Source of the DNA: Sutterella wadsworthensis 2_1_59BFAA
GTDB taxonomy: Bacteria > Pseudomonadota > Gammaproteobacteria > Burkholderiales > Burkholderiaceae_F
DNA: 64,000 nt
Assembly (NCBI RefSeq): GCF_000297775.1
Contig: NZ_JH815516.1
Span: forward strand, 71,226-135,225
Reading direction: 5' to 3'
Shown one piece after another: positions 1 to 64,000 of the stretch; positions within the stretch are counted from its first letter, which is position 1; every line of letters begins with the position of its first letter. A program made the translations under genes and the position numbers. The notes beneath the pieces are model-generated. The model did not search any database, had not been told where the DNA came from, and saw only the letters and a list, made by a program, of their open reading frames with translations.

Positions 1-3000
1 TGCACGAGGCGGCAGCCCGCGCACGTGCGGGGCTTGACGTCGTCGAAGGCGGGCACGAGCACGTCGGCGCGGCCGCTCCAGAAGGTGGCGCGCAGGAGCG
101 TGCGTCCGCCGATCGTCATGGTGGCGTCGTTGGGCGTCGTCTGAAGGACGGGATTGACGCCTCGGTCCATCAGGCCGTCGCGGATCACCTCCATGAAGGT
201 GACGGGCGTGTGGTGCGGGTCGTCGCAGGACTCGGCCACGGGCTCGTTTTGAGCCTCGCCTTCCGTCTCGGCATCCGTTTCGGCGGCGGGCTCGTCGTCG
301 AAGACGTCGGAGAGCGTCGGGAGTGAGATGCGCACCGCGTCCCTCATCTCCATCTCGGGGATGAGCATGATGTCGGCCTTCTCGACCTCGACGGGCATGA
401 GCGGGGCCTCGAACTGCACGGGGGCGGTGACGACGGGTTCGGCGTCGTCGGGCGCGAGGTCGGCGGGCGTCACGGGGGCGACGGGCGGCACGGGGTCCTC
501 GTCCTCCTTGTCGAAGACGATCATGTCGAGTCCGGCTTCGAGGCGCTCGACGTTGGCCCTCACGTGTGCAAGAAGCAGGTCCTTCTGCGGGGCGCAGTCC
601 TCGGGCTCGGGCGCAATGCCCAGGGCGGCGAGGGCCTCGCAGACGCGCTCGAGCGTCTTTTCGGGGCGGCGGAACCAGTCGGCGCTGCGCACGCGCACGA
701 ACTTCCAGCCCGCGCGCTCAAGCACGGTCTGGCGCTCCATGTCGCGGCGGATGGCGTCCTCGTCCTCGCGGCCCGAGCCGTCGCACTCGATGGCGGCGGC
801 GCGGCCGCGCGCACGCACGACCATGTCGAGGCGCCAGGCGCCCGCATCGTGGCCCGCCTCGACGCGGTAGCCTCGCTTTCGCAGCGCACGGAGCACCTGA
901 CCCGTGAATTCGGGATCCGGCAGGTCGAAGGGCTCGGCCGCGCCGATCGTGCCCGACATGACGCCGTCGGCCCAGTCGAAGAGCGAGCGGCGCAGGTCGT
1001 CGGGCTTGAGCTGCGCGGCGGGGTCAAAGGAGTGCACGAGCCAGAGCTGGTCGCGGGCGCGGGAGACGGCCACGTTCCAACGCTTCTTCATCATGCCGTC
1101 GGCGCCGTCGGTCTCCTTCCTGAGGGGAAGCCCGGGCGCGGCGGAGTCAACGAGCGAGAGGATCACGACGTCGCGCTCGTCGCCCTGGAATTCGGCCGAA
1201 ATGCCGCAGTGGATGCGGCGGCGCTCGATCTCGCGCGGGTCGAAGTTCTCGACGAGCAGGCGGCGGATGCGGTTGACCTGCGCGCCGTGCACGCTTCGCA
1301 TCGGGATGATGCCGAAGGTCTTGCCGTCGTAGGCGGGATCATGGATCATCGCACGAAGCAGGCGGATGACGGCCTGGGCCTCCTCTTCGTTGACGCCGTT
1401 GTCGCCCGCCGTGCCGCGGGTGCGCCAGGGCACCACCGCGGGCTTGAGGCTCGAGGACGAGGCGTCGCGAAGCGGCCTGATCGTGCCGTTGTAGGAAAGG
1501 CGGCTGCACCAACCGATGATTTCGGGCACGGAGCGGAAGTGCTCGACGAGCATGTGCGCGGGGAAGGCCATGCTCTGCACGAGGCCGTAGAGCGAGAGCC
1601 TCGAGTCGTAGAGCTTGGGCTCCTTGACGCGGCCTTCAAGATGACGGGCGCAGAGCGCGTCGACGGCGGCCTCGCTCGTGCCCACGGAGAGCGGTGTCAC
1701 CTGGCGGTCGTCGCCCACGACGATCACCTTCTTGCCCATATAGAGGAGCGGCAGCGCCGTCATGTCGGCCTGGCTCGCCTCGTCGACGACGATCACGTCG
1801 AACTTCGAGGCGGTGCTGAAGTTGAGGAGCGCGTCCTGGATCATCATGATCCAGACGGGCACGGCCTGCTGGCAGGCGGGCAGAAGCCTGTTGACCTCGC
1901 GCCTCCAGGCGGCGCTCTTGCGGCCGCGGCCGACGGCGCGCTTCATGTAGGCGGCAAGCGAGAAGAGGTTCGAGAGCGCGGGGCCGTTCGAGAGCCTCGA
2001 CTTGACGGCCAGCCACGCCTTGGCGACGGCGAGCTGGGCCGTCGCCTCGCGAAGGTCGGCGCACAGACGCTCGGCGTCGGACTGCAGTGCATCGAGGTCC
2101 GCGGCGGTCGCGCGCGTGTAGATGCGCTCGAGCTGGCGGTAGAGCCAGGCATTCGTGATTTCGGGCGACGGGTTCGAGGTCGTGAAGCCGGGCTCGCCCG
2201 CCTCGAGCGCGTTCGCCCACTCGGGCGCGGCGGCGCGAAGCCTTTCAAGAAGCTCGGTGCGGCGGGCAAAGAGCGGCTGGTCCTCAAGAAGCTTCCTGAG
2301 GCGCTCGGCCTCGAGCTCCCAGGCGTCGGGGTCGACGAGCGTTGCGGCGGCAAGGCGTCTTGCGGTCGCGCAGGCGGGGGCGGCCGCATAGAGCTTCTGG
2401 CTCTCGGTCGCCTGCCATTCGCGAAGCGCATGAAGCTCGGCCTCGCGGTGGCGGGCCGTGTGCACGGGCGCGAGCACGTCGGTCGCAAACCTGCGGGCCG
2501 CCTCGAGCGGATCGGCGGATTCAAGAAGCTCCTTCATGCCCTCGGCTTCGATGCCGGCGGAAAGAAGCCCTTCAATATAGGGAACGAAGACCCTGCGCCA
2601 CCAGATGCAGGTGTCGGAGAGCGATGTGCCGTAGCGCGTGAAGAGCGTGCGCACGGCGTTGTCGCCATAAGTGGCGAAGGCGGGTGCGTCCGCGCGTTCG
2701 GCCAGGCTGTCCCAGGTGCGGGCGACGGTCTTCACGGCGGTCTTGAGGCGTGCGTGCAGCGCGACGGCTTCGAAGGCCTCCTTCGAGGCAGGGCGCGAGC
2801 CGTCCACCTCGACGCCGGCAAGCGCATCGGCGGCCTCGCGGGCCTCCTTGTTGAAGAGGCGGCCGAGGAAGCCCGTGCTGCCGTCGGGATCGTTGGCTGT
2901 GAACCATTCGGCGGCCTTCATGGCGGCGTCGGCGTCGATGGCGTCGGGGATGACGACGGTGCGGTTGTCAAGAAGCGAGGCGCGGTCGACGGCGAGAGCA

Positions 3001-5036
3001 AGTTCGTTTGCGGCCGCGAGCTCGCGCTCGAGCTGCTCGAAGGCCTCGCGGCACCCTTCGTCCGCAAGGCCGAGCGAGAGCGCAAGGCGCTTCATTTCGT
3101 CCGTTTCGGTAAGCGGCGAAAGATTCATAGCGGGCGTGAGCGCGGAGATGCCCGACTCGGGTGCGACGAGAAGCGTTTCGCCGCCCTTCATGAAGGCGTG
3201 GAGCCGTTCGCCTGAGGCGCTCCTTCGCTCGTCGATGGTGACGTCGCCTGCGTCCTCGGCGAGCACGTCGCGCCAACGGCGGTTCATGCCGCGCATCGTG
3301 TCGACGTCGGGCAGAAGCTCGAATCCGGGGAGCAGGCCCGAGAGGTCGCGGGCCGTCTCGGCGTCCCACCGGCCGTTCGTGCCGTATAGTTCAAGAAGCT
3401 CCCTGAAGGAGAGCGGCAGGGGACCTTCGGCCACTTCGCCCGGAATGAGCGCCTGCAGGCGCTCGGCCTCGCGCAGGAACTTCGCGATTTCGGTGAGCGT
3501 GTAGCGGCGGCCGTTGAATTCGACGGCCTCGTGCTCGATCCTGCGCTGCTCGAAGATGCGGCGGCGACGGTCGGCGAGCGCGGTGCCGAGTCGATGACGT
3601 TCAAGGCCGAGTGCCCTGATGCGGGCCTCGAGGTCCTCGACGTTGAGGCGGGTGAGGCGCGTGATGAGTTCGGACGAGGTCTGCTCGAGGTCCTTCCTGT
3701 CGCCGAGCATCGTGACGCAGAGCGGCTGGATCTCCTTCGGCAGGAGGTCCTTGACGACCGAGAGCGCCTTCGTCGTGTGGCTCGTGACGAGCACGCGCTT
3801 GCCCTGCGAGAGGAAGTGGCCGAGAAGGTTCGCGATGGTGTGGGTCTTGCCTGTGCCGGGAGGGCCCTGCACGAGCACGACGTTGTTGTGTTCGACCTCG
3901 TGCGCGATTGCGAGCTGCTCGGGGTTCGCGGGCTTGGCGAGAAGTACGTCGGGGTCCTCGCCCGCCGTCGCGGCGAGTTTGGCTTCGAGCGAAAGCGTGG
4001 GCGTGAGGCCCGAGGCGAGCGTCGGGAAGACGTCGGGACAGACGATCTCCATCAGGTGCGCGGGCACGTCGCGGTGTTCGGCGATGTCCTTCCTGATGCT
4101 GCGGATCGCACTGCGAACGCCGCTCGGACGCGGCTGAATAAGAATGACGGGACTCGCCTCGAGCGTGAAGGCGGGTTTTTCACCCGCGTCCTCGGGGAGT
4201 GCTTCTTCTGCGGGTACGAAGCGGCAGTCTGGGTGAAGGCTTGCGGCGAACTTTTCGAGCGCCTCGGAAAGCGACTCGTCGCCCGCAAGGTTCGCGTCCG
4301 CACCCGCATCCTCGAGCCATTCCTCAAAGCGCGAGGCGGCCTTGAGGTCGATGCCGTCCTCGGCAAAGGGCGCGAGGAGTTCGGCAAGGAGCCTCGGGTC
4401 CTCGTCGCCGTTTCTGCGCACTTCGATCACGGGCAGGTTGCGGCGGCTCGAGCCGAGCTCGATGACGAGCGGCTGCACGAGGAGCGGCCAGCGCACGGGG
4501 TTCTTCGCGCGCGTGACGTCGGGGTTCGACGTGAAGACGGCTGTGCCGATCACGCACTCGTCGCGAAGGTTCGACTCGGAGAGATGGTCCCTCAGATCCT
4601 GCAGGCGCTCGAAGAGCGCATGGTTGGGAAGAATCTCGCCTCTGGCCTCCAGCCAGGAGCCGCGGATCCTGAGCCAGTCGGCGAGAGTCTCGTAGAGTTC
4701 GGCCGACTCGGGATGCTCGGCCGAATCGGGCAGGGCCTTCCAGTCGGGCGTCCATTCGGGGGCGCGCCAGTCGCCCGTCGCGTACGGGGCGAGAGACTCG
4801 GGAATCGGCGGGCACGGCGGCATCTCGAGCTTTTCGATGCGGCAGACGAGGTCGGCGTCGGCGCCCGTCGGGTCGCCCGCAACGAGCCCCGGCACGGCCG
4901 CCTCGAGCTCGGGGAGCCTGAGAAGCCTGCCGCACCTCGAGAGGTGCCTTGCGGCCGTCTGCCTGAGGCTCGTGGCCTCTTCAATGAAGGTGAGAAGACT
5001 GTCGATTGCTTCGCGCTGTGCTTCGGTGGCTATCAT
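1..5036 (-). CDS. DUF4011-type SF1 helicase with Vsr-like nuclease domain (Hhe-like), 3' end outside window
   Basis: An uninterrupted minus-strand frame opens with ATG at 5036 (MIATEAQREAIDSLLTFIEE) and is still open at position 3, giving more than 1,670 residues. Visible SF1 motifs are Walker A (VLVQGPPGTGKTHTIANLL, near residue 390), Walker B (VVDEASQAD, near 1080), an arginine-rich motif (VEHFRSVPEII) and motif VI (WNVAVSRARDQLW, near 1320). About 650 mostly helical residues separate the A and B motifs. A small nuclease fold of the Vsr/MTES_1575 type follows near residue 1430 (ECDGSGREDEDAIRRDMER, then GWKFVRVRSADWF). After an acidic linker the tail has a CxxC pair (RTCAGC). DUF4011-helicase-Vsr single proteins have been reported as the antiphage defence gene hhe; function here is inferred from architecture. 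Long plus-strand frames opposite it are codon-bias shadows. Confidence 0.9.
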   Translation of the reverse strand, partial: MIATEAQREAIDSLLTFIEEATSLRQTAARHLSRCGRLLRLPELEAAVPGLVAGDPTGADADLVCRIEKLEMPPCPPIPESLAPYATGDWRAPEWTPDWKALPDSAEHPESAELYETLADWLRIRGSWLEARGEILPNHALFERLQDLRDHLSESNLRDECVIGTAVFTSNPDVTRAKNPVRWPLLVQPLVIELGSSRRNLPVIEVRRNGDEDPRLLAELLAPFAEDGIDLKAASRFEEWLEDAGADANLAGDESLSEALEKFAASLHPDCRFVPAEEALPEDAGEKPAFTLEASPVILIQPRPSGVRSAIRSIRKDIAEHRDVPAHLMEIVCPDVFPTLASGLTPTLSLEAKLAATAGEDPDVLLAKPANPEQLAIAHEVEHNNVVLVQGPPGTGKTHTIANLLGHFLSQGKRVLVTSHTTKALSVVKDLLPKEIQPLCVTMLGDRKDLEQTSSELITRLTRLNVEDLEARIRALGLERHRLGTALADRRRRIFEQRRIEHEAVEFNGRRYTLTEIAKFLREAERLQALIPGEVAEGPLPLSFRELLELYGTNGRWDAETARDLSGLLPGFELLPDVDTMRGMNRRWRDVLAEDAGDVTIDERRSASGERLHAFMKGGETLLVAPESGISALTPAMNLSPLTETDEMKRLALSLGLADEGCREAFEQLERELAAANELALAVDRASLLDNRTVVIPDAIDADAAMKAAEWFTANDPDGSTGFLGRLFNKEAREAADALAGVEVDGSRPASKEAFEAVALHARLKTAVKTVARTWDSLAERADAPAFATYGDNAVRTLFTRYGTSLSDTCIWWRRVFVPYIEGLLSAGIEAEGMKELLESADPLEAARRFATDVLAPVHTARHREAELHALREWQATESQKLYAAAPACATARRLAAATLVDPDAWELEAERLRKLLEDQPLFARRTELLERLRAAAPEWANALEAGEPGFTTSNPSPEITNAWLYRQLERIYTRATAADLDALQSDAERLCADLREATAQLAVAKAWLAVKSRLSNGPALSNLFSLAAYMKRAVGRGRKSAAWRREVNRLLPACQQAVPVWIMMIQDALLNFSTASKFDVIVVDEASQADMTALPLLYMGKKVIVVGDDRQVTPLSVGTSEAAVDALCARHLEGRVKEPKLYDSRLSLYGLVQSMAFPAHMLVEHFRSVPEIIGWCSRLSYNGTIRPLRDASSSSLKPAVVPWRTRGTAGDNGVNEEEAQAVIRLLRAMIHDPAYDGKTFGIIPMRSVHGAQVNRIRRLLVENFDPREIERRRIHCGISAEFQGDERDVVILSLVDSAAPGLPLRKETDGADGMMKKRWNVAVSRARDQLWLVHSFDPAAQLKPDDLRRSLFDWADGVMSGTIGAAEPFDLPDPEFTGQVLRALRKRGYRVEAGHDAGAWRLDMVVRARGRAAAIECDGSGREDEDAIRRDMERQTVLERAGWKFVRVRSADWFRRPEKTLERVCEALAALGIAPEPEDCAPQKDLLLAHVRANVERLEAGLDMIVFDKEDEDPVPPVAPVTPADLAPDDAEPVVTAPVQFEAPLMPVEVEKADIMLIPEMEMRDAVRISLPTLSDVFDDEPAAETDAETEGEAQNEPVAESCDDPHHTPVTFMEVIRDGLMDRGVNPVLQTTPNDATMTIGGRTLLRATFWSGRADVLVPAFDDVKPRTCAGCRLV

Positions 5037-5229
5037 CGGAATTGTCTTGGCTGCCGTCCGGAGAATCGTCCGGCCGGAATCGGATTTCGGAATCTAAACA
5101 CCACATTGTACTGAAGCTCGCGGAAACGCTCGTGACGCACGGGTAGGACGTCCGGGCGGTGACGGGTAGAATTCAAATTCTGCGGGCGGCGTCCCGTTTC
5201 TTCAAACTTCACGCATAGTAGGATTGCCC

Positions 5230-5340
5230 ATGATCCGCTTCCTTCGGAAATTTGCGGTTTTCTTCATCGCTACCCTCGTTCTCACCTTCCTCTGGTCCGT
5301 ATTCCAAGAGGGAACGATTTTCGCACGATCGAGCCATTGA
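5230..5340 (+). CDS. possible 36-residue single-span membrane protein
   Basis: An ATG at 5230 preceded by AGGA at a 7-nt spacing opens a 36-codon frame ending in TGA at 5340. The peptide begins MIRFLRKFAVFFIATLVLTF and has a basic N-terminus, one hydrophobic span (about residues 8-24) and a short polar tail. It lies in the spacer between the divergent helicase gene and the antiporter. I recognise no family. The evidence is only the ribosome-binding site, the membrane-like composition and the position, so it could be chance. Confidence 0.35.
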   Translation: MIRFLRKFAVFFIATLVLTFLWSVFQEGTIFARSSH

Positions 5341-5490
5341 GTCGATGAGTTGTTTTGCTTGGGATGACGAGGAGGTGAAACGCACTTTGGGAGAGTAAAA
5401 TTAAACTTTTTCCCTTTACGCAAAAGGCCCGTCCCGTGCCGCGGATCGGAGAAGCAGGATTAGGCAGGACAGACCAGAGGAGAAAAAGCC

Positions 5491-7917
5491 TTGACCGATC
5501 AGTTTTCCATCATCACCACGCTTGTGACGGGCTTCGGGCTCGCGCTTGTCTTCGGGTGGCTTGCAGAGCGCTTCCTGAAGACCCCCGCGCTTGTGGGCTA
5601 CATCATCGCGGGCGTGTCCGTGGGCCTCTTCCCGCTTCTTCCCAACGTCGACCGCGTCGTCACGGAGCAGTTCGCCGAAATCGGCGTGATGCTCCTGATG
5701 TTCGGCGTGGGCCTGCATTTCTCGGTCGCCGACCTCGTGAAGGTCAAGGGCGTGGCCGTCACGGGCGCGATGCTGCAGATGGCCGCATCGGGCGCCGCCG
5801 GCACGGCCGTCGCGCTCCTTGCCTGGGACTGGGCGCTTCCCAATGCGATCGTCTTCGGCATGACGCTCTCGTGTGCGTCGACCGTCGTTGTGATGAAGGC
5901 CCTTGAGCTTCGCAAGCTTTCCGTCACGCCGAGCGGCCAGGTCGCCATCGGCTGGCTCGTCGTGCAGGACCTCGTCACCGTCTTCATCATGGTGTGCCTG
6001 CCGCTCGTCGCAGAGGTGACGCAGGGCGAAGGCCCCGTTGATCCGAGGCTCATCGTCATCTCGCTCTCCAAGACGCTGCTCAGCGTCGCGGTGTTCGTGG
6101 CCGGCATGTTCATCGTCGGCAAGCGTCTCTTCCCGTGGATTCTCCAGCGCGTGGCGCTTTCGGGCTCCCGCGAGCTCTTCACGCTCTGCGTGCTTGCGAT
6201 CGCCATCGGGATCGCCTACGGCGCGGGTGCGATCTTCAACGTGAGCTACGCTCTGGGCGCCTTCTTCGCAGGCATGGTGATGCGCGAGTCTAGCTTTGCG
6301 CACCGTGCGGCCCGCAACTGCCTGCCGCTGCAGGACGCGTTTTCGGTGCTGTTCTTCATCTCCGTGGGCCTCATGCTCGACCCGTACGTCTTCGTGAACG
6401 AACCCTGGGCCGTGATCGCCGTGATGCTCATTATCATGTGCATCACGAGTAGCGTGACGGCCGCGCTCGTGCTGCTTCTGGGCTGGCCGCTCGACACGGC
6501 CCTCGTCATGGGCGCCTGCGTCTCGCAACTCGGTGAATTCTCCTTCATTCTCTGCGGCCAGGGCATTGCGCTCGGGATCGCGACGCCGGGCACGATGAGC
6601 ATCGTCGTGGCAGCCTCGATTCTGACGATCGCGCTCAATCCGCTGATGTTCACTGCCATCCCGCACGTGAGGAACCTCCTCGTCTCCCGCCGTCCGTTCT
6701 TTGCGCGCATGGCCGAACGCGTCTCGCCGCTCGCCTCCGTCGAGCCCAAGACCATCAAGGGGCACGTGCTCATCGCGGGCGTCAACGAGGTCGTACTCGC
6801 GCTCCTGCCGAGGCTCGAGGCCCGCGGCATCGACTTCACCTGCTTCGTGATGAGCGACACGACCGCCGCGGTCGTCGACTCCTACAAGCATGGTTCGGCC
6901 ATCGTCGGCAATCCGTCCGACCCCGCGCTCCTCGTCCAGGGCCATCTCGTCGATGCCGAGGTCCTCGTGCTGCCGTCCTCCGACATGGTCCTCAACAAGA
7001 CCGTCTTTGCGGCCGCGCGCGAACTCAAGCATGACTGCCGCATCATCGTGCGCGTCGCCAGCCCCGAAAACCTCAGGGTTGTGCCGTCCGACGAACACAC
7101 CCGCATCCTCAACGACACCCAGATCGCCTCCGAAAGCCTCGGTGAGGCCGTGGCCGACGTCTTCGGCATCGGCGCTCAGGTTCTCCACGAAAAGGCGGTC
7201 GCACGAGGCGAGGCGACGAACGATGTCGACGAGGACGAAGGCGCTGTCCTGATCGCGCAGGCCCGCGCCGAAGCCGCCGCGAGCGCCGCCCGTCATGCGG
7301 CCCGAAACGCCTCCCGCCATTCGATCTTAGACGGCATCAGGGAGAAGATGGCGAAGCGCCGCGAGGAAAAGGCGAGGGCGAAGGCCGCCGCCCAGGCCGC
7401 TCAGGCTGCCGAGGCTCAAAAGCCCTCCTTCTCCTCCGGCATGAAGGACAAGATTGTCGGTCTTAGCGTCAAGCAGAGGATCGCGGACCTCAAGGTGAAG
7501 GAAAAGATCGCGGACCTCAACGTCAAGGAGAAGATCGACAACCTCGACGTCAAGGGCCGCATCGAAAAGCTCGACCTCAAGGACAAGATGGACAAGATCA
7601 AGGGCGTCGACTACAAAAAGTGGATGCCGTCCTTCGGCAAGTCCGCCGCTGCCGGAACCGCTGTCGCTGAAGCCGCTCAAACTGCTGAAGCTGCAGAGGT
7701 TGCCGAGACAGCTAAACCCGTTCAGACCGAATCCGCTGCGCCCGCTGTCGTGCAGCCTGAAGCTGCCCAGTCCAAGATCGCCGTCGAAGAGGCACGCGCC
7801 TCCGTGCCCGAGATTCCCGTCGTCGAGGCTGTCGTGAGTGAGGCGTCCGTAAAGGACGTTTCTGAGGCCGATGCATCGTCTGAAGAAGCAACGGACGGCG
7901 GACACAAGGGTGAATGA
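5491..7917 (+). CDS. KefB/KefC/YbaL-like CPA2 cation:proton antiporter with repeat tail
   Basis: The 808-residue protein starts with TTG at 5491, behind an AGAGGAG-like site. Residues 1-390 form a Na+/H+-exchanger-type membrane domain with about 12 spans (for example LVGYIIAGVSVGLFPLLPNV and MLLMFGVGLHFS). Residues 415-540 form a TrkA-N/RCK-like cytoplasmic domain (GHVLIAGVNEVVLALLPRLE) in which the usual GxGxxG nucleotide loop is eroded. The C-terminal 200 residues are unusual: a Lys/Glu helix made of five 9-residue units of the type VKEKIADLN (about residues 657-707), then an Ala/Glu-rich tail. KefC-type proteins export K+ in exchange for H+ under glutathione control; YbaL is the closest layout. 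The ion specificity is not shown by the sequence. Confidence 0.88.
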   Translation: MTDQFSIITTLVTGFGLALVFGWLAERFLKTPALVGYIIAGVSVGLFPLLPNVDRVVTEQFAEIGVMLLMFGVGLHFSVADLVKVKGVAVTGAMLQMAASGAAGTAVALLAWDWALPNAIVFGMTLSCASTVVVMKALELRKLSVTPSGQVAIGWLVVQDLVTVFIMVCLPLVAEVTQGEGPVDPRLIVISLSKTLLSVAVFVAGMFIVGKRLFPWILQRVALSGSRELFTLCVLAIAIGIAYGAGAIFNVSYALGAFFAGMVMRESSFAHRAARNCLPLQDAFSVLFFISVGLMLDPYVFVNEPWAVIAVMLIIMCITSSVTAALVLLLGWPLDTALVMGACVSQLGEFSFILCGQGIALGIATPGTMSIVVAASILTIALNPLMFTAIPHVRNLLVSRRPFFARMAERVSPLASVEPKTIKGHVLIAGVNEVVLALLPRLEARGIDFTCFVMSDTTAAVVDSYKHGSAIVGNPSDPALLVQGHLVDAEVLVLPSSDMVLNKTVFAAARELKHDCRIIVRVASPENLRVVPSDEHTRILNDTQIASESLGEAVADVFGIGAQVLHEKAVARGEATNDVDEDEGAVLIAQARAEAAASAARHAARNASRHSILDGIREKMAKRREEKARAKAAAQAAQAAEAQKPSFSSGMKDKIVGLSVKQRIADLKVKEKIADLNVKEKIDNLDVKGRIEKLDLKDKMDKIKGVDYKKWMPSFGKSAAAGTAVAEAAQTAEAAEVAETAKPVQTESAAPAVVQPEAAQSKIAVEEARASVPEIPVVEAVVSEASVKDVSEADASSEEATDGGHKGE

Positions 7918-8054
7918 TCAGAGGAGGGTCATGAGCAGGGCGATGCCGCCCTCAAGGCGCTCTCTGCCGTTTGCGACAGAACGGCTTTCGAGACATCCGT
8001 TGCGCGCAGTCCTGTGCGCACGCAGGTGGCTGAAGCCGTGAGAACGGGAACACA

Positions 8055-8094
8055 ACGACAATGGGGGCGTCCGTATGGACGCCTCCATTGTCGT
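8055..8094. terminator. strong hairpin downstream of the antiporter
   Basis: A stem of about 16 bp pairs acgacaatgggggcgtcc with the matching arm ending at 8094, with a short loop and one wobble. It lies about 140 bases after the antiporter stop, just before the IS element, in an otherwise gene-free stretch (7918-8208). There is no clear T-run, so it may be a weak terminator or an extragenic palindrome. Confidence 0.45.
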
Positions 8095-8243
8095 CATTGT
8101 CATTGTTGTGGCGGCTTTGCCGTGTCGCCGGAAGTGGCAGCCTGTGCAGCTCTTGCGAGGAGAATGGTCTGAAGACTTCCCGTCATCAGGTCCATTGCCT
8201 GCCTGTACATGAAAACCTTAAAGTCGTCTAAAGCCCCCACGAA

Positions 8244-9959
8244 TTACTTCACGCCCAACATCTTGAGAAAGAGCTGGTCGCGTCTCGTCGTTTCCGTTGT
8301 CCATTTGGATGCACTGGCATTCCCCGTTGCAGCGACGTAGTCGACACAACGGAACCAGTCCAAAATTTGAATGAGCGAGTGCTGATTGAGCCAAGCGAGC
8401 AGCTTTGCTTCGAGACTCAACTCCTCCTTCGTCTTTCCCTCGGTTTCTTTTTCGGAGAGCGCCTTCTTCACATCAAGGATTCTCTTCGCAAGGAAGCAGT
8501 GGTAGCCCAGACCAACGAATTGGGCAAATTGCCTGCCGTACAGATTCTCGGGATACCACGTCCTCGGCTTTCGCCCATCAAAACTGTCCTTGTACGTAGC
8601 GAAAAGCTCTTCGATCTTTTCACGGGAACGGTATGCCTTCAGCGCGTCGAAGGGATCCTTGATTTCATTGCTCACAAGGACGAAATACCCCCAATAGCGC
8701 TTTGCTTCCTCGATCCCGTCCATTTTGAAGTCGACCTTGACGCCTTTGGCCGTACGTTTCACCGTGAGGTAGCTGTCGATTTGTTTCTGGGCAGCCGGCC
8801 GAAATTCCTCGACGCCGTCCTCTAGATCCTTCTTGAGTGAGAAAAGGCTCTCGCGAAGCCTGCGCTCCTGAATCGGAGCAGCCTCCGGTTTGTGAAATAC
8901 ATGGACGTACAGGCGTCGCGTAAACGATTCCGTCTCCCCGGCTTCGAAATTCCCGCGCGTGCGTTTTCGCACGATGCTGAACCCGTGCTGCCTGCGGCGC
9001 ATGACGCCGCTGACATCGACGTCAAACGGGCAGACGTTCCTGAAGTGCCCGAGCTCTTCGCGTGCGGCGTCGATTTCCGAGCGAACCCACTTGTCGGTAC
9101 TGTTGGCGAGCATCAAGAACTTCGTGTGCTCGCGGGCAAAATGCGTCATGTTGTCCTGACTGTAGAACCCGTTGTCGGCCACGATGACCGGCGACGCCAG
9201 ATCGAGCATGTCAAGCTGCCGAAGCGCATTGGCGAGCGAGATCTTGTCAGGGATGTTCCCGGGCTGCTTGCTGAAAGCGACGGGCTGACGATTTTCCACA
9301 GAGTACAGCACGAGAAGCTTGATCGTATCAAGCCCGTCCCCATCCTTGTTGAATCCCTGACGCGCTTCAATTTGATTCTTCGAATACGTCGAGAAAGTCG
9401 TGGTGTCCAACGCCAGATTCAAACCCGTCGACGAGACTCTTTGTCCACGGCACTGAAAATACGACTGCACTCCAGATTCATTTCGACCAACCGAGGCGAA
9501 CAGCTTGCCGTAAACATCCTGAGTGATGGGGTGTCCGTACGGTAGCGGATTCATTACTTGCCATGATTCCATGCGCGGCAACGTGTCACCGTCAGTCGCG
9601 ACCCAGTACCGAGCGATCGAACTCAACTTGAGGGCGTCGCCGATCTCGAAGCTCCTCTGGAGATCCGCATCAATACCGGATTCATGACCTGCCCACTCGA
9701 GGATTTTTTGAAGTCCGACATGGGTGCGGACGGCCTGGACGGGTGCCTCGATAACTTCGGAACGCTTCTTTTTGGGGCGGGTCGGGATCATTTCGGTCGA
9801 CCCAGCCAGGATTTTGCCTAAAAGTCGGGTAGAGAGCGTCTTTGTTTTCTGAGTTTTCGGATCATATCCAGTCACACGTTCGTATACGTAGACGTCGCCA
9901 TTCGAGCGGGTTTCGCGGCGAATGCCGACATGTGTTTTTCCAGTGAGAGGGCGTCCCAT
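8244..9959 (-). CDS. IS1634-family transposase
   Basis: This is the DDE transposase of the surrounding element, 571 residues from ATG at 9959 (MGRPLTGKTHVGIRRETRSN), with GGAG six bases upstream. An upstream TTG would add four residues but lacks this spacing. Family features are the YERVTGYDPKTQKTKTL N-terminal region, an RQGFNKDGDGLD motif, PGNIPDKISL, VIVADNGFYSQDNM and a C-terminal YRSREKIEELFATYK block that holds the late acidic residue. It resembles the frameshifted transposase at 12576-14341 through its length but is clearly not the same sequence. It appears intact. Confidence 0.93.
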   Translation of the reverse strand: MGRPLTGKTHVGIRRETRSNGDVYVYERVTGYDPKTQKTKTLSTRLLGKILAGSTEMIPTRPKKKRSEVIEAPVQAVRTHVGLQKILEWAGHESGIDADLQRSFEIGDALKLSSIARYWVATDGDTLPRMESWQVMNPLPYGHPITQDVYGKLFASVGRNESGVQSYFQCRGQRVSSTGLNLALDTTTFSTYSKNQIEARQGFNKDGDGLDTIKLLVLYSVENRQPVAFSKQPGNIPDKISLANALRQLDMLDLASPVIVADNGFYSQDNMTHFAREHTKFLMLANSTDKWVRSEIDAAREELGHFRNVCPFDVDVSGVMRRRQHGFSIVRKRTRGNFEAGETESFTRRLYVHVFHKPEAAPIQERRLRESLFSLKKDLEDGVEEFRPAAQKQIDSYLTVKRTAKGVKVDFKMDGIEEAKRYWGYFVLVSNEIKDPFDALKAYRSREKIEELFATYKDSFDGRKPRTWYPENLYGRQFAQFVGLGYHCFLAKRILDVKKALSEKETEGKTKEELSLEAKLLAWLNQHSLIQILDWFRCVDYVAATGNASASKWTTETTRRDQLFLKMLGVK

Positions 9960-9983
9960 GAGTATCTCCAATAATGCCCTTAT

Positions 9984-10043
9984 ATTCTATCATACGTACA
10001 CTATTGAAAGCAAGAAAAAGTCCGTGTATTTCACGGACTTTTC
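9984..10043 (-). promoter_or_regulatory. transposase promoter with an upstream insulating terminator
   Basis: Read on the minus strand, TTGCTT (10008-10013) and TAGAAT (9984-9989) are separated by 18 bases, a good sigma-70 promoter for the transposase. Just upstream (10015-10043) is a perfect hairpin, AAAAGTCCGTG paired across a short loop, ending in a T-run in the same direction. It would stop read-through from outside into the transposase gene. The second IS1634-type element has the same arrangement. Confidence 0.65.
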
Positions 10044-10100
10044 TATCAAAACGTCATTTTCACTTGAGTATCGTGACGGTTTTGAACGACTTTTAGGATG

Positions 10101-10130
10101 AAAAAGAGGCACGGAAAAATCCCGTACCTC
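10101..10130 (-). terminator. rho-independent terminator of the lipoprotein operon
   Basis: On the minus strand GAGGTACGG pairs with CCGTGCCTC across a 7-nt loop and is followed by five T residues. It lies 31 bases after the stop of the last lipoprotein gene. The neighbouring IS element is inserted at its T-run. Confidence 0.8.
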
Positions 10131-10161
10131 CTGCTTTACAACCGACAGCTGTCAGACGGCA

Positions 10162-10803
10162 TTACTGCTTCTGCTGAGCCTTTTCGGCGGCCTCGAGGAC
10201 GTGAGGACCGACGTGCCAGTGGCGAAGGGCGTAAACATTGGCGCTCTTGGCCAGCGGGCGGAAGTCGGGAGCCGCACGGTTGATGGCGGCAACGGCGGCG
10301 TCAACCATCAGACCGATCAGGCTGGCGTTCTGACTGCTGGAGTCTTTTACAAAGGTAACGGTATCCTTCCAGAGGGAGGTGCCGTCAGCCTTGAAGAGCT
10401 CGTACTCGGCGGTGACCTTCGTCTTCGTGTTCAACACGATGTACTGGGCGTCCCAGTAGGTGACCTTGATGAACAGCACGGAGTCGGCATGGAACATTTC
10501 TGCGAGCTTGACGGGGCCGAGTTCGCGGACGCGTTCCGGTTCATAGAGGCTTTCGGATTCAAGAACGAACTTGACAGTGTCAACGGGGAAGGCGTAGTAG
10601 CCCATGTTGGCCAGCGGCGTGGTGGCGGTGGCGTGCATGAGCGTGTCGGCTTCGACGCTGTTCGTTTCATTGATGACGGGAACGACCAGAATGGAGCGCA
10701 GTTCAGGCTCGTCAAAGGCGAACTGGCGGGGGCCGGAGGCGCAGCCAGCCAGTAGCATGGCGGAGCAGAGGCCCAAAATCATGGAGAGGCGACGGAACAT
10801 CAC
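10162..10803 (-). CDS. DUF799 (GNA1162-type) outer-membrane lipoprotein
   Basis: The 213-residue protein starts MMFRRLSMILGLCSAMLLAG followed by Cys, a clear lipobox, so it is a lipid-anchored periplasmic protein. The body (RSILVVPVINETNSVEADTL) matches the DUF799/GNA1162 family found in Neisseria and other Betaproteobacteria. This family always travels with a CsgG-like and a DUF4810 lipoprotein, as here. Its start overlaps the stop of the upstream DUF4810 gene by four bases. The three-protein set is thought to form an envelope complex of uncertain role. It is intact, although the first gene of its operon is damaged. Confidence 0.9.
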   Translation of the reverse strand: MMFRRLSMILGLCSAMLLAGCASGPRQFAFDEPELRSILVVPVINETNSVEADTLMHATATTPLANMGYYAFPVDTVKFVLESESLYEPERVRELGPVKLAEMFHADSVLFIKVTYWDAQYIVLNTKTKVTAEYELFKADGTSLWKDTVTFVKDSSSQNASLIGLMVDAAVAAINRAAPDFRPLAKSANVYALRHWHVGPHVLEAAEKAQQKQ

Positions 10804-11177
10804 TTGGATTTCTCCTGTTGGTTCTTGAGGGCGAGGTGACGCTTGATGCCAGTTACCAGGTCATCCATGAAGGGCTTGCTTTCAGGCCAGGTCTTGGCTT
10901 CCATTTCATAGTAGGGAATGGCGTCCTCGAGCTTGCCGGCGCGGGCGTAGAAGGTGCCGATTTCAGCATAGAGACCGGGAGCCAGCATGATGCCGGTCTT
11001 CTTGGAGTCTTCGACGGCTTCAAGCAGGGCGGCGAGGTATTCCTCGTCGGTGATGGTCTGCCCGTAGTGGTCGTACAGATGGTCCTGATAGTCGTTCCAC
11101 GTGAGCCTGGGCTGGTGGCTACAGCCGCTGAGGGCGGCGACTGCGAGCAGGCTCATGACAATAGTGAGCTTCTTCAT
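10800..11177 (-). CDS. DUF4810 lipoprotein
   Basis: The 125-residue protein has the signal MKKLTIVMSLLAVAALSG followed by Cys (lipobox LSGC). The mature part (WNDYQDHLYDHYG, YAEIGTFYARAGKLEDAIPYY) has a TPR-like helical repeat and matches DUF4810 lipoproteins. It sits between the small lipoprotein at 11190 and the DUF799 gene, overlapping the latter by four bases. This is the usual CsgG-DUF4810-DUF799 order with one extra gene inserted. The molecular role is unknown. Confidence 0.9.
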   Translation of the reverse strand: MKKLTIVMSLLAVAALSGCSHQPRLTWNDYQDHLYDHYGQTITDEEYLAALLEAVEDSKKTGIMLAPGLYAEIGTFYARAGKLEDAIPYYEMEAKTWPESKPFMDDLVTGIKRHLALKNQQEKSK

Positions 11178-11189
11178 AAGATGAGTCGT

Positions 11190-11516
11190 TTACTGGATGA
11201 CAATGGTCTTGGAAACACCGTCGTTGACGAAGATGCGCTGGACGTTCTGCTTGCCGTTGGGCATCTTGACGGTGATCGTGTGGGTGCCGGGAAGGACGCG
11301 CAGAGCGGCATCGCCTTCCATGAAGTCGGACATGATGCCGACCTTCAGGCCGTCGACGTACACGGGAAGATCCGTGTTGTCGAGGGGGGACTTGAAGCTG
11401 ATCTGGGGACGGTCGTCAAGGACGCCGGCCTGTTCCGTCGGCATGGCGGTGCAACCCGCCAGAAGGATGGCGGCCGAAGCGACGGCAGCCGTAACAAAAG
11501 TGCGGATCTTGGACAT
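11190..11516 (-). CDS. small lipoprotein with PEGA-like fold, in the CsgG/DUF799 operon
   Basis: The 108-residue protein has an N-terminal signal with lipobox ILLAGC. The rest (PQISFKSPLDNTDLPVYVDG, VGIMSDFMEGDAALRVLPG, HTITVKMPNGK) reads as a short beta sandwich of the PEGA/carboxypeptidase-regulatory type. Its ATG overlaps the TAA stop of the CsgG-like gene by one base, so the two are translationally coupled. This fourth member is not part of the minimal three-gene lipoprotein set I know. I cannot assign a function. Confidence 0.8.
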   Translation of the reverse strand: MSKIRTFVTAAVASAAILLAGCTAMPTEQAGVLDDRPQISFKSPLDNTDLPVYVDGLKVGIMSDFMEGDAALRVLPGTHTITVKMPNGKQNVQRIFVNDGVSKTIVIQ

Positions 11517-12434
11517 TACTTGATCTCCTCAATGACGAGCTTGTTGGGGTCGTGCTTGCCGAGGGAGCCCGAAATCACCTTGACGAGGGAGCCTTCCGTT
11601 TCTGGAGAGTCGCCGAAGTTCTGGGTGACTTCGATCTTGGCGATCTCGGTGCCGGGGAGGCGGACGAGGAAGCCGGTCTGGCCAGACTTGACCTGCTTGC
11701 CGAGAGTCTTGACGGAGAGCTTCATGCCCGGGGTGAGACCCTGAGAAGCGCCGCCGGAAATGGCGACGGCACCCTTTTCAACGCTCAGGAAGTATGTCTT
11801 CCACGGACGGTCGGCAAGGCCCGTGACCATCTTGTTGATCACTTCGGACACGGCCTGAGCGATGGCCTTGTCGGAAAGCGTGCCGTCGTAGCTGGCACGG
11901 CTGCTGCCCCAGCCGAGCACGGAGTCGGATTCGTTCGAGGCTTCGCCGGCGCCGGAGGCCGTGAAGAGGACGATGCCCGTCGAGGTGTCGACGACGCGGA
12001 CGTCCATCTTGGCGTAGGCGACCTGCTTCTTGGTAGCGCTCATGAAGCCGGACTTGCCGACGGTCTTGCGGCCGAATTCGGTAAGGGAGCCGATGACGAG
12101 GATGTCGGCACCGACCTGTTGGGTCGAGCTGCCGTTGCGGGCGGCTTCGCGGTCAATGGCTTCAAGGTCGTCGCGCTCAAGAACGGTGAACTGACCGGAG
12201 CTGCCGAGGGCCTTGGCAAACATGTTGTAGACCTGCTTGGTTTGTTCGTCCGGATTGGCAGAACTCAGGAGGCTGCGGCCGTAGGAGGTGTCGTTGGCGA
12301 TGCGGCCGAGGGCGACCTTGCGCTTGAGCGTCGGAGCGAGGGAGTCGGCGGCCTTCTGGGCTTCAGCCTGAGCCTTGGCCTGGTCGGCCGTGGAGGCGGG
12401 GCTTTCGAGCTGATCAACAGGAGAGGCCTGATAA
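11516..12434 (-). pseudogene. CsgG-family lipoprotein gene, 5' end removed by an IS element
   Basis: The reading frame covers a CsgG-like domain: VALGRIANDTSYGRSLLSS, then FTVLERDDLEAIDREAARNG, GADILVIGSLTEFGRKTVG, VRVVDTSTGIVLF and a C-terminal extension to LVIEEIK. Upstream it reads LAGYQASPVDQLESPASTAD and then enters the inverted repeat of the IS1634-type element at 12435. The signal peptide is missing, and LAGY sits where a lipobox LAGC would end. The first in-frame ATG (12223) would delete the conserved N-terminal strand. The far side of the IS does not hold the missing 5' end, so sequence was also lost. CsgG-like proteins normally anchor in the outer membrane; this copy can hardly be exported. 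Confidence 0.8.
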
Positions 12435-12490
12435 CCTGCAAGTCGTCAAAAGATCACTCAAAGCCCAGAAACGAAGTAGACGCTTCTCTT

Positions 12491-12560
12491 AAAAGCCCTG
12501 TTTAATCGGGACTTTTTTCTTGCGCCGTGGTGGGTGTGTATGATATAATTATATACACCC
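12491..12560 (+). promoter_or_regulatory. insulating terminator, sigma-70 promoter and overlapping palindrome before the transposase
   Basis: A hairpin with a T-run (12491-12518) is followed by TTGCGC (12520-12525), an 18-base spacer and a consensus TATAAT (12544-12549). The -10 box lies inside an inverted repeat, with GGGTGT on the left and ACACCC on the right (12532-12560). This could be an operator for self-repression. The layout mirrors the first IS1634-type element. Confidence 0.6.
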
Positions 12561-12575
12561 ATTAAAGGAGATCAA

Positions 12576-14341
12576 ATGGCAGCTCGGAAGGAGTTCCCGG
12601 TCAAAGTTCGCCGTGTGGCAGTAACGAACCAAAAGACCGGCGTCAAATACATCGAGGAACGTCGCTATCAATACGATCCGGCAAAGGGCTACAACGTCCT
12701 TCTGTCGAGCCGTCGGATGGGTGAAAAAATCCTGGAAGGCGAAACGGTGACAACCCGTTGCCGCCCCAAGAAGAAGCCAGCCGAAGCGGCTCAGACTGCC
12801 GAGCTTTCTGCCAGACGAACCCGTGTAGAGGCTCTGGACTTGATTCGTCATGCCGGGGCAGTGGCCGGACTCGAAAGTTCGGTCCGCAGGGCGTATCCCA
12901 ACGGTGGAACCTCCGAGAAGCTGCTCTCTGTCTCTCAGTACTTGGTCGTTACGGGTGAAACTGTTCACAACGTGGAGGCCTGGCAATGCGAACATGATCT
13001 CCCCTACGAAGCCGGCCTGTCCGAGGACATTTGCTACGACCTTTTCCACGAGCTCGGTCTGGATGAATCCGGTTCACAGTCTCTCTTCCGGGAACTGGCC
13101 CGTACGGCAGGCAACGACGAACAGCCGGCCATCGCATTCGATTCAACCTCGCATTCCGTCTACGGCAACGGCCTGAAACCGTACGCGCGGCAAGGCTTCA
13201 ACAAAGACGGCGACGGCTTGGACATCTACAAGATCATCACCTTCTACTCGCTTGATTCCGGTCTGCCCGTTTCTTTCGAGCTTCAGCCCGGCAACATCCC
13301 CGACGTGATTTCTCTCGTCAATGCCGTGCCTCGGGCCAAGGCATACGGCTTGAAGAATCCGGAGTTCTGCCTCGACAACGGGTTCTTCAGCAAGGAGAAC
13401 GTGCTGCGCTTCCTGCGCAAGAATTTCAAGTTCACGATCCTTGCCACGCTCAAGCACGCCTGGATCTACAAGCACTTGGACAGCGCCGCCGATGATGGGA
13501 CCAAACTGAGAGACCACTTCTCGCGGTACGCTTCTCAGTGCCGTTCGACGAGAAGATCAGTGCCGTATCGGTGTCTGAAATGACGCCGTTTGAATGGAAG
13601 CGGCAGCGCACGCGCAATGGCGTAGCCGCCGGGGATACGGAGTCAAAATCCTTCCGACTGTACTTTCACTATTTTCGCAACAATGCCCGAGCTGTCATGG
13701 AAGCTTCAGCCTTCCACACGAAGCTCAAAAGCTACGAAATGAGTCTTGCAACCGGCAAGGAAAATGAAATGGACGATGCCGAGCTTAAGTTCGCGCACCG
13801 GTACTTCTCGTGGAAGCGTGTTCGAGGCGGAGGCATCAAGGTCATCCCCAACGAAGAGGCCATTCTGGCCGCACAGAAGGACTTTGGGATTTTCGTCATC
13901 CTTTCAAATCTTCATGCGAGCCCGTGGGACGCGCTTCGTCGCTACCGTCGCCGCAACGACATTGAAACCTCGTATCGCGTCGTCAAGTCCGACCTTGACG
14001 GGCGAAAGCCCCGAGTCTGGACGATGACCAGTGTACGCGGGCAAGAAATCTGCCGACACGTCACACTCGGCTACCGTTTCGTGCTGCAGAGCATGATGGA
14101 GCGCACGGCTCAGGAAGCCGAGCGGCGAGCCAACGATGAGTCGCTCGGGAAGACTGTGCGGAAGCAGTACGAAAAACTGACCGCCTGGATTCGATCGATG
14201 ACGCTCAAGCAGTTGCTCGATTGGTTCGACTGCGTGGAAAGAGTCGAGGTGAGGAACAGGGTGGATCAGTACCGTTGGTCTACGGAGACGACGGCCAGAG
14301 ACCAGATGTTCCTCGAGCTCTTCTTCGACGAATCTGACTGA
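12576..14341 (+). pseudogene. IS1634-family transposase with a single-base frameshift
   Basis: Translation starts at ATG 12576 (RBS AAAGGAG) with MAARKEFPVKVRRVAVTNQK and runs through ARQGFNKDGDGLDIYK and CLDNGFFSKENV to about 13540. It then continues in the next frame as PFDEKISAVSVSEMTPFEWK to the stop at 14341. Comparison with the intact paralogue (VCPFDVDVSG) shows that one C is missing in the gtgccgttc context near 13539. Restoring it gives 588 residues. It is therefore an inactivated copy or a sequencing error in a C run; no other lesion was seen. Confidence 0.85.
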
Positions 14342-14364
14342 GTGTAGATTCCACGGTTTTCAGG

Positions 14365-14634
14365 TTACTTTCCCCGAACCACAGGCTATTTGCGCGGAAT
14401 CGCCTCGTCAATCTGCTTTCGCGGCATATGCTTGGCCTAACGGCCTGCGCTATTCCACGACAGTTTGACGATTCGATTCCGCGCAGGAATTACCCACACG
14501 AATCCGCGAAAGGCCAAATTTAGTGGTGTGGCTTCGCCACGTATTGAATGGAGGACGCGCATGGACGCGCCCTCCAGGGGGAGTTGTACCCAAAAAATCC
14601 CCCGAACACTTGCAAACGGGGAGCTGACCATGTA
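14365..14634. other. short gene-free stretch of probable IS debris
   Basis: No credible gene was found. The stretch holds several short inverted repeats (for example gtggcttcgccac near 14526-14538 and a GC-rich repeat near 14549-14575). It lies between the right end of the second IS1634-type element and the IS630 remnant, and is probably the leftover of further insertions and deletions. Confidence 0.4.
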
Positions 14635-14773
14635 TTTCTTATAGGCCTCGATAACGCGTTGTCGGAGGGTTTTCTGGGCTGAAAGTGAAAGCTTTCGGCT
14701 ATCAAGTGAGTTAGTATCAGTCATCGTTGTGGAATGGTACCGCAATATGTAAACTAAATCAAAGACGTGTTAA
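14635..14773 (-). mobile_element. IS630-family end fragment
   Basis: This fragment is nearly identical to the first 140 bases of the IS630 copy at 16478, in inverted orientation. It contains the terminal repeat ending CGTGTTAA at 14773, a TA outside it (14774-14775), and the transposase start (MTDTNSLDSRKLSLSAQK). Homology stops after about 37 codons at YKK. The rest of this copy was deleted. Confidence 0.85.
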
Positions 14774-15214
14774 TAACAAGTCCGGATTTCGCGCCCCACC
14801 CCATTGTTCACTCTGCTGGGTATAGAAAAACTCCCGATGCGCTTAGATCGATTTTCGTGAGCTAGCGACCCGGGAGTTTAGGCTCCAGACGATGCCGCCG
14901 GACGTCGTGGTCGCGGAAGTCGACCGCATTTTGGCAGGCCGTGCCGACGCGTCGCTCCCCGTCAGCGCCCGGACTCCGGATCTTTCCACGAAACCGGACT
15001 GCAAAGACCCTCGCGCATCGTCCCGGAACGGTTCAAACTGTTCGATGCAGACGGTCTGATTGGCGGGGCGTCAGACAAGAAAGCCTGCCTTTCCGTTCCT
15101 TGCGGCCGGGAAAGCAGGCTTTCGAACGATTCCCTCGGCAACGGCTCAAGCCGAGGAAAGCGGGAGAAGGACGGCGCAAAGAACATCGCGTCGTCCTCTT
15201 CTCAACGGTTGGAA
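14774..15214. other. gene-free spacer with two hairpins, downstream of the asparaginase gene
   Basis: I see no supportable gene. A long-range inverted repeat pairs aaactccc (near 14829) with gggagttt (near 14873). A strong hairpin at 15079-15123 pairs GAAAGCCTGC with GCAGGCTTTC and lies 90 bases beyond the asparaginase stop. It could serve as that gene's terminator, though the T-run is weak. A short coding-like stretch near 14892-14950 (MPPDVVVAEVDRILAGRAD) may be a gene remnant. Confidence 0.45.
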
Positions 15215-16291
15215 TTATTTCGACTCGCGGAGCTTCTTGACGTCGACGTTCTTGAGTTCTTCATCGGCGAAGATGGCGGTCATCGGAACGCCGTCCTTGC
15301 TGATGGTGCCGCGGTACATGCCGGCGGAGTTCATCGGGAAGGCGAAGTTGCCCTTGGCGTCGAGAATGATCATGCCGCCCGAGCCCTTGATGGCGCCGAC
15401 CTCGGCGATGGCGGCGTCACCGGCCTTCTGAACGTCCTGGCCGAGGAGCTTGTAGTGGGCATGCACGTTGTAGGCAGCGGACGTACGGATGAACATTTCG
15501 CCCGAACCCGTGCAGGAAACGGCCACCGTTTCGTTGTTGGCGTAGGTGCCGGCCCCGATGATGGGCGAGTCGCCCACGCGGCCGAAGCGCTTGTTGGTCA
15601 TGCCGCCCGTCGACGTGCCCGCGGCAATGTTGCCGTCCTTGTCGAGCGCCACGGCGCCGACCGTGCCGTACTTGTAGTCGTACATCATCGGGTCGATGAA
15701 GAGTTCGGCATTGGCGGTCTTGGGATGATCACCGTCGTGGTCGAGAATGATCTGTTCCTTTTCCTTGGCCTTCTGAAGCTGCTGATAGCGGAAGTCCGTG
15801 AAGAACCACTTCGGATCGACGGTTTCGGCGCCGTTCTTCGCGCAGAACTCTTCGGCGCCCTTCGTCGCCATCATGACGTGCGGCGACTTGGTGCGGACGA
15901 GGTCCGCGCAGTTGATGGGGTGCTTCACGTTGGTTACGCCCGCAACGGCGCCGGCGGAGAGCGTCTTGCCGTCCATGATGGACGAGTCGAGTTCGTTCTT
16001 GCCTTCGCTCGTGAAGACCGCGCCGCGGCCGGCGTTGAAGTTGGGATTGAGTTCCATCTGATTGATGGCGGCCTTGACGGCGTCGACGGCCGTACCGCCC
16101 TGTTCGAGCACGGCATAGCCCGCCTGCAGAGCCTGTTGGAGGCCTTCGTGGTACTTCGCGGCACGTTCGGGCGTGAAGTCTTCACGCGCCATCGTGCCGG
16201 CGCCGCCGTGAATGACGAGACGAATGTCGGCGGCCTGCGCCGTAGCGGCCAGGGCCAAACCCAGACCGAGTGCCAAGAGAGAACGCTTCAT
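15215..16291 (-). CDS. periplasmic isoaspartyl peptidase / L-asparaginase (Ntn hydrolase, plant type)
   Basis: The 358-residue protein has a Sec signal (MKRSLLALGLGLALAATAQA, cleavage about residue 21). The mature enzyme matches the T2 threonine-peptidase family: LVIHGGAGTM at the start, NPNFNAGRGAVFTSEG, and the autocleavage site YGTVGAVALD with nucleophile Thr210. The TSTGGMTNKRFGRVGDSPIIGAGTY block binds substrate in this family. Such precursors self-cleave into alpha and beta chains and hydrolyse asparagine or isoaspartyl dipeptides. Export implies it works on amides or peptides in the periplasm, supplying ammonium or aspartate (a fumarate source). It lies between two inverted IS630 ends. 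Confidence 0.93.
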   Translation of the reverse strand: MKRSLLALGLGLALAATAQAADIRLVIHGGAGTMAREDFTPERAAKYHEGLQQALQAGYAVLEQGGTAVDAVKAAINQMELNPNFNAGRGAVFTSEGKNELDSSIMDGKTLSAGAVAGVTNVKHPINCADLVRTKSPHVMMATKGAEEFCAKNGAETVDPKWFFTDFRYQQLQKAKEKEQIILDHDGDHPKTANAELFIDPMMYDYKYGTVGAVALDKDGNIAAGTSTGGMTNKRFGRVGDSPIIGAGTYANNETVAVSCTGSGEMFIRTSAAYNVHAHYKLLGQDVQKAGDAAIAEVGAIKGSGGMIILDAKGNFAFPMNSAGMYRGTISKDGVPMTAIFADEELKNVDVKKLRESK

Positions 16292-16477
16292 GGTTGTACT
16301 CCTTATGAGTGGAGACGTCGTCGCACGCCGACCGCATGGGGCCCGGCGTCGGTCGGACGACGTCGGTGGACAAGTTCGAAGAATATATCTTGACGGAACC
16401 GTTTTTCGCCATCCGCGATTTCCCGATCGGTGCGAACCCGTAATTTGCTTTGGAAAAGCTTCTTTTCAGAGTTATTA

Positions 16478-17619
16478 TTAACACGGCTTTGATTTAGTTT
16501 ACATATTGTGGTATCATTCCACAATGATGACTGATGCTAACTCCCTGGATGGCCGAAAGCTTTCACTTTCAGCCCAGAAAGCCCTCCGCCAACGCGTTAT
16601 CGAGGCCGATAAGAAAGGTATAAAGCGCACCCAGATTGCCAAAACCTTTGGTATGTCTCGCCAGTGGGTCTGGAAAGTGTTGCGTGCCTTCGAAAAACAC
16701 GGAGAAGAGGCGGCAATCGCAGGACATAGCCGTGGCCCCAAGCCCGAAACCAGCGACAAGATGCGACGCCTCTCCCGACAAGAGGAAGCGAAGTTGATGG
16801 CGTGGATTATTGATTCCAACCCGTCTCAGCTGAAGTTCCCTTGGGCGGTCTGGACGCGCAAGGCCGTGCGCGACCTCATTCGCCGCGAGTTCGGCAAGGA
16901 AATCGCCATTCGTACGATCAGCGCCTACATGAAGCGTTGGAATATGACGCTAGGCATTGCAACAAGATCCTGTCGCTGTTGGCAAATGGCTTGAGGAGAC
17001 ATATCCTCAGATTGAGCAGCGAGCAAAGGCTGAAAACGCTTTGATCTTGTGGCAGGACGAAACGGCCGTAAAGCAGGACTCGAATTGGGTACGGAGCTAC
17101 GCCCCGAGAGGACAAACCCCCGTATTGATTGAAAACGCCCGAACGAACTACGGCGCCCCCGTCATGATCTCGGCCATCAACATCCAGGGAAAGAGCTTCT
17201 TTCTATCGCAGCGCAAAGCCGTCAATGCCTATCGCTTCATTCGATTCTTGCGCCGTCTTATCCTTGATCTCGGGGGCAACGGACGTAAACTTTTCGTTAT
17301 TTGCGACAACGCGCGGATCCACCACGCGCGTATCGTTCAGCGTTGGATTGAGGCCCGCGGGAAGGAAATAGAGCCTTTTTTACCTTCCTGCTTATTCGCC
17401 AACGCTCAACCCGGATGAGCACCTGAATCGAAACCTCAAAACCGAACTCCGCCTTCAGGCTGCCGGCACGCATGACGACAATCTTGAGCGCGCTCGCGCA
17501 TTTATGGAACGATGCCAACGGGAAACATGGCGTGTGCAAGCATGTTTTCTCCCGGAAGACGTCCAGTATGCGCAAGAAAATTTGTGCGCTTGATGTAAAC
17601 TAAATATCGGCCGCATTAA
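16478..17619 (+). mobile_element. IS630-family element with TA target duplication
   Basis: The ends are about 30-bp inverted repeats, TTAACACGG...ATTTAGTTTACAT on the left and its partner ending CCGCATTAA at 17619. Both are flanked by TA (16476-16477 and 17620-17621), as expected for this family. The element is 1,142 bp. Its transposase is broken at two places. It cuts into a small gene on its right (17616-17792). Confidence 0.88.
16524..17593 (+). pseudogene. IS630 transposase, broken by an internal deletion and a T-run frameshift
   Basis: The N-terminal half (from ATG 16524; HTH GIKRTQIAKTFGMSRQWVWK) reads to KRWNMT near 16953, then loses the usual TPQ-P linker through a frameshifting deletion. 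The catalytic half continues in another frame (LQQDPVAVGKWLEETYPQIE, LILWQDETAVKQD, FVICDNARIHHARI). At a run of six T residues near 17381 a further +1 shift is needed to reach LPAYSPTLNPDEHLNRNLK, which carries the third acidic residue. All three DDE residues exist but never in one frame. IS630 members often use two frames, so limited activity by frameshifting cannot be excluded. Confidence 0.85.
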
Positions 17620-17792
17620 TAATGCTTGCGGGAAGCAATCGCCTGAGCAACGCCGATAATGATGGCGAGGCCCAAAAGCCCCAGCCAATCGATGCCTCCG
17701 CCGGCCATCGCAACATTGAGAACAATGTCGCCGTTCCAAACGAAGTTTGCCTGTGCTAAACTTCCTAACAAGGAAATGAATGTTGTGACCAT
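17616..17792 (-). CDS. small membrane protein, 3' end altered by IS630
   Basis: An ATG at 17792 with AAGGAA upstream opens 58 codons (MVTTFISLLGSLAQANFVWN at the start, GIDWLGLLGLAIIIGVAQAI near the end). It has two hydrophobic stretches separated by a polar turn and a basic end. The stop codon lies inside the IS630 terminal repeat, so the original C-terminus was probably longer. It follows a 67-codon frame and an integrase remnant on the same strand. The size and layout recall small coat- or holin-like proteins of mobile elements, but I cannot assign a family. Confidence 0.5.
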   Translation of the reverse strand: MVTTFISLLGSLAQANFVWNGDIVLNVAMAGGGIDWLGLLGLAIIIGVAQAIASRKHY

Positions 17793-17804
17793 CCCAATTT
17801 CCTT

Positions 17805-18008
17805 TCAATGACTTGGCCCGGTGTTACCAGCACTGGGCTTTGTCGTTTTTGAACCCCTTGCGGGGACCCCTTCCGATGCCGAAGGCTCGTCATCGAAAAT
17901 TTCGTGAGCCTTGCCGGAGAGTGGGGTGGATTTCAGAATGGCGTTTGCAAGCGATCCCTGCTGCCGATATTTTGCCAGAGTCAAGCTTGGAGCGCCCGCT
18001 TCGCTCAA
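17805..18008 (-). CDS. 67-residue hypothetical protein next to the integrase remnant
   Basis: This frame starts with TTG overlapping the integrase stop by four bases and ends 12 bases before the small membrane gene. The peptide (SLTLAKYRQQGSLANAILKS, then a polar Ser/Lys/Pro tail) shows no known motif. Tight packing among same-strand frames is the main support. It may be a genuine accessory gene of the lost mobile element. Confidence 0.35.
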   Translation of the reverse strand: MSEAGAPSLTLAKYRQQGSLANAILKSTPLSGKAHEIFDDEPSASEGVPARGSKTTKPSAGNTGPSH

Positions 18009-18310
18009 AGCGCCACCTTCCTCGTTGCTTCCTCCACCAGATGCTCATCACGCTTGTCGTAGCGCCGGGTCGTCACGACGGAGGAATGTCCCATCGCCTG
18101 CCGCACGGTGTTGATGTCGGCGCCGGACTCAAGGAGCCGCGTCGCAAAGGTTCGGCGCAGATCATGCGGCGTGAAGGACGAAACCGGAGATTCGTCCGCC
18201 CTGGCGCGCAGCAGCTGATGGATGGTGCCGGCCGTAATCGCCCAGTAGGGCCGGATGTTGTCGCCCTTCTTCATAAGCACCCTATCGGATGGTTTGCCGA
18301 TAAAAAGGCC
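18005..18310 (-). pseudogene. C-terminal remnant of a tyrosine recombinase
   Basis: The frame encodes only the catalytic end of an XerC/phage-type integrase: FTPHDLRRTFATRLLESGAD, INTVRQAMGHSSVVTTRRYD. It includes the HxxR, the late His and the Tyr nucleophile (RRYD). The N-terminal half, including the first catalytic Arg, is missing: similarity begins near 18300 (RVLMKKGDNIRPYWAITAG), right beside the terminator of the neighbouring binding-protein gene. It is the scar of an integrated element, probably the one that supplied the two small frames after it. Confidence 0.8.
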
Positions 18311-18311
18311 G

Positions 18312-18341
18312 AAAAAACGGCTCTCCCTTGAAGGAGAGCCG
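18312..18341 (-). terminator. terminator of the siderophore-binding protein gene
   Basis: On the minus strand CGGCTCTCC pairs with GGAGAGCCG and is followed by six T residues. It lies 67 bases beyond the stop of the binding-protein remnant. Confidence 0.85.
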
Positions 18342-18407
18342 AAAACGAACCCAATGAGGATGGAATGTCGCTGATAAAGATGGACGTGTTGGCGGATGAA
18401 AGGACCC

Positions 18408-18714
18408 TTACTTGGCGATGGCGAGCGCCTTTTCAATGTCCGCGAACATCATGTCAGTGGCGCGCAGGCCGCCCTCTGCGAGGTACCAGGCGGACGAGGT
18501 AAGGTAGACGATGCGGCCGTTCTTTGCGGCATCGGTCCTCTCGACGAGCGGGTTGGCCATCACGTCCTGCGCGAGCCGGGCGCCCGGACGGGAGATGGCG
18601 GAGTCGCGGTCGCAGACGAAGATGAAGTCAGGATTGAGCTTGACGAGAAGCTCGAACGAGGACTCGCTGCCGTGGTCGGTGTTGGCGCCGTGGGCGATGT
18701 TTTTGAACGGATTC
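18408..18714 (-). pseudogene. siderophore ABC-transporter binding protein, C-terminal fragment
   Basis: The fragment reads NPFKNIAHGANTDHGSESSF, ELLVKLNPDFIFVCDRDSAI and AAKNGRIVYLTSSAWYLAEG, typical of the C-terminal lobe of FatB/CeuE-type iron-siderophore binding proteins. The frame is cut at 18714 by the tnpB element. The preceding part of the same gene resumes at 20414 on the other side of the insertion. The N-terminal lobe and signal peptide are absent. Confidence 0.85.
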
Positions 18715-18993
18715 CCCGCGCATTCCCCATCCATGTGGCACACATGGGTGGGGTCAAGCGGGGCTGACGAAGTCAGTCAATCTCAAGTTATTCAAGATGA
18801 TCCAGTGGATAAGTTCTTAAATCCCTTCTTGCACAGGGATTAAGTAGCAAAACGAGCGCAAAATCACAGGATCATTTTGCGATTCTGATGCAGCACTTTT
18901 GCTTGTACTCATAAAATTGTCGATTAACCGTGTCAGGTTGTGTGATGCTTGATACCATACGGAGTAATCCCGCCAACCCATCGCCATGCAACG

Positions 18994-20313
18994 ATGAAGA
19001 TCACGTCCACTTACTCCGTGCGTTTGCGCAACTTCAACCGCGTCTTTGACGACACGGTTGAGGTGTATCGCCACGCCGTGGATTACTTCATTGAACTCGT
19101 GATTGCGAATTGGAATACTCACTTCGCCAATCTCAGTCGTGCCAACGATTGCATTCGTGTTGCCGAAGGTCTGAGCGTTCGTACGAAAAAGCGTCCGATG
19201 ACGCCTTACAACTTCTGCCACGACTTCGAGAAATTTCCGTGCTACCTTCGCCGAGCCGCCATCATGGCGGCATACGGACAGGTGTCGTCGTATCAAACGC
19301 GTCTGGCTCAATGGAAAGCGAAGCCGGGGCAAAAGGGCCGGCAGCCCGGTCTGCCGAAGGCCGGCAGAAGCTTTCCGGTCATGTACCGCGACAATACGTT
19401 CATCAGAGCCGGACGCAACAGCGTGAAACTCAAAGTTCGCATTCGCAATACTTGGGACTGGGTTGATGTCGAGCTCGATAAGCACGATGTCGATTACATT
19501 GCACTTCATTGCGCTACTCGCAACGAATTGTCGCCAGCATTGAGAAAGCGCGGGAAGAAATGGTATCTGGACTTCTCCTTTGAGGAGAAGGTTATTCTGG
19601 ATAAGGTGTCTCTTGACACGCAGCGCGTCCTGGGCGTTGATCTTGGGATCAACAATGCATGCGTGTGCTCGGTCATGGATTCAAAGGGCACTATCATCGG
19701 CAGACGTTTTAAGAAGCTGCCGGTAGAGCAAGACTCTTTGGAACGTGCCTTGCGGCGCATCAGGAAAGCTCAAAGCAACGGCGCAAAACGCATGCCGAGG
19801 CTTTGGGCGAGAGCAAAGGGGGTCAACAAGGACATCGCCGTCAAGACGGCAGGCTTCATCATGACGGTTGCAAACGAGTTCAAGGTCGACGCCATCGTCA
19901 TGGAACACCTCGATCTCGCCGGGCGCAAACGTGGCTCCAAGCGTCAGCGGCTTCATCACTGGCGTGCCAAGTATGTCCAGCAGATCGTGGAGCACCAGGC
20001 ACATCGTTGCGGTACTCGCATTCGTCGCGTGTGTGCTTGGAATACATCGAAGCTGGCCTTTGACGGAACCGGTGAGGTTACGAGAGACACGGACAACTAC
20101 AGCATGTGTACGTTCCAGACGGGGAAGCGCTATTCGTGCGACCTGTCAGCTTCGTACAACATCGGAGCTCGGTACTTCCTCAGGGAGTACGAGAAGTCCA
20201 TTTCGACAACGAGATGGCGGCGCATTGCGGCTAAAGTTCCGTCATGCGCTACGAGGATCACACGCACCCTGAACACTCTAATTCGGGTTAACGCGGAGCT
20301 GCGCTCCATGTGA
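18994..20313 (+). CDS. tnpB: TnpB RNA-guided nuclease (divergent zinc-finger lineage)
   Basis: About 439 residues from ATG 18994 (MKITSTYSVRLRNFNRVFDD); an upstream in-frame start would add 15 residues of no family value. The RuvC triad is visible: GVDLGINNACVCSV (Asp), AIVMEHLDLAG (Glu) and CDLSASYNIGARYF (Asp). The usual CxxC...CxxC zinc finger is replaced by VCAWNTSKLAFDGTGEVTRD and NYSMCTFQTGKRY, a pattern known in one TnpB branch. TnpB proteins use a right-end (omega) RNA to cut DNA next to a short TAM and help the element persist. Its 3' end abuts the predicted RNA region. It is intact and lies within a broken host gene. Confidence 0.88.
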   Translation: MKITSTYSVRLRNFNRVFDDTVEVYRHAVDYFIELVIANWNTHFANLSRANDCIRVAEGLSVRTKKRPMTPYNFCHDFEKFPCYLRRAAIMAAYGQVSSYQTRLAQWKAKPGQKGRQPGLPKAGRSFPVMYRDNTFIRAGRNSVKLKVRIRNTWDWVDVELDKHDVDYIALHCATRNELSPALRKRGKKWYLDFSFEEKVILDKVSLDTQRVLGVDLGINNACVCSVMDSKGTIIGRRFKKLPVEQDSLERALRRIRKAQSNGAKRMPRLWARAKGVNKDIAVKTAGFIMTVANEFKVDAIVMEHLDLAGRKRGSKRQRLHHWRAKYVQQIVEHQAHRCGTRIRRVCAWNTSKLAFDGTGEVTRDTDNYSMCTFQTGKRYSCDLSASYNIGARYFLREYEKSISTTRWRRIAAKVPSCATRITRTLNTLIRVNAELRSM

Positions 20314-20413
20314 GCGCAGATTTCTGAGTTTGCCCGCTATCTGTGCCCAGGCAGTCCTTGCTGGTAAAAGGCAGGGAAGCCCCGTCCAATTAATAATTGG
20401 GCGTGGAGGATTC
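20284..20413 (+). ncRNA. predicted omega RNA scaffold at the right end of the first tnpB element
   Basis: The 100 bases after the tnpB stop, up to the element boundary, are non-coding and rich in short stems (for example near 20293-20320 and 20384-20405). In TnpB systems this end is transcribed as the guide scaffold, and the bases just outside the element (here starting acgccgaactcgttg) act as guide. The assignment rests on position only. Confidence 0.4.
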
Positions 20414-20512
20414 ACGCCGAACTCGTTGCCGATGAGGGAGCCCTTGGACTTGAGGCCGAGCATGTTGAAGTGGCTCGAGGTGACCATGCCGACGACGGCG
20501 GTGCGGTTCCGT
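20414..20512 (-). pseudogene. siderophore-binding protein, middle fragment
   Basis: This reads RTAVVGMVTSSHFNMLGLKS followed by KGSLIGNEFGVNP on the minus strand. It matches the hinge region of FatB/CeuE-like proteins and continues across the insertion into NPFKNIAHG at 18714. Upstream of RTAVVG the homology ends, close to the exbB promoter region, so the 5' half was deleted. Confidence 0.75.
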
Positions 20513-20587
20513 CCCATTGGGCGGGACCGCATTCGCGCACTGCGGGCTCCGGAAGCCAAACCACAACCACCACAACAGGAACCCCAT

Positions 20588-20998
20588 ATGGAATGGATGA
20601 AGGAAGCCGTCGACTACGTGATCTTCGGCATTCTCGGCCTCATGGGCTTCGTCGCACTCTGGCTCACGATCGAGCGCATGCTCTTCCTCAAGCGCTACAG
20701 GCCGGCGGACTACGCCTCCTAGGAGGAGCGCGGCATTGCGCTCACGAAGAACTTCACGACGCTCTACATCATCTACTCGAACGCCCCCTACGTCGGGCTG
20801 CTCGGCACGGTGATCGGCATCATGCTCACGTTCTACGACATGGGCAGCACGGGCGCGATCGACGCGGGCCGCATCATGACGGGCCTCTCCCTTGCGCTCA
20901 AGGCCACGGCGCTCGGTCTGGCCGTCGCGATTCCGACGCTCATCTCCTACAACGGCCTGCAGCGCGCGATGAACGTCGCCTCAAGGCGCAGGGCCTGA
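20588..20998 (+). pseudogene. exbB: exbB with an in-frame amber codon
   Basis: An ATG at 20588 (AGGA upstream) begins MEWMKEAVDYVIFGILGLMG, an ExbB membrane segment. The frame runs to YRPADYAS and meets TAG at 20720-20722. It continues in the same frame as [40 protein letters not shown] and [20 protein letters not shown] to TGA at 20998. A read-through product would be a complete short ExbB of 136 residues. ExbB-ExbD powers TonB in outer-membrane iron uptake. A nonsense mutation fits the decay of the neighbouring genes; a suppressor tRNA is an alternative I cannot test. Confidence 0.85.
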
Positions 20999-21011
20999 CG
21001 GAGGAGAGCTC

Positions 21012-21404
21012 ATGACGATCGAAATCCCGAAGAAGGAGCCCCACAACATCGTTCCCTTCATCGACATCATGCTCGTGCTCCTTGCCATGGTGCTCTCGGT
21101 CTCGACCTTCATCGCAAAGGGCGAGATTCCGATTGCGCTGCCCGAGTCGAGAAGCGCGCAGGCTCCCCTCAAGAATTCGAACGAGGTCCTCATCCAGGTG
21201 ACGGGCGAGGGAACCCTGCACTGGAACGGCGAGGAGGCCACGCACGAGGAGGTCGACGAGCGGCTCCGCGGCATCTCCCGAGACGTGCGGCTTGTTCTTC
21301 GCATCGACCGCACCACGAGCTTCGAGCACTTCATCCGTCTTCTCGACATGATCAAGGGCGTTCATCATGAAAACTTCGTCATTGTCGCCGAAAAGCGCGG
21401 CTAA
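21012..21404 (+). CDS. exbD: ExbD, TonB-system proton channel subunit
   Basis: The 130-residue protein starts at ATG 21012 behind GGAGGAG and is intact. It has the N-terminal cytoplasmic stretch [20 protein letters not shown], whose Asp in the single span (FIDIML) is the conserved proton-carrying residue. The periplasmic domain ([40 protein letters not shown]) is typical. It lies 13 bases after exbB and overlaps tonB. Because exbB and tonB are both broken here, ExbD alone cannot energise uptake unless partners are encoded elsewhere. Confidence 0.92.
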
Positions 21405-21738
21405 GGCGGGCGGCGAGACCCGCACGGCGTTCGCCGCAGCCTGCGCGCTCTACCTCCCGTGCCTGACGCTCGCCGTCTGGGGCGCGTCCCTCGCGCCCGC
21501 ACCCGCTTCCGTCGGCGCAGAGGGCATCATGCTCGCCGTCGCACAGTTCGAGAGCGCCGTGGCGGCCCCCGCCACCGCCGCCGAACCCGCTGCGGTGCCC
21601 GAGCCGGAACCTGAGCCCGAACCCGCGGCGGAACCCGAACCCAAGCAGGCCGCGGAGCCTGAACTCAAGCCTGAGCTCGAACCCCGGCCGGACCCCGAGC
21701 CCGAACCCGAACCTCAGCCTGAACCTGAAAGGTCGCGC
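21367..21738 (+). pseudogene. tonB: TonB, truncated after the proline-rich linker
   Basis: The frame starts inside the end of exbD, encodes one N-terminal span ([20 protein letters not shown]) and a long Glu-Pro/Lys-Pro linker ([17 protein letters not shown]...), then stops resembling TonB near 21730. The C-terminal domain that touches outer-membrane receptors is absent. The sequence joins directly to the 3' part of an esterase gene in another frame, which indicates a deletion. Confidence 0.8.
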
Positions 21739-22144
21739 CGTGACGCACGTCCTCATGGGACACTCCTTCGGAGGTCTCTTTGCGCTTTCGACGATGGCTT
21801 CCCGCCCCGCGCTCTTTGACGCCTGGGTGGCGGCCGATCCGTCGCTCTGGTGGGACGGCGGCGTGCTCGTCCGAATGCTGGAGGAGAATCCTGCGGCGGG
21901 GCGCTCGGGCGCCTTCGTCTATGCGGGCTTCGGCTCGGTCCTGAGGAAGACGGGCGGCACGACGGCAAGCCGGAATCTCGCCTCCGAAGACCGCTTCAGG
22001 GCGGCGCTCGAGGGCTTTGCCGGGCCCGATGCGAAGGTTGTCGTGGAGGACTATCCGCGCGAGACCCACGGCACGATTGCGGTCCCCGTGTTTCACGAGG
22101 CGATGAAGCGGCTTCTCATCGGAGGGGCCGCGGCAGGACGCTGA
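21731..22144 (+). pseudogene. siderophore-esterase-like alpha/beta hydrolase, C-terminal fragment
   Basis: The frame begins at the deletion junction with tonB and reads [20 protein letters not shown], in which GHSFGG is the nucleophile elbow. AWVAADPSLWWDGG, ASEDRFRAALEG and ETHGTIAVPVFHEAMKRLL (late His) follow. This matches the IroE/Fes-like esterase group that releases iron from imported siderophores. The N-terminal half is missing. Context beside exbBD-tonB and a binding protein supports the siderophore role. Confidence 0.75.
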
Positions 22145-22230
22145 GCGAGCCGGCGGCGCTTGGGTTCTTCGGCAGGAAACGGGATGCCTTCGTCTTCTCG
22201 CGGTGCGCAAGATTGTGCATAATCACCCTC

Positions 22231-24237
22231 ATGAAGATGAAATTCCGCACCTACGTCATTGCGGCGCTTGCAACCACGGCGCTCGTGCCGCTCATTGCCT
22301 GGAGCCTCCTGCAGTGGAGCGACATCCGGTCGAGCCTTGCCAAGGACGACTGGGAGCAGCGCTTCTTCACGGGCATCGGCTCGGCCTTTCTCGTCGAGAG
22401 GATGAAGAGCGTCGACGTCTTTGCGGCCCACGTCGAGTCCGAGACCGCCAAGCGCCTGCGCGCAGGCGTGACGTGCGCTTCGCTCGAGGGCTTTCTCGCG
22501 GAGCTCGCAGCCGCAAATCCCTATATAAAGTCACTGAAGTGCACGGGAGCCGACACGCCCGCCGCCCGTGCGGCGCGGTCCGGGGGCACGGCCTGGAGGC
22601 TCGAGCCCGGCGACGACGGCGGCTCGCTCAGGTTCTACAGGCGGATTGCCGACAGGGCGGACGTCGTGATCGAGGGGACCGCCGAGCGAGGCGAGCTCTT
22701 CAGGGACATTGCGGCGATGTACAACATGCGCGGCGTGCGCTTCGTGCTTCTTGACGAGGAGCGCCGCTACGTCTGGCCCGTTCTGGGACTTTCCGGACGA
22801 GCCGTCTGGGACCACGCCCTCGGGCGCGAGGGCCTGATCGAGGAGGCGGGCGAACGCTTCTGGATGAGCGCCAACCGCTTCTCTCACGGCGCGCCGCAGT
22901 GGACCATGATCGCGCTCAAGCCCCAGGAGGAGCGCGTCGCCGACAGGCGCGAAATGATCGGACGCACGCTTCTTCTGGCCGTGCTCGTGCTCTCGCTCAC
23001 GGCCGCCGCGGGCTTTGCGGCCATCAGGCCCCTGAGCCGCTCGATGAGGCGGCTGCGCGGAGACCTGGACGAGGCCTCCTACGGCACGCCCGAGACGACG
23101 CTGGCATCGGGCCCCGAGGAGTTTCTCGAGTTCCAGAGGGCCTACAGGGCGCTTCGCGAAAAGCTCGACGACCGCAGGCGGCGGCTTGAGGCCGACAACG
23201 TCCGCCTCGAGGAGACCGTCGAGCGCAGAAGCAGCGAGCTAGAGGCCCGCGAGCGTCTCTTCGCACAGGTCTTCGACGACATTCACGAGGGCATGATGCT
23301 GCTCGACGAGGACTGGCGGCTTCGCTACGGCAATCATGCGGCGGGCACCCTGATCGGCGTTGACGGCATGGCGCGTCTGGCCGAAGTCTGCCGCAGCGGA
23401 CTCGAGCGCAGAAGCGACGGCACGGCCCTCGTCACGATCGAGGCGGGCGGACGAAGCCTGGTGCTCGAGTGCGACGCCTTCCCGTTCGGCGCGGCTGCGG
23501 ACGGTCTGCGCAGTGGCTGCTGCGTGCTCTTCAGGGACGTGACGGGCAGGACCGAAGTCGAGCGCATGAAGGACGACCTCATCAGCATCGTCGCGCACGA
23601 ACTGCGCACCCCGCTCACCGCCTGTCGCCTGCAGCTCGACCTTCTCGTCAAGGAGAACGGTCCGCAGTCCGCCTATGCGGCCATGGGCGAGGACCTCGAT
23701 CATCTCGGCAGAATCGTCGACGACTGGCTCTCCGTGGCCAGAATCGACGGCGGATCCTACAGGGTCGAGCCGCGCATCGTGCAGACCATGCCGCTCGTCA
23801 CCCGCGCCGTGAGACTCGTGAGAAGCCGCCACGAATTCCGCTTCGACTACGACATCGCCGAGGAGGCCGAGTGCATCCGCGTCGATCCGTCGGCCTTCGT
23901 CGAGCTGCTCGTCAACCTCTTCACCAACGCCTGCCGCCACGCAAGGCCGGGCGAGGAACCCCGCATCGAATTCCGCGCACGCGTCGACGAAATGCTCGTC
24001 GTGGACGTCTGCGATTCGGGCACGGGCTTCCCCGAGGGCGAGGCCGAAAAACTCTTCGACCGCTTCTATCAGGTCGAGCAGGGCAACAAGCGCCGCACGG
24101 GCGGCACGGGGCTCGGCCTCGTCATCTGCCGCGCGATCTGCCGCGCCCACGGCGGACGCATCGAGGCGCTCAGACTTGAGGGACGGACCGTCTTCAGGAT
24201 CACGCTCCCGATGCCCTCGCAGACCGACGGGCTCTGA
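22231..24237 (+). CDS. membrane sensor histidine kinase
   Basis: 668 residues from ATG 22231 (MKMKFRTYVIAALATTALVP). TM1 spans about residues 7-27, a periplasmic sensor runs to about 245, and TM2 (LLLAVLVLSLTAAAGFAAI) is followed by a HAMP-like linker, a coiled coil (LDDRRRRLEADNVRLEETVE) and a PAS-like domain. The HisKA phosphoacceptor is His456 (ISIVAHELRTPLTACR). The ATPase lobe shows an N box (LVNLFTNACRHARPGEEP), a G1 box (VCDSGTGFP) and a G2 box (RTGGTGLGLVICRAI). The cognate regulator starts 93 bases downstream, and a DMSO-reductase-family operon follows, so control of anaerobic respiration is plausible but unproven. Confidence 0.92.
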   Translation: MKMKFRTYVIAALATTALVPLIAWSLLQWSDIRSSLAKDDWEQRFFTGIGSAFLVERMKSVDVFAAHVESETAKRLRAGVTCASLEGFLAELAAANPYIKSLKCTGADTPAARAARSGGTAWRLEPGDDGGSLRFYRRIADRADVVIEGTAERGELFRDIAAMYNMRGVRFVLLDEERRYVWPVLGLSGRAVWDHALGREGLIEEAGERFWMSANRFSHGAPQWTMIALKPQEERVADRREMIGRTLLLAVLVLSLTAAAGFAAIRPLSRSMRRLRGDLDEASYGTPETTLASGPEEFLEFQRAYRALREKLDDRRRRLEADNVRLEETVERRSSELEARERLFAQVFDDIHEGMMLLDEDWRLRYGNHAAGTLIGVDGMARLAEVCRSGLERRSDGTALVTIEAGGRSLVLECDAFPFGAAADGLRSGCCVLFRDVTGRTEVERMKDDLISIVAHELRTPLTACRLQLDLLVKENGPQSAYAAMGEDLDHLGRIVDDWLSVARIDGGSYRVEPRIVQTMPLVTRAVRLVRSRHEFRFDYDIAEEAECIRVDPSAFVELLVNLFTNACRHARPGEEPRIEFRARVDEMLVVDVCDSGTGFPEGEAEKLFDRFYQVEQGNKRRTGGTGLGLVICRAICRAHGGRIEALRLEGRTVFRITLPMPSQTDGL

Positions 24238-24330
24238 CGCATTCCTTTCCCGCAGGCCTCCATGCGCACCGCAGGCCTGCGGACGGATACGACGACGGTG
24301 CGCAGTACGGGCCGGAGGCTCCCGACAGAC

Positions 24331-25053
24331 ATGACCACACGACCTCTCATTCTCATCGCCGACGACGAAACGCGAATCAGGCGCCTGACGGCCGAATTCC
24401 TCGAGCAGTCGGGCTTTGACGTCTGTCAGGCGCAGGACGGCGAGGAGGCCCTCGAGGTCTTCAGGCGCTCGCCCGTCGAGCCCGATCTCGTCGTGCTCGA
24501 CCTGATGATGCCCGTCAAGGACGGACACGAGACGCTTGCCGAACTGAGGACCTTCTCAAAGGTGCCCGTCATGATCCTCACGGCGCGCGACCTCCTGCAG
24601 GACAAGACGAAGAGCTTCAACACGGGGGCGGACGACTACCTCGTCAAGCCCTTTGCGTTCGCGGAGCTCGAGGTGCGCATCAGGGCGCTGCTTCGACGCG
24701 CCTCAGGCTCCGACATGCGGGTCTCGAAGGTCGTCGCAAACGGCCCGCTTGAACTGCGGACCGCCGAGCACGACCTCTTCTGGCGCGGGCGCTCCGTCCC
24801 GCTCACGGAGCAGGAGTTCAGGATCCTCTCGGCCCTCGCGAAGCACCCCGGTGCCGTCATCCGCTATGCGGAGCTGCTCCGCCAGGGCTGGGGCGACGGC
24901 GAGGTCGACGTCGCGCGCCTCAGGGTGGCGGTTGCGCGCATCCGCAAGAAGCTCTCCGCCAACGGGATCAATCCCATGATCATCTCCTCCTTCACGAACG
25001 TCGGCTACCTGATGGGAGACCTCACGAACTACGACGAGGACTTCGGCCTCTGA
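24331..25053 (+). CDS. OmpR-family response regulator
   Basis: The receiver domain begins at ATG 24331 (MTTRPLILIADDETRIRRLT); an in-frame ATG at 24262 would add 23 residues without family value. The phospho-acceptor Asp is in DLVVLDLMMPVKDG, and the conserved Lys is in DDYLVKPFAFAELE. The C-terminal winged helix reads LTEQEFRILSALAKHPGAVI, then EVDVARLRVAVARIRKKLSA. It pairs with the kinase immediately upstream. A GGAGG at about 13 bases from the start is a weak ribosome-binding site. Its targets are unknown; the adjacent dmsAB genes are the obvious candidates. Confidence 0.92.
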   Translation: MTTRPLILIADDETRIRRLTAEFLEQSGFDVCQAQDGEEALEVFRRSPVEPDLVVLDLMMPVKDGHETLAELRTFSKVPVMILTARDLLQDKTKSFNTGADDYLVKPFAFAELEVRIRALLRRASGSDMRVSKVVANGPLELRTAEHDLFWRGRSVPLTEQEFRILSALAKHPGAVIRYAELLRQGWGDGEVDVARLRVAVARIRKKLSANGINPMIISSFTNVGYLMGDLTNYDEDFGL

Positions 25054-25206
25054 AGAAGAGGACCTGCACGCGGCGCGGATCACGGATGTTATTTCCCTGA
25101 AACAATCCCGTCCCTGCGGAAACGGGGCGGAAATGCACGCTCCTTATCATGAAGGCACATCGAAGGGCCGCTCCGAATCTCCCACGCCACGGAGAAGGCC
25201 CGCAGG

Positions 25207-25232
25207 GGCGGACGCAATGGGGCGTCCGCCGG
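25207..25232. promoter_or_regulatory. hairpin in the leader of dmsA
   Basis: GGCGGACG pairs with CGTCCGCC around caatggggcg, 24 bases before the dmsA start. It could attenuate or stabilise the dmsAB message. No FNR-like TTGAT-N4-ATCAA site was seen in the 200-base spacer. Confidence 0.4.
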
Positions 25233-25255
25233 ACCTTCAACAGTGCAGGTGATCC

Positions 25256-27700
25256 ATGACGGTCGATCTTCAACGCCGCCGCGTCTTTCAGTCAGCAGTT
25301 GCCGGAGGCGCCCTCAGCCTCGGCGCCTTTGTTCCCACGCCCGTGAGCGCCGCCGTTGCCAGGGCGGCCGCGGACATCGAGGTCATGACCTGGAGCGGCT
25401 GCGCAGTCAACTGCGGCTCCCGCTGCCAGCTCCGCGTCTTCTCCAAGAACGGACGCGTCATCCGCATCGAGACGGACGCCTCGGGCGACGCCTCCGCGAG
25501 CACCATCGACGGCGGCTGCACGCAGATCCGCGCTTGTCAGCGCGGCCGATCCATGCGCCAGCGCATCTATGCGCCCGAGCGCCTCAAGTTCCCGATGAAG
25601 CGCGTCGGCCGCCGCGGCGAGGGCCGCTTCGAACGCATCTCCTGGGAGCAGGCCCTCGACGAAATCGCCGCCCGCCTCAAGGACACCATCGACCGTCACA
25701 CCAACGAGTCCGTCATGATCATGCACGGCTCGGGCAATCAGGCGCTTGTCAACTCGAGCGCGGCCACCTACCGCTTCTTCAACATGATCGGCGGCTCGCT
25801 TGCCTGGTACTCCGACTACTCCACAGCCTGCATCCAGAACGCCTGGCCGTACCTCTACGGCCGCTTCGACTACGGCGGCGTGCGCAGCAAGGCCGCAGGC
25901 CAGGGCTCCTACTTCTCGCAGGTGAAGAACGCGAAGCTCTACGTCACGTTCGGCAACAATCCCGCCGTCACGCGCGCCTCGGGCGGCGGACAGTCCTGGG
26001 AGTTCTTCAGCGCCGCACGCAGGAACGGCACCCGCATGGTCTTCATCGACCCGATCTACTCCGACACAATGGCCGGACGCAACGCCGAGTGGATTCCGAT
26101 CCGTCCCGGCACCGACGCGGCCCTCTGCGAGGCGATCGCCTACGTGCTCATCACCGAGAACCTCGTCGACAAGGCCTTCATCGGCCGCTACACGATCGGC
26201 TACGACGAGGACTCGCTCCCTGCGTCCGCCAAGCCCGGCTCGAGCTACCGCAGCCACATCCTCGGCCTCGGTCCCGACAAGACTCCGAAGACGCCCGAGC
26301 GCGCCGCCGGCATCACGAACGTGCCCGCAGAGCGCATCGTGCGCCTTGCCCGCGACATGGCCGCCGCGAAGCCCTGCTTCATCTCGCAGGGCTGGGCGCC
26401 GCAGCGCCGCATGAACGGCGAAACGCAGTCGACGAGCATCGCCATGCTCCCGATTCTGCTCGGCCAGATCGGCCTGCCCGGCACCAATTCGGGTGCCCGC
26501 GAGGGCGACTCCTACGGCCTTGAAGCCGGTCTGCCCACGGGCGCCAACCCCGTCAAGGTGGGCATGCCCGTCTTCCTGTGGCCGCAGGCCGTCGTCGACG
26601 CCGCCTCGCTCACGGCCGAAACCGCCGCCGTGCGCGGCGCGCCGGCCCTCAGGCACAACATCAAGTTCATCTGGAACACCCAGTCGAACACGCTCATCAA
26701 CCAGCACGGCGGCATCAACCAGCTCCGTCCGATCCTCGAGGACGAGACGAAGGTCGAGACGATCGTCTGCGTCGACACGCAGATGACGCCCTCGGCCATG
26801 TTCGCCGACTACGTGCTCCCCGACGTCTGCCATCAGGAGTCGATCGACCTCATGGCCGACTCCTATGCCGTGGGCGACCAGAACTACCTGATGCTCAGCG
26901 ACAAGGCGATCGATCCCGAGTGGGAGCAGAAGCCCAACTGGGAGATCATGCGCGGGCTCGCCCGACGCTTCGGCTGCGAGGCCGCCTACACCGAGGGGCT
27001 CGACCTCGAGGGCTGGGTGCGCCGGCTTTACGCCGAGGCGAGGAAGAACCTCCCCGGCATGCCCGCCTGGGACGAATTCCGCAGGACCGGCATCTACAAG
27101 TACCGCATGGAGGGCGACAGCGGGATCGTCATGGAGGACTTCCGCAGGGATCCCGACAAGCATCCGCTCGAGACCCCGAGCGGCAGGATCGAGATCTATT
27201 CCGAACGTCTTGCCGAGATCGCCCGCACCTGGAAGCTGCCCGAGGGCAGGGGACAGGAGATTCATCCGATCCCGCGCTACGTGCCGACGGACGAAATGGT
27301 TCAGGTGGACCCGAAGGCGAAGCAGTATCCGCTTGAGGCCTTCGGCTACCACGGTCCCGGCCGCACGCACTCGACCTATCACAACGTGCCGTGGTTGCGC
27401 GAAGCGCATCCCGACGTCGTTCTGATGAATCCCGTCGATGCGCAGCCCTGGGGCCTCAAGACGGGCATGCTCGTTCGCGTCTTCAACGACCGCGGCGCAC
27501 TCGTGCTCCCCGTCAAGGTGACGCCGAGGATCATTCCGAGCCTCGTTGCCTTCCCGCAGGGCGCATGGTACAGGCCCGACGAGAAGGGACTCGACAGGGG
27601 CGGGTGCTTCAACGTGCTCACCCAGCTCAAGCCCACGCCGCTCGCGAAGGCCAATCCCTCGCACACGAACCTCGTCCAAGTTGAAAAGTTCAGGGGCTGA
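25256..27700 (+). CDS. dmsA: Tat-exported DMSO-reductase-family molybdopterin subunit (DmsA-like)
   Basis: 814 residues from ATG 25256. A twin-arginine-type signal (LQRRRVFQSAVAGGALSLGA) is followed by the FS0 [4Fe-4S] motif CAVNCGSRCQLRV...CQRGRSMRQR. The segment YSDYSTACIQNAW aligns with the DmsA stretch that provides a Ser ligand to molybdenum. Later conserved blocks include VFIDPIYSDTMAGRNAEWIP, LPDVCHQES and the cofactor-binding C-terminal domain. The family reduces DMSO, TMAO, selenate or other S/N-oxides in the periplasm. The Fe-S subunit follows 20 bases later. The exact substrate cannot be read from the sequence. GC-rich and intact. Confidence 0.9.
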   Translation: MTVDLQRRRVFQSAVAGGALSLGAFVPTPVSAAVARAAADIEVMTWSGCAVNCGSRCQLRVFSKNGRVIRIETDASGDASASTIDGGCTQIRACQRGRSMRQRIYAPERLKFPMKRVGRRGEGRFERISWEQALDEIAARLKDTIDRHTNESVMIMHGSGNQALVNSSAATYRFFNMIGGSLAWYSDYSTACIQNAWPYLYGRFDYGGVRSKAAGQGSYFSQVKNAKLYVTFGNNPAVTRASGGGQSWEFFSAARRNGTRMVFIDPIYSDTMAGRNAEWIPIRPGTDAALCEAIAYVLITENLVDKAFIGRYTIGYDEDSLPASAKPGSSYRSHILGLGPDKTPKTPERAAGITNVPAERIVRLARDMAAAKPCFISQGWAPQRRMNGETQSTSIAMLPILLGQIGLPGTNSGAREGDSYGLEAGLPTGANPVKVGMPVFLWPQAVVDAASLTAETAAVRGAPALRHNIKFIWNTQSNTLINQHGGINQLRPILEDETKVETIVCVDTQMTPSAMFADYVLPDVCHQESIDLMADSYAVGDQNYLMLSDKAIDPEWEQKPNWEIMRGLARRFGCEAAYTEGLDLEGWVRRLYAEARKNLPGMPAWDEFRRTGIYKYRMEGDSGIVMEDFRRDPDKHPLETPSGRIEIYSERLAEIARTWKLPEGRGQEIHPIPRYVPTDEMVQVDPKAKQYPLEAFGYHGPGRTHSTYHNVPWLREAHPDVVLMNPVDAQPWGLKTGMLVRVFNDRGALVLPVKVTPRIIPSLVAFPQGAWYRPDEKGLDRGGCFNVLTQLKPTPLAKANPSHTNLVQVEKFRG

Positions 27701-27720
27701 CTCAAGGACCCTCAAACGCC

Positions 27721-28359
27721 ATGAAGACTCAATACGCCTTTCATTTCGACAGCTCGCGCTGCACGGGCTGCAAGACCTGCGTGATCGCATGCAGGGACAA
27801 GAACGACATTCAGGATCCGAAGCTCGCCTTCAGGACCGTCCATGAGGAAACGGGCGGCAGCTGGAGCCGCAATGAGGACGGCAGCTGGTCCCAGAACGTC
27901 TGGGCCTACTTCGTCTCCGTCTCCTGCAACCACTGCTCGGAACCAGCCTGCGTGCGCGTCTGCCCGACCGGGGCCCACGCCCGCCACGAGGAGCTCGGCG
28001 GCCTCGTCCTCATCGACAGGGACGTCTGCATCGGCTGCGGTGCCTGCGCCGTCGCCTGTCCCTACGAGGCGCCGAAGCTCGATCGCAAGGCGGGCAAGAT
28101 GCGCAAGTGCGACATGTGCGTCGACCGTCTTGCAAGGAAGGAGCTTCCGGTCTGCGTCGCCGCCTGCCCGCAGCGCGCGCTGGACTTCGGCACCGTCGAG
28201 GAGCTCAGGAAGCGCCACGGCGACGACGGCATGATCGCGCCGCTCGCCGCAGGCGACTACACGAAGCCCAACCTTCTCATCACGAAGTGCGCACAGGCCC
28301 AGCCCGCGCCCGAGCGCACGAGAAGCTGGCCCGACTTCCTCAATGACAAGACCGCCTGA
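27721..28359 (+). CDS. dmsB: [4Fe-4S] electron-transfer subunit (DmsB-like)
   Basis: The 212-residue protein has four cysteine clusters: CTGCKTCVIACRDKND, CNHCSEPACVRVCP, CIGCGACAVACPYEAP and CDMCVDRLARKELPVCVAAC. This is the ferredoxin-like arrangement of DmsB/NrfC/PsrB proteins, which pass electrons from a quinol-oxidising membrane subunit to the molybdoenzyme. It has no signal of its own, so it would be co-exported with DmsA by Tat. A DmsC-like anchor is missing: the next 450 bases are terminators and then the convergent autotransporter gene. Confidence 0.93.
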   Translation: MKTQYAFHFDSSRCTGCKTCVIACRDKNDIQDPKLAFRTVHEETGGSWSRNEDGSWSQNVWAYFVSVSCNHCSEPACVRVCPTGAHARHEELGGLVLIDRDVCIGCGACAVACPYEAPKLDRKAGKMRKCDMCVDRLARKELPVCVAACPQRALDFGTVEELRKRHGDDGMIAPLAAGDYTKPNLLITKCAQAQPAPERTRSWPDFLNDKTA

Positions 28360-28488
28360 GGCGGCTCAACAGGGCGTACAGGGGAACGGCGTCACGGGCG
28401 GGCAACCGTCCTGACGTCGGTTTCTCGGACAAAAACTAACGGCTGCGAACAACAGGGGAACAGCAGCAGACGATTGCCTCCTCGGATG

Positions 28489-28512
28489 CGCCGGCTTGAC
28501 GGCCGGCGTTTT
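28489..28512 (+). terminator. terminator of dmsAB
   Basis: CGCCGG pairs with CCGGCG around a short loop, followed by TTTT. It lies 130 bases after the dmsB stop. Confidence 0.7.
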
Positions 28513-28637
28513 GGGCCTGCCGGCCTCGTGTGGGGGGCGGCGGGCCGCTTTTTTGGATTTCAACAGGTGCACATGACCGCACCTGAGATGACAATTCTTG
28601 TACCGACCTCCTGGCCGGCTGAAATGCCGGCGATTCG

Positions 28638-28677
28638 GGGCCGCCGATCCTGCGAAGGAACGGCGGGCCTTTTTTTC
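28638..28677 (+). terminator. second plus-strand terminator downstream of dmsAB
   Basis: GGGCCGCCG and CGGCGGGCC form a stem across about 16 bases, followed by seven T residues. This is the strongest terminator in the spacer and may end a separate short transcript. Confidence 0.7.
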
Positions 28678-28753
28678 AAGGTCCGTCCCGGGAGGTCCGC
28701 TGCGCGTCGTCTCGTCTGAGACGAAGTCCCGATGACGGTTTGCGGACGAAAAG

Positions 28754-28787
28754 AACGCCCGGCCCTCCGTGAGGAGGACCGGGCGTT
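28754..28787 (-). terminator. terminator of the autotransporter gene
   Basis: AACGCCCGG-CCTCC pairs with GGAGG-CCGGGCGTT across a GTGA loop, 28 bases beyond the autotransporter stop. The symmetrical stem could act in both directions. Confidence 0.8.
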
Positions 28788-28815
28788 TCGTCAGGTCGGA
28801 ACCGTGAGCGGTCGA

Positions 28816-31800
28816 TTAGAAGTCGACGCGCATCGTGGCCTCGATGGCGTGGTTCTGACGGCCGGCGTCACCGGCGGAGAGACCGTAGCTCATGCCGAGG
28901 TTGAGGTTCTTGTAGGTGGACATGTAGCCGACCTTGAGGTCGCCCACGAAGCTGCCCGAAACGTCGTAGTCGATCGTGTCGGTCGTGGAGGAGCCTTCAA
29001 GCGTGTAGGACGATTCCGTGTCGCCGAAGCGGCCGCGGAGCGTGACGTCAACATAGGGCTTGACCTCGAAGGTCTGGAACATGAAGGACGGAGTCTGGAC
29101 CGTCACGCCCACGGGCACTTCGAAGATCGTGGCCTTGTCTTCGGACACGTCGAAGAGCTTCGTGGTGCCGGCGGCGATTTTATAGTCGTCCATGTCGACG
29201 ATCGAGAGGCGGGCGCCGGCGTGCGGCGTCAGCGTGAAGGCACCCGTCTTGAACTCGCGTTCGGCACGGATGCCGGCGGAGAGGGCCTTGGCCTTGAGTT
29301 CGGAGGCGAGCTCGAGGTTGCCGAGCTGCATCGTCACGTCGCCGTCGGTCGTCACATAGGAGAGCGTGCCGATGACGTTCGTCTCACCGTACATGCGGGA
29401 GCCCCAGAGGTGCAGGCCGACGTTCTTGACATCGGTCGAGACGGGGAGGACGTCGCCTTCGCCGTCGGCATCACCCGACTGGTAGGAGGCGGCGGCACCG
29501 ATCGTCCAGCCGTTCTTCAAATGGGTGTCGAAGCCGCCCATGATGCCGTAGGTGTCAAGGGAGTAGCCGTAGGCGGAGCCGCCCATGGAGAGGTCGTCCG
29601 TCTTGAGACGGGCGCCCAGAGGCTGGACCCACCAGCCGCCCATTTCCTTGGGCATCGTGGCGGCATGATGCTCGATCATGTCGGCCGTGTAGCCCTGGAA
29701 GTCAACCGTCATGGCCTTGACGCCGGAGATGGCGCCGAGACCCGTCACGGAGTTGATCATGCTGCTGATCTCCTGGAGCGAGGCGCCCGTGGAGAGGATC
29801 TGGTTGATCAGCTGGGTGTCGGGACCCGTGGAGCGTTCGCCGGCGAAGATCTTCGAGACGAGGTTCTTCGCGGAGACGTTGAGGCCGGAGCCTTCGACGG
29901 ACGTGCCGCCGGCAACGATCATCCAGTCGCCTTCGGAGTTCTGCTTGATCTCGAAATGGTCGCCGACCTGGTTCTTCCAAGCGTCGGCGGCGGTGAGCTC
30001 GCCCTTCACGAGCTTGTCCTTGAGGGCGTCACCCTGCTTGAAGTTCTCGAAGAGCTTGTAGGCGCCCCAGGTGAGGTTGGCGCCGTCAAGCGTGACCTCG
30101 ACATCCTGTCCGGCTGTGATTTGACCCTTGAGGCCGTCGGCCGTGAAGAGTGCGTTGCGGTTGAAGTTGGCCGCGTCGAACTTGAGCGTCGTGTCGCCGG
30201 CAAACGTGAGCTGGGCGCCGTACTTCGGAGCCTGAGCATCGGGGTTCGTGTCGGCAGTCTTGGTCGTGGCAACACCACCGAAGGTCACCTTGGCATCTTC
30301 ACCGAATACGACGGGCGCGCCGACTTCAAGGACGAAGTTCGGGGTGGTGCCGGTGGTCGTCGTGTCGGCCTTGACCTTGTCGGCCATGGTCGTGGCGACG
30401 TTGAGACCGAGGTAGCCGGATTCAGCCGTCAGCGTGCCGTTGATCTTGTCGGTCTTGTGGATGATGACGTCGGAGCCCTTGATGTTGAGCGTGCCGTTAC
30501 CGAGCGAGAGGGAGCCGACTTCAACGCGGGAGTTGCTTTCGATCTTCAGCGTCTGGGTGCCCATGGCCTGGGTGATGGCGTCGACAGTGACGGAGCCGCG
30601 GTCAACAGACGTGTTGTCGCCTTCGCCTTCGCGTCTGGTCACGACCTTCGACGTGTCGGCCTCGATGGGACGTTCGACCGTGGCAAACGTGATCGAGCCG
30701 ATGGCAACGTCGCTGCCCGTGATCGTCTGAACCGCGTTGACAGTGGTTTCGCCGATCACAAGCTTGTCGGTTTCACTCTTGATGGATTCGCCGTAGGACT
30801 TCTGGAACGCCTCAAGCTGCTTTTCGTTCAGCGTGCCGAGGAAGTTCTCGAGGTTCCTGGCGTAGTCGTCCTTCGTCCACTTGGAGGTGTCGAGCGTGAT
30901 CTTCTTGTCGTTATCGGTGATGCCGTCATTGACCTTTGTAAGGGCGGTCTCGATGAAGTCCTCGAGCTTTTCAACCTTGACGGACGGCGTCACCTTGAGG
31001 GACGTCGAATTGAGCGTGAGGCTGCCGAGCGACAGGGAGGCCGAGTAGCCATGTTTTGTGAGGTCGTCAGCCGTCTTAACCTTGTTGTCGGAAATCGTGA
31101 GCTGGGCGTTGTTGTAGACCGTAACGGCGCCGAACTTGGTGACATCCCAAGAACCCTGATTTTCCGTGTCGGCATTGCCTTCGGTGCCGGTCTTGGAAGT
31201 GGCGGTTTCTTTTTTCCAGACGGCCTTGTAGTCGGAGAGCGTGACGCCGCCCTGATTGTAGTTGCCGTCGGCAACGATCTTGCCGTCCTCACCCTGCTCG
31301 AAGGCCTGAGCCTTGCCGAAGATGAGGGAGGCGCCGGAGGCGAGGTACTTGTTTTTGTCCTTGGAGAGGTCGAAGGAGCCGCCGCTGGCGAAGGAGCCCA
31401 CGGTGAGGCCCTTGTTGACGGTGAACTGGCCCTCTCCGGTCACGGTAACGAGGTCGCCGATGCTGGCGTTTTCGCCGGCTTCATAGCCGTACTCGAGGTT
31501 GTCGGCGGAGAGGGTGCCGGTGGCATCGACGGTGACGGCCTTTCCCTTCTGGGCGTTGATGGTGCCCCAGGTGGACTTGCCCTTGATCTGGGCCGTGCCG
31601 GCCTTTTCAGTGATGATGAGGCTGGAGCCGCTGTCAAGAGCGCCTTCGGCGTTGACGAAATTGCCGCCTTCATTGAGCGTGACATTGCCGTAGCTCACGC
31701 GAGTGCGCGTTTCGGGCTTCTTGTCGGCTTCGCCTTCCTTCTTCTCGGCTTCGGTCTTGAGCTTGTAGCCCTTGTCATTGTTCGTGAGGGTGGCGTTCTT

Positions 31801-32325
31801 GAGCGTGATGTCGCCCATGACGACGGAGGCGGGGGCGGCCTCAAGGTCGTCGGTCTTGTTGAGGCCGTTGATCGTCAGATTGTCTTTGATTTTGAGCGTG
31901 CCCGTGTTGACGAGGGAGCCGGTGACCGTGATCGCCTTGTTGGCTTCGAGCGTGCCGTTGTTGACGAACGTGCCGCCTTCAGCGACGTCAAGGCCGACGT
32001 TGAGCGTCAGGCTGGAAAGTTTGTTGGTGAGCTTGCCGGCAGTCTTGTTGGCCTCGTCCTTGCTGATCGTGATCTTGTCACTGTTCTGGCCCTCGATCGT
32101 GACCTTGCCGGAGGCGTTCGTGAAGTTCTTGTTGAAGGTCTTGGCCCAGTCTTCGTCCCAGGTCTTTTCGTCCTTGATGGTGTTGGGGACGGTGTTGGCT
32201 CCGGTACCGACGGTCAGCGTGACGTCCTTGTTGACAGGCTCGGCCATGGCGCCTGCGGAGAAGACGGCGAGCGTGGTCAGGACGGCCGCGACGAGCGGCT
32301 TCCTGGAGAAGGTGGCGTTGCTCAT
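28816..32325 (-). CDS. type Va autotransporter (large repetitive passenger, C-terminal beta-barrel)
   Basis: 1,169 residues from ATG 32325 (MSNATFSRKPLVAAVLTTLA; signal ends at AGAMA), preceded by AAGGAT. An upstream in-frame ATG lacks a ribosome-binding site. The passenger (about residues 28-880) is Thr/Asn/Gly-rich beta-helix sequence with repeating strands such as GTLKIKDNLTING and GGNFVNAEGALDSGSS. The last 270 residues form the autotransporter barrel (MGGFDTHLKNGWTIGAAASY...) and end with the outer-membrane signature VDF. Such proteins are exported by Sec and BAM and display adhesins or enzymes. No protease or lipase motif is visible, so adhesion is a guess. The long open frame on the opposite strand is a composition shadow. 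Confidence 0.9.
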   Translation of the reverse strand: MSNATFSRKPLVAAVLTTLAVFSAGAMAEPVNKDVTLTVGTGANTVPNTIKDEKTWDEDWAKTFNKNFTNASGKVTIEGQNSDKITISKDEANKTAGKLTNKLSSLTLNVGLDVAEGGTFVNNGTLEANKAITVTGSLVNTGTLKIKDNLTINGLNKTDDLEAAPASVVMGDITLKNATLTNNDKGYKLKTEAEKKEGEADKKPETRTRVSYGNVTLNEGGNFVNAEGALDSGSSLIITEKAGTAQIKGKSTWGTINAQKGKAVTVDATGTLSADNLEYGYEAGENASIGDLVTVTGEGQFTVNKGLTVGSFASGGSFDLSKDKNKYLASGASLIFGKAQAFEQGEDGKIVADGNYNQGGVTLSDYKAVWKKETATSKTGTEGNADTENQGSWDVTKFGAVTVYNNAQLTISDNKVKTADDLTKHGYSASLSLGSLTLNSTSLKVTPSVKVEKLEDFIETALTKVNDGITDNDKKITLDTSKWTKDDYARNLENFLGTLNEKQLEAFQKSYGESIKSETDKLVIGETTVNAVQTITGSDVAIGSITFATVERPIEADTSKVVTRREGEGDNTSVDRGSVTVDAITQAMGTQTLKIESNSRVEVGSLSLGNGTLNIKGSDVIIHKTDKINGTLTAESGYLGLNVATTMADKVKADTTTTGTTPNFVLEVGAPVVFGEDAKVTFGGVATTKTADTNPDAQAPKYGAQLTFAGDTTLKFDAANFNRNALFTADGLKGQITAGQDVEVTLDGANLTWGAYKLFENFKQGDALKDKLVKGELTAADAWKNQVGDHFEIKQNSEGDWMIVAGGTSVEGSGLNVSAKNLVSKIFAGERSTGPDTQLINQILSTGASLQEISSMINSVTGLGAISGVKAMTVDFQGYTADMIEHHAATMPKEMGGWWVQPLGARLKTDDLSMGGSAYGYSLDTYGIMGGFDTHLKNGWTIGAAASYQSGDADGEGDVLPVSTDVKNVGLHLWGSRMYGETNVIGTLSYVTTDGDVTMQLGNLELASELKAKALSAGIRAEREFKTGAFTLTPHAGARLSIVDMDDYKIAAGTTKLFDVSEDKATIFEVPVGVTVQTPSFMFQTFEVKPYVDVTLRGRFGDTESSYTLEGSSTTDTIDYDVSGSFVGDLKVGYMSTYKNLNLGMSYGLSAGDAGRQNHAIEATMRVDF

Positions 32326-32685
32326 TGATTTATCCTTTGTTTGACGATCCTGGTGTCGTACATGAGTGGCAAATACCCGCAAGGATACCAAAGACAGGCG
32401 TTGGGAAGAGCGCCTCTCTGGGGGCACCTTGACCTGCATCAGTTGCAGGAACGACCAAAACCCTTGGAAGGGGGGTGATCCTGCTCAAGTTTCGGGATGT
32501 CCCTCCCGTGGAAAACCCTTATGCGGATCTCCCGGGAAGGGCAGGGGCGTCGAGAAGGCAGGTGCCATCGCCGTTCAGGCGCATTCGCGCAAATGTCTGT
32601 ATCCTTTCGTCATCATGGAGAACGGACGGCAGAAACCCCTTATATATAGTGGTTGTCCGGCGAAATCAGATTTAGGAGACCGAAG
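32326..32685. other. gene-free divergent promoter region
   Basis: This spacer between the autotransporter and the next gene contains a perfect hairpin (CCTGCA / TGCAGG at about 32435-32450), a GGGAGG/CCTCCC-rich inverted region near 32505-32545, and a TATATATAG box near 32640. I cannot assign a specific operator or riboswitch. Confidence 0.4.
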
Positions 32686-33441
32686 ATGGGACTCGACTTG
32701 TACGCGGGCACCTTCACCCGCTATTACACCCGCAACTGGAAGACGGTCGTGGAAGCTTGGGCCGAAGCCAACGGCGTCGACTTCAAGCGCACGGAGGCCG
32801 AGGACGAGGAGAAGCTCTCCCCGGAGGAGGTGCAGGCGATCGTCTGTGCATGGCGCGACGAGATGCTTCAGGCGGTGACGCCTGAAAACCAGCTTCCCGA
32901 GACCTGGGAGGAGAGCAACGACAAGGCCTACTACACGGACAAGCCCGACTGGGATGCCTTCGGCGCGATGTTGCTCGTAACCGCCGCCCACACGTACGAG
33001 GAGACGATTCCCGAAACGCTCGAAAAGGGCTGGAACTTCACCGAACATCCGCTCATCAAGCGCCTTGCCGAGGACCACGAGCACGTCTACTCGCTTTTCC
33101 GCAGCGTGATGGTCTGGGTTCCGATCACGAAGTCCACGATGGTCTTCCGCGGTCCGATGCCCACGGGCAATGAGGTGATGATCGGCACGCTCGGCGCGCT
33201 TGAGCAGGAACTCGAGCACATCAACGAGATCTGCTGGCTCGCCAAGGAGGAGACGATCCTCTCGTGGACCGAAACCGAGGGCTATCCCGCCAAGACGCTC
33301 AAGGACGTCGAGACGGGCACCGAGGATGGCAAGAAGGAGACCTACAGCACCGAGTCCCTCGCCAAGTTCGCCTTCTCGATCTTCTGGCGCGCCATGAAGT
33401 TTGCCAAGGAAAACCGCACGCCGGTTCTCTTCGACTACTAA
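32686..33441 (+). CDS. hypothetical 251-residue cytoplasmic protein
   Basis: ATG 32686 follows AGGAG at about 8 bases. The protein (MGLDLYAGTFTRYYTRNWKT, later LTEQ-free and acidic; TYEETIPETLEKGWNFTEHP; STMVFRGPMPTGNEVMIGTL) has no signal peptide, membrane span or motif that I recognise. Trp/Tyr-rich acidic blocks suggest a folded soluble domain, possibly of the type used as immunity or phage-related proteins, but this is a guess. It stands alone and is followed by a good terminator. Codon use matches its neighbours. Confidence 0.8.
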   Translation: MGLDLYAGTFTRYYTRNWKTVVEAWAEANGVDFKRTEAEDEEKLSPEEVQAIVCAWRDEMLQAVTPENQLPETWEESNDKAYYTDKPDWDAFGAMLLVTAAHTYEETIPETLEKGWNFTEHPLIKRLAEDHEHVYSLFRSVMVWVPITKSTMVFRGPMPTGNEVMIGTLGALEQELEHINEICWLAKEETILSWTETEGYPAKTLKDVETGTEDGKKETYSTESLAKFAFSIFWRAMKFAKENRTPVLFDY

Positions 33442-33461
33442 GCCGACCGTCGACCAAAACC

Positions 33462-33501
33462 AAAAGCCGATTCCGAATGCTGATTCTGGATCGGCTTTTT
33501 T
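33462..33501 (+). terminator. terminator of the hypothetical gene
   Basis: AAAAGCCGA pairs with TCGGCTTTT, with an extra internal CC/GG pairing, and is followed by a run of T residues. It may also serve the convergent exonuclease gene. Confidence 0.75.
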
Positions 33502-33529
33502 GTTGTTTGAGCTCCGCTCAAAGCCTTCC

Positions 33530-34354
33530 TCATTCTCCGTAGAGCCATTCGTCGAGGTCCCACCAGAGTTCGAAGAAGACGCGGGAGAGGAGGGCCGCGT
33601 CGCCGTAGGCGTCGTGGTGTCCGCCTCGAGCGCCGAGTCCGTACCATTCGAGCAGGGCGTCGAGTCCGTTGCGGCGGCGCTCCGACGGAATCGCCCTGGC
33701 GAGCACGAACGAGTCGACGACGGTGCAGCGGTCCTCGAACCTCGGTGCGCCGGGACGCGCGGCCTGAAGCTCCCGATTGAGCCAGAGAAGGTCCATCGTG
33801 CGGTCATGGATCACGACGGTCTTGCCGCGCACGGCCTCAAGCAGCTCGTCTGCGCGGGCCGCAAACTCGGGACAGTGCTCGAGCTCGCAGTCCTGAATGC
33901 CGTGCACACGCCTTGCGCCCGCCAGGGAGCGTCGGTGCGGATTGCAGCGAAAGTGCAGGCCGCCCGTCACGTTCTGCTCGACGTCCGTCTCGACGAGGGC
34001 CACCTCGATGAGGCGCCCGTTGCGCCCGCCCGTCGATTCGGTGTCGAGAAAGACGAGGGACTCTGCTCGGTCGAGCGCCGCATGCACGCCTTCGAGCCTC
34101 GCGCGGCGCTCCGCCTCCGACGTGAGAAGGTCGGGATTGAAATGCGTTCCTGAATGGAAAAGGCTCTGGCGAAGGGCCTCGCCGTCGTCCTGTACGGGAA
34201 GGCGGGCAAGAAGCTTCGAGAGTGCGGGCGAGAGCGGGGCGGGAGGGACTGGACGGGCGGGACGGGCAGGACGGGCGGCGGGATGCCTTTCGGAAGGCAG
34301 AAGCGTTGCGGCAGAGGCGTGCGGAAGGACGGCGTGCGGAAGAATGACGGTCAT
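33530..34354 (-). CDS. DnaQ-like 3'-5' exonuclease (DEDDh)
   Basis: The 274-residue protein has an unusual Ala/Pro-rich N-terminal 100 residues (PSERHPAARPARPARPVPPA) and then an exonuclease domain. Motif I is ESLVFLDTESTGGRNGRLIE, motif II lies near VIHDRTMDLLWLNREL, and motif III is HHDAYGDAALLSRVFFE, giving the DEDDh acidic residues and His. Such proteins degrade or trim DNA or RNA 3' ends as polymerase proofreaders or stand-alone nucleases. The partner here is unknown. Its promoter region contains two TGCGTCA dyads shared with the divergent gene. Confidence 0.88.
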   Translation of the reverse strand: MTVILPHAVLPHASAATLLPSERHPAARPARPARPVPPAPLSPALSKLLARLPVQDDGEALRQSLFHSGTHFNPDLLTSEAERRARLEGVHAALDRAESLVFLDTESTGGRNGRLIEVALVETDVEQNVTGGLHFRCNPHRRSLAGARRVHGIQDCELEHCPEFAARADELLEAVRGKTVVIHDRTMDLLWLNRELQAARPGAPRFEDRCTVVDSFVLARAIPSERRRNGLDALLEWYGLGARGGHHDAYGDAALLSRVFFELWWDLDEWLYGE

Positions 34355-34380
34355 GGCGGTGATTTACTTGATGATGCAGT

Positions 34381-34467
34381 TGCGTCATGTTAGGCGGCGG
34401 TGCGTCAGTTTGTGACGCAGGAACATCTTTCCTGAACGCCGTTCCGATTGCGTCACGAGTTGACGCA
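34381..34467. promoter_or_regulatory. paired dyad operators TGCGTCA-N5-TGACGCA
   Basis: Two perfect 7-bp inverted repeats with identical 5-base spacers lie at 34401-34419 and 34449-34467, 48 bp apart centre to centre. An extra half-site TGCGTCA is at 34381-34387. They occupy the 200-bp intergenic region between the divergent exonuclease and the 34558 gene. Two equal dyads at a near-integral number of helical turns suggest a dimeric repressor or activator bound on one DNA face. The regulator is not identified. Confidence 0.7.
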
Positions 34468-34557
34468 TGGGGTCCGATACTGATGAAAACGGAGGGGGAT
34501 CCGCAGGGGCCGCCATGTCAGGGTCCGCGTTCTCCTCCCGAATCTGGAGTCAAAGAC

Positions 34558-34880
34558 ATGGCATACACCGCCTACAAGTTCAAGCCGTCATTTGTTGAGA
34601 AGCGTCTCAAGAGCTACAAGTCGAACCTGATGAAGTTCAAGGGACACGACAATCTCGTCGCCAACGCCGTTCGCGTGATCAGGGAGAGGCTCGAGGCCGA
34701 TCCGCGCCGCTATCTTTCCTACGGGCCCTACTGGTGGGGCATCAAGAAGGTGCTCGTCGACAACGGCGTGCCGCTCGGCGAATGCGACGACGAGGAGATC
34801 AGGCTCGCCTACTCGGGCGCGACCGACGAGGAGACCATCGTGATGGCCGAGGAGTTCAGCCAAATCCGCCAGGAACCCTC
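34558..34880 (+). pseudogene. conserved hypothetical gene, 5' part, split by mobile elements
   Basis: ATG 34558 begins MAYTAYKFKPSFVEKRLKSY; later parts read RRYLSYGPYWWGIKKVLVDN and DEETIVMAEEFSQ. The frame then enters IS110 sequence near 34880. The missing 3' part is found at 37953-38084 (MKLYTDRFMLDEESGKWWRL). The intact protein would be about 150-160 residues, soluble and basic at its N-terminus. I do not recognise its family. Its promoter has the TGCGTCA dyads, so regulated expression seems to have mattered. Confidence 0.75.
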
Positions 34881-34974
34881 GCCTCTAATGACATGGACCA
34901 CCCACCCGATGCCTAGGCAATCGATTCTCGCAGATCGATAATGTGGCATCACAAGCCTTCATGGAGTCCATATC

Positions 34975-36134
34975 ATGGCTAGAAAGCGCACCCTGTCAAC
35001 ACTCGACACCTCTATCGCATACGCTGTTGGCCTCGACCTTGCCAAGGAGGATACTGCCATTGCCGCATTCGGCCCTGACCACGAGGGGCCTTATCTCATT
35101 GACCGTATGCCCTACGACAAGCTCTATGAGCTTCTGGCAGACATGGCTCCGACCTTGGTAGCCATGGAGCCATGCAGTGGTGCTCATCAGATCGCCGAGC
35201 AGATTCAGGAGCTCGGACATGAAGTCATGATGATCAGCGGGCGGCATGTCCAGGCATGGGTCAAGGATCATTGCAATGGCCAGAAGACCGACCTCAATGA
35301 CGCGTTTGCCATCCTGAATCTGGCCTATGACCGCTGGCTGACGCCCATCCGCGGGAAGACGCGTGAGGAATGCCGTCTGCTTGCTCTGCAGGCCTCCTAT
35401 CGCCAATTAAAGGGGCAGCGAACGAAGACTATGGTGCACGTCAAGGCTACGCTTCATGCATGGGGATTTCCCATCCGTGCAGGCTCCTTCAACCAGAAGG
35501 CTCTGCATGAGCTGATCGATGCCAACCGAGAGGCTTTCGGTGATGAAGTGGTAGAGACTCTGCACCTCATGATCAACCGGGTGCATGATCTCGACCATGA
35601 CATTGCAACGGTGCTGAAGCTCCTGACAGAGGCTACCAAGCGCGATCCTCGGGCTTCCTGCTCCGTTCCATACCGGGATTCGGAGTGCTGACGACGAGCC
35701 GTTGATGCGCTGTAGTGGGTGACATCGCAAGATTCGATTCCCCAAAACAGACCATGGCGTTCATTGGTCTTGTCCCGAATAACAGAATTACCGGGCATCA
35801 CACGGAGACCTCTTCCGGTCGTGAAGCCCGAGGCCAGGGAAAGATGTCGAAGCGAGGAGACAAGATGCTCCGATCGCTCTGCATTATGGGTGCAGGCTCA
35901 TTGTGTTTGATGGTACGCAACGACCGTTTGCCTGACTGTCCCTTTGTTGCAAGCATCAAGGAGCGCCTGGCATCGCCAAGACCTTGGTTTAAAGTTCTAG
36001 TCTATGTCGCAGCCAAGTTGGTGCGCATAGCCACAGCTCTCCTCAAATACGGAGAGACGTTCAGCTTCGAGAAAGCTGGCATATCGAAGGCGGTACTGAA
36101 GCAGTGGGAGCTTGAACAAGCCAAAGCCGCATAA
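34975..36134 (+). pseudogene. IS110/IS1111 DEDD transposase, frameshifted
   Basis: From ATG 34975 the RuvC-like DEDD domain is visible: VGLDLAKEDTAIAAFG, LVAMEPCSGAHQIAEQ and GQKTDLNDAFAILNLA. The first frame ends at 35691. The Tnp_20 domain continues in another frame (FLLRSIPGFGVLTTS, then VVGDIARFDSPKQTMAFIGL, ETSSGREARGQGKMSKRGDK) to 36134. At least one frameshift near 35660 and small indels around 35700, which also create a TGA, break the gene. It can no longer act alone. Confidence 0.85.
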
Positions 36135-36345
36135 GCCTTAACCGCCCGAAAGAGAATAGTCCGACCTCAAGCAAGATTGATTCATGAGATGCCTTAAAGG
36201 CGCCGTCTAATAGCCATACGCCTCACATTGCAGAAACTTGCATTGCCTTTTATTTGGCACAGACGGCTTTCTGAAGTTCATGGCGGGCATGGAATTCCGA
36301 ACGGAGTCCCGACAGCCCTGAGAGATTGGTGGATGGGCCTCTCGC
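36135..36345 (+). ncRNA. candidate bridge-RNA region of the IS1111-group element
   Basis: The non-coding 3' arm of this element is about 200 bases long. In IS1111-group members the bridge RNA that pairs with donor and target DNA is encoded on this side. Short complementary arms are present (for example ggcgccgtctaatagcc with the nearby gcacagacggc), but I cannot fold it reliably. The call is by position only. Confidence 0.25.
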
Positions 36346-36364
36346 TTGAATAGAATCTGCTTGA

Positions 36365-36418
36365 TCTGACTCCGCATGACCTCGGTAAAGGATGCGGATC
36401 AGGGAGTCTTTTTTCCGT
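36365..36418 (+). terminator. terminator-like hairpin between the two insertion elements
   Basis: TCCGCAT pairs with ATGCGGA, and an outer GACTC/GAGTC pairing is followed by six T residues. It may belong to either element or be an insulator. Confidence 0.55.
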
Positions 36419-36439
36419 CGTTTTACCGCGTTCCTGGGC

Positions 36440-37930
36440 GGGCCTCATTTCCTGAATTCACGCGAGCAAGCTCGCTCAAATTAGTACGGCCCGCGGCCAC
36501 TGCGAGAGCGCTTTCGCGCTCACGCACCGCCTGCGGCGGAAAATACTTGACATCTTGCTTGACAAGAGTGGGCGGTCCAGAGATGTGAGGCGGGGAGGAA
36601 TGGCGGAAAAGACAGCAAAATGCGAGGCATACGCCAAAATAGGAAGCCTCATATAATCAAATAGCAATACCTTTCCTGCCTTTGTCCGAATGATCCGCGC
36701 CATCCGAATTCGACTCTATCCGACGCCCGACCAGAAAAAATATCTGGCCGGTCTTTTCGGTGCCGTACGATTCTGCTTCAACAAGGCGCTGTATCTCAAG
36801 ACGCATTTCTACAAGGTGAAGGGTGTCAATCTTCACCCGATTCACGACCTCAAGAAGCTCATCGCCATTGCTAAAAATACGAAGAAGTACGCTTGGCTGG
36901 CGGAATACGACTGCATGGCGTTACAGGAATCTGTTCGCAATCTGAACAAAGCCTATAGCCGCTTCTTCAAGAAGGAAGCCGGATATCCGCGCTTCAAGTC
37001 CCGACGCGGCGAACAGTCCAGCTACCATTGCACCGGCGTTTCGGCAGGAGACGACTTCGTCAAGGTGCCGAAGATGAAGAAGATCAAGGCCGTCATGCAT
37101 CGGAAGATCGAAGGCAAGGTCAAGAGCATCACGCTCTCGATGGATGCCTGCGGCGACTACTGGGCTTCCGTTCTCTACGAGGACGGCCTCCCCGAAGCCG
37201 TACCTGCGACATGCGTTCGCCAGACCAAGACGGTAGGCGTCGACGTCGGCATTGAGACCTTCGGCACATGTTCCGACGGTGAAAAGATCAAGTCTCCCAA
37301 GGCTCTCAAGAGCGCCGAAAAGAAGCTTAAGAAGGCGCAACGCGCCTTCTCAAGAAAGCAGAAAGGTAGCAAGAATCGTGAAAAGGCCCGCAAGCGTCTG
37401 GCGCGACTGCACCGCAAGGTGAAGCGCCGCCGCAGCGACTTCCTTCACAAGACATCTCGACGATTGGTGAACGATAACCAAGCGCTGATTTTCGAGACTT
37501 TGAAAATTCAAGGCATGATGAAGAATCACCATCTGGCAAAGGCGATTGCCGATGCGGGATGGGCTGAATTCATGCGCCAGTGCGAATACAAGGCGAAGCA
37601 TGAAGGCAGGATCTTTGCAAAGATCGGCACCTTCTATCCGTCTTCGAAGACGTGTTCCGCCTGCGGTCACAAGCTCAAGGAACTGAGCCTTGCAACCCGC
37701 AGCTGGACTTGTCCGCATTGCGGCGCACATCATGACCGAGACCTAAACGCCTCTCTGAATATCAAACAGGAAGGCATAAGAATGTTGAAGGCGGCTGGGC
37801 TGACCGTCTTGCGCTCGTAACGTCACGAGCCAAAGCCTGTGGAGACATGTAAGACCCGAACGATCGTCCGGGCTGTGTTGAAGAAGCAGGAAGCCTCGCC
37901 CGATTTGTTACAAATCGGACGGGGAGCAGT
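36440..37930 (+). mobile_element. second tnpB-only IS200/IS605-type element
   Basis: The left part holds three short hairpins in a row (GCGAGCAAGCTCGC near 36462, GAGAGCGCTTTCGCGCTC near 36504, and a GC-rich one near 36528). The right end has a 19-base palindrome (CCGATTTGT.ACAAATCGG, 37900-37918) followed by ggggagcagtcac. The single gene is an intact tnpB. It sits next to the IS110 element, and both lie within one host gene. Exact boundaries are uncertain by tens of bases. Confidence 0.65.
36690..37820 (+). CDS. tnpB: TnpB RNA-guided nuclease (canonical zinc finger)
   Basis: The 376-residue protein from ATG 36690 starts with the typical MIRAIRIRLYPTPDQKKYLA. The HTH_OrfB region includes GAVRFCFNKALYLK and YPRFKSRRGEQSSY. 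The RuvC triad is TVGVDVGIETFGTCSDG (Asp), ALIFETLKIQGMM (Glu) and HDRDLNASLNIKQEG (Asp). The zinc ribbon CSACGHKLKEL...CPHCGAHH is intact. It belongs to a different branch from the proteins at 18994 and 51558. The family is an RNA-guided DNA endonuclease using a right-end omega RNA; the RNA would lie at about 37821-37930 with its guide running into the split host gene. Confidence 0.92.
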   Translation: MIRAIRIRLYPTPDQKKYLAGLFGAVRFCFNKALYLKTHFYKVKGVNLHPIHDLKKLIAIAKNTKKYAWLAEYDCMALQESVRNLNKAYSRFFKKEAGYPRFKSRRGEQSSYHCTGVSAGDDFVKVPKMKKIKAVMHRKIEGKVKSITLSMDACGDYWASVLYEDGLPEAVPATCVRQTKTVGVDVGIETFGTCSDGEKIKSPKALKSAEKKLKKAQRAFSRKQKGSKNREKARKRLARLHRKVKRRRSDFLHKTSRRLVNDNQALIFETLKIQGMMKNHHLAKAIADAGWAEFMRQCEYKAKHEGRIFAKIGTFYPSSKTCSACGHKLKELSLATRSWTCPHCGAHHDRDLNASLNIKQEGIRMLKAAGLTVLRS

Positions 37931-37952
37931 CACGAACGACTGTCTTGGCAAC

Positions 37953-38084
37953 ATGAAGCTCTACACCGACCGCTTCATGCTCGACGAGGAGTCGGGCAAG
38001 TGGTGGAGGCTTCGCGATCCCGACATGGCCGCGGCGGGCGCCATGGCTGCGCCGGACATCATCGACTACCTGCGCGAGTTCTGA
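37953..38084 (+). pseudogene. 3' part of the split conserved hypothetical gene
   Basis: Forty-four codons in the frame MKLYTDRFMLDEESGKWWRL, then DIIDYLREF and TGA at 38084. No start signal is convincing, and the sequence follows directly on a tnpB element. It is read as the tail of the gene that begins at 34558. A small hairpin (GCCCC/GGGGC near 38091-38109) follows and could be its terminator. Confidence 0.7.
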
Positions 38085-38370
38085 CGCAGGCCCCGATGCG
38101 GGGGCTTCGGCGGAGGCGAGCGCCCTGCACGACGGGCGCCCGCGGTCGTTGCGCGCATGTGAATTGCGGGCTCCGGCGCTCTGCGGCGGGTGTTTTGGGG
38201 ATTCTCCGTCTTTTGGGGTAGGAAAAGACATCCTTCGGGATGTGTGGAATCGTTGCGGGCTGTGTCATAATCGAACGCGTATGTCCCGCAAAAGGGCGCC
38301 ACCGTCCCCCGAGGGCGTCCGCCGGCAACGGGATCCTGACAGAAGACAGAATAGAAAAGGAAGTCCAGCC

Positions 38371-39678
38371 GTGGAATTCATCCTCAATCCGATCGTCATA
38401 TCGGTCGTCGTGCTCTGCGCGCTCTGCCTTGCGCGCGTCAACGTTCTTCTCGCCCTGATTGCGGCCTCTCTGGTCGCGGGTCTCACGGGCGGGCTCGGCC
38501 TCACGAAGTCGATGGAGCTGCTCTCGGGCGGCTTCAGCGCCAACGCGACGACCGCGCTCTCCTACATCCTTCTGGGCACTTTCGCCGTGGCGATCGCGCA
38601 CACGGGCCTCATGCAGATGCTCGTGCGCTGGATCGGCTCCAAGATGGGCGGCAGGCCGCTCGTCTTCTGCTTCGGCCTGGCGTTCATCGCCTGCCTTTCG
38701 CAGAACGTGGTGCCCGTGCACATCGCCTTCATCCCGCTTCTGATTCCGCCGCTGCTCAAGCTCATGAACAGGATGAAGCTTGACCGCCGTGCGGTCTCCT
38801 GCGCCCTCGGCTTCGGCCTCACGGCCCCGTACGTGTCGCTGCCCATCGGCTTCGGCCTCATCTTCCAGGGCATCGTCGCGCAGTCCATGACGCAGAACGG
38901 CATGGCCGTGACGGTGGCGGACGTGGCGTCGGTGGCCTGGATCGCCGGCCTCTCGATGGTCGTCGGCCTCGCGCTCGCCGTCTTCTACTTCACCCGCCGT
39001 CCCCGCACCTATCTCGACAAGCCCGTCGTGGGCGTGACGGAGTCCGACGAGGAGATCCGCTTCGGTCTCAGGCACTGGGTCACGCTCGGCGCGATCGTCG
39101 CCGCCGTCGCCGTGCAGATCATGCTCGAGAGCCTGCCGCTTGCCGCGCTGCTCGGCCTCATCATCATGCTCGCGGGCGGCGCCTTCCAGTTCAAGAAGCT
39201 TGACGACCACATCGCGAGCGGCATCTCCATGATGGGCTTCATCGCCTTCGTGATGCTGATCGCGGGCGGCTATGCCGCGATCCTCAAGGAAACGGGCGCC
39301 GTCAACTCGCTCATCGAGGGCGTCGTGCCCCTCATGGGCGAAAGCAAGTGGGTCGCCGCGACGATCATCACGCTCATCGGCCTGCTCGTCACGATGGGCA
39401 TCGGCACGTCGTTCGGCACGGTGCCCATCCTCGCCGTCATCTATGTTCCGCTCTGCACGGCCGTGGGCTTCTCCGTCCCCGCCACGATCCTCCTGATGAC
39501 GATCGCGGGCGCCCTGGGCGACGCGGGCTCCCCCGCCTCCGACTCCACGCTCGGCCCCACGTCCGGCCTCAACGCCGACGGCCAGCACAACCACATCTGG
39601 GACACCTGCGTGCCGACCTTCCTCGCGTACAACGTGACGCTTCTCGTGGCCGGCATCGTCGTCTCGCAGTTCATCTGA
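38371..39678 (+). CDS. Na+/H+-antiporter-family (NhaC-like) membrane transporter
   Basis: 435 residues from GTG 38371, with AAAAGGAAG upstream. About 12 membrane spans are evident. The paired conserved blocks IACLSQNVVPVHIAFIPLLI and LLVTMGIGTSFGTVPILAVI, and the late motif GDAGSPASDSTLGPTSGLNA, match the Na+/H+ antiporter (YuiF/NhaC-related) family, some members of which may carry amino acids. It is a single-gene unit with a strong terminator. The substrate is not determined by the sequence. Confidence 0.85.
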   Translation: MEFILNPIVISVVVLCALCLARVNVLLALIAASLVAGLTGGLGLTKSMELLSGGFSANATTALSYILLGTFAVAIAHTGLMQMLVRWIGSKMGGRPLVFCFGLAFIACLSQNVVPVHIAFIPLLIPPLLKLMNRMKLDRRAVSCALGFGLTAPYVSLPIGFGLIFQGIVAQSMTQNGMAVTVADVASVAWIAGLSMVVGLALAVFYFTRRPRTYLDKPVVGVTESDEEIRFGLRHWVTLGAIVAAVAVQIMLESLPLAALLGLIIMLAGGAFQFKKLDDHIASGISMMGFIAFVMLIAGGYAAILKETGAVNSLIEGVVPLMGESKWVAATIITLIGLLVTMGIGTSFGTVPILAVIYVPLCTAVGFSVPATILLMTIAGALGDAGSPASDSTLGPTSGLNADGQHNHIWDTCVPTFLAYNVTLLVAGIVVSQFI

Positions 39679-39713
39679 CGAAGATTCACGCCGGATTCCG
39701 TCGCGACTGACAA

Positions 39714-39745
39714 AACGCCCGCAGGCCGGAAGGCCCGCGGGCGTT
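39714..39745. terminator. bidirectional terminator
   Basis: AACGCCCGC-GGCC pairs with GGCC-GCGGGCGTT around a GGAA loop, between the convergent antiporter and YgiW-like genes. Confidence 0.8.
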
Positions 39746-39768
39746 GTCGTTCATGGCGGCGGAAAGCG

Positions 39769-40146
39769 TCAGAGCGGCTTTGCGGAGAGGACGTCGAGTT
39801 CGATTTCGGTCCAGTCCTTGTCCACCTCGGCGCGGATTTCGACGGGCGCGTCCTTCGTGATCATGGACCAGTCACGGTCATGATCGAGCTCGGCCCTGAT
39901 GGAGGCGCCCTTGTCGTCGGTGAAGACGTACTTGTCGCCGCGGACGTGTTCGGTGAATTTTCCGCGCAGCGTGACGATCTGGTGGTCCTTCCCGGACTCG
40001 AGCACGGCGGCGACGGTGGTGGCGGGCTCGGTGTCGAAGCCCTTCGGACCCTGGGCCTGAGGCGCCGCGGCAAAGCCCTGCGGGCCGGCGGCAAGGACGG
40101 GCAGGGCGACAAGTGCGCCGGCAAGGGCGGCGAGCGTCTTCTTCAT
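39769..40146 (-). CDS. YgiW/YdeI-family periplasmic OB-fold (BOF) stress protein
   Basis: The start is ATG 40146 (MKKTLAALAGALVALPVLAA, Sec signal), with AGGAGAG 7 bases upstream; a longer in-frame extension would hide the signal peptide. The mature domain (TVAAVLESGKDHQIVTLRGK, KYVFTDDKGASIRAELDHD, EIRAEVDKDWTEIELDV) matches the bacterial OB-fold family. Members of this family, such as YgiW and VisP, are periplasmic and linked to peroxide, cadmium or cationic-peptide stress and to small-ligand binding. At 125 residues it has the usual length. It is monocistronic. Confidence 0.9.
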   Translation of the reverse strand: MKKTLAALAGALVALPVLAAGPQGFAAAPQAQGPKGFDTEPATTVAAVLESGKDHQIVTLRGKFTEHVRGDKYVFTDDKGASIRAELDHDRDWSMITKDAPVEIRAEVDKDWTEIELDVLSAKPL

Positions 40147-40363
40147 GTGTTCTCTCCTGAGCGGCCATAATACGGCACGCGAAAAAAGAAAATGCGGATT
40201 TTTGAGAGCGCCTTCGCGGCAGGGCGAAGGCCGTGGAAACATTCTATTGAGAAGGCTTCTCGTTTCGCATCCCTCATTTCGCAAGGAAAACGCAGAACGT
40301 GTAACGAAAGACAACCATGCGCGCATCGGGAAAACAAACTGAAAGATTCTTCGGAGGCCGGCC

Positions 40364-40969
40364 GTGACGGGCGCGCCCGCACCCGCCGTCCTCGTGATGG
40401 GCGGCTTCATCGTTCTTCTTCTGCTCTGGCTTGTCCGTCATCTCTCGAGGCGCAGGCGCTTTCCGCTCGTCTTCGAGGCAAGGGTCGAGCACGTCTGTGA
40501 CGGTGACTCGATCATCGTCCGCGGCTGCTTCGGCCGTGTGAAGCTCAGGATTGCGGGCATGGATGCGCCCGAGACGGCACAAGCGCGCGGCCGCGAGTCG
40601 GAGAGGCGGCTTCGCTCCATGCTGCAGGGAAGAGTCGTGAAGGTGAGGAGCGTTGCGGCCGACCGATACGGCCGATGGGTGAGCACCGTGACCGCGGACG
40701 GCGTCGATGCGGGACTCGTCATGGTCGAGGAAGGCGAGGCCTGGGCTTACCGCACGTATCTGTGGGCGCTCCCGAAGGAGGCCCGCGGGCGTTATCTCGC
40801 GGCCGAGGAGCACGCAAGGCGCGCGGGACGCGGGCTCTGGGCGGAGCGCAGTCCCGAGGCGCCCTGGCTCTGGCGCAGGCGTCACCGCACCATCCTGCAG
40901 CGCATTCTCGACTTCTTCTGGCGGATCGGACGCGCCGTCAGGCGCTTCTTCAGGGGCGGCGGAAAATAG
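40364..40969 (+). CDS. membrane-anchored thermonuclease-like (SNase) protein
   Basis: 201 residues from GTG 40364 (CGGAGG upstream). An N-terminal span (VLVMGGFIVLLLLWLVRHLS) is followed by an SNase domain: VEHVCDGDSIIVRG, LRIAGMDAPETAQARGRESE and VRSVAADRYGRWVSTVTADG. The catalytic acidic and arginine residues (Asp in GMDAPE, Arg in VRSVAADRYGR) are in place. A basic amphipathic tail (ILQRILDFFWRIGRAVRRFF) could bind membranes or nucleic acid. It should cleave DNA or RNA with Ca2+ in the envelope; its biological role is unknown. Confidence 0.9.
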   Translation: MTGAPAPAVLVMGGFIVLLLLWLVRHLSRRRRFPLVFEARVEHVCDGDSIIVRGCFGRVKLRIAGMDAPETAQARGRESERRLRSMLQGRVVKVRSVAADRYGRWVSTVTADGVDAGLVMVEEGEAWAYRTYLWALPKEARGRYLAAEEHARRAGRGLWAERSPEAPWLWRRRHRTILQRILDFFWRIGRAVRRFFRGGGK

Positions 40970-41155
40970 GGGGGCTCGCGCAAACATTTGGCATGCAGAG
41001 TGTGCGTCGCCTTTTTGCGGCGGTGCAGGTGATTTGTCGCAGGTAGTTTGGCCTGGAGACAGGCGGGTGATTTTGGGCCAAGCTAGTCTGAAAGTCCGTC
41101 GGAAAAGGCAGCGAAAATGCACACGACAACAGCTTCCCCTTCAGGAGACCCTGCC

Positions 41156-41654
41156 ATGACCCGCAATGCGATCGTCGACGCCCTCGGCGTCCTCAAGGCC
41201 GGCCGAATCGTCGACCTCACCCATCTCGTCCATCCCGGCATCCAGCGCTTCGGGCCGTTTCCCGCCATGAGGACCGAGCCCCGCTACACGGTGGCCGAGT
41301 CGGGCTTTCACGTCGAGCAGGTCTCGTTCGTGACGCAGTACGGCACGCACGTCGATGCGCCCGAACACTTCGTCGAGGGCCGCCGCACGCTCGAGCGCAT
41401 TGAGCTCGAGGAGCGCGGCGTCACGGCGGTGGGCCACGAGACTCTCGACACGGACGGTTCGGCCGACGTGCGGGCGAGGGGGGCTCGACTGCGAGAAGTA
41501 CGTGCTCGAGTCCGATCACTATCAGGTCGAGGTCATGGCGAACCTCGACAAGCTGCCCTCGACGGGCGGCGTGATCTTCGTGGGCCTCCCGAAGTTCGAC
41601 AAGTTCCCGGGCTTCCCGGTCCGCGCATGGGCGGTCGTGCCCAACGAGGACTGA
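41156..41654 (+). pseudogene. cyclase / kynurenine-formamidase-like family protein, internally deleted
   Basis: The N-terminal half is recognisable from ATG 41156: GRIVDLTHLVHPGIQRFGPF and FVTQYGTHVDAPEHFVEGRR, the metal-binding HxxxHxD-like region of the PF04199 cyclase family. After ETLDTDGSADVRAR (near 41480) the frame is lost. The C-terminal end reappears one frame over as YVLESDHYQVEVMANLDKLP and PGFPVRAWAVVPNED. Roughly a third of the protein, including the central catalytic strand, is missing. It is a pseudogene by frameshifting deletion. Confidence 0.82.
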
Positions 41655-41805
41655 GCGCGGCGGACGCCCTGAGTGCGGCTCGGGGCTCTCGCGGGTTCAG
41701 GCGTGCGAGAATATGAGAACGCATCCCGCCCGAAGGCGGGTGACGGCGGCAGAGTTCAGGCTTTGACCGCCGTTTTGTCATGCATTCGAAGAAGGAGGAA
41801 AAGCC

Positions 41806-42993
41806 GTGTCGATGAAGGATCTTGATGCCGCAACACAGCTCGTGCACGCGGGCCGCGACTGGGACCCGGAGTGGGGGTACGTCAATCCGCCCGTGGTGCG
41901 CGCCTCGACGGTGCTTCACAAGTCCTGCGAGGACATGATGGACCGCGTCCATGACGAGATGGCCTGCCGGGACGGCAAGCCCTGCTACGGGAGCTACGGC
42001 GGTCCCGCACACAAGGCGTTCTATTCGGCGATGAAGACGCTCGAGGGGCCGAACGCCGCGGGCGCATGGGCCTTTTCGACGGGCCTGGCCGCCACGACGA
42101 CGCCGCTCTTTGCGTTCGTGCGGGCGGGCTGTCATGCGCTCTTTTCGGACTCGATCTACGGACCCACGCGCGAATTCGCCGAGCAGATCCTGCGCACGAT
42201 GGGCGTTGACGTCGAGTTCTTCGATCCCGTAGCCTCGCCCGAGGCGATCGAGGCCATGATGCGGCCCGAGACGACGCTCCTCATGATGGAGAATCCGGGT
42301 TCGCACTCTTTCGAAATGTCGGACGTGCCCGGCATCGCCGCCGCCTGCCGCAGGCACGGCGTGACGAGCGTCATCGACAACACCTGGGCGACGCCGCTCT
42401 ACTTCAAGCCGCTCGACCATGGCGTCGACATGGTCGTGCACGCGGCCACCAAGTACATCGCGGGCCACTCCGACCTGCTCATGGGCGTCGTCGTCTGCAA
42501 CGAGCGCGTCTGGCCCGCCGTCTACCGTACAGCCGTGAGGCTCGGTCAGGCGGCTTCGCCCGACGACGTCTACCTGGCCTACAGAGGGCTTCATACGATG
42601 GGCGTGCGCGTCGCTCATGCGGCAAAGTCCGCCGAACGGATCGTGCACTGGCTGCTCGAGCGCCCCGAGGTCGAGACCGTCAGGTGGCCTGCGCTCGAGT
42701 CTGACCCTTCGCACGCGATCTGGAAGCGCGACTACACGGGTGCGACGAGTCTCTTCGCCGTCGTCTTCAGGCCCGAGTACGACGGCAGGCTCGCGCCCTT
42801 CGTCGATGCGCTGAAGCTCTTTGGGCGCGGATACTCATGGGGAGGATACGAGTCGCTCCTCATCCCGAGCTACGGAACAAGGTCTGTATGCAAGAGTACT
42901 TTTTCAAGAATGGTGCGCATTGCGGTGGGTCTGGAATCACCCGACGACTTGATTGCAGACCTTGAGCAGGCGCTCAAACGCCTGCGCGACTGA
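41806..42993 (+). CDS. metC: cystathionine beta-lyase-type PLP enzyme
   Basis: 395 residues from GTG 41806 (GGAGG upstream; ATG 41812 is an alternative). It is a Cys/Met-metabolism PLP enzyme: YGSYGGPAHKAFYSAMKTLE, SIYGPTREFAEQIL, SVIDNTWATPLYFKPLDHGV (Asp that holds the pyridine N) and HAATKYIAGHSDLLMGVVVC with the Schiff-base Lys216. The C-terminus (GRGYSWGGYESLLIPSYGTR) is typical of MetC rather than MetB. It would cleave cystathionine or cysteine to homocysteine or pyruvate, ammonia and sulfide. It stands alone with a terminator directly after it. Confidence 0.88.
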   Translation: MSMKDLDAATQLVHAGRDWDPEWGYVNPPVVRASTVLHKSCEDMMDRVHDEMACRDGKPCYGSYGGPAHKAFYSAMKTLEGPNAAGAWAFSTGLAATTTPLFAFVRAGCHALFSDSIYGPTREFAEQILRTMGVDVEFFDPVASPEAIEAMMRPETTLLMMENPGSHSFEMSDVPGIAAACRRHGVTSVIDNTWATPLYFKPLDHGVDMVVHAATKYIAGHSDLLMGVVVCNERVWPAVYRTAVRLGQAASPDDVYLAYRGLHTMGVRVAHAAKSAERIVHWLLERPEVETVRWPALESDPSHAIWKRDYTGATSLFAVVFRPEYDGRLAPFVDALKLFGRGYSWGGYESLLIPSYGTRSVCKSTFSRMVRIAVGLESPDDLIADLEQALKRLRD

Positions 42994-42997
42994 CCGG

Positions 42998-43034
42998 AGT
43001 GCATAACGTCAGGCATCATGCACTGCGTTTTTTG
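42998..43034 (+). terminator. terminator of metC
   Basis: AGTGCAT pairs with ATGCACT around 13 bases and is followed by six T residues. Confidence 0.8.
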
Positions 43035-43035
43035 T

Positions 43036-43064
43036 TTGCAAAATATCGTAGCATGGGCCATAAT
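43036..43064 (+). promoter_or_regulatory. sigma-70 promoter of the HTH gene
   Basis: TTGCAA (43036-43041), a 17-base spacer and CATAAT (43059-43064) lie 115 bases before the HTH start. This is one of the best promoter matches in the window. Confidence 0.65.
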
Positions 43065-43178
43065 CCTAGACTATTCCGATGTGCCGGACCCCCGTTTCCG
43101 CTATCGTGAAAATATTTCGCAAGTCACTGTCGCGAAGACCCGGAACGACGGTGACGGCGGCAATAAAGGGAAGAGACT

Positions 43179-43829
43179 ATGACAGAAGGCAACCACGAAG
43201 CAGGAGCGACGGACGTCACCGTGCGACACGTCCGGCGCACCAGACGCATCTGCGTGCACAATGCAACCGAGATTGGCGCACTGGTTCGTCTTGCGCGCCA
43301 ACGTCTGGGCATGTCTCAGACGGATGCGGCGATCTGCTGCGGCGTAGGCCGCCGCTTCCTTGTCGAGCTCGAGAATGGCAAGCCCACCGTGCAGCTCGAC
43401 AAGATGCTGGTCGTCCTGGATGCGCTCGGCATGGGCCTCATGGTCCGCGGTCCCGGCGTCTCCTTTACGGCCGAGGAGCTTGCGCAGGCCGCCGTCAAGC
43501 GCGAGTCCGAAGATCCGCCGCACGTCTGGGAGGCGGAGTTTTCGTCGGGCGTCGATCGTCCGAAGCGCCCCGATGCGTCCGAGAAGCCGCACCGCGGCCG
43601 CACGCCGGGCACCGTCGCCCTGAAGTACCGCCGCCAGTCCTCCGTGAGGGAAGAAGGAGGGACTCTGGTCTACGAGACGGTCGACACGAACCCCGTCATC
43701 GCGAAGAAGAAGGAGAAGCACGTCGAAGTATGCCTTCGACAGCCCAAGCGCCGCAACAAGTCTGATGACACGAGCCCCGTGACCGACTTCGGCGGCTCGA
43801 TGCGTCTGGACACCAACGGCCGCGGCTGA
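43179..43829 (+). CDS. HipB-like XRE regulator with a long C-terminal extension
   Basis: The 216-residue protein from ATG 43179 (GGGAAG upstream) has an XRE helix-turn-helix: EIGALVRLARQRLGMSQTDA, CCGVGRRFLVELENGKPTVQ, LVVLDALGMGLMVRGP, the layout of HipB-type antitoxins. Residues 100-216 are basic, low in known motifs, and include a Lys-rich stretch (NPVIAKKKEKHVEVCLRQPK). No toxin gene follows in the same direction; the convergent neighbour is a HipA-like gene that has its own small HipB. It may be an orphan antitoxin or a regulator that took over. Confidence 0.82.
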   Translation: MTEGNHEAGATDVTVRHVRRTRRICVHNATEIGALVRLARQRLGMSQTDAAICCGVGRRFLVELENGKPTVQLDKMLVVLDALGMGLMVRGPGVSFTAEELAQAAVKRESEDPPHVWEAEFSSGVDRPKRPDASEKPHRGRTPGTVALKYRRQSSVREEGGTLVYETVDTNPVIAKKKEKHVEVCLRQPKRRNKSDDTSPVTDFGGSMRLDTNGRG

Positions 43830-43876
43830 GTTCGAACTCCGCACGCGCGACCGCAGCAAAAGCGCAGCAGCGCAAA

Positions 43877-43912
43877 AGAAGGGCAGAATGCCGTGAAGCA
43901 TCCTGCCCTTCG
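43877..43912. terminator. bidirectional terminator between the HTH gene and hipA
   Basis: AGAAGGGCAG-ATG and CAT-CTGCCCTTC(T) form a stem of about 13 bp around an 8-nt loop between the convergent genes. Confidence 0.8.
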
Positions 43913-43974
43913 TCATTTCCGGCGCTCCAAATGCGCCTGAGGGATGCCGGGAGCGGCATCAGGCCCGCGGCTAC

Positions 43975-45267
43975 TCAAAGGTTTTCCTCGAAGAGCGGCG
44001 CCATGTAGGCGATGTCCCTCGGGTCGGCTCCGAATTCCTCGGCGAGTCCCTCCCAGCCCGAGAGGATGCGGCGCATCTCCATGAGGATGCCCTTGGCGTC
44101 GCTCACGGTGAGCCCGAAGTAGCGGGCGTAGGGAATGGCGTCGTCCGCGCAGGAGAGACGCCTGCGGCCGTCCATCGTGAGGCCCCGGCCCTGGGCCGAG
44201 GGATTCCACTCGAGCGTGTGGGCGGGCGAGAGGCGCCAGCCGAGCGGCTCCCTGTGGAACTGCCAGCGGTTGAGCGAGTCGCCCGCGCCGCCCGTGAGGA
44301 GCTGGAAGGCGATGCGCCGCCACATCTGGGGGAGGTCCTCCTTCGGGGCCGCGCCGCCGCCGTTGAGGATGTCGGCGAGCGCCAGATAGCCGGGCGGAAC
44401 GGGTCTCGGGGACTCCTGACGGGCGGCAAGCGTTGCGCCCGTGAGGGTCAGGAGGGGCTTGTCGGCGGGCGCGTCCGCATTCGCGCCCCTGCGGTCCGCA
44501 CGGCGCGTGAAGAGGATGTTCTCGCCCATTTCGTGCTCGAGGTCCGTCTCGACCGTGCGGATGCCGCAACGTTTGGCGGCGACGAGCGCCATGTGCATCC
44601 AGAGGGGGCGGTCGATCGGATCGAGCATGCTCCTCAGTCTTGCGGTCTGCGCCTCGCGATGCCGCTCGACCGTGAAGACGGGACGGCGGCCGGGGAGCGT
44701 GAGGCCGTTCTGAAGCAGGCTGACCTCGTCGCTCCCAGCCTTGCCGCGCTCCATCGCGTGGTAGGCGTAGATGAGTTCGGGAAGCTCCGACTGGCGCTTG
44801 ACGCGCGGACGCTCGGGCAGGGGATCGACATCGACGGGCGTCACCGAAAGGGCCCCGAGCGAGTCGGTCCTGTGGGGGAGAAGCAGTGCGGTCGTCTCGA
44901 GTCTGCCCGCCCCTTCGGGAAGGCCCGAGAGCGGAGAGGCGGGGTCATTGAAGATGGAGAAGACGGGGGCGCTGATCGCGCGGTCTTCCAGAAAACCGAA
45001 CGCCGACTTTCCGAGCCTCGGACGCAGCACGCCGTGCTCGAGCGGGAGGTCCGCGCCGAGCGGCACGCCCGACTCGACCCAGTCGCCGTCGTACTGAAAG
45101 CGCATCACCGCCGCGGCGCGGGCGGCCTGAGCCGGCGATGCGCCCGGATCTTGAAGAGTTCCCGAACGGGGTCCTGTTGAAAGAGGGACGGCCAGGCGTC
45201 CGACGAGAGGGTCGCCGGGGAGCCAGCGCGCACGAATCTCATAAAGACGCAGGGAAGGGCTTCTCAT
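43975..45267 (-). CDS. hipA: HipA-family protein lacking the kinase catalytic residues
   Basis: The 430-residue protein lies 6 bases after hipB, with AAGAAGGAG as its ribosome-binding site. HipA features are the Couple_hipA-like N-terminal domain (FGFLEDRAISAPVFSIFNDP), an R-DR motif (ILFTRRADRRG) and the C-terminal kinase block (EDLPQMWRRIAFQLLTGGAG, LGWRLSPAHTLEWNPS). Where active HipA has N/T-D-x-H-x-x-N, this protein has GAGDSLNR. The Asp of the DFG-like LSPxYD motif is Thr (LSPAHT). By ungapped alignment with E. coli HipA the residues equal to D309, N314 and D332 are all lost. It is full length and undamaged otherwise, so it is probably a pseudokinase, not a random pseudogene. Confidence 0.85.
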   Translation of the reverse strand: MRSPSLRLYEIRARWLPGDPLVGRLAVPLSTGPRSGTLQDPGASPAQAARAAAVMRFQYDGDWVESGVPLGADLPLEHGVLRPRLGKSAFGFLEDRAISAPVFSIFNDPASPLSGLPEGAGRLETTALLLPHRTDSLGALSVTPVDVDPLPERPRVKRQSELPELIYAYHAMERGKAGSDEVSLLQNGLTLPGRRPVFTVERHREAQTARLRSMLDPIDRPLWMHMALVAAKRCGIRTVETDLEHEMGENILFTRRADRRGANADAPADKPLLTLTGATLAARQESPRPVPPGYLALADILNGGGAAPKEDLPQMWRRIAFQLLTGGAGDSLNRWQFHREPLGWRLSPAHTLEWNPSAQGRGLTMDGRRRLSCADDAIPYARYFGLTVSDAKGILMEMRRILSGWEGLAEEFGADPRDIAYMAPLFEENL

Positions 45268-45273
45268 TTTTGC

Positions 45274-45582
45274 TCATATCTCCTTCTTCGGCTGGCGGGC
45301 CCGGCGGGGGAGGCGGCGTGCCTCGAGCATGAGCCCCGTCTCATCGTCGCCCGCAGCGGCGACGTCGGAGAAGGGGGTGCCTAGCCCGAGCGCCTGAAGG
45401 ACCGAGGCGACGTTGCCGATCGCGATCCCGCAGTCGCCGTTTTCAAGTTTTGAGAGGGTGTTGAGCGAAATGCCCGCACGCTCCGCCACGACGGACTGGG
45501 GAAGCCTGCGGCGAAGACGCGCCGCCTTGAGGTTGGCGCCAAGCGTCCTGACGGACTCCTCAACTGCAAAACTGGGTCTCAT
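45274..45582 (-). CDS. hipB: HipB-like XRE antitoxin
   Basis: 102 residues with the HTH NLKAARLRRRLPQSVVAERA, SLNTLSKLENGDCGIAIGNV, LQALGLGTPF, and a short basic tail (LPRRARQPKKEI). It is directly upstream of hipA in one transcription unit, the usual hipBA order. It should bind its own promoter and the HipA partner. Since HipA looks catalytically dead, HipB may now act only as a repressor. Confidence 0.9.
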   Translation of the reverse strand: MRPSFAVEESVRTLGANLKAARLRRRLPQSVVAERAGISLNTLSKLENGDCGIAIGNVASVLQALGLGTPFSDVAAAGDDETGLMLEARRLPRRARQPKKEI

Positions 45583-47070
45583 AACACGCAGAATCCTGTG
45601 AACTAAACCACTTTACATGAAGGAAAAGAGAGTTAAGGTCTTTTTTGAGCTTTTCGTTCGAAAAGGCGGAAAATCGCCGTTTTCGGGCCCTTTTCCGCAT
45701 GAATCCGAAGTTCGGCCCGAAGTCCTAACATCTCGAATAATGGGAATTATACGCCTTTCATCCCTCGAATGCTGTGAATTAAGCAAGATTTTTGAGGTGG
45801 TTCGGGGGCGTCATTCTGAACCCGTGCGTCATTTTGAAGGCTTTTTGAAAGGCAGCGTCTTCGTTTTTGCGAGTTTCCAGGCTCAAAACCGACAGGCCGT
45901 TCGTGCGGTTTTGAGCGTGGTCCGGCAAAAATACGAGAACTCGCCGGCGTACGTCCGACGCGCCGGCCTTCACGATTGTGCTCTCCCCTTTCAGGGAGTC
46001 TGCGTCACTCTCTTCAAAAGCGAAGCGTCGGGAGGGACTTTCGAAGGCTTCTTCATGCCTCCTTTCGTCCAAGGGGCGACAGACCCTCCGAGACCGCCTC
46101 TTTAAACAAAAATGCTTAACTTTGGAAGGCGCGCGAAGATGAACGGTGCTGAGTCCTGTCGCAGCACGCTTGCGCGAAATTCATCCCGTTTGTTTGCGTC
46201 CCGTCCTGATCGCCTACTGCTGGAGGCGTTTGCAAGTGACGGACGATCCGCGTCCTTCTTGAGAAGACGGTTTTTTCCTCTTTTTTGAGGGTTCGGACGC
46301 CTTTTTCAGGGCGTTTAGGACCCTGACGGGGTCTGAACGACGCCTTGAAGCAGCCGTCGGAAGCGGCGTACAGCGGCGGCACAGGGTGCGTATTTTGCCT
46401 CAAAACGCCCGCTTCGGGGGACTTTTTTCGACCGAGCCCGGCTGTCGTTTTTGCACGACTTGATATGCTGGCACTGCACGCCTCCCTTCCTGAGGTCGGG
46501 GAGGACCGCCTTCGGGGAGTCGGCAGTAGATGACCAACAAAAACCCGAACGGGAATCAAACGACCGTTGATGCAGGAGAGGAAGAGAAGTGTCGTTCGGT
46601 TTTGCCGGACGGCGAAAAAAGCGCCTCTGAGGGGCTTCTGAAGACGGTGTCGATGCGCTCGCCGATGCCGTCCCGGGGCATCCCGATGGGCTCAGGAGCC
46701 GTTGTTCACAGTTGCGCCCTGGGGCCCCAGGGAAGCCCTGTCCGGACCTCTGCAGTGGCGCCTGAGCATGATCCCGTCGAGAGGTGTCCGGTGCTTGCCT
46801 TGGGCTTTGCGGGCCTCAGCAGTCGAGCTCACGCCTCCCGAACATCGTCGTTTCGGAGGTGCGAACGGGGAGGGGCGGGCGGAGGCCGGGCGCGTATGTT
46901 TTCTCACGGTCCCCTTTGGGTCAAGTGAGAGTTTCAGGCAAGTGATTCGGGTCTCGGCCCATGTGAATTTTCGATCCTTCGCGCGTTTTCGTGAGACGAT
47001 CGTGCAGATGAGGGTATGACGGGCGAGAGGGCTGCAGGGCGGCCTCGCGGGCTTTCAGACAACCAATGAA
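45583..47070. other. 1.5-kb gene-poor region with many hairpins
   Basis: No frame here has convincing start signals, codon bias or known motifs, on either strand. Several strong inverted repeats are visible. GCTCAAAACCG pairs with CGGTTTTGAGC (45881-45917). A stem of 15 bp or more with a TGAC loop lies at about 46304-46345. CGTTCGG/CCGGACG occurs near 46592-46610, and a perfect 16-base palindrome CCCTGGGGCCCCAGGG near 46718-46733. The base composition is less GC-rich and more T-rich than that of the flanking genes. It may hold non-coding RNA or the eroded remains of lost genes. Confidence 0.5.
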
Positions 47071-47071
47071 A

Positions 47072-47106
47072 AGGCGGCGCGGGAGCACGTGGCTCCGGCG
47101 CCGCCT
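47072..47106 (-). terminator. terminator of the EamA transporter gene
   Basis: On the minus strand AGGCGGCGC-GGAGC pairs with GCTCC-GCGCCGCCT and is followed by TTTT. Confidence 0.75.
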
Positions 47107-47129
47107 GAAGGATGCGGTGGGAAAGGCGG

Positions 47130-48074
47130 TCAGAAGAGCGTGAATTTCGCGCTCAGCGCATCGGCGTCTGCGCCCGCGAGCACGGCGTTGACGCGCTTCA
47201 TGCCGAGGTCGGAGCACCAGACGCCGCAGAGGATCATCGCGGCTCCCATCACGCCGATGAAGGTGACGGACTCGTCGAGGATGACGAGGCCCGCGATCAT
47301 CGCGATGACGGGGATGAGGAAGAGGAGGTTCCTGATCTGCTGTGCGCCCGTCTCCCTGGCGGCGCGCTGCCAGAGCAGCGTGCACAGCGTCGTGGGACCC
47401 ACGGCGAGGAAGACGAGCAGGGCGGCCGAAACCGGATCCGTGAGCGCCTCGACGGGAGCCGCGTCCTCCATCAGGTAAAAGGGCATGACGGCAATGAGAC
47501 CCCAGCCGAAGGTCTTGCGGGCCATGAAGACCGCGCCGTACTTGTGCACGCTCTTGAGGAGCGCCGAGTAGCACGCCCAGGCGAGCGCGGCACCGAGCGC
47601 CAGATAAAAGCCCGCTTCGGGAAGCTGCTGGATCACGTGGTTGTCGAACCAGATGAGGCACATGCCGGTCGCCACCGTCACGATCCCGAGCTTCGTCATC
47701 CAGTGCAGCCTGAAGCTGTGGTGGAGCGCAATCACGACGAAGGCCGTGAAGAGCGGCGCGGAGGCCATGATGGTCGCGACGGTGCCCGCGTTCGTCTCCT
47801 GCAGCGCCAGATTCTCAAGCCCGTGGTAGAACGGAATGCAGGCGACGCCGAGAAGCGCGAACTTCGCCTCGTCGATCAGCTCGTCGGCAAGGAACTGCTT
47901 GTGGGAGAGAATCAGAAGCACTGCGTAGGCGAGGAAGGTGCGGATCGTCAGAACCGCAAAGGGACCGAGGCCCTGCGTGTAGAGCCATTCGGTCGCAATG
48001 TAGGAAAGGCCCCAGGCGGAAACCGCGACAAGCGCGAGAAGAAGGCCCGGAAGCGTGGCGCGAGTCTGCTGCAT
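47130..48074 (-). CDS. EamA/DMT-superfamily exporter
   Basis: The 314-residue protein has ten predicted spans in two EamA repeats: LLLALVAVSAWGLSYIATEW and FALLGVACIPFYHGLENLAL in the first, YLALGAALAWACYSALLKSV and LVFLAVGPTTLCTLLWQRAA in the second. The DMT superfamily exports metabolites and amino acids such as threonine, cysteine or drugs. The sequence does not tell which. It is a single gene with its own terminator, next to a gene-poor region. The C-terminal tail (ADADALSAKFTLF) is hydrophilic. Confidence 0.9.
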   Translation of the reverse strand: MQQTRATLPGLLLALVAVSAWGLSYIATEWLYTQGLGPFAVLTIRTFLAYAVLLILSHKQFLADELIDEAKFALLGVACIPFYHGLENLALQETNAGTVATIMASAPLFTAFVVIALHHSFRLHWMTKLGIVTVATGMCLIWFDNHVIQQLPEAGFYLALGAALAWACYSALLKSVHKYGAVFMARKTFGWGLIAVMPFYLMEDAAPVEALTDPVSAALLVFLAVGPTTLCTLLWQRAARETGAQQIRNLLFLIPVIAMIAGLVILDESVTFIGVMGAAMILCGVWCSDLGMKRVNAVLAGADADALSAKFTLF

Positions 48075-48418
48075 ATGAGGGCGTCAGGAGTTTGGACACC
48101 GCCATTTTACTGCGCCCGAAACCGCTTGAGGCGCCGAAACCCCCACTTTTCGCACGGGCGGAGGACTTTTCTGCACCTGATGCAGCCATGGCGGTGGGAT
48201 CGGACAGGTGATTCTCTAGGTAAAATTCCTTAGGTGCCGTCCCTGTGTGACGGTCCTAGAATGGAAATCCGGCGGCGGGACCGCGCCGCCGATGAACGAC
48301 AACACACATTCGTATGGAGAATGGGAGCGTCCTCCCGTCCGACGCCCCGTGCCGAGGGGCTTTTCCTTCGGGCGCCCGGGTGCCCTGCGGCGCTCCTGCT
48401 TTTGAGGAGAAAAAGCAA

Positions 48419-50182
48419 ATGAAATCCACCATGATCAAATCCGCCGTCGCCATGGTCTTCGCCGTCGGCTTTGCGGCCGCCTCGATGGCCGCTCCGGTGA
48501 CCGCCGAGGGTACGGGCGTCGGCAAGCACGGCGACATCACGGTCGCCGTGACGTTCGACGCCGACAAGATCCAGGACATCAAGATCGTCAAGAACGCCGA
48601 AAACCCGATTCTTGCCAAGAAGGTCTTCACGGACCTCAAGGATCAGGTCGTGGCTCTCTCCTCCACCGACGTCGACCTCATCTCCGGTGCGACGTTCTCC
48701 GCCAAGGGCTTCATCGACGCCGTCAACGACGCTGCGAAGAAGGCCGGCGTGACGCTCGCCAAGGCCGACAAGAAGGCCCTCAAGAAGGCCGCCCGCGAAC
48801 TGCCGAAGACCTCGAACTACGACGTCGTCGTGATCGGTGCGGGCGGTGCGGGCTTCTCCGCCGCCATCACCGCCAGGAATGCCGGCGCCAACGTCGTCCT
48901 TCTCGAAAAGATGCCCGCCGTTGGCGGCAACTCGCTCATCTCGGGCGCTGAAATGAACGTCGCCAAGAACTGGGTCCAGCCCAAGCTCGGCATCAACGAC
49001 GACTCTCCCGAACTGCATGCCCAGGACACGTTCAAGGGCGGCGACGGCAAGGGCGACATGAAGGTCATCAACGTCATGACGCACCAGGCGCTTGACGCCG
49101 CCAAGTGGTGCCGCGACTACCTCGGCGTGCGCTTCGAGGACGACAACCTCTTCTTCTTCGGCGGCCACAGCCGCAAGCGCGCCCTGATTCCGGTCGGCCA
49201 CACCGGCACGGAATTCATCGCCAAGTTCCAGGCCAAGGCCGATGAACTCGGCATCCCGGTCATCACCAACATGAAGGCCGAAGAGCTCATCAAGAACAAG
49301 GACGGCCGCGTCGTCGGCGTCAAGGCCACGATGGACGGCTCCGAATACACGTTCAACGCCAAGGGCGGCGTCGTGCTCGCCACGGGCGGCTTCGGCGCGA
49401 ACCCCGAAATGGTCAAGAAGTACAACCCGAAGATCGACGAGCGCTTCAAGACGACCGACGCCCCGGGCTCCACGGGCGAAGCTCTCTACATGGCCGAACG
49501 CGCGGGCGCCGAGCTCGTGAACATGGGCTACATCCAGACCTACCCGATCTGCGACCCGCTCTCGGGCGCCATTGAGCTCATCGCCGACGCCCGCTTCGAC
49601 GGCGCCATCATGCTCAACCAGGAAGGCAAGCGCTTCGTCGAGGAACTCCAGCGCCGCGACGTGCTCTCCGAAGCCATCCTCAACCAGACGGGCCAGTACT
49701 GCTGGGTGCTCTGGAACGACAACATCGGCAAGATCTCCAACACGGTCAAGGCTCACGCCAACGAGTACGAAGCCTTCACGAAGCAGGGCATCATGACAAC
49801 CTGCGATGATCTGAAGTGCATCACCGACTTCACGAAGATCCCGTTCGACCAGCTTCAGAAGACGGTCAAGCGCGTCTCCGACATGGCCGGCAAGGGCAAT
49901 GACAAGGACTTCAATCACCGCGCAGGCCTCATGGACATGCAGCAGGGCAAGTACTACGTCATCAAGGCCGTTCCGTCCACCCACCACACGATGGGCGGCG
50001 TTCGCATCAACGAAAAGGCCGAGGCCCTGACGGCCGAAGGCAAGGTCATCCCTGGTCTCTGGGCTGCGGGTGAAGTGACCGGCGTCACGCACGGCACGAA
50101 CCGTCTCGGCGGCAACGCCTACACGGACATCATCGTCTTCGGCCGCATCGCGGGCGAGGCTGCCGCCAAGGCCGCCAAGTAA
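48419..50182 (+). CDS. periplasmic flavocytochrome-c-like reductase with covalent FMN domain (fumarate reductase family)
   Basis: 587 residues from ATG 48419 (GAGGAG upstream) with a Sec signal (MIKSAVAMVFAVGFAAASMA). Residues 30-110 are an FMN-binding domain whose DLISGATFSAKG motif carries the flavinylated Thr92 (target of ApbE). A FAD domain follows: NYDVVVIGAGGAGFSAAITA, then VVLATGGFGANPEMVKKYNP and GLWAAGEVTGVTHGTNRLGG. There is no haem domain, so electrons must come through FMN. The active-site HHTMGGV His and the Arg of GTNRLGG are present. The fumarate-binding His of FCc3 appears replaced by Tyr (IQTYP), which argues for a related enoate (urocanate-like or another) as substrate. This is typical of gut Sutterellaceae. 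Confidence 0.9.
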   Translation: MKSTMIKSAVAMVFAVGFAAASMAAPVTAEGTGVGKHGDITVAVTFDADKIQDIKIVKNAENPILAKKVFTDLKDQVVALSSTDVDLISGATFSAKGFIDAVNDAAKKAGVTLAKADKKALKKAARELPKTSNYDVVVIGAGGAGFSAAITARNAGANVVLLEKMPAVGGNSLISGAEMNVAKNWVQPKLGINDDSPELHAQDTFKGGDGKGDMKVINVMTHQALDAAKWCRDYLGVRFEDDNLFFFGGHSRKRALIPVGHTGTEFIAKFQAKADELGIPVITNMKAEELIKNKDGRVVGVKATMDGSEYTFNAKGGVVLATGGFGANPEMVKKYNPKIDERFKTTDAPGSTGEALYMAERAGAELVNMGYIQTYPICDPLSGAIELIADARFDGAIMLNQEGKRFVEELQRRDVLSEAILNQTGQYCWVLWNDNIGKISNTVKAHANEYEAFTKQGIMTTCDDLKCITDFTKIPFDQLQKTVKRVSDMAGKGNDKDFNHRAGLMDMQQGKYYVIKAVPSTHHTMGGVRINEKAEALTAEGKVIPGLWAAGEVTGVTHGTNRLGGNAYTDIIVFGRIAGEAAAKAAK

Positions 50183-50234
50183 GAGGACTCGATGACGGGG
50201 CGCATCCGCGTTCTGCGTCCGGATCCGCTATGAA

Positions 50235-50269
50235 GCCGCTCCCGGCGTTTTCGCCGGGGCGGCTTTTTC
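50235..50269 (+). terminator. terminator of the flavocytochrome-like gene
   Basis: GCCGC-CCCGGCG pairs with CGCCGGGG-CGGC around a TTTT loop and ends in five T residues, 53 bases after the stop. Confidence 0.85.
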
Positions 50270-50308
50270 AACAGTCTTCCATTTGATTTCGAACGAAATC
50301 CCGAAACC

Positions 50309-51052
50309 ATGACCCCCGACGAACTCCATGACCGCCTCTCAACTCTGGCCGATCCCGCCTGCAAGGCCTTCGGCGACAGCCTCCAGCCCGGCGTCACCGA
50401 TCGCCTCGGCGTGCGCATGCCGCTCGTGCGAAGAGTGGCCCGAGACGTCATGCGCACGGAGGACGTGCGCGCCTTTCTCAACGCCATGCTCGCTGCGGGC
50501 GGCTTCGCCTCCCAGGAGGCGCTGATGGTCTGCGTGATCGTGGCGGGCGGCGCGAAGGCGCTCGAGCTCGAGGAGCGGCTCGCCTTCGTCGACAGGCTCC
50601 TGCCGCACATGACGGGCTGGGCGACCTGCGACCTGACGGGATCGGCTGTCAAGGTCTTCAGGGAGAACAGGGAGGAGCTCATCGGCTACGTCGGCGAAAA
50701 GCTCGCCTCGGACGATCCCTGGACCGTGCGCGTGGCGGAGGTCTGGCTCCTTGAGCACTACCGCGACGCCCGATGGACGCAGGCGGCGCTCGACCTTCTG
50801 GGAGGCGGGACGAGCAGGGCGCTCGTGCTTGCCGCCTCGGGTGACTACTATCTTTCGATGTCGCTTGCCTGGTGCCTCTCCATGCTCGCGACGGCGGACC
50901 TTGAGGCCGTCTGCTCGCGCATCGAGTCTTGGCGCGCAGAAGGCCGCCTTGACGACGCCACGCTGCGCAGGACCGTGAGGAAGATCCGCGAGTCGTTGCA
51001 GTTCACGAAGGAGACGAAGGCGGCGGTGTCGGCAAGGTTCGCCGCAAGGTGA
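50309..51052 (+). CDS. AlkD-like DNA alkylation repair protein
   Basis: The 247-residue all-helical protein matches the AlkD HEAT-repeat DNA glycosylase family: RLGVRMPLVRRVARDVMRTE, LLPHMTGWATCDLTGSAVKV (the TWA-CD-like catalytic Asp region) and WTVRVAEVWLLEHYRDAR. These enzymes remove positively charged alkylated bases such as 7-methylguanine and 3-methyladenine. The protein is intact, monocistronic and followed by a short hairpin. An IS605 element inserted just downstream. Confidence 0.85.
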   Translation: MTPDELHDRLSTLADPACKAFGDSLQPGVTDRLGVRMPLVRRVARDVMRTEDVRAFLNAMLAAGGFASQEALMVCVIVAGGAKALELEERLAFVDRLLPHMTGWATCDLTGSAVKVFRENREELIGYVGEKLASDDPWTVRVAEVWLLEHYRDARWTQAALDLLGGGTSRALVLAASGDYYLSMSLAWCLSMLATADLEAVCSRIESWRAEGRLDDATLRRTVRKIRESLQFTKETKAAVSARFAAR

Positions 51053-51064
51053 GAGGCGACGGGA

Positions 51065-51082
51065 CCGCCTCCCCTGAGGCGG
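51065..51082 (+). terminator. short hairpin after alkD-like gene
   Basis: CCGCCTC pairs with GAGGCGG, 12 bases after the stop. There is no long T-run, so it is only a probable terminator. Confidence 0.45.
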
Positions 51083-51208
51083 CCGTCTTCGGAACGTCCG
51101 TCTTCAAATTGCAAGTTCATAGAAATGCCGCAAGGAAACATCTGACTTCAGTCAGGTGAGGAATTGCGGCCCATGCCTTTCACACTACCACGTGATAAAA
51201 TTAAGGAT

Positions 51209-51622
51209 ATGGTGGAAATAGTATACAACCGAAATTGCGTTTACCAGACGGCATACCATGTGATATGGTGTCCGAAGTACCGCAAACGGATACTTAAAGG
51301 TGAAATAGCCGAGGCTTTGCGTCTTGCCATCACCGCGATCTGCATTGAGCGCGAGTGGCCGATTCTGACCTTGGAAATCCAACCTGACCATATCCATTTG
51401 TTCGTAACCATCCCTCCGTCACAGGCTGTAGCCGATGCCGTAAAGATTTTGAAGGGTTCGACGGCCCGGAAGCTGTTTGTGGCTTTCCCGGCGTTGAAGG
51501 ATCAGCTTTACGGCGGGCATTTGTGGTCTCCGTCCTATTACGTAGGTACGGCTGGCAATGTCAGTGCGGAAACCATCAGGCATTACATTGAAAGGACTGA
51601 ACATATCAAAGGGCGCAGGTAA
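51209..51622 (+). CDS. tnpA: IS200/IS605 TnpA (Y1 HUH transposase)
   Basis: About 137 residues from ATG 51209 (MVEIVYNRNCVYQTAYHVIW); the open frame extends 15 codons further upstream. The HUH pair is in EIQPDHIHLFVTIPP (His-Ile-His). The catalytic Tyr is in AETIRHYIERTEHIKG. WCPKYRKRIL is the standard N-terminal block. TnpA excises and inserts single-stranded element DNA at subterminal hairpins. It overlaps tnpB by 65 bases in another frame. It is intact and could also mobilise in trans the two tnpB-only elements if their ends are compatible. Confidence 0.93.
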   Translation: MVEIVYNRNCVYQTAYHVIWCPKYRKRILKGEIAEALRLAITAICIEREWPILTLEIQPDHIHLFVTIPPSQAVADAVKILKGSTARKLFVAFPALKDQLYGGHLWSPSYYVGTAGNVSAETIRHYIERTEHIKGRR

Positions 51623-52841
51623 GCTCGTTCGACGCAAAGTCGACGTGCGTACCGTCTGCATTGCCTTGGAGGTCGATGCCGATGCTTCCGAAAAGATGCA
51701 TCAGACCCGTCGCCTCTACGGGCAGGCCTGCAATTTGCTCGTCCCAATCGTCGTGTCCGATACAGATAGGAAAAAACGGCTCTGGCAACGGTACAACCTG
51801 CACAAGGCTGCTTATCCGATGGTTCGAACCAAAATGTCCGTTCTTGGTGCACAGCTCGCCTGCAACGTCATGCGTTCGGTATCGAGCATGTACCAGTCGT
51901 GGATCAGCAACCATCCGAACTTCTCGAAGGATAAGAAGATGGTGCTTCCGAGCATCAGCTTCAGGAATCCTGTTGTTCACCTGGACAAGAACACCATTCG
52001 CTTCTTCAACAACTACACCGAGGCGTCGGTCTATACGGTGAATGGGCGTGTCGGCGTTCGTCTTCGTCCGGGAAAGTTTCAGCTGAGCCAATTGGCCGGT
52101 TTTCTGGCTGAAGAGCTTGCCGGAACGTCGAAGGAGAATCGGATTTACAGGCTTGGCGAATGCAACCTCGTTTGGAAGTGCGGCATCAAAGGCACGCCTT
52201 CCAGATGGGAGCTGCACATTGCCATAGAGAAGAAACTCAAGGAAGTATCTCTCGACAACTTGTCTTTGAATCAAGTCATGGGCGTTGATGTTGGCGAAAA
52301 CAACGCCGCCGCACTGTCTACCGGCCGAATCTTCAAAGCCGGGAAGATGAAGGACGACCGTGACAAATACCTGAGCAGTCGGGCTCGTTTCCAGCGCAAT
52401 GGCTCCAGAAGCGCCAGACAGGCACTTCGAAAGGCTTCCGGCCGAGAGAAACGACATGTGGAACAAATCAACGACGAAATCAGCAAGTCCATTATTGAAG
52501 ATGTGGCAGAACGCAATATTCGCCTGATCGTTCTTGAAGATCTTACGGACATCCGCGAGCGAATCAAGGCCGGGCAGAAGGTTCGCGCACGCCTGCACCG
52601 CTGGCCCTTCAGGGAGCTTCAGCAGAAGATAGTGGACAAAGCTTGTAGAGCGGGTATCGAAGTGATCTTCGTTGACCCTCGCTATACGTCGCAAACCTGT
52701 CCGCATTGCAATGCCATCGGAACACGGCAGAAGCACCGATTTGTTTGCAAGAACTGTGGTTACAGAGCGCACAGCGACCTCAATGGAGGTCGGAATCTGC
52801 AACGTCTGGGTTGCCTGCTGATAACCCAGGGGCTGGTGTAA
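51558..52841 (+). CDS. tnpB: TnpB RNA-guided nuclease of the complete IS605 element
   Basis: 427 residues if started at ATG 51558, inside tnpA; conserved sequence starts about 25 codons later (VDVRTVCIALEVDADASEKM), so the true start is uncertain. The RuvC triad is QVMGVDVGENNAAALSTG (Asp), RLIVLEDLTDIRER (Glu) and RAHSDLNGGRNLQRL (Asp). The zinc ribbon CPHCNAIGTRQKHRFVCKNC is complete. The region after the stop (52842-52915) with two hairpins is the likely omega RNA. It belongs to a TnpB branch distinct from the other two copies here. Confidence 0.92.
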   Translation: MSVRKPSGITLKGLNISKGAGKLVRRKVDVRTVCIALEVDADASEKMHQTRRLYGQACNLLVPIVVSDTDRKKRLWQRYNLHKAAYPMVRTKMSVLGAQLACNVMRSVSSMYQSWISNHPNFSKDKKMVLPSISFRNPVVHLDKNTIRFFNNYTEASVYTVNGRVGVRLRPGKFQLSQLAGFLAEELAGTSKENRIYRLGECNLVWKCGIKGTPSRWELHIAIEKKLKEVSLDNLSLNQVMGVDVGENNAAALSTGRIFKAGKMKDDRDKYLSSRARFQRNGSRSARQALRKASGREKRHVEQINDEISKSIIEDVAERNIRLIVLEDLTDIRERIKAGQKVRARLHRWPFRELQQKIVDKACRAGIEVIFVDPRYTSQTCPHCNAIGTRQKHRFVCKNCGYRAHSDLNGGRNLQRLGCLLITQGLV

Positions 52842-52915
52842 ACAAGCCCTATGTTGAGCCTGCTTTAGCAGGTGACAATAAAGCTTTCGACTTTAGTCGA
52901 GAGTTGTTTACTTTC
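52842..52915 (+). ncRNA. predicted omega RNA end of the IS605 element
   Basis: Two consecutive TTTA-loop hairpins after the tnpB stop resemble the right-end scaffold used by TnpB. The first bases outside would be the guide. The assignment is by position and structure only. Confidence 0.4.
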
Positions 52916-53023
52916 AACAGGCATGTCCGGCTCGTTCCCGTGCAGTTCTAGGTCCTCGGCAGCCCGGAGCGGCGAGTGTCTGCAGACCACGGCGTACGGG
53001 ATGCGGTCGTCCTCGCCCGGCAT
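52916..53023 (-). pseudogene. possible 5' gene fragment cut by the IS605 element
   Basis: An ATG at 53023 with AGGA at 6 bases opens a frame (MPGEDDRIPYAVVCRHSPLR, AAEDLELHGNEPDMPVE) that runs into the IS605 right end. It looks coding by composition. No continuation was recognised left of the element, so it may be the start of a gene whose rest was lost. No family known. Confidence 0.35.
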
Positions 53024-53156
53024 CACGGTCCTGAGGAACGCGGGAGGGAAAGCGCAGCGGACCGGCGGGCTATAATGCCTGATCCATGCGGTCCGGCGCC
53101 CGAGGAGAGCGCTGCTCGAAGCCGCACATCCCTTTGAGACAAACACGAAGTTCATC

Positions 53157-53939
53157 ATGACCGAAGAAACCAACGCTTCCGAATCCGAAGTCCAGATCAC
53201 GCCCGTTGAGGCCTCCGTCCTGCTGTCCGGTGCCGAATGGGATCCGAAGCTTCTCGCCACGACCCTTGCCCAGGAATGGGAGATCACGGTGCCCGAGAAG
53301 GACTTGCCCGCCGACGCCTCCGAGTCCCTCGTGTTCGAGGCCGAGGGCGCCGTCATCGCCGTGAAGCTCTTCGAAGAACCGCTTCCCGCCGAGATGGCCC
53401 GCATGCACGCCGCCATGAACCCGCTCTGGCCGCAGGCGGGCGCCATGGCCCAACTGCACCGCGCCCACCTCGCCGTTGCTGCGATTCCGAAGACCGCCTC
53501 CCTTGTCGAGGCCGCCCAGGTGCTCGTCAAGGTGGTTTCCTCGCTCTGCAACCAGCCCTCGGCCCTTGCCATCGACACGGGCTCCACGATTCTCGGCACG
53601 GATGGCTACCGTGAGGGCGCCACCGTCATGAAGGGCGGCGAACTTCCGCTCTTTAATCTCGTCACCTTCGCGATCGCGAAGGCCGACGAGACCAACTTCG
53701 TCGCCTTCACCATGGGCATGAGCTTCCTCGGTCACAACGAGCTCGAGATCAGTCCGACCGCCGAAAAGCCCGAGGTGATCCAGGAATTCCTCTACACGGT
53801 TGCTTCCTACACGCTCAAGACGGGCAAGGGCCTGCGCGACGGTCAGATCCTCGGTCTCCATCCCGAGAAGGCCCAGGCGGTCCGCTACGCCGAAAGCAGC
53901 ATGATCCCCGGTCTCAAGACCATGCAGATCACGCTCTGA
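53157..53939 (+). CDS. DUF4261 protein
   Basis: 260 residues from ATG 53157. The sequence shows the DUF4261 pattern: VEASVLLSGAEWDPKLLATT, ESLVFEAEGAVIAVKLFEEP, LPAEMARMHAAMNPLWPQ and VTFAIAKADETNFVAFTMGM. The family is found as single soluble proteins and, in larger versions, next to type VI or other secretion genes; no biochemical role is established. A TATAAT box at about 53072-53077 would suit its promoter. It is followed 27 bases later by a DIP1984-family gene, likely in the same transcript. Confidence 0.88.
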   Translation: MTEETNASESEVQITPVEASVLLSGAEWDPKLLATTLAQEWEITVPEKDLPADASESLVFEAEGAVIAVKLFEEPLPAEMARMHAAMNPLWPQAGAMAQLHRAHLAVAAIPKTASLVEAAQVLVKVVSSLCNQPSALAIDTGSTILGTDGYREGATVMKGGELPLFNLVTFAIAKADETNFVAFTMGMSFLGHNELEISPTAEKPEVIQEFLYTVASYTLKTGKGLRDGQILGLHPEKAQAVRYAESSMIPGLKTMQITL

Positions 53940-53966
53940 GCCGCGCCGCAGGTTGGGAGACATAGT

Positions 53967-54407
53967 ATGAGGCTTGCAGAAGCGCTCGCTGAGCGCAAGG
54001 CGCTAGACGCGCGGCTCTCCTCGATCGAGGGCCGCCTCAGGGCCAACGCCCGCATTCAGGAGGGCGACGCCGTGAGCGAGGATCCCGAAAGGCTCTTCGC
54101 GCTCCTCGACTCAACCGCCGAGGAGCTCCGCACCCTGATGGTGCGCATCGCCCGCACGAACAGGGAGACTGTGGTCGACGGTCGTCCGCTTGCGGACTGG
54201 ATCGCCGAGCGCGACGTCTCCGTGCGCCGCTTCAACATCCTGTCGGGCGTCGCCGACAGGGCGTCCGAGCGCATCGAGCGCCGCAGCGCGGATGATGTCC
54301 GCGTCGTGCCCGTCATCGACGTTGTCGCCCGCAAGCACGAGGCCGACGCGCTCGCCGCCCGCATCCGCGGCATCGACGCCCGCATTCAGGCCGCCAACTG
54401 GGCGTAA
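53967..54407 (+). CDS. DIP1984-family protein
   Basis: The 146-residue all-alpha protein MRLAEALAERKALDARLSSI, GRLRANARIQEGDAVSEDPE and VVPVIDVVARKHEADALAAR matches the DIP1984 family, a small widespread group without known function. It is often found near mobile elements. Two long helices with a charged heptad pattern suggest a coiled-coil dimer. It probably shares a transcript with the DUF4261 gene. A prophage integrase gene begins 128 bases downstream. Confidence 0.85.
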   Translation: MRLAEALAERKALDARLSSIEGRLRANARIQEGDAVSEDPERLFALLDSTAEELRTLMVRIARTNRETVVDGRPLADWIAERDVSVRRFNILSGVADRASERIERRSADDVRVVPVIDVVARKHEADALAARIRGIDARIQAANWA

Positions 54408-54452
54408 CTTCGCTAGATTTATGCTAGGCTAAGAAGAGTCAAAACGCCTCAA

Positions 54453-54530
54453 TCTCATACGACTTGTGAGTTTGCAGTGCTTCAAAGTGTGCTAAAGCAC
54501 TGCATCCAACATCAACCCAACTGTATGAGA
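54453..54530. repeat. nested inverted repeats at the prophage edge (possible attachment or integrase-arm sites)
   Basis: TCTCATAC (54453-54460) pairs with GTATGAGA (54523-54530), enclosing GCAGTGCTT (54474-54482) and AAGCACTGC (54495-54503). The arrangement lies directly before the integrase start, where attL or integrase arm sites are expected. The matching attR is outside the window. Confidence 0.5.
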
Positions 54531-54535
54531 AGTGT

Positions 54536-55717
54536 ATGTTCAACGTGAAGTCCATCCCAACCCTGCCGATCGGCATCCACTGCTATGAGAGAGGCGTCTA
54601 TCTGCGCGTGACGACGCACAGCCGCTCCTGGCTGTACAAGTACCAGCTCAACGGTAAGCGCCGTGAACTCGGCCTCGGGTCCGCGACGCAGCCCCTGTCA
54701 GCCGTCCTTGCCAAGGTGGCGCCGCTCAAGGCGCTGGTGGCACAGGGCATCGACCCCAAGGATCAGATTGCCAGAGAGAAGGCGGAGAAGAAAGCCGCCG
54801 AGGTGAAGGCGGCCATGCCGACCTTCAGCGAGTATGTCGACCACGCCTTCGAGAAGATCCTGTACCTGCGCGGTTTCACCGGGGCGAAGACCGAGGTCGC
54901 GTGGCGGTGCGACATCGGCGTGCTCAAGGGGGCGTTCGGCAAGCAGCGCTTGGACGCGATCCATCGCGACGACGTGGCGTCTTTTCTCCGCCAGTGGTGG
55001 ACGACGAAACCGCGCAGAGGAAAAGACCTCCGCATGCGCCTCTATGGCATCCTCAACGTCGCGAAGGGTGAAGGGCTCATCCAGTCGAACCCCGCCGAGT
55101 GGAAGGGCTGCCTTGACGCTTCGCTCCCGCCCATGGGGCTCGTGCGTCGCTCAATGCCGGAAAAGCACCACACCGCGATAACTCCCGAAGAGCTCCGAGA
55201 GTTGATCGGGAAACTGTGGATGGAAGACAGGGTGAGCTCGCTCGCCGTGGTTTTCGGCGCGCTCACCGCAGGCCGTGCAAACGAATACATCAAAGGGAAG
55301 TGGGACGAGATCGACCTTGAGGAGAAGACTTTCTCCGTGCCGCAAGAACGCCGCAAGGACAAGAAGCCGTACCCCCACGTGGTGCCGCTCACGCGCCAGC
55401 TACTTCGCCTGATCGACCGGCTCGATACCAGTGGGGACTACCTTTTCCAGGGGCGTGGGCGATCGGCCATTGACCAAGGGACCGCGCTCTATGCGATTAA
55501 GCACGCGAGCGGTCGTGCTGACATGACGCTACACGGTATGCGCTCCACCTTCTCCGACTGGGGCGCGAAGAACGAGAAGAACTTCCTCGTCTCTGAGAAG
55601 CAGTTGATGCACGCTGTGGGAAACAACGTCTTCCGCGCGTATCAGAGAGACGACCTCCTTGAGCAGAGGCGCAAGCTGATGCAAGAGTGGGCAGACTACC
55701 TCCTGCCGAACGTGTAA
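54536..55717 (+). CDS. int: prophage tyrosine integrase
   Basis: 393 residues, ATG 54536. An N-terminal DUF4102-like arm-binding domain (ERGVYLRVTTHSRSWLYKYQ, GKRRELGLGSATQPLS) is followed by a SAM-like core-binding domain and the catalytic domain. Catalytic residues are visible: Arg in ALTAGRANEYIKG, HxxR in LHGMRSTFSDWGAKN, and the C-terminal His/Tyr block in LMHAVGNNVFRAYQRDDLLE. This is the P4/phage-like integrase type. It is convergent with the lysis genes, with a strong terminator between them. Confidence 0.92.
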   Translation: MFNVKSIPTLPIGIHCYERGVYLRVTTHSRSWLYKYQLNGKRRELGLGSATQPLSAVLAKVAPLKALVAQGIDPKDQIAREKAEKKAAEVKAAMPTFSEYVDHAFEKILYLRGFTGAKTEVAWRCDIGVLKGAFGKQRLDAIHRDDVASFLRQWWTTKPRRGKDLRMRLYGILNVAKGEGLIQSNPAEWKGCLDASLPPMGLVRRSMPEKHHTAITPEELRELIGKLWMEDRVSSLAVVFGALTAGRANEYIKGKWDEIDLEEKTFSVPQERRKDKKPYPHVVPLTRQLLRLIDRLDTSGDYLFQGRGRSAIDQGTALYAIKHASGRADMTLHGMRSTFSDWGAKNEKNFLVSEKQLMHAVGNNVFRAYQRDDLLEQRRKLMQEWADYLLPNV

Positions 55718-55722
55718 AAGAA

Positions 55723-55753
55723 AACCCCCAAGGAGTGTGCATCCCTGGGGGTT
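55723..55753. terminator. terminator between int and the lysis genes
   Basis: AACCCCCA-GG pairs with CC-TGGGGGTT around a 10-base loop. The symmetrical stem suits termination from both sides. Confidence 0.8.
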
Positions 55754-55830
55754 AATCGTTCAACTGAAGTCCCACTTTTTTCGGAGTTGCTGATCGTGAA
55801 GTCAGCAACCACAATTTAGCATAGAGCAGT

Positions 55831-56268
55831 CTACTTCGTCATGCGGACGACGGCGTCCTTGTCTATTGCAATGCGCTGAGAAAGCTCGACACCTCTGCGA
55901 ACCAGGTCTGCGCCTCGCTCGACAAGGTCTGTGCATCGGGCAAGTTGCTCTCTTTCAGCGTTGCAGGTACCGCCGGCCGCTGCGGACAGTCGACGCTTTG
56001 CATCGGCTGCTTGCTTGCGCACCCGCTCAAGATCAGCGCCAAGATCATCGGCGCGAGCAAGTGCGGCATCGCGCACCTCCCACGCATCCACCAGGCTCTG
56101 TGCATAGCCCCTCTCCTTCTCTCTGTACTTGACCTCAAGAGACTGCGCACGCGTGGCGTAGTCCGCCCGCAGTTCTGCGATGTCTTCGCCGTAGAGCGCG
56201 GCCGCGAACTGGTAGCCGCCAAGGAAGGCGGCGGTGAGCGCGACGACCGCGATGATCTTGTCCCTCAT
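55831..56268 (-). CDS. Rz-like i-spanin
   Basis: 145 residues. An N-terminal anchor (IIAVVALTAAFLGGYQFAAA) is followed by a long coiled-coil periplasmic region (IAELRADYATRAQSLEVKYR, DLERVRKQAADAKRR), as in Rz inner-membrane spanins. It follows the lysozyme gene and contains an entire Rz1-like gene in another frame. Together the pair fuses inner and outer membranes at the last step of host lysis. Confidence 0.85.
   Translation of the reverse strand: MRDKIIAVVALTAAFLGGYQFAAALYGEDIAELRADYATRAQSLEVKYREKERGYAQSLVDAWEVRDAALARADDLGADLERVRKQAADAKRRLSAAAGGTCNAEREQLARCTDLVERGADLVRRGVELSQRIAIDKDAVVRMTK
55863..56069 (-). CDS. Rz1-like o-spanin lipoprotein, nested inside Rz
   Basis: Sixty-eight codons from ATG 56069 in the +1 frame of the Rz gene. 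The signal MPHLLAPMILALILSG is followed by Cys (lipobox ILSGC) and a Pro-rich start of the mature protein (CPQRPAVPATLKESNLP), typical of Rz1. Fully embedded Rz/Rz1 pairs are a known phage arrangement. Confidence 0.85.
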   Translation of the reverse strand: MPHLLAPMILALILSGCASKQPMQSVDCPQRPAVPATLKESNLPDAQTLSSEAQTWFAEVSSFLSALQ

Positions 56269-56729
56269 TCTTCACCCAGATAGAGCTTCGCCTCAGCCTG
56301 ACGGCGACGCGTGAGCCCCGGCAGGACTTTTCCGTTGGTCTTGTTCACGTCCAAGAACTGGCGGGCGGCTTCTTCCGCGTCGCCTGCGTTGACCGCTCGC
56401 ATCAGCTTCGGGCACTTGTGGACGACGCCGTCCACGCCGATGTTGTACGCGAGGCTCATGAGCGCCACGTACTGGCCTTCGGTAAGGTAGACGTTCACCC
56501 AGAAGGCAAGGCCTGATGCGTAGCGCTTGAGGTCCTCAATGAGCGTGTTGTAGGCTTCCTTGTACGTCACGACTTGCCCCTTCTTCACGTCGGGGCCGGT
56601 GTGGCCGAAGCCGATGGTGAGCACGCCCGCGGGGCATAGGTACGCCGTCTCGCGGAAGCCTTCCCATTGTTCAATGAAGTCTGCGGCCAACTCGACCGGC
56701 CAAGCCGTAAGGGCTCTCGTTTCACTCAT
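56265..56729 (-). CDS. phage lysozyme (GH24) with E-C-T catalytic triad
   Basis: 154 residues. The catalytic segment EGFRETAYLCPAGVLTIGFG has Glu, then Cys nine residues on, then Thr six further, matching the T4 Glu-Asp-Thr spacing but with Cys in place of Asp, as in P1 Lyz and phage 21 endolysin. Unlike those, no N-terminal signal-anchor is present, so release depends on the adjacent holin. It cleaves peptidoglycan. The start overlaps the holin stop by 8 bases. Confidence 0.9.
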   Translation of the reverse strand: MSETRALTAWPVELAADFIEQWEGFRETAYLCPAGVLTIGFGHTGPDVKKGQVVTYKEAYNTLIEDLKRYASGLAFWVNVYLTEGQYVALMSLAYNIGVDGVVHKCPKLMRAVNAGDAEEAARQFLDVNKTNGKVLPGLTRRRQAEAKLYLGEE

Positions 56730-57225
56730 GGTCTTTCTCCTTTTCCACGGTTAACCCGCGCTTCGCCAACTCTTCTTCGGCGTGCGCTTCAATGCGTTCG
56801 TTGAGGGTTTTGACAAGCCGACGGAGCACGGGCGGAACCGCACCGCCCAAGCCTCCGCGCTCCAAGGTCTCGATGATGGAGCCGAACTCACCCGCCGCGT
56901 AGGCGCAGATGGTGATGCTTTGGAAAATCTGAAAGTGGATGACGGGCGCGAAGACTTCGTCGAGCCCATGGGCGAGTGCTACGATGGCGAACATCAGTGC
57001 CTTCTTCAGGATGCCCAGAAAATTCTTATGACTCGACCACTGCCCTTGAAGCACGGCTATGCCTGTGCCAAGGAAGAAGTCCGTCACCGTGAAGATGACA
57101 AGCCACCAGAGCAGCGGCCCTACGTCGCCGAAGGCGAATGACAGGGCGCCGCCCAGCACACCGCCTGCGGTCAGCATGACTCTCTCCGCTCCTTGAGGAA
57201 TGAGGTTCTGCAGGGTTGTCAGCAT
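56722..57225 (-). CDS. phage holin family protein
   Basis: 167 residues from ATG 57225 (MLTTLQNLIPQGAERVMLTA); an open extension upstream has no support. Three or four hydrophobic segments (LTAGGVLGGALSFAF, LLWWLVIFTVTDFFLGTGIA, ALMFAIVALAHGLDEVFAPV) match the phage-holin 4 type (toxin secretion/phage lysis family). A charged C-terminus (AHAEEELAKRGLTVEKEKDH) is typical. It would permeabilise the inner membrane for the lysozyme encoded next to it. Confidence 0.82.
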   Translation of the reverse strand: MLTTLQNLIPQGAERVMLTAGGVLGGALSFAFGDVGPLLWWLVIFTVTDFFLGTGIAVLQGQWSSHKNFLGILKKALMFAIVALAHGLDEVFAPVIHFQIFQSITICAYAAGEFGSIIETLERGGLGGAVPPVLRRLVKTLNERIEAHAEEELAKRGLTVEKEKDHE

Positions 57226-57266
57226 GATTGAAAAGAAAGGGGACGACTGGATCGCCCCCTGCGTGG

Positions 57267-57455
57267 TTAACGATCCATTGCTAGAACCGTGCGGATGTGC
57301 TTGATGCACTCCCACGCTTCACAAAGATCTTCCAGGTTCTGGGATGTCAGGCTGTAGTGACCGTCCCGAGCGTCGTCGAGGATCTTGTCGATCTTCTCCA
57401 GAAGCTCTTCTTCGGTGCGCTCGCCCTGCATCTTTCGCATGTCCTTCAAGTCCAT
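57267..57455 (-). CDS. 62-residue phage protein
   Basis: ATG 57455 follows AAGGAGAAA. The acidic helical peptide (MDLKDMRKMQGERTEEELLE, LEDLCEAWECIKHIRTVLAM) has no recognised family. It is tightly packed in the prophage operon, which supports its reality. Confidence 0.6.
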   Translation of the reverse strand: MDLKDMRKMQGERTEEELLEKIDKILDDARDGHYSLTSQNLEDLCEAWECIKHIRTVLAMDR

Positions 57456-57465
57456 GACTTTCTCC

Positions 57466-57801
57466 TTATTCGACCGCGTGTTTCTTCGCGATCTCAAGGA
57501 GCGCGTCGATGTCCGCCTTGTCGACCATGTAGCCGCTAAGCTCCACCTTGCCGCCGGCCTCTTCGAGCGCGGCGTAGGCGGCCGCGGATGCACGGTCAAG
57601 ATCAACCTTCCCTTCGTCCACGATGCCGAGCATCTTGAGCGTCGGCAGGGACTGCTCGACACGCACCGCTACGGCGTCGCGGATGTAGGGGGAGACGAAG
57701 CCGATGCCAAACTTCAGGAGCCCGGTGGGTGCCTTCGGCATGACCACCGTGGTGATGAATTCGCTGGCAATCGTCGGTATCTGGGAGACTTCAACGTTCA
57801 T
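57466..57801 (-). CDS. 111-residue phage hypothetical protein
   Basis: ATG 57801 follows AGGAG at a good spacing. The protein (MNVEVSQIPTIASEFITTVV, ASAAAYAALEEAGGKVELSG) is an alpha/beta protein without a recognised motif. It lies between the 198-residue gene and the 62-residue gene, near the lysis cassette, so it may be a late gene. Confidence 0.7.
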   Translation of the reverse strand: MNVEVSQIPTIASEFITTVVMPKAPTGLLKFGIGFVSPYIRDAVAVRVEQSLPTLKMLGIVDEGKVDLDRASAAAYAALEEAGGKVELSGYMVDKADIDALLEIAKKHAVE

Positions 57802-57817
57802 GACGCGCTCCTACTGG

Positions 57818-58414
57818 TTACTGACCCGTGGTCGTCGTGTCGACCGGACTCTGCCACTCGTTGTATCGCGGCATCGGCTGCGGGCAGATTGCACCGAGCG
57901 GCACAACTTCCTGCGTGATGGCGTTGACACGAGCCTTGATGGAACCGACCTCAGCCGAAAGGTTGCGAAGACCGCAGGCGCAATCGGATGCCACGCGATC
58001 AATCTTCTGCGTGATGATCTGTTCGCGCAGCTGAGCCTTTTCAGCTTCGCACTTCTGCTGTGCTTCGAGCACCGCCACGCGTTCGCGATTGGCCGCGGAC
58101 TCCTGCGCAATCGGCGTGATGTAGGCGTACATCTCGTCTCGAAGCGTCTTGTTGTCGGCAAGCGTCTGCTTGTAGACCGCCGCATCTTGGTTGTCGCTGT
58201 AGCGCATGGCCGTCAGTTCCGCGATCTTCGCGTCCTTTTCAGCCAGAGCATTGAGCGCCATGCCAGCCTGAGCGTTCTGACAATTGCCGCCGCCAAACAG
58301 CCCGCCAAGAAGGCCGCCACCGTTTCCATTAGCGTTGAGAAGCCCCAACGCGGTCCCGGCAATGCCGAGACCCAGGCCGCTACCCGCGACCCCTTTACTA
58401 GCGAATTCACCCAT
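57818..58414 (-). CDS. 198-residue phage protein with glycine-rich N-terminus and coiled coil
   Basis: ATG 58414 with AGGGGG upstream. The N-terminal 50 residues are Gly-rich and weakly hydrophobic (GSGLGLGIAGTALGLLNANG, LLGGLFGGGN). A long coiled coil follows (KQTLADNKTLRDEMYAYITP, LEAQQKCEAEKAQLREQIIT), and the end is Pro-rich. Similar proteins occur next to phage tail or lysis genes without a clear role. Possibly a membrane-interacting virion component. Confidence 0.75.
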   Translation of the reverse strand: MGEFASKGVAGSGLGLGIAGTALGLLNANGNGGGLLGGLFGGGNCQNAQAGMALNALAEKDAKIAELTAMRYSDNQDAAVYKQTLADNKTLRDEMYAYITPIAQESAANRERVAVLEAQQKCEAEKAQLREQIITQKIDRVASDCACGLRNLSAEVGSIKARVNAITQEVVPLGAICPQPMPRYNEWQSPVDTTTTGQ

Positions 58415-58502
58415 AGTGAACCCCCTTACTAAAATGCGCGAGGTGTCGGCTCGAAATGCCTCTATTCCTCGCGCATTCTTAGTCTGGACTACGGATTCCC
58501 TC

Positions 58503-58706
58503 TCATGCACCCACTCGCCTTGCTTGTGCGACCTTGAACGCTCGCTCAAGGTACTCGTCCACGTCCGCTTTTCGCCATCGTTGGCGGCCGAGGATGAGGG
58601 CAGGAGCGGGAAAGCGTCCTTCACGCACAGCCTTCGTAAGGGTGTTGGGGGCGCACCCTACATATGTACGCACCTGCTTTGCGGTCATCAGTTCTTGCGG
58701 TTTCAT
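58503..58706 (-). CDS. small helix-turn-helix protein (AlpA/excisionase-like)
   Basis: 67 residues, ATG 58706 with AAGGAGAAAAGC upstream. MTAKQVRTYVGCAPNTLTKA, then RFPAPALILGRQRWRKADVD is the winged-helix MerR/AlpA pattern of phage excisionases and regulators. It overlaps the helicase stop by four bases. It could regulate the prophage or aid excision. Confidence 0.75.
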   Translation of the reverse strand: MKPQELMTAKQVRTYVGCAPNTLTKAVREGRFPAPALILGRQRWRKADVDEYLERAFKVAQARRVGA

Positions 58707-60148
58707 GCTTTTCTCCTTTCCATGAGCAGGTCGAGGACACTGCGTTTGGTGGTGATTCTTTCCTGGACGGCTTCGTCCAGTGTGTCTTTTGCGATGATGT
58801 TGTAGACGAAGACGGGGCGCGGATGCCCCGCCTGCGCCTGTCGTGTCGGTCCGATGCGCTCGATGATTTGCTCGTGCTCCTCGAGGTTCCACCCGGTGGA
58901 GTAGAAGACGAGGATGTTCCCGCCGTCCTGCATGCTGAGGCCGTGGCCGCACGAGGCGGGGTGCGCAAGGAGCATCGGGATCTTGCCGGCATTCCAGTCG
59001 CGGATCGTCTGCGGGTTCTTGTCGAGCACGCGGGATCCCTTGAAGTAGGAGAGGATCCTGTCGCGCTCGTGCTTGAACTGGTACGCCACGAGGATCGGCA
59101 TGCCGCTGGCTTCCTCCACGATGGAGGCGAGCGCACGGAGCTTGCTGTCGTGGACGTGGAAGTAAGGTTTCGTCGTCCCTCCGTCGACGCGTTCTACCGA
59201 CTGTGCGGCCTTCGCCTCGGCAAGCCGCTCGAAGTCAGGCGTTACTTCCTCGCCTTCGTAGAGGTTGCCGGAGGCAAGCTGCAGACAGGCAGACGTCTTC
59301 GTGGCCGCGTTGGCCGTGTCGACGGCGTACTCGCCCAGCTCGACGTAGAGGTTCCGCTCGAGGCTTCGGTACGCCTTCATCACCTTCTCGTCGAGCGTCA
59401 CCTCCACGTCCATGACGATGGGCTTCTGGATGTCGAACCAGTCCTCGGCGTTGAGCTTCAGCGCGATGTCCTGCGTCTTCTCGAGGATCGCTTTCTCGGC
59501 GAACCCGCGGGGCTCGTACTTCACCGCGAAGGCGTTGGCGCCCACGCGGATAGGCGTGAAGTAGACCTCTTGGTATCGGCGCATCGTCTTGCCAAGGCGC
59601 TCGCCTTTGTCCAAGAACCAGAACTGTCCCCAGAGATCGAGGAGTCCGTTCGAGGCGGGTGTCCCCGTGAGCTCGATGAAGAACTCGGAACGCCACGCGA
59701 CGGAGCCGAGCGCCTTCGCACGGGACCCACCCGAGCGGGTGCGGAAGCTCTTCAGGCGCGTGGCCTCATCGGCGACGATGATGTCGAAAGGCCAGTTGCC
59801 GTCGAGCTCCTCGACCAGCCAGGGGAGGGACTCATAGTTGACGCAGTAGATGTCGGCCTTCTCATTGAGCGCCTTCTTCCTCTGCGCCTTCGAACCGTAG
59901 AGGACGGAGACGCGCATGTGGGAGAAGTCCTCCCACTTGGCGACCTCATCCGGCCACGTCGATACGGCCACACGGAGCGGGGCGAGGATCAGCGCGGGGC
60001 CTACGCCTTCTACCGACTGGAGAAGGTTGATGGCGTAGAGCGTCGAGCTGGTCTTGCCCATACCCATGCCTGCCCACACGGCAGTCCGCTCGCGGGAGAG
60101 GATGTGGTTGACGATCAGCCTCTGATAGGGGCGAGGGGTGAACTTCAT
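58703..60148 (-). CDS. phage SNF2/DEAD-like helicase
   Basis: 481 residues from ATG 60148 (MKFTPRPYQRLIVNHILSRE); an in-frame start 12 codons upstream is less likely. Q-motif-like PYQ, Walker A AGMGMGKTSSTLYAI, motif II IIVADEATRLKS, motif III ELTGTPASNGLLDLWGQFWF, and motifs V/VI HGLSMQDGGNILVFYSTGWN, IERIGPTRQAQ. The size and motifs fit the small SNF2-related helicases of phage replication modules. It is intact and packed between a 34-codon gene and the HTH gene. Confidence 0.92.
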   Translation of the reverse strand: MKFTPRPYQRLIVNHILSRERTAVWAGMGMGKTSSTLYAINLLQSVEGVGPALILAPLRVAVSTWPDEVAKWEDFSHMRVSVLYGSKAQRKKALNEKADIYCVNYESLPWLVEELDGNWPFDIIVADEATRLKSFRTRSGGSRAKALGSVAWRSEFFIELTGTPASNGLLDLWGQFWFLDKGERLGKTMRRYQEVYFTPIRVGANAFAVKYEPRGFAEKAILEKTQDIALKLNAEDWFDIQKPIVMDVEVTLDEKVMKAYRSLERNLYVELGEYAVDTANAATKTSACLQLASGNLYEGEEVTPDFERLAEAKAAQSVERVDGGTTKPYFHVHDSKLRALASIVEEASGMPILVAYQFKHERDRILSYFKGSRVLDKNPQTIRDWNAGKIPMLLAHPASCGHGLSMQDGGNILVFYSTGWNLEEHEQIIERIGPTRQAQAGHPRPVFVYNIIAKDTLDEAVQERITTKRSVLDLLMERRKA

Positions 60149-60249
60149 GATTTCCCCTTGTCTTCGCACCAGGATAGAATCCACGCGACAAGCCCGGCGG
60201 CGAGGAGCGGGAGCAGCGTAACGAACATCCCGAAAAGGGCATCACACAT
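60145..60249 (-). CDS. 34-residue single-span phage peptide
   Basis: ATG 60249 overlaps the VRR-NUC stop, and its own stop overlaps the helicase start. MCDALFGMFVTLLPLLAAGL, VAWILSWCEDKGKS is one hydrophobic span with a charged end. Overlaps at both ends within an operon support translation. Confidence 0.6.
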   Translation of the reverse strand: MCDALFGMFVTLLPLLAAGLVAWILSWCEDKGKS

Positions 60250-60556
60250 ACGGGTCTTCCTCCAGCGCGTGCCAGGAGCGAAGCGAGAGCTCCGTGAGCA
60301 CGCTGTCAATGTCCTCCTTGGACGCCACCCAGCAGGCGTGAAGCCCGCTGTCATTGAAGATGGCAAGCTCGCGCGTCTGCTCAGGGCGGGGCCGCTGCCC
60401 CGGCGCCTTCACTTCCACGAAGACGGCTGCGCCCGGCGCAAGGATCAGTCGGTCCGGCGCTCCGTGGCGCCCTTCGTAGGAGAGCTTGCGCACACGGAAG
60501 CCTTCTGCCTTCGCCCGCTTGCACAGGTAGGCTACGAGGTTTCCTTCGGGCGTCAT
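60242..60556 (-). CDS. VRR-NUC domain nuclease
   Basis: The 104-residue protein contains the VRR-NUC core: MTPEGNLVAYLCKRAKAEGF, KLSYEGRHGAPDRLILAPGA and AVFVEVKAPGQRPRPEQTRE (Asp plus ExK metal site), with a late Q/E helix. Stand-alone versions are common in phages beside helicases and probably act as Holliday-junction resolvases or structure-specific nucleases. The start overlaps the upstream stop by four bases. Confidence 0.9.
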   Translation of the reverse strand: MTPEGNLVAYLCKRAKAEGFRVRKLSYEGRHGAPDRLILAPGAAVFVEVKAPGQRPRPEQTRELAIFNDSGLHACWVASKEDIDSVLTELSLRSWHALEEDPYV

Positions 60557-60657
60557 TCCTCTTTCTCCTTCATCATCTGGATGCGGATCGAGCGATAGTC
60601 CTTCAGCGCTCCGACGAAATAGGACAGGTCGCGGATAACCGAGTCGACTTCCTCCAT
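60553..60657 (-). pseudogene. 34-codon remnant of a phage gene cut by IS256
   Basis: The frame MEEVDSVIRDLSYFVGALKD, YRSIRIQMMKEKEE ends in the operon style (stop overlapping the VRR-NUC start), but no ribosome-binding site precedes its first ATG. The IS256 left end lies about 30 bases upstream. It is read as the tail of a longer gene. Confidence 0.55.
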
Positions 60658-60684
60658 GGTCGGAGGAGTTTGACCTTTCCAGGC

Positions 60685-62060
60685 GAGAGCGTCAGAAATT
60701 TTGTGTCCATGGGATAATCGGAGCCCGCCAATCGGGTGCATCCAATGAACACGAATACCAAACGCAATTCTCGTAAGAAGTCCACCAACCCCCTCGATAA
60801 CCATATCGACCAGTACGTTTCCGAGCTTCGAGCATCGGGCCGCCCGCTGGGCCCCGAAGCCTTCTCCGAGGCCGTCCGTACCTTCTCCCAACGCTTCGTC
60901 GAAGCCATGCTGCAGGGAGAAATGGATGCCCATCTCACAGGCTGTCAGCCCACTGAAACGCCTCCTGAAGAGGTCGCCGCTGACGAGCTTCCCCAGCTTT
61001 CCAACAAGCGCAACGGCTTTAGCCACAAGACCCTGAAGACCGAGTTTGGTCCTCTGCCGCTGAGCGTTCCGCGCGACCGACAGAACACTTTCGACCCGAT
61101 CATCGTGCCCAAGCACAGCCGCTCGTTCGGCAAGATGGACGAGCAGATCATCGCCATGTACGCCAGGGGCATGAGCACCCGTGACATCCAGGCCTTCATC
61201 GACAACCTCTACGGGGTGGACATCAGCCCCGACTACGTCAGCAAGGTTACTGACAGAGTGCTTGAGGACGTCCGGGAGTGGCAGAATCGCCCGCTCGCAA
61301 GTGTGTATCCCGTCGCTTTCTTCGACGCCCTTCGAGTCAAAATCCGCAGCGGCGCAGCCGTAAAGAACATGGCTGTTCATCTCGGGATTGGTGTTCGCAC
61401 GGACGGTACGCGTGAGGTTCTGGGCATGTGGATCGCCGAGAACGAGGGCGCAAGCTTCTGGGCGAGCGTGTTCAACGGGCTCAAGGCCCGAGGCGTGGAG
61501 GACATCCTCATCGCCGTTACGGACGGCCTGAAGGGCATGACGGAGGCTCTTGAAACCGTGTATCCGCAGACCCTCCACCAGACCTGCATCGTCCACCTTA
61601 TCCGCGCATCCACCTCATTCGTCTCTCAGAAGGACAGGGCGGCCGTATGCAAGGAGCTGAAGCCCATCTACCAGGCAGTGGATGCCGACGCTGCAGAACG
61701 CGCTCTGGAGCGTTTTGGAAGCACGGACATGGGCAAGAAGTATCCAGCCATCATCCAGATCTGGGAACGCGCCTGGGCGCAAGTGATCCCGTTCTTCCAG
61801 TTCCCGCCAGAGATCCGTACACTGATCTATACGACCAATGCGATTGAAGGGCTAAACCGCGCTGTCAGGAAGGTGATCAAGACGCGCACTCTATTCCCTA
61901 GTGAGGACGCAGCCCGGAAGCTGATCTACCTGGCTATCATGAATTTCACGACCTCCTGGAAGCGTGCTACAGCCAGGTGGTCTGCTGCCATGCCTCAGTT
62001 CGCTCTGCTGTTTGGCGAGCGCTTTACAGGTGCCATGGAGTAAGACAAGGGGTATGATTA
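60685..62060 (+). mobile_element. IS256-family element inserted in the prophage
   Basis: The left end shows an IS256-like terminal sequence (GAGAGCGTCAGAAATTTTGT, from about 60685). I could not find the matching inverted repeat on the right, where sequence after the transposase stop (about 62044-62100) differs, so the right end may be truncated. The element faces opposite to the phage genes. Confidence 0.7.
60745..62043 (+). CDS. IS256-family (mutator-type) transposase
   Basis: 432 residues from ATG 60745 (MNTNTKRNSRKKSTNPLDNH); the frame is open three codons further upstream. DDE residues are in YPVAFFDALRVKIRSGAAVK, ILIAVTDGLKGMTEALETVY and YTTNAIEGLNRAVRKVIKTR. The central MARGMSTRDIQ-like block (MYARGMSTRDIQAFIDNLYG) and CIVHLIRASTSF are standard. 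It is intact, so the element might be active if its right end is complete. Confidence 0.93.
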   Translation: MNTNTKRNSRKKSTNPLDNHIDQYVSELRASGRPLGPEAFSEAVRTFSQRFVEAMLQGEMDAHLTGCQPTETPPEEVAADELPQLSNKRNGFSHKTLKTEFGPLPLSVPRDRQNTFDPIIVPKHSRSFGKMDEQIIAMYARGMSTRDIQAFIDNLYGVDISPDYVSKVTDRVLEDVREWQNRPLASVYPVAFFDALRVKIRSGAAVKNMAVHLGIGVRTDGTREVLGMWIAENEGASFWASVFNGLKARGVEDILIAVTDGLKGMTEALETVYPQTLHQTCIVHLIRASTSFVSQKDRAAVCKELKPIYQAVDADAAERALERFGSTDMGKKYPAIIQIWERAWAQVIPFFQFPPEIRTLIYTTNAIEGLNRAVRKVIKTRTLFPSEDAARKLIYLAIMNFTTSWKRATARWSAAMPQFALLFGERFTGAME

Positions 62061-62098
62061 GACTACCCGCGCTATCGCATCAGGTCTGGCATACTGCA

Positions 62099-62263
62099 TC
62101 ACAAAAAACAAAGGGCAGCCTCGTTGGGCTGCCCCTGGAATAACCTCCCCAGACACAGAAATCCTGACACTCCCTTCCAGGCCTCTTTTCCTGCAGTCGC
62201 GTACTTCTGGATGAAGTCCAAAGCGACGATTGCCATGCGTCTGTATTCTCTTTCAGGTCTCAT
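62099..62263 (-). CDS. 54-residue phage protein, 3' end possibly altered by IS256
   Basis: ATG 62263 follows GGAGAAAGAGGA. The first 25 residues (MRPEREYRRMAIVALDFIQK) look like a real helical phage peptide. The tail is encoded by the hairpin sequence next to the IS element, so its natural end may have been lost. It overlaps the upstream stop by four bases. Confidence 0.55.
   Translation of the reverse strand: MRPEREYRRMAIVALDFIQKYATAGKEAWKGVSGFLCLGRLFQGQPNEAALCFL
62103..62135 (-). terminator. terminator-like hairpin beside the IS256 element
   Basis: On the minus strand GGGCAGCC pairs with GGCTGCCC around a 5-base loop and is followed by TTTG and then six T residues. It would stop the phage transcript before the IS element. 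It overlaps the 3' end of the 54-residue frame. Confidence 0.6.
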
Positions 62264-62547
62264 TCCTCTTTCTCCTTTCTGATCCACCACGACGGAATGT
62301 CGAGATAGGCCCATGCGATGTCGTCGAAGTCCTCGACTTTGTACTCGTTTCGCTTCGTGACCCTGCAGCCTTTGACGGTCTTTACTTCGTAGAAGAACTC
62401 AGTGCCCAGGCCGAAATATCCACGGGGGATAAACACGGGCTTGCCGCCTTTCAGAGCGATGATGATGAGTTCTTTTCCGGTGTCTGGGTGCGTTGCTTCA
62501 TCGTCTGCGTCGTACCGTTGCCATTCGATCTTTCCATCTTTTGTCAT
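62260..62547 (-). CDS. 95-residue phage hypothetical protein
   Basis: ATG 62547 begins MTKDGKIEWQRYDADDEATH. The short alpha/beta protein (KPVFIPRGYFGLGTEFFYEV, DDIAWAYLDIPSWWIRKEKE) has a Trp-rich end. I do not recognise the family. Stop and start overlaps with both neighbours by four bases support it as a genuine operon member. Confidence 0.7.
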   Translation of the reverse strand: MTKDGKIEWQRYDADDEATHPDTGKELIIIALKGGKPVFIPRGYFGLGTEFFYEVKTVKGCRVTKRNEYKVEDFDDIAWAYLDIPSWWIRKEKEE

Positions 62548-62972
62548 TCTTCGTCCTCCTTCTGCTCGACGAGTTGGTAAATGGCCATTCTCACTGCCGC
62601 TAAGCAGGAGACAACATCCGTCCTCGGGACGACAAAGCCGTTGGCAGCGGCACCGCGGATCCCGTTCTCGAACAGCCAACGGAGCGGACCGTTGTGCTTC
62701 TCCGCGATGAAGCGTGCGGCACAGGCCCCTCTGGCCGACAGAACAGCGGCCATGGAGCCGTTGTCGAGGAGGGCAAGCTGTCGATTGAGGTACCACTGGG
62801 CCTTCTTCAGGTCCTCGAGCTCGGGGCACCCCTCCTTATTGCCGGCTCGGCAGAGGTACTTGACGGCGTTGCCCAGGCAGAAGGGCAACTCTTGGCATAC
62901 GTCGATGGGCTGAACAAGATAGCCCGCGTCTTCGTAATGTTTGGGGTGGTTGATGTTGTCAACAATTTCCAT
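62544..62972 (-). CDS. DUF3310 (SaV1-like) phage protein
   Basis: 142 residues. The N-terminal half matches DUF3310: INHPKHYEDAGYLVQPIDVC, LPFCLGNAVKYLCRAGNKEG, LEDLKKAQWYLNRQL. The family is common in phage nucleotide-metabolism modules and has been called nucleotide-kinase-like, though function is uncertain. The C-terminal half (AARFIAEKHNGPLRWLFENG) is not part of the domain and may be a fused small module. Confidence 0.88.
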   Translation of the reverse strand: MEIVDNINHPKHYEDAGYLVQPIDVCQELPFCLGNAVKYLCRAGNKEGCPELEDLKKAQWYLNRQLALLDNGSMAAVLSARGACAARFIAEKHNGPLRWLFENGIRGAAANGFVVPRTDVVSCLAAVRMAIYQLVEQKEDEE

Positions 62973-62981
62973 GGTGTTGTC

Positions 62982-63920
62982 CTACCTTAGTTCCCGAAAG
63001 GGAATATTCATGAAAGTTAGAACTTCCCGCAAACCTAACTGCTCCATGCAGTATCGATATTGTAGCGGGTGTGTATGTGTCATTCTTTGAAAGCGGTTGG
63101 GAATCGGGTCTTTGTCTATGCCATACATGCAGAACATGCACCCGGTTCTTTGAAGCCCTGTCAGCTCAAGGAGCCCGTCTTCGTTCTCCTTGACCTCTCC
63201 GTACACCGTCGCAATCTCTAACTTGTTCTCGACGACGTAACGAAGCACGTCTTGTTCCGTCCAAAAGCTCATCGGCTGAGAGATCGGACGAGATCTCGTG
63301 AAGGCGTTGCATCCGTACCTCAGCCACGAGGATCTTCGGAGGAAGCTCTCGTCCGCCATAGTTCCGACGATGGCTTTGTTACCAGTCTCGCGCTCGTACT
63401 TCTTTACGGGCGCTTTTTTCATCACGTCGCAGCACTTGTTGGAAATCTTGAATGGCGCGTCGATCAGGAACTTCCACTTCTCGGAGATCTTTCCTTTGCC
63501 CCAACGGTTCCCGTTAAGCCGAATACCTAGTAGCTTCTCCGACTTTGTGGTGCGAGCCTCGTATAGGAACTGGCTTTGCTCCTTAGAAACGACTGGGTAT
63601 CCGTACTTCTCTATCACGTCGTAAAACCGCATGGCTGGATCAAGCCTGATGACGTTCTTCTGACGTAGAGCGAAGCTCCTGACCTCGGGGTACTCAAGCC
63701 CCGTGTTGACAAAGACGCTCGGAATACTCGGATAGAGCGAATCGGCAATGTGCTTGAGCACCGTAGAATCCTTGCCGCCGGAGAAAGAAATGTACACGTC
63801 GCCGCCCCAATGCTCGTGCCATGCCTTGATGCGGGCTTCCGTCATACGCACCTTGGCTTCGAGCGGAAGACTCTGCATTTGCCGAAGGTCTTGCGGAGAA
63901 TGCCGAGGGGTACCGTTCAC
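62982..63920 (-). CDS. phage PAPS-reductase / DndC-like PP-loop protein
   Basis: 312 residues from GTG 63920, overlapping the upstream stop by one base shift. The PP-loop VYISFSGGKDSTVLKHIADS binds ATP, and VFVNTGLEYPEVRSFALRQK and MADESFLRRSSWLRYGCNAF are conserved in the phosphoadenosine-phosphosulfate-reductase superfamily. Four Cys (NKCCDV, GCMFC) near the C-terminal half could bind an Fe-S cluster. Phage members may modify DNA or tRNA with sulfur, or aid sulfur metabolism; no dnd genes are next to it. Confidence 0.9.
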   Translation of the reverse strand: MNGTPRHSPQDLRQMQSLPLEAKVRMTEARIKAWHEHWGGDVYISFSGGKDSTVLKHIADSLYPSIPSVFVNTGLEYPEVRSFALRQKNVIRLDPAMRFYDVIEKYGYPVVSKEQSQFLYEARTTKSEKLLGIRLNGNRWGKGKISEKWKFLIDAPFKISNKCCDVMKKAPVKKYERETGNKAIVGTMADESFLRRSSWLRYGCNAFTRSRPISQPMSFWTEQDVLRYVVENKLEIATVYGEVKENEDGLLELTGLQRTGCMFCMYGIDKDPIPNRFQRMTHTHPLQYRYCMEQLGLREVLTFMNIPFRELR

Positions 63921-64000
63921 TTGATCTCTCCTTTGTTGAACGCGAGACGGCGCCAGTCGTAGACACTCGTCAGAAAAGTTTCGAGCTTGTGGATCTCAGT
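63917..64000 (-). CDS. phage gene, C-terminal 27 residues only
   Basis: The frame enters from the window edge (TEIHKLETFLTSVYDWRRLA, FNKGEIK) and stops at 63917, overlapping the GTG of the PAPS-reductase-like gene. It is too short to identify. Confidence 0.6.
   Translation of the reverse strand, partial: TEIHKLETFLTSVYDWRRLAFNKGEIK

Follow-up and report, generated by a model that had tools for sequence, protein, structure and literature searches.

A conserved hipBA operon of Sutterella and related genera encodes a HipA homologue predicted to be kinase-dead

Introduction

The 64,000-nucleotide stretch of the Sutterella wadsworthensis 2_1_59BFAA genome analysed here (the window) encodes a hipBA operon whose HipA protein keeps the full HipA fold and is, by its sequence, kinase-dead. 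In Escherichia coli K-12, HipBA is a type II toxin–antitoxin pair in which HipA is a Ser/Thr kinase. In the window the kinase site has been lost, yet the gene is kept under selection beside hipB and its operators, so that the toxin–antitoxin pair seems to have been converted to a kinase-free function. On balance we favour the view that this is a domesticated hipBA module, whose HipA would be a pseudokinase acting by binding (as a co-repressor or scaffold) and not by phosphorylation. The question bears on a long-standing one, what chromosomal toxin–antitoxin modules are for, and the host species, several of which can be cultured, are common inhabitants of the gut.

Results

The operon and the HipA fold

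The operon lies on the reverse strand. Its first gene, hipB (45274..45582), encodes an Xre-type helix-turn-helix (HTH) protein of 102 aa, and 6 bp separate its stop codon from the ATG of hipA (43975..45267), which encodes one continuous chain of 430 aa; there is no third gene between them. HipA_C (Pfam) matches the window HipA at 38.4 bits (cut-off 30.5) and matches all 17 members of a set formed by the window protein and its named relatives. The Couple_hipA profile, which covers N-subdomain-1, falls below its cut-off in the window HipA and matches 9 of the 17. An AlphaFold2 model, for which the input was 17 sequences (window and relatives), is full-length and HipA-like (mean pLDDT 85.8, pTM 0.87). 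When Foldseek was run with this model, the top solved structures were HipA of E. coli and of Shewanella (TM 0.59–0.66, E down to 5.8e-14); a PDB search by sequence alone with the window HipA gave no meaningful match, and PADLOC left the protein unmatched. The hipBA layout, the coordinates and the HipA fold given by the initial annotation of this DNA are confirmed. The protein is a HipA homologue by fold and domain, and we do not file it as a Hip kinase because the catalytic, Mg and loop features are absent.

Loss of the kinase residues

Residues were numbered after E. coli K-12 HipA (MG1655), and 28 other HipAs were included in the alignment. In E. coli HipA, D332 binds Mg, K181 is the ATP lysine and S150 is the autophosphorylation serine. 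The window protein replaces S150 by T190, K181 by R210, D309 by G329, H311 by S331, N314 by R334 and D332 by T351. The former catalytic loop (residues 325–337, TGGAGDSLNRWQF; 44257..44295, reverse strand) occupies the place of the canonical xNxDDHxRNHGF and contains the D309, H311 and N314 substitutions; the TDxHxxN motif is absent and the window protein reads GAGDSLNR. The T351 codon, at the position of the Mg-binding D332, is found at 44215..44217 (reverse strand). The former Gly-rich loop (residues 188–200, GLTLPGRRPVFTV; 44668..44706, reverse strand; canonical GSSLGGARPKAxx) has kept one Gly but neither S150 nor the Lys at position 157: where canonical proteins have this loop with Ser150, and the ATP Lys181, the window protein has TLPGRRPV and Arg.

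These residue calls are correct because the catalytic loop aligns gap-free with that of E. coli HipA and is fixed in place at either end by conserved residues common to kinases and non-kinases (R318, F321, F337, G343, W344, L346). The loss of D309, N314 and D332, first noticed in the initial annotation, is therefore real, and it extends further, to the Gly-rich loop, K181 and the autophosphorylation serine. We infer that the window HipA would have no kinase activity.

A clade that shares the loss

Relatives were sought in 67 genomes of the family, and 26 of the loci found (L001–L026) make up the clade studied here. A single-protein search of the genome contigs yielded no relatives; an alignment-based search of the contigs yielded 16. 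The clade is present in 26 of 31 genomes (Sutterella 11/12, Parasutterella/Aphodousia 7/9, Duodenibacillus 8/10, with one more possible as a fragment). The frames are intact across the 26 genomes, named isolates with an intact frame being S. wadsworthensis DSM 14016, S. seckii, Parasutterella secunda and Duodenibacillus massiliensis. D309 is absent from all 26 members, an Asp aligns at D332 in just one of 23 non-redundant members, and H311 survives in one closely related pair. K181 and N314 are kept, within the clade, in Parasutterella only: the Parasutterella/Aphodousia members L013, L016, L018, L020 and L022–L024 have both residues and have lost D309, H311 and D332, possibly an intermediate state in which nucleotide might still be bound.

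All 28 Burkholderiales outgroup HipAs (L027–L030, L054–L077) keep D309, H311, N314, D332, K181 and S150; every motif is also present in the nine best matches that a phylum-wide search gave outside the clade, and in other HipAs of the same genera wherever the loop is readable (a broken copy, L134, and the start of L122 were unscored). A profile of the clade scores its own members at about 440–500 bits and all other proteins at 259 or less. Phylogenetic analysis grouped the kinase-dead proteins with support of 97/87, or 99/93 when the active-site columns were removed, and every genus was monophyletic at 100. The possibility that the window protein is a lone mutant is thus ruled out, since a monophyletic clade shares the loss in 26 genomes. 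The search for close homologues that the initial annotation had proposed recovered a single well-supported clade, with the homologues that have intact motifs in a separate one, and by sequence no alternative Asp/Asn pair is conserved at the site. At the sequence level, then, neither of the two outcomes that the initial annotation named as refuting its reading was observed.

HipB is adjacent to and directly upstream of hipA in 25 of the 25 loci with enough upstream sequence. Within a genus the gene order around the operon is fixed, with the exception of some changes confined to particular lineages; from one genus to another it varies. Searches of viral contigs, phages and plasmids gave no phage relative and no near plasmid copy, only distant plasmid HipAs of < 31% identity among the matches listed. 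The clade hipBA is chromosomal and vertically inherited. The simplest interpretation is that the residues were lost once, in a shared ancestor, and that the gene has been passed on vertically since.

Selection on HipA and HipB

For close pairs, dN/dS (counting method NG86, which is saturated for distant pairs) is 0.09–0.27 for HipA and 0.01–0.06 for HipB, values that indicate clear purifying selection on both proteins; HipA has evolved several times faster than HipB. Across the clade 26 HipA positions are invariant. The five catalytic columns, in contrast, are as variable as the average column (entropy 2.26 versus 1.98), and the same five are invariant in canonical HipAs. Since catalytic columns vary and other positions do not, the ATP/catalytic site has been released from constraint and the rest of the protein has not. 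Residues of N-subdomain-1 and of the C-lobe helices have been retained or newly fixed (G67, D73, P75, F90, D299, G305, L312, Y383, F384), and G67, D73, P75, F90 and F92 of N-subdomain-1 are more strongly fixed in the clade than in canonical HipAs. This fixation would fit a kept contact surface, although it is no proof of one.

Decay, as a pseudogene or through an assembly artefact, is scarcely credible. An eroded active site and a low HipA_C score are what decay would predict, but intact frames in 26 genomes (named isolates included), low dN/dS and invariant non-catalytic residues contradict it, and we regard a pseudogene as refuted by the low dN/dS and the clade-wide conservation. The monophyletic loss, intact frames and purifying selection support the suggestion, made when the DNA was first read, of selection for a non-kinase role.

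Operators at the hipB promoter

Motif sampling in the hipB promoters found that they share a 22-bp palindrome. A matrix was trained on the sites of other species, with the window, L002, L003 and several further Sutterella left out. In the 64-kb window its two best sites both lie at hipB on the reverse strand: a predicted proximal operator (AGTTCACAGGATTCTGCGTGTT; 45583..45604; 18.0 bits, rank 1), which abuts the hipB start codon, and a predicted distal operator (AATTCCCATTATTCGAGATGTT; 45727..45748; 16.5 bits, rank 2), 144 bp upstream of the proximal one and at an identical position (−166) in two near relatives. The next site in the window scores 11.1 bits and the largest of 20 shuffled maxima is 12.2. 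The 23 promoters contain 32 palindrome sites versus 0.63 expected from shuffles; most training sites sit among the 32, and the independent test is the window with its relatives. Distances between sites within one promoter are 31, 32, 102, 113, 144, 154 and 176 bp. These spacings fall on one helical phase (period about 10.25 bp; 0.24% of random sets score as high), a result that is merely suggestive because several of the distances are not independent.

Genome-wide pattern searches in Sutterella, Parasutterella and Duodenibacillus located in each genome a single strong site or a single cluster of sites, and this lay at hipB. The search for a regulon outside hipB, by three genus-specific patterns and a fourth, wider one, gave a small excess over reversed-pattern controls, with no common gene evident. 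The lack of a strong second operator locus points to autoregulation, and a predicted autoregulation of hipBA is well supported at the sequence level, whereas a regulon finds no such support.

Between hipB and an EamA transporter gene lies about 1.5 kb (45605–47129) with no recognised gene or RNA. It has no Rfam match, and its alignment to the nearest relative is confined to the final 25 bp, which are the operator. Other Sutterella have a comparably long gap upstream of hipB, unrelated in sequence except for the operators. A promoter and terminator scan called nothing. In the interval that separates hipA from the convergent HTH gene, a 14-bp inverted repeat (43878..43911), uncalled by the terminator scan, is a possible two-way terminator.

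Neighbouring genes

The longer HipB-like HTH protein that the initial annotation put forward as a possible HipA partner (43179..43829, forward strand; 216 aa with a low-complexity tail; couple_hipB 63.9 bits, under the cut-off of 71.65) is real and convergent with hipA, but the case for it as a partner is weak at best. Seven of the 12 Sutterella genomes encode it, and no Parasutterella or Duodenibacillus genome does; in five of the seven its relatives stand beside hipA and in two they are unlinked to it. Gene order alone explains its position, and it is probably a linked, Sutterella-only neighbour and not part of the module. In two Sutterella genomes (G060 and G061; loci L081 and L082) a relative of this protein forms an in-frame fusion with a GNAT acetyltransferase and lies away from hipA; the order in L082 (961–2001) is GNAT then HTH_31.

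Further away the window encodes a partial IS110-type DEDD transposase of 238 aa (34975–35691, forward strand) and an IS605 OrfB/TnpB-type protein (36690–37820, forward strand) with an OrfB_IS605 and a Cas12f1-like TNB domain. Four Sutterella genomes, that of the host and three others (G000, G052, G055 and G062), encode no HipA_C protein besides the kinase-dead HipA; sister species add intact HipAs, which are patchy in distribution.

Discussion

Wild-type HipA–HipB complexes repress their own operon in E. coli. We suggest that in the clade HipB would bind the phased palindromic operators of the hipB promoter and pair with HipA, which, transferring no phosphate, would serve as a bridging partner, co-repressor or scaffold in a HipB–HipA–DNA assembly. 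If HipA binds and bridges in this way, the pair would act as an autoregulated switch rather than as a kinase toxin. Both the binding of HipA to HipB and the bridging of operators are inferred. The co-repressor role raised in the initial annotation is compatible with the conserved phased operators and the ever-adjacent HipB, and remains a proposal. The fuller history, a single conversion in the common ancestor of the three genera to a nearly fixed, kinase-free device (a HipB repressor and a pseudokinase HipA on helically phased operators, working by binding alone), we consider evenly poised. Three points weigh against the favoured reading. If autoregulation were the sole output, some further benefit would be needed to explain why the operon has been retained for so long, and the search for a regulon found none; the Parasutterella members with K181 and N314 may retain some nucleotide binding; and the faster evolution of HipA relative to HipB would also fit a weakly needed HipA.

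The main rival is a toxin of a different kind: free HipA would arrest growth by binding a target or through some other activity, and HipB would neutralize it. Type II operon order, autoregulation and linkage to HipB are all retained, and residues fixed only in the clade (D73, D299, N302, R339, Y383) could form a new functional surface. The near-universal, vertical and syntenic occurrence of this operon in three genera, however, does not resemble that of mobile, patchy toxin–antitoxin modules; the searches found no phage or near plasmid copies, and a new catalytic motif is not evident. We judge this rival to be a serious minority possibility, perhaps half as probable as the domesticated module or a little less. 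Improbable, by comparison, is residual or relocated catalysis, in which another acidic residue in a remodelled site would take over. D330, which follows the lost D309 by one position, is Asp in 19 of 23 clade members, and Parasutterella keeps K181 and N314. D330 is nonetheless an unlikely substitute because its position is Gly310 in the active E. coli HipA and because it is missing in four members (L006, L010, L019, L026), which leaves the loop without an invariant acidic residue. In addition, a single aligned member has kept D332, and Sutterella is also without K181, S150 and the Gly-loop Lys.

Slightly less probable again is a role as decoy or immunity factor, in which HipA would titrate either component, antitoxin or toxin, of a different HipBA pair. 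Intact HipA proteins do occur as well in several genomes of the three genera, but the host and three other Sutterella genomes keep the gene without any other HipA_C protein, and the neighbouring HTH gene is absent from most of the clade. The decoy role offered with the first reading of the DNA is accordingly disfavoured, and for this host a decoy for another HipA is rejected, its genome encoding no other HipA_C protein.

Comparison with known systems

Like E. coli K-12 HipBA, the module has the hipB–hipA order, a HipA fold (Foldseek matches 2wiu, 3dnv and 3tpt), an Xre-type HipB and, upstream of hipB, more than one palindromic operator; it also shares the RxDR motif and the Gly that is conserved in the Gly-rich loop. 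It differs in the loss of D309, H311, N314, D332, K181 and S150 and in being near-universal in its genera. The operators are AATTCGCATAATTATGCGAATT-like and 31–176 bp apart, whereas E. coli hipBA has four operators of the form TATCCN8GGATA at 28/39/28 bp. E. coli HipB binds its multi-operator array cooperatively (PMC3376134). Shewanella oneidensis HipBA (4pu3, 4pu4, 4pu5) shares the HipA fold (Foldseek TM about 0.62) and the operon logic; its HipA holds AMPPNP and Mg in 4pu5, and the residues for both are, by sequence, gone here.

HipBST, with its kinase HipT (E. coli O127, Legionella), also has a Hip kinase-like core and an N-subdomain-1 element, which HipBST carries as a separate antitoxin, HipS. 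In the window N-subdomain-1 is fused, as in HipA, and there is no separate hipS gene. According to the accessible text of a 2021 Hip phylogeny, HipT keeps four kinase motifs and the Hip kinase families keep four core motifs (PMC8262856); the core described here is without these four. The nearest sequence relatives outside the clade, the canonical Burkholderiales HipAs (L027–L030, L054–L077), are equal in length and domain order and keep LGGARPK-type loops, K181, DDHxxN and the Mg-motif Asp, which the window HipA is without.

A kinase-dead HipA clade goes unmentioned in the accessible text of the 2021 phylogeny (PMC8262856), and the open-licence literature on HipA pseudokinases, inactive HipA and Sutterella HipA describes none, although an earlier report elsewhere is possible. 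The kinase-dead hipBA operon is a new variant among hipBA modules. The annotation 'HipA family toxin' can mislead about the activity of such proteins. A nearly fixed pseudokinase HipA offers a natural separation-of-function case for asking whether HipA contributes to promoter control, or benefits the cell at all, when it does not phosphorylate.
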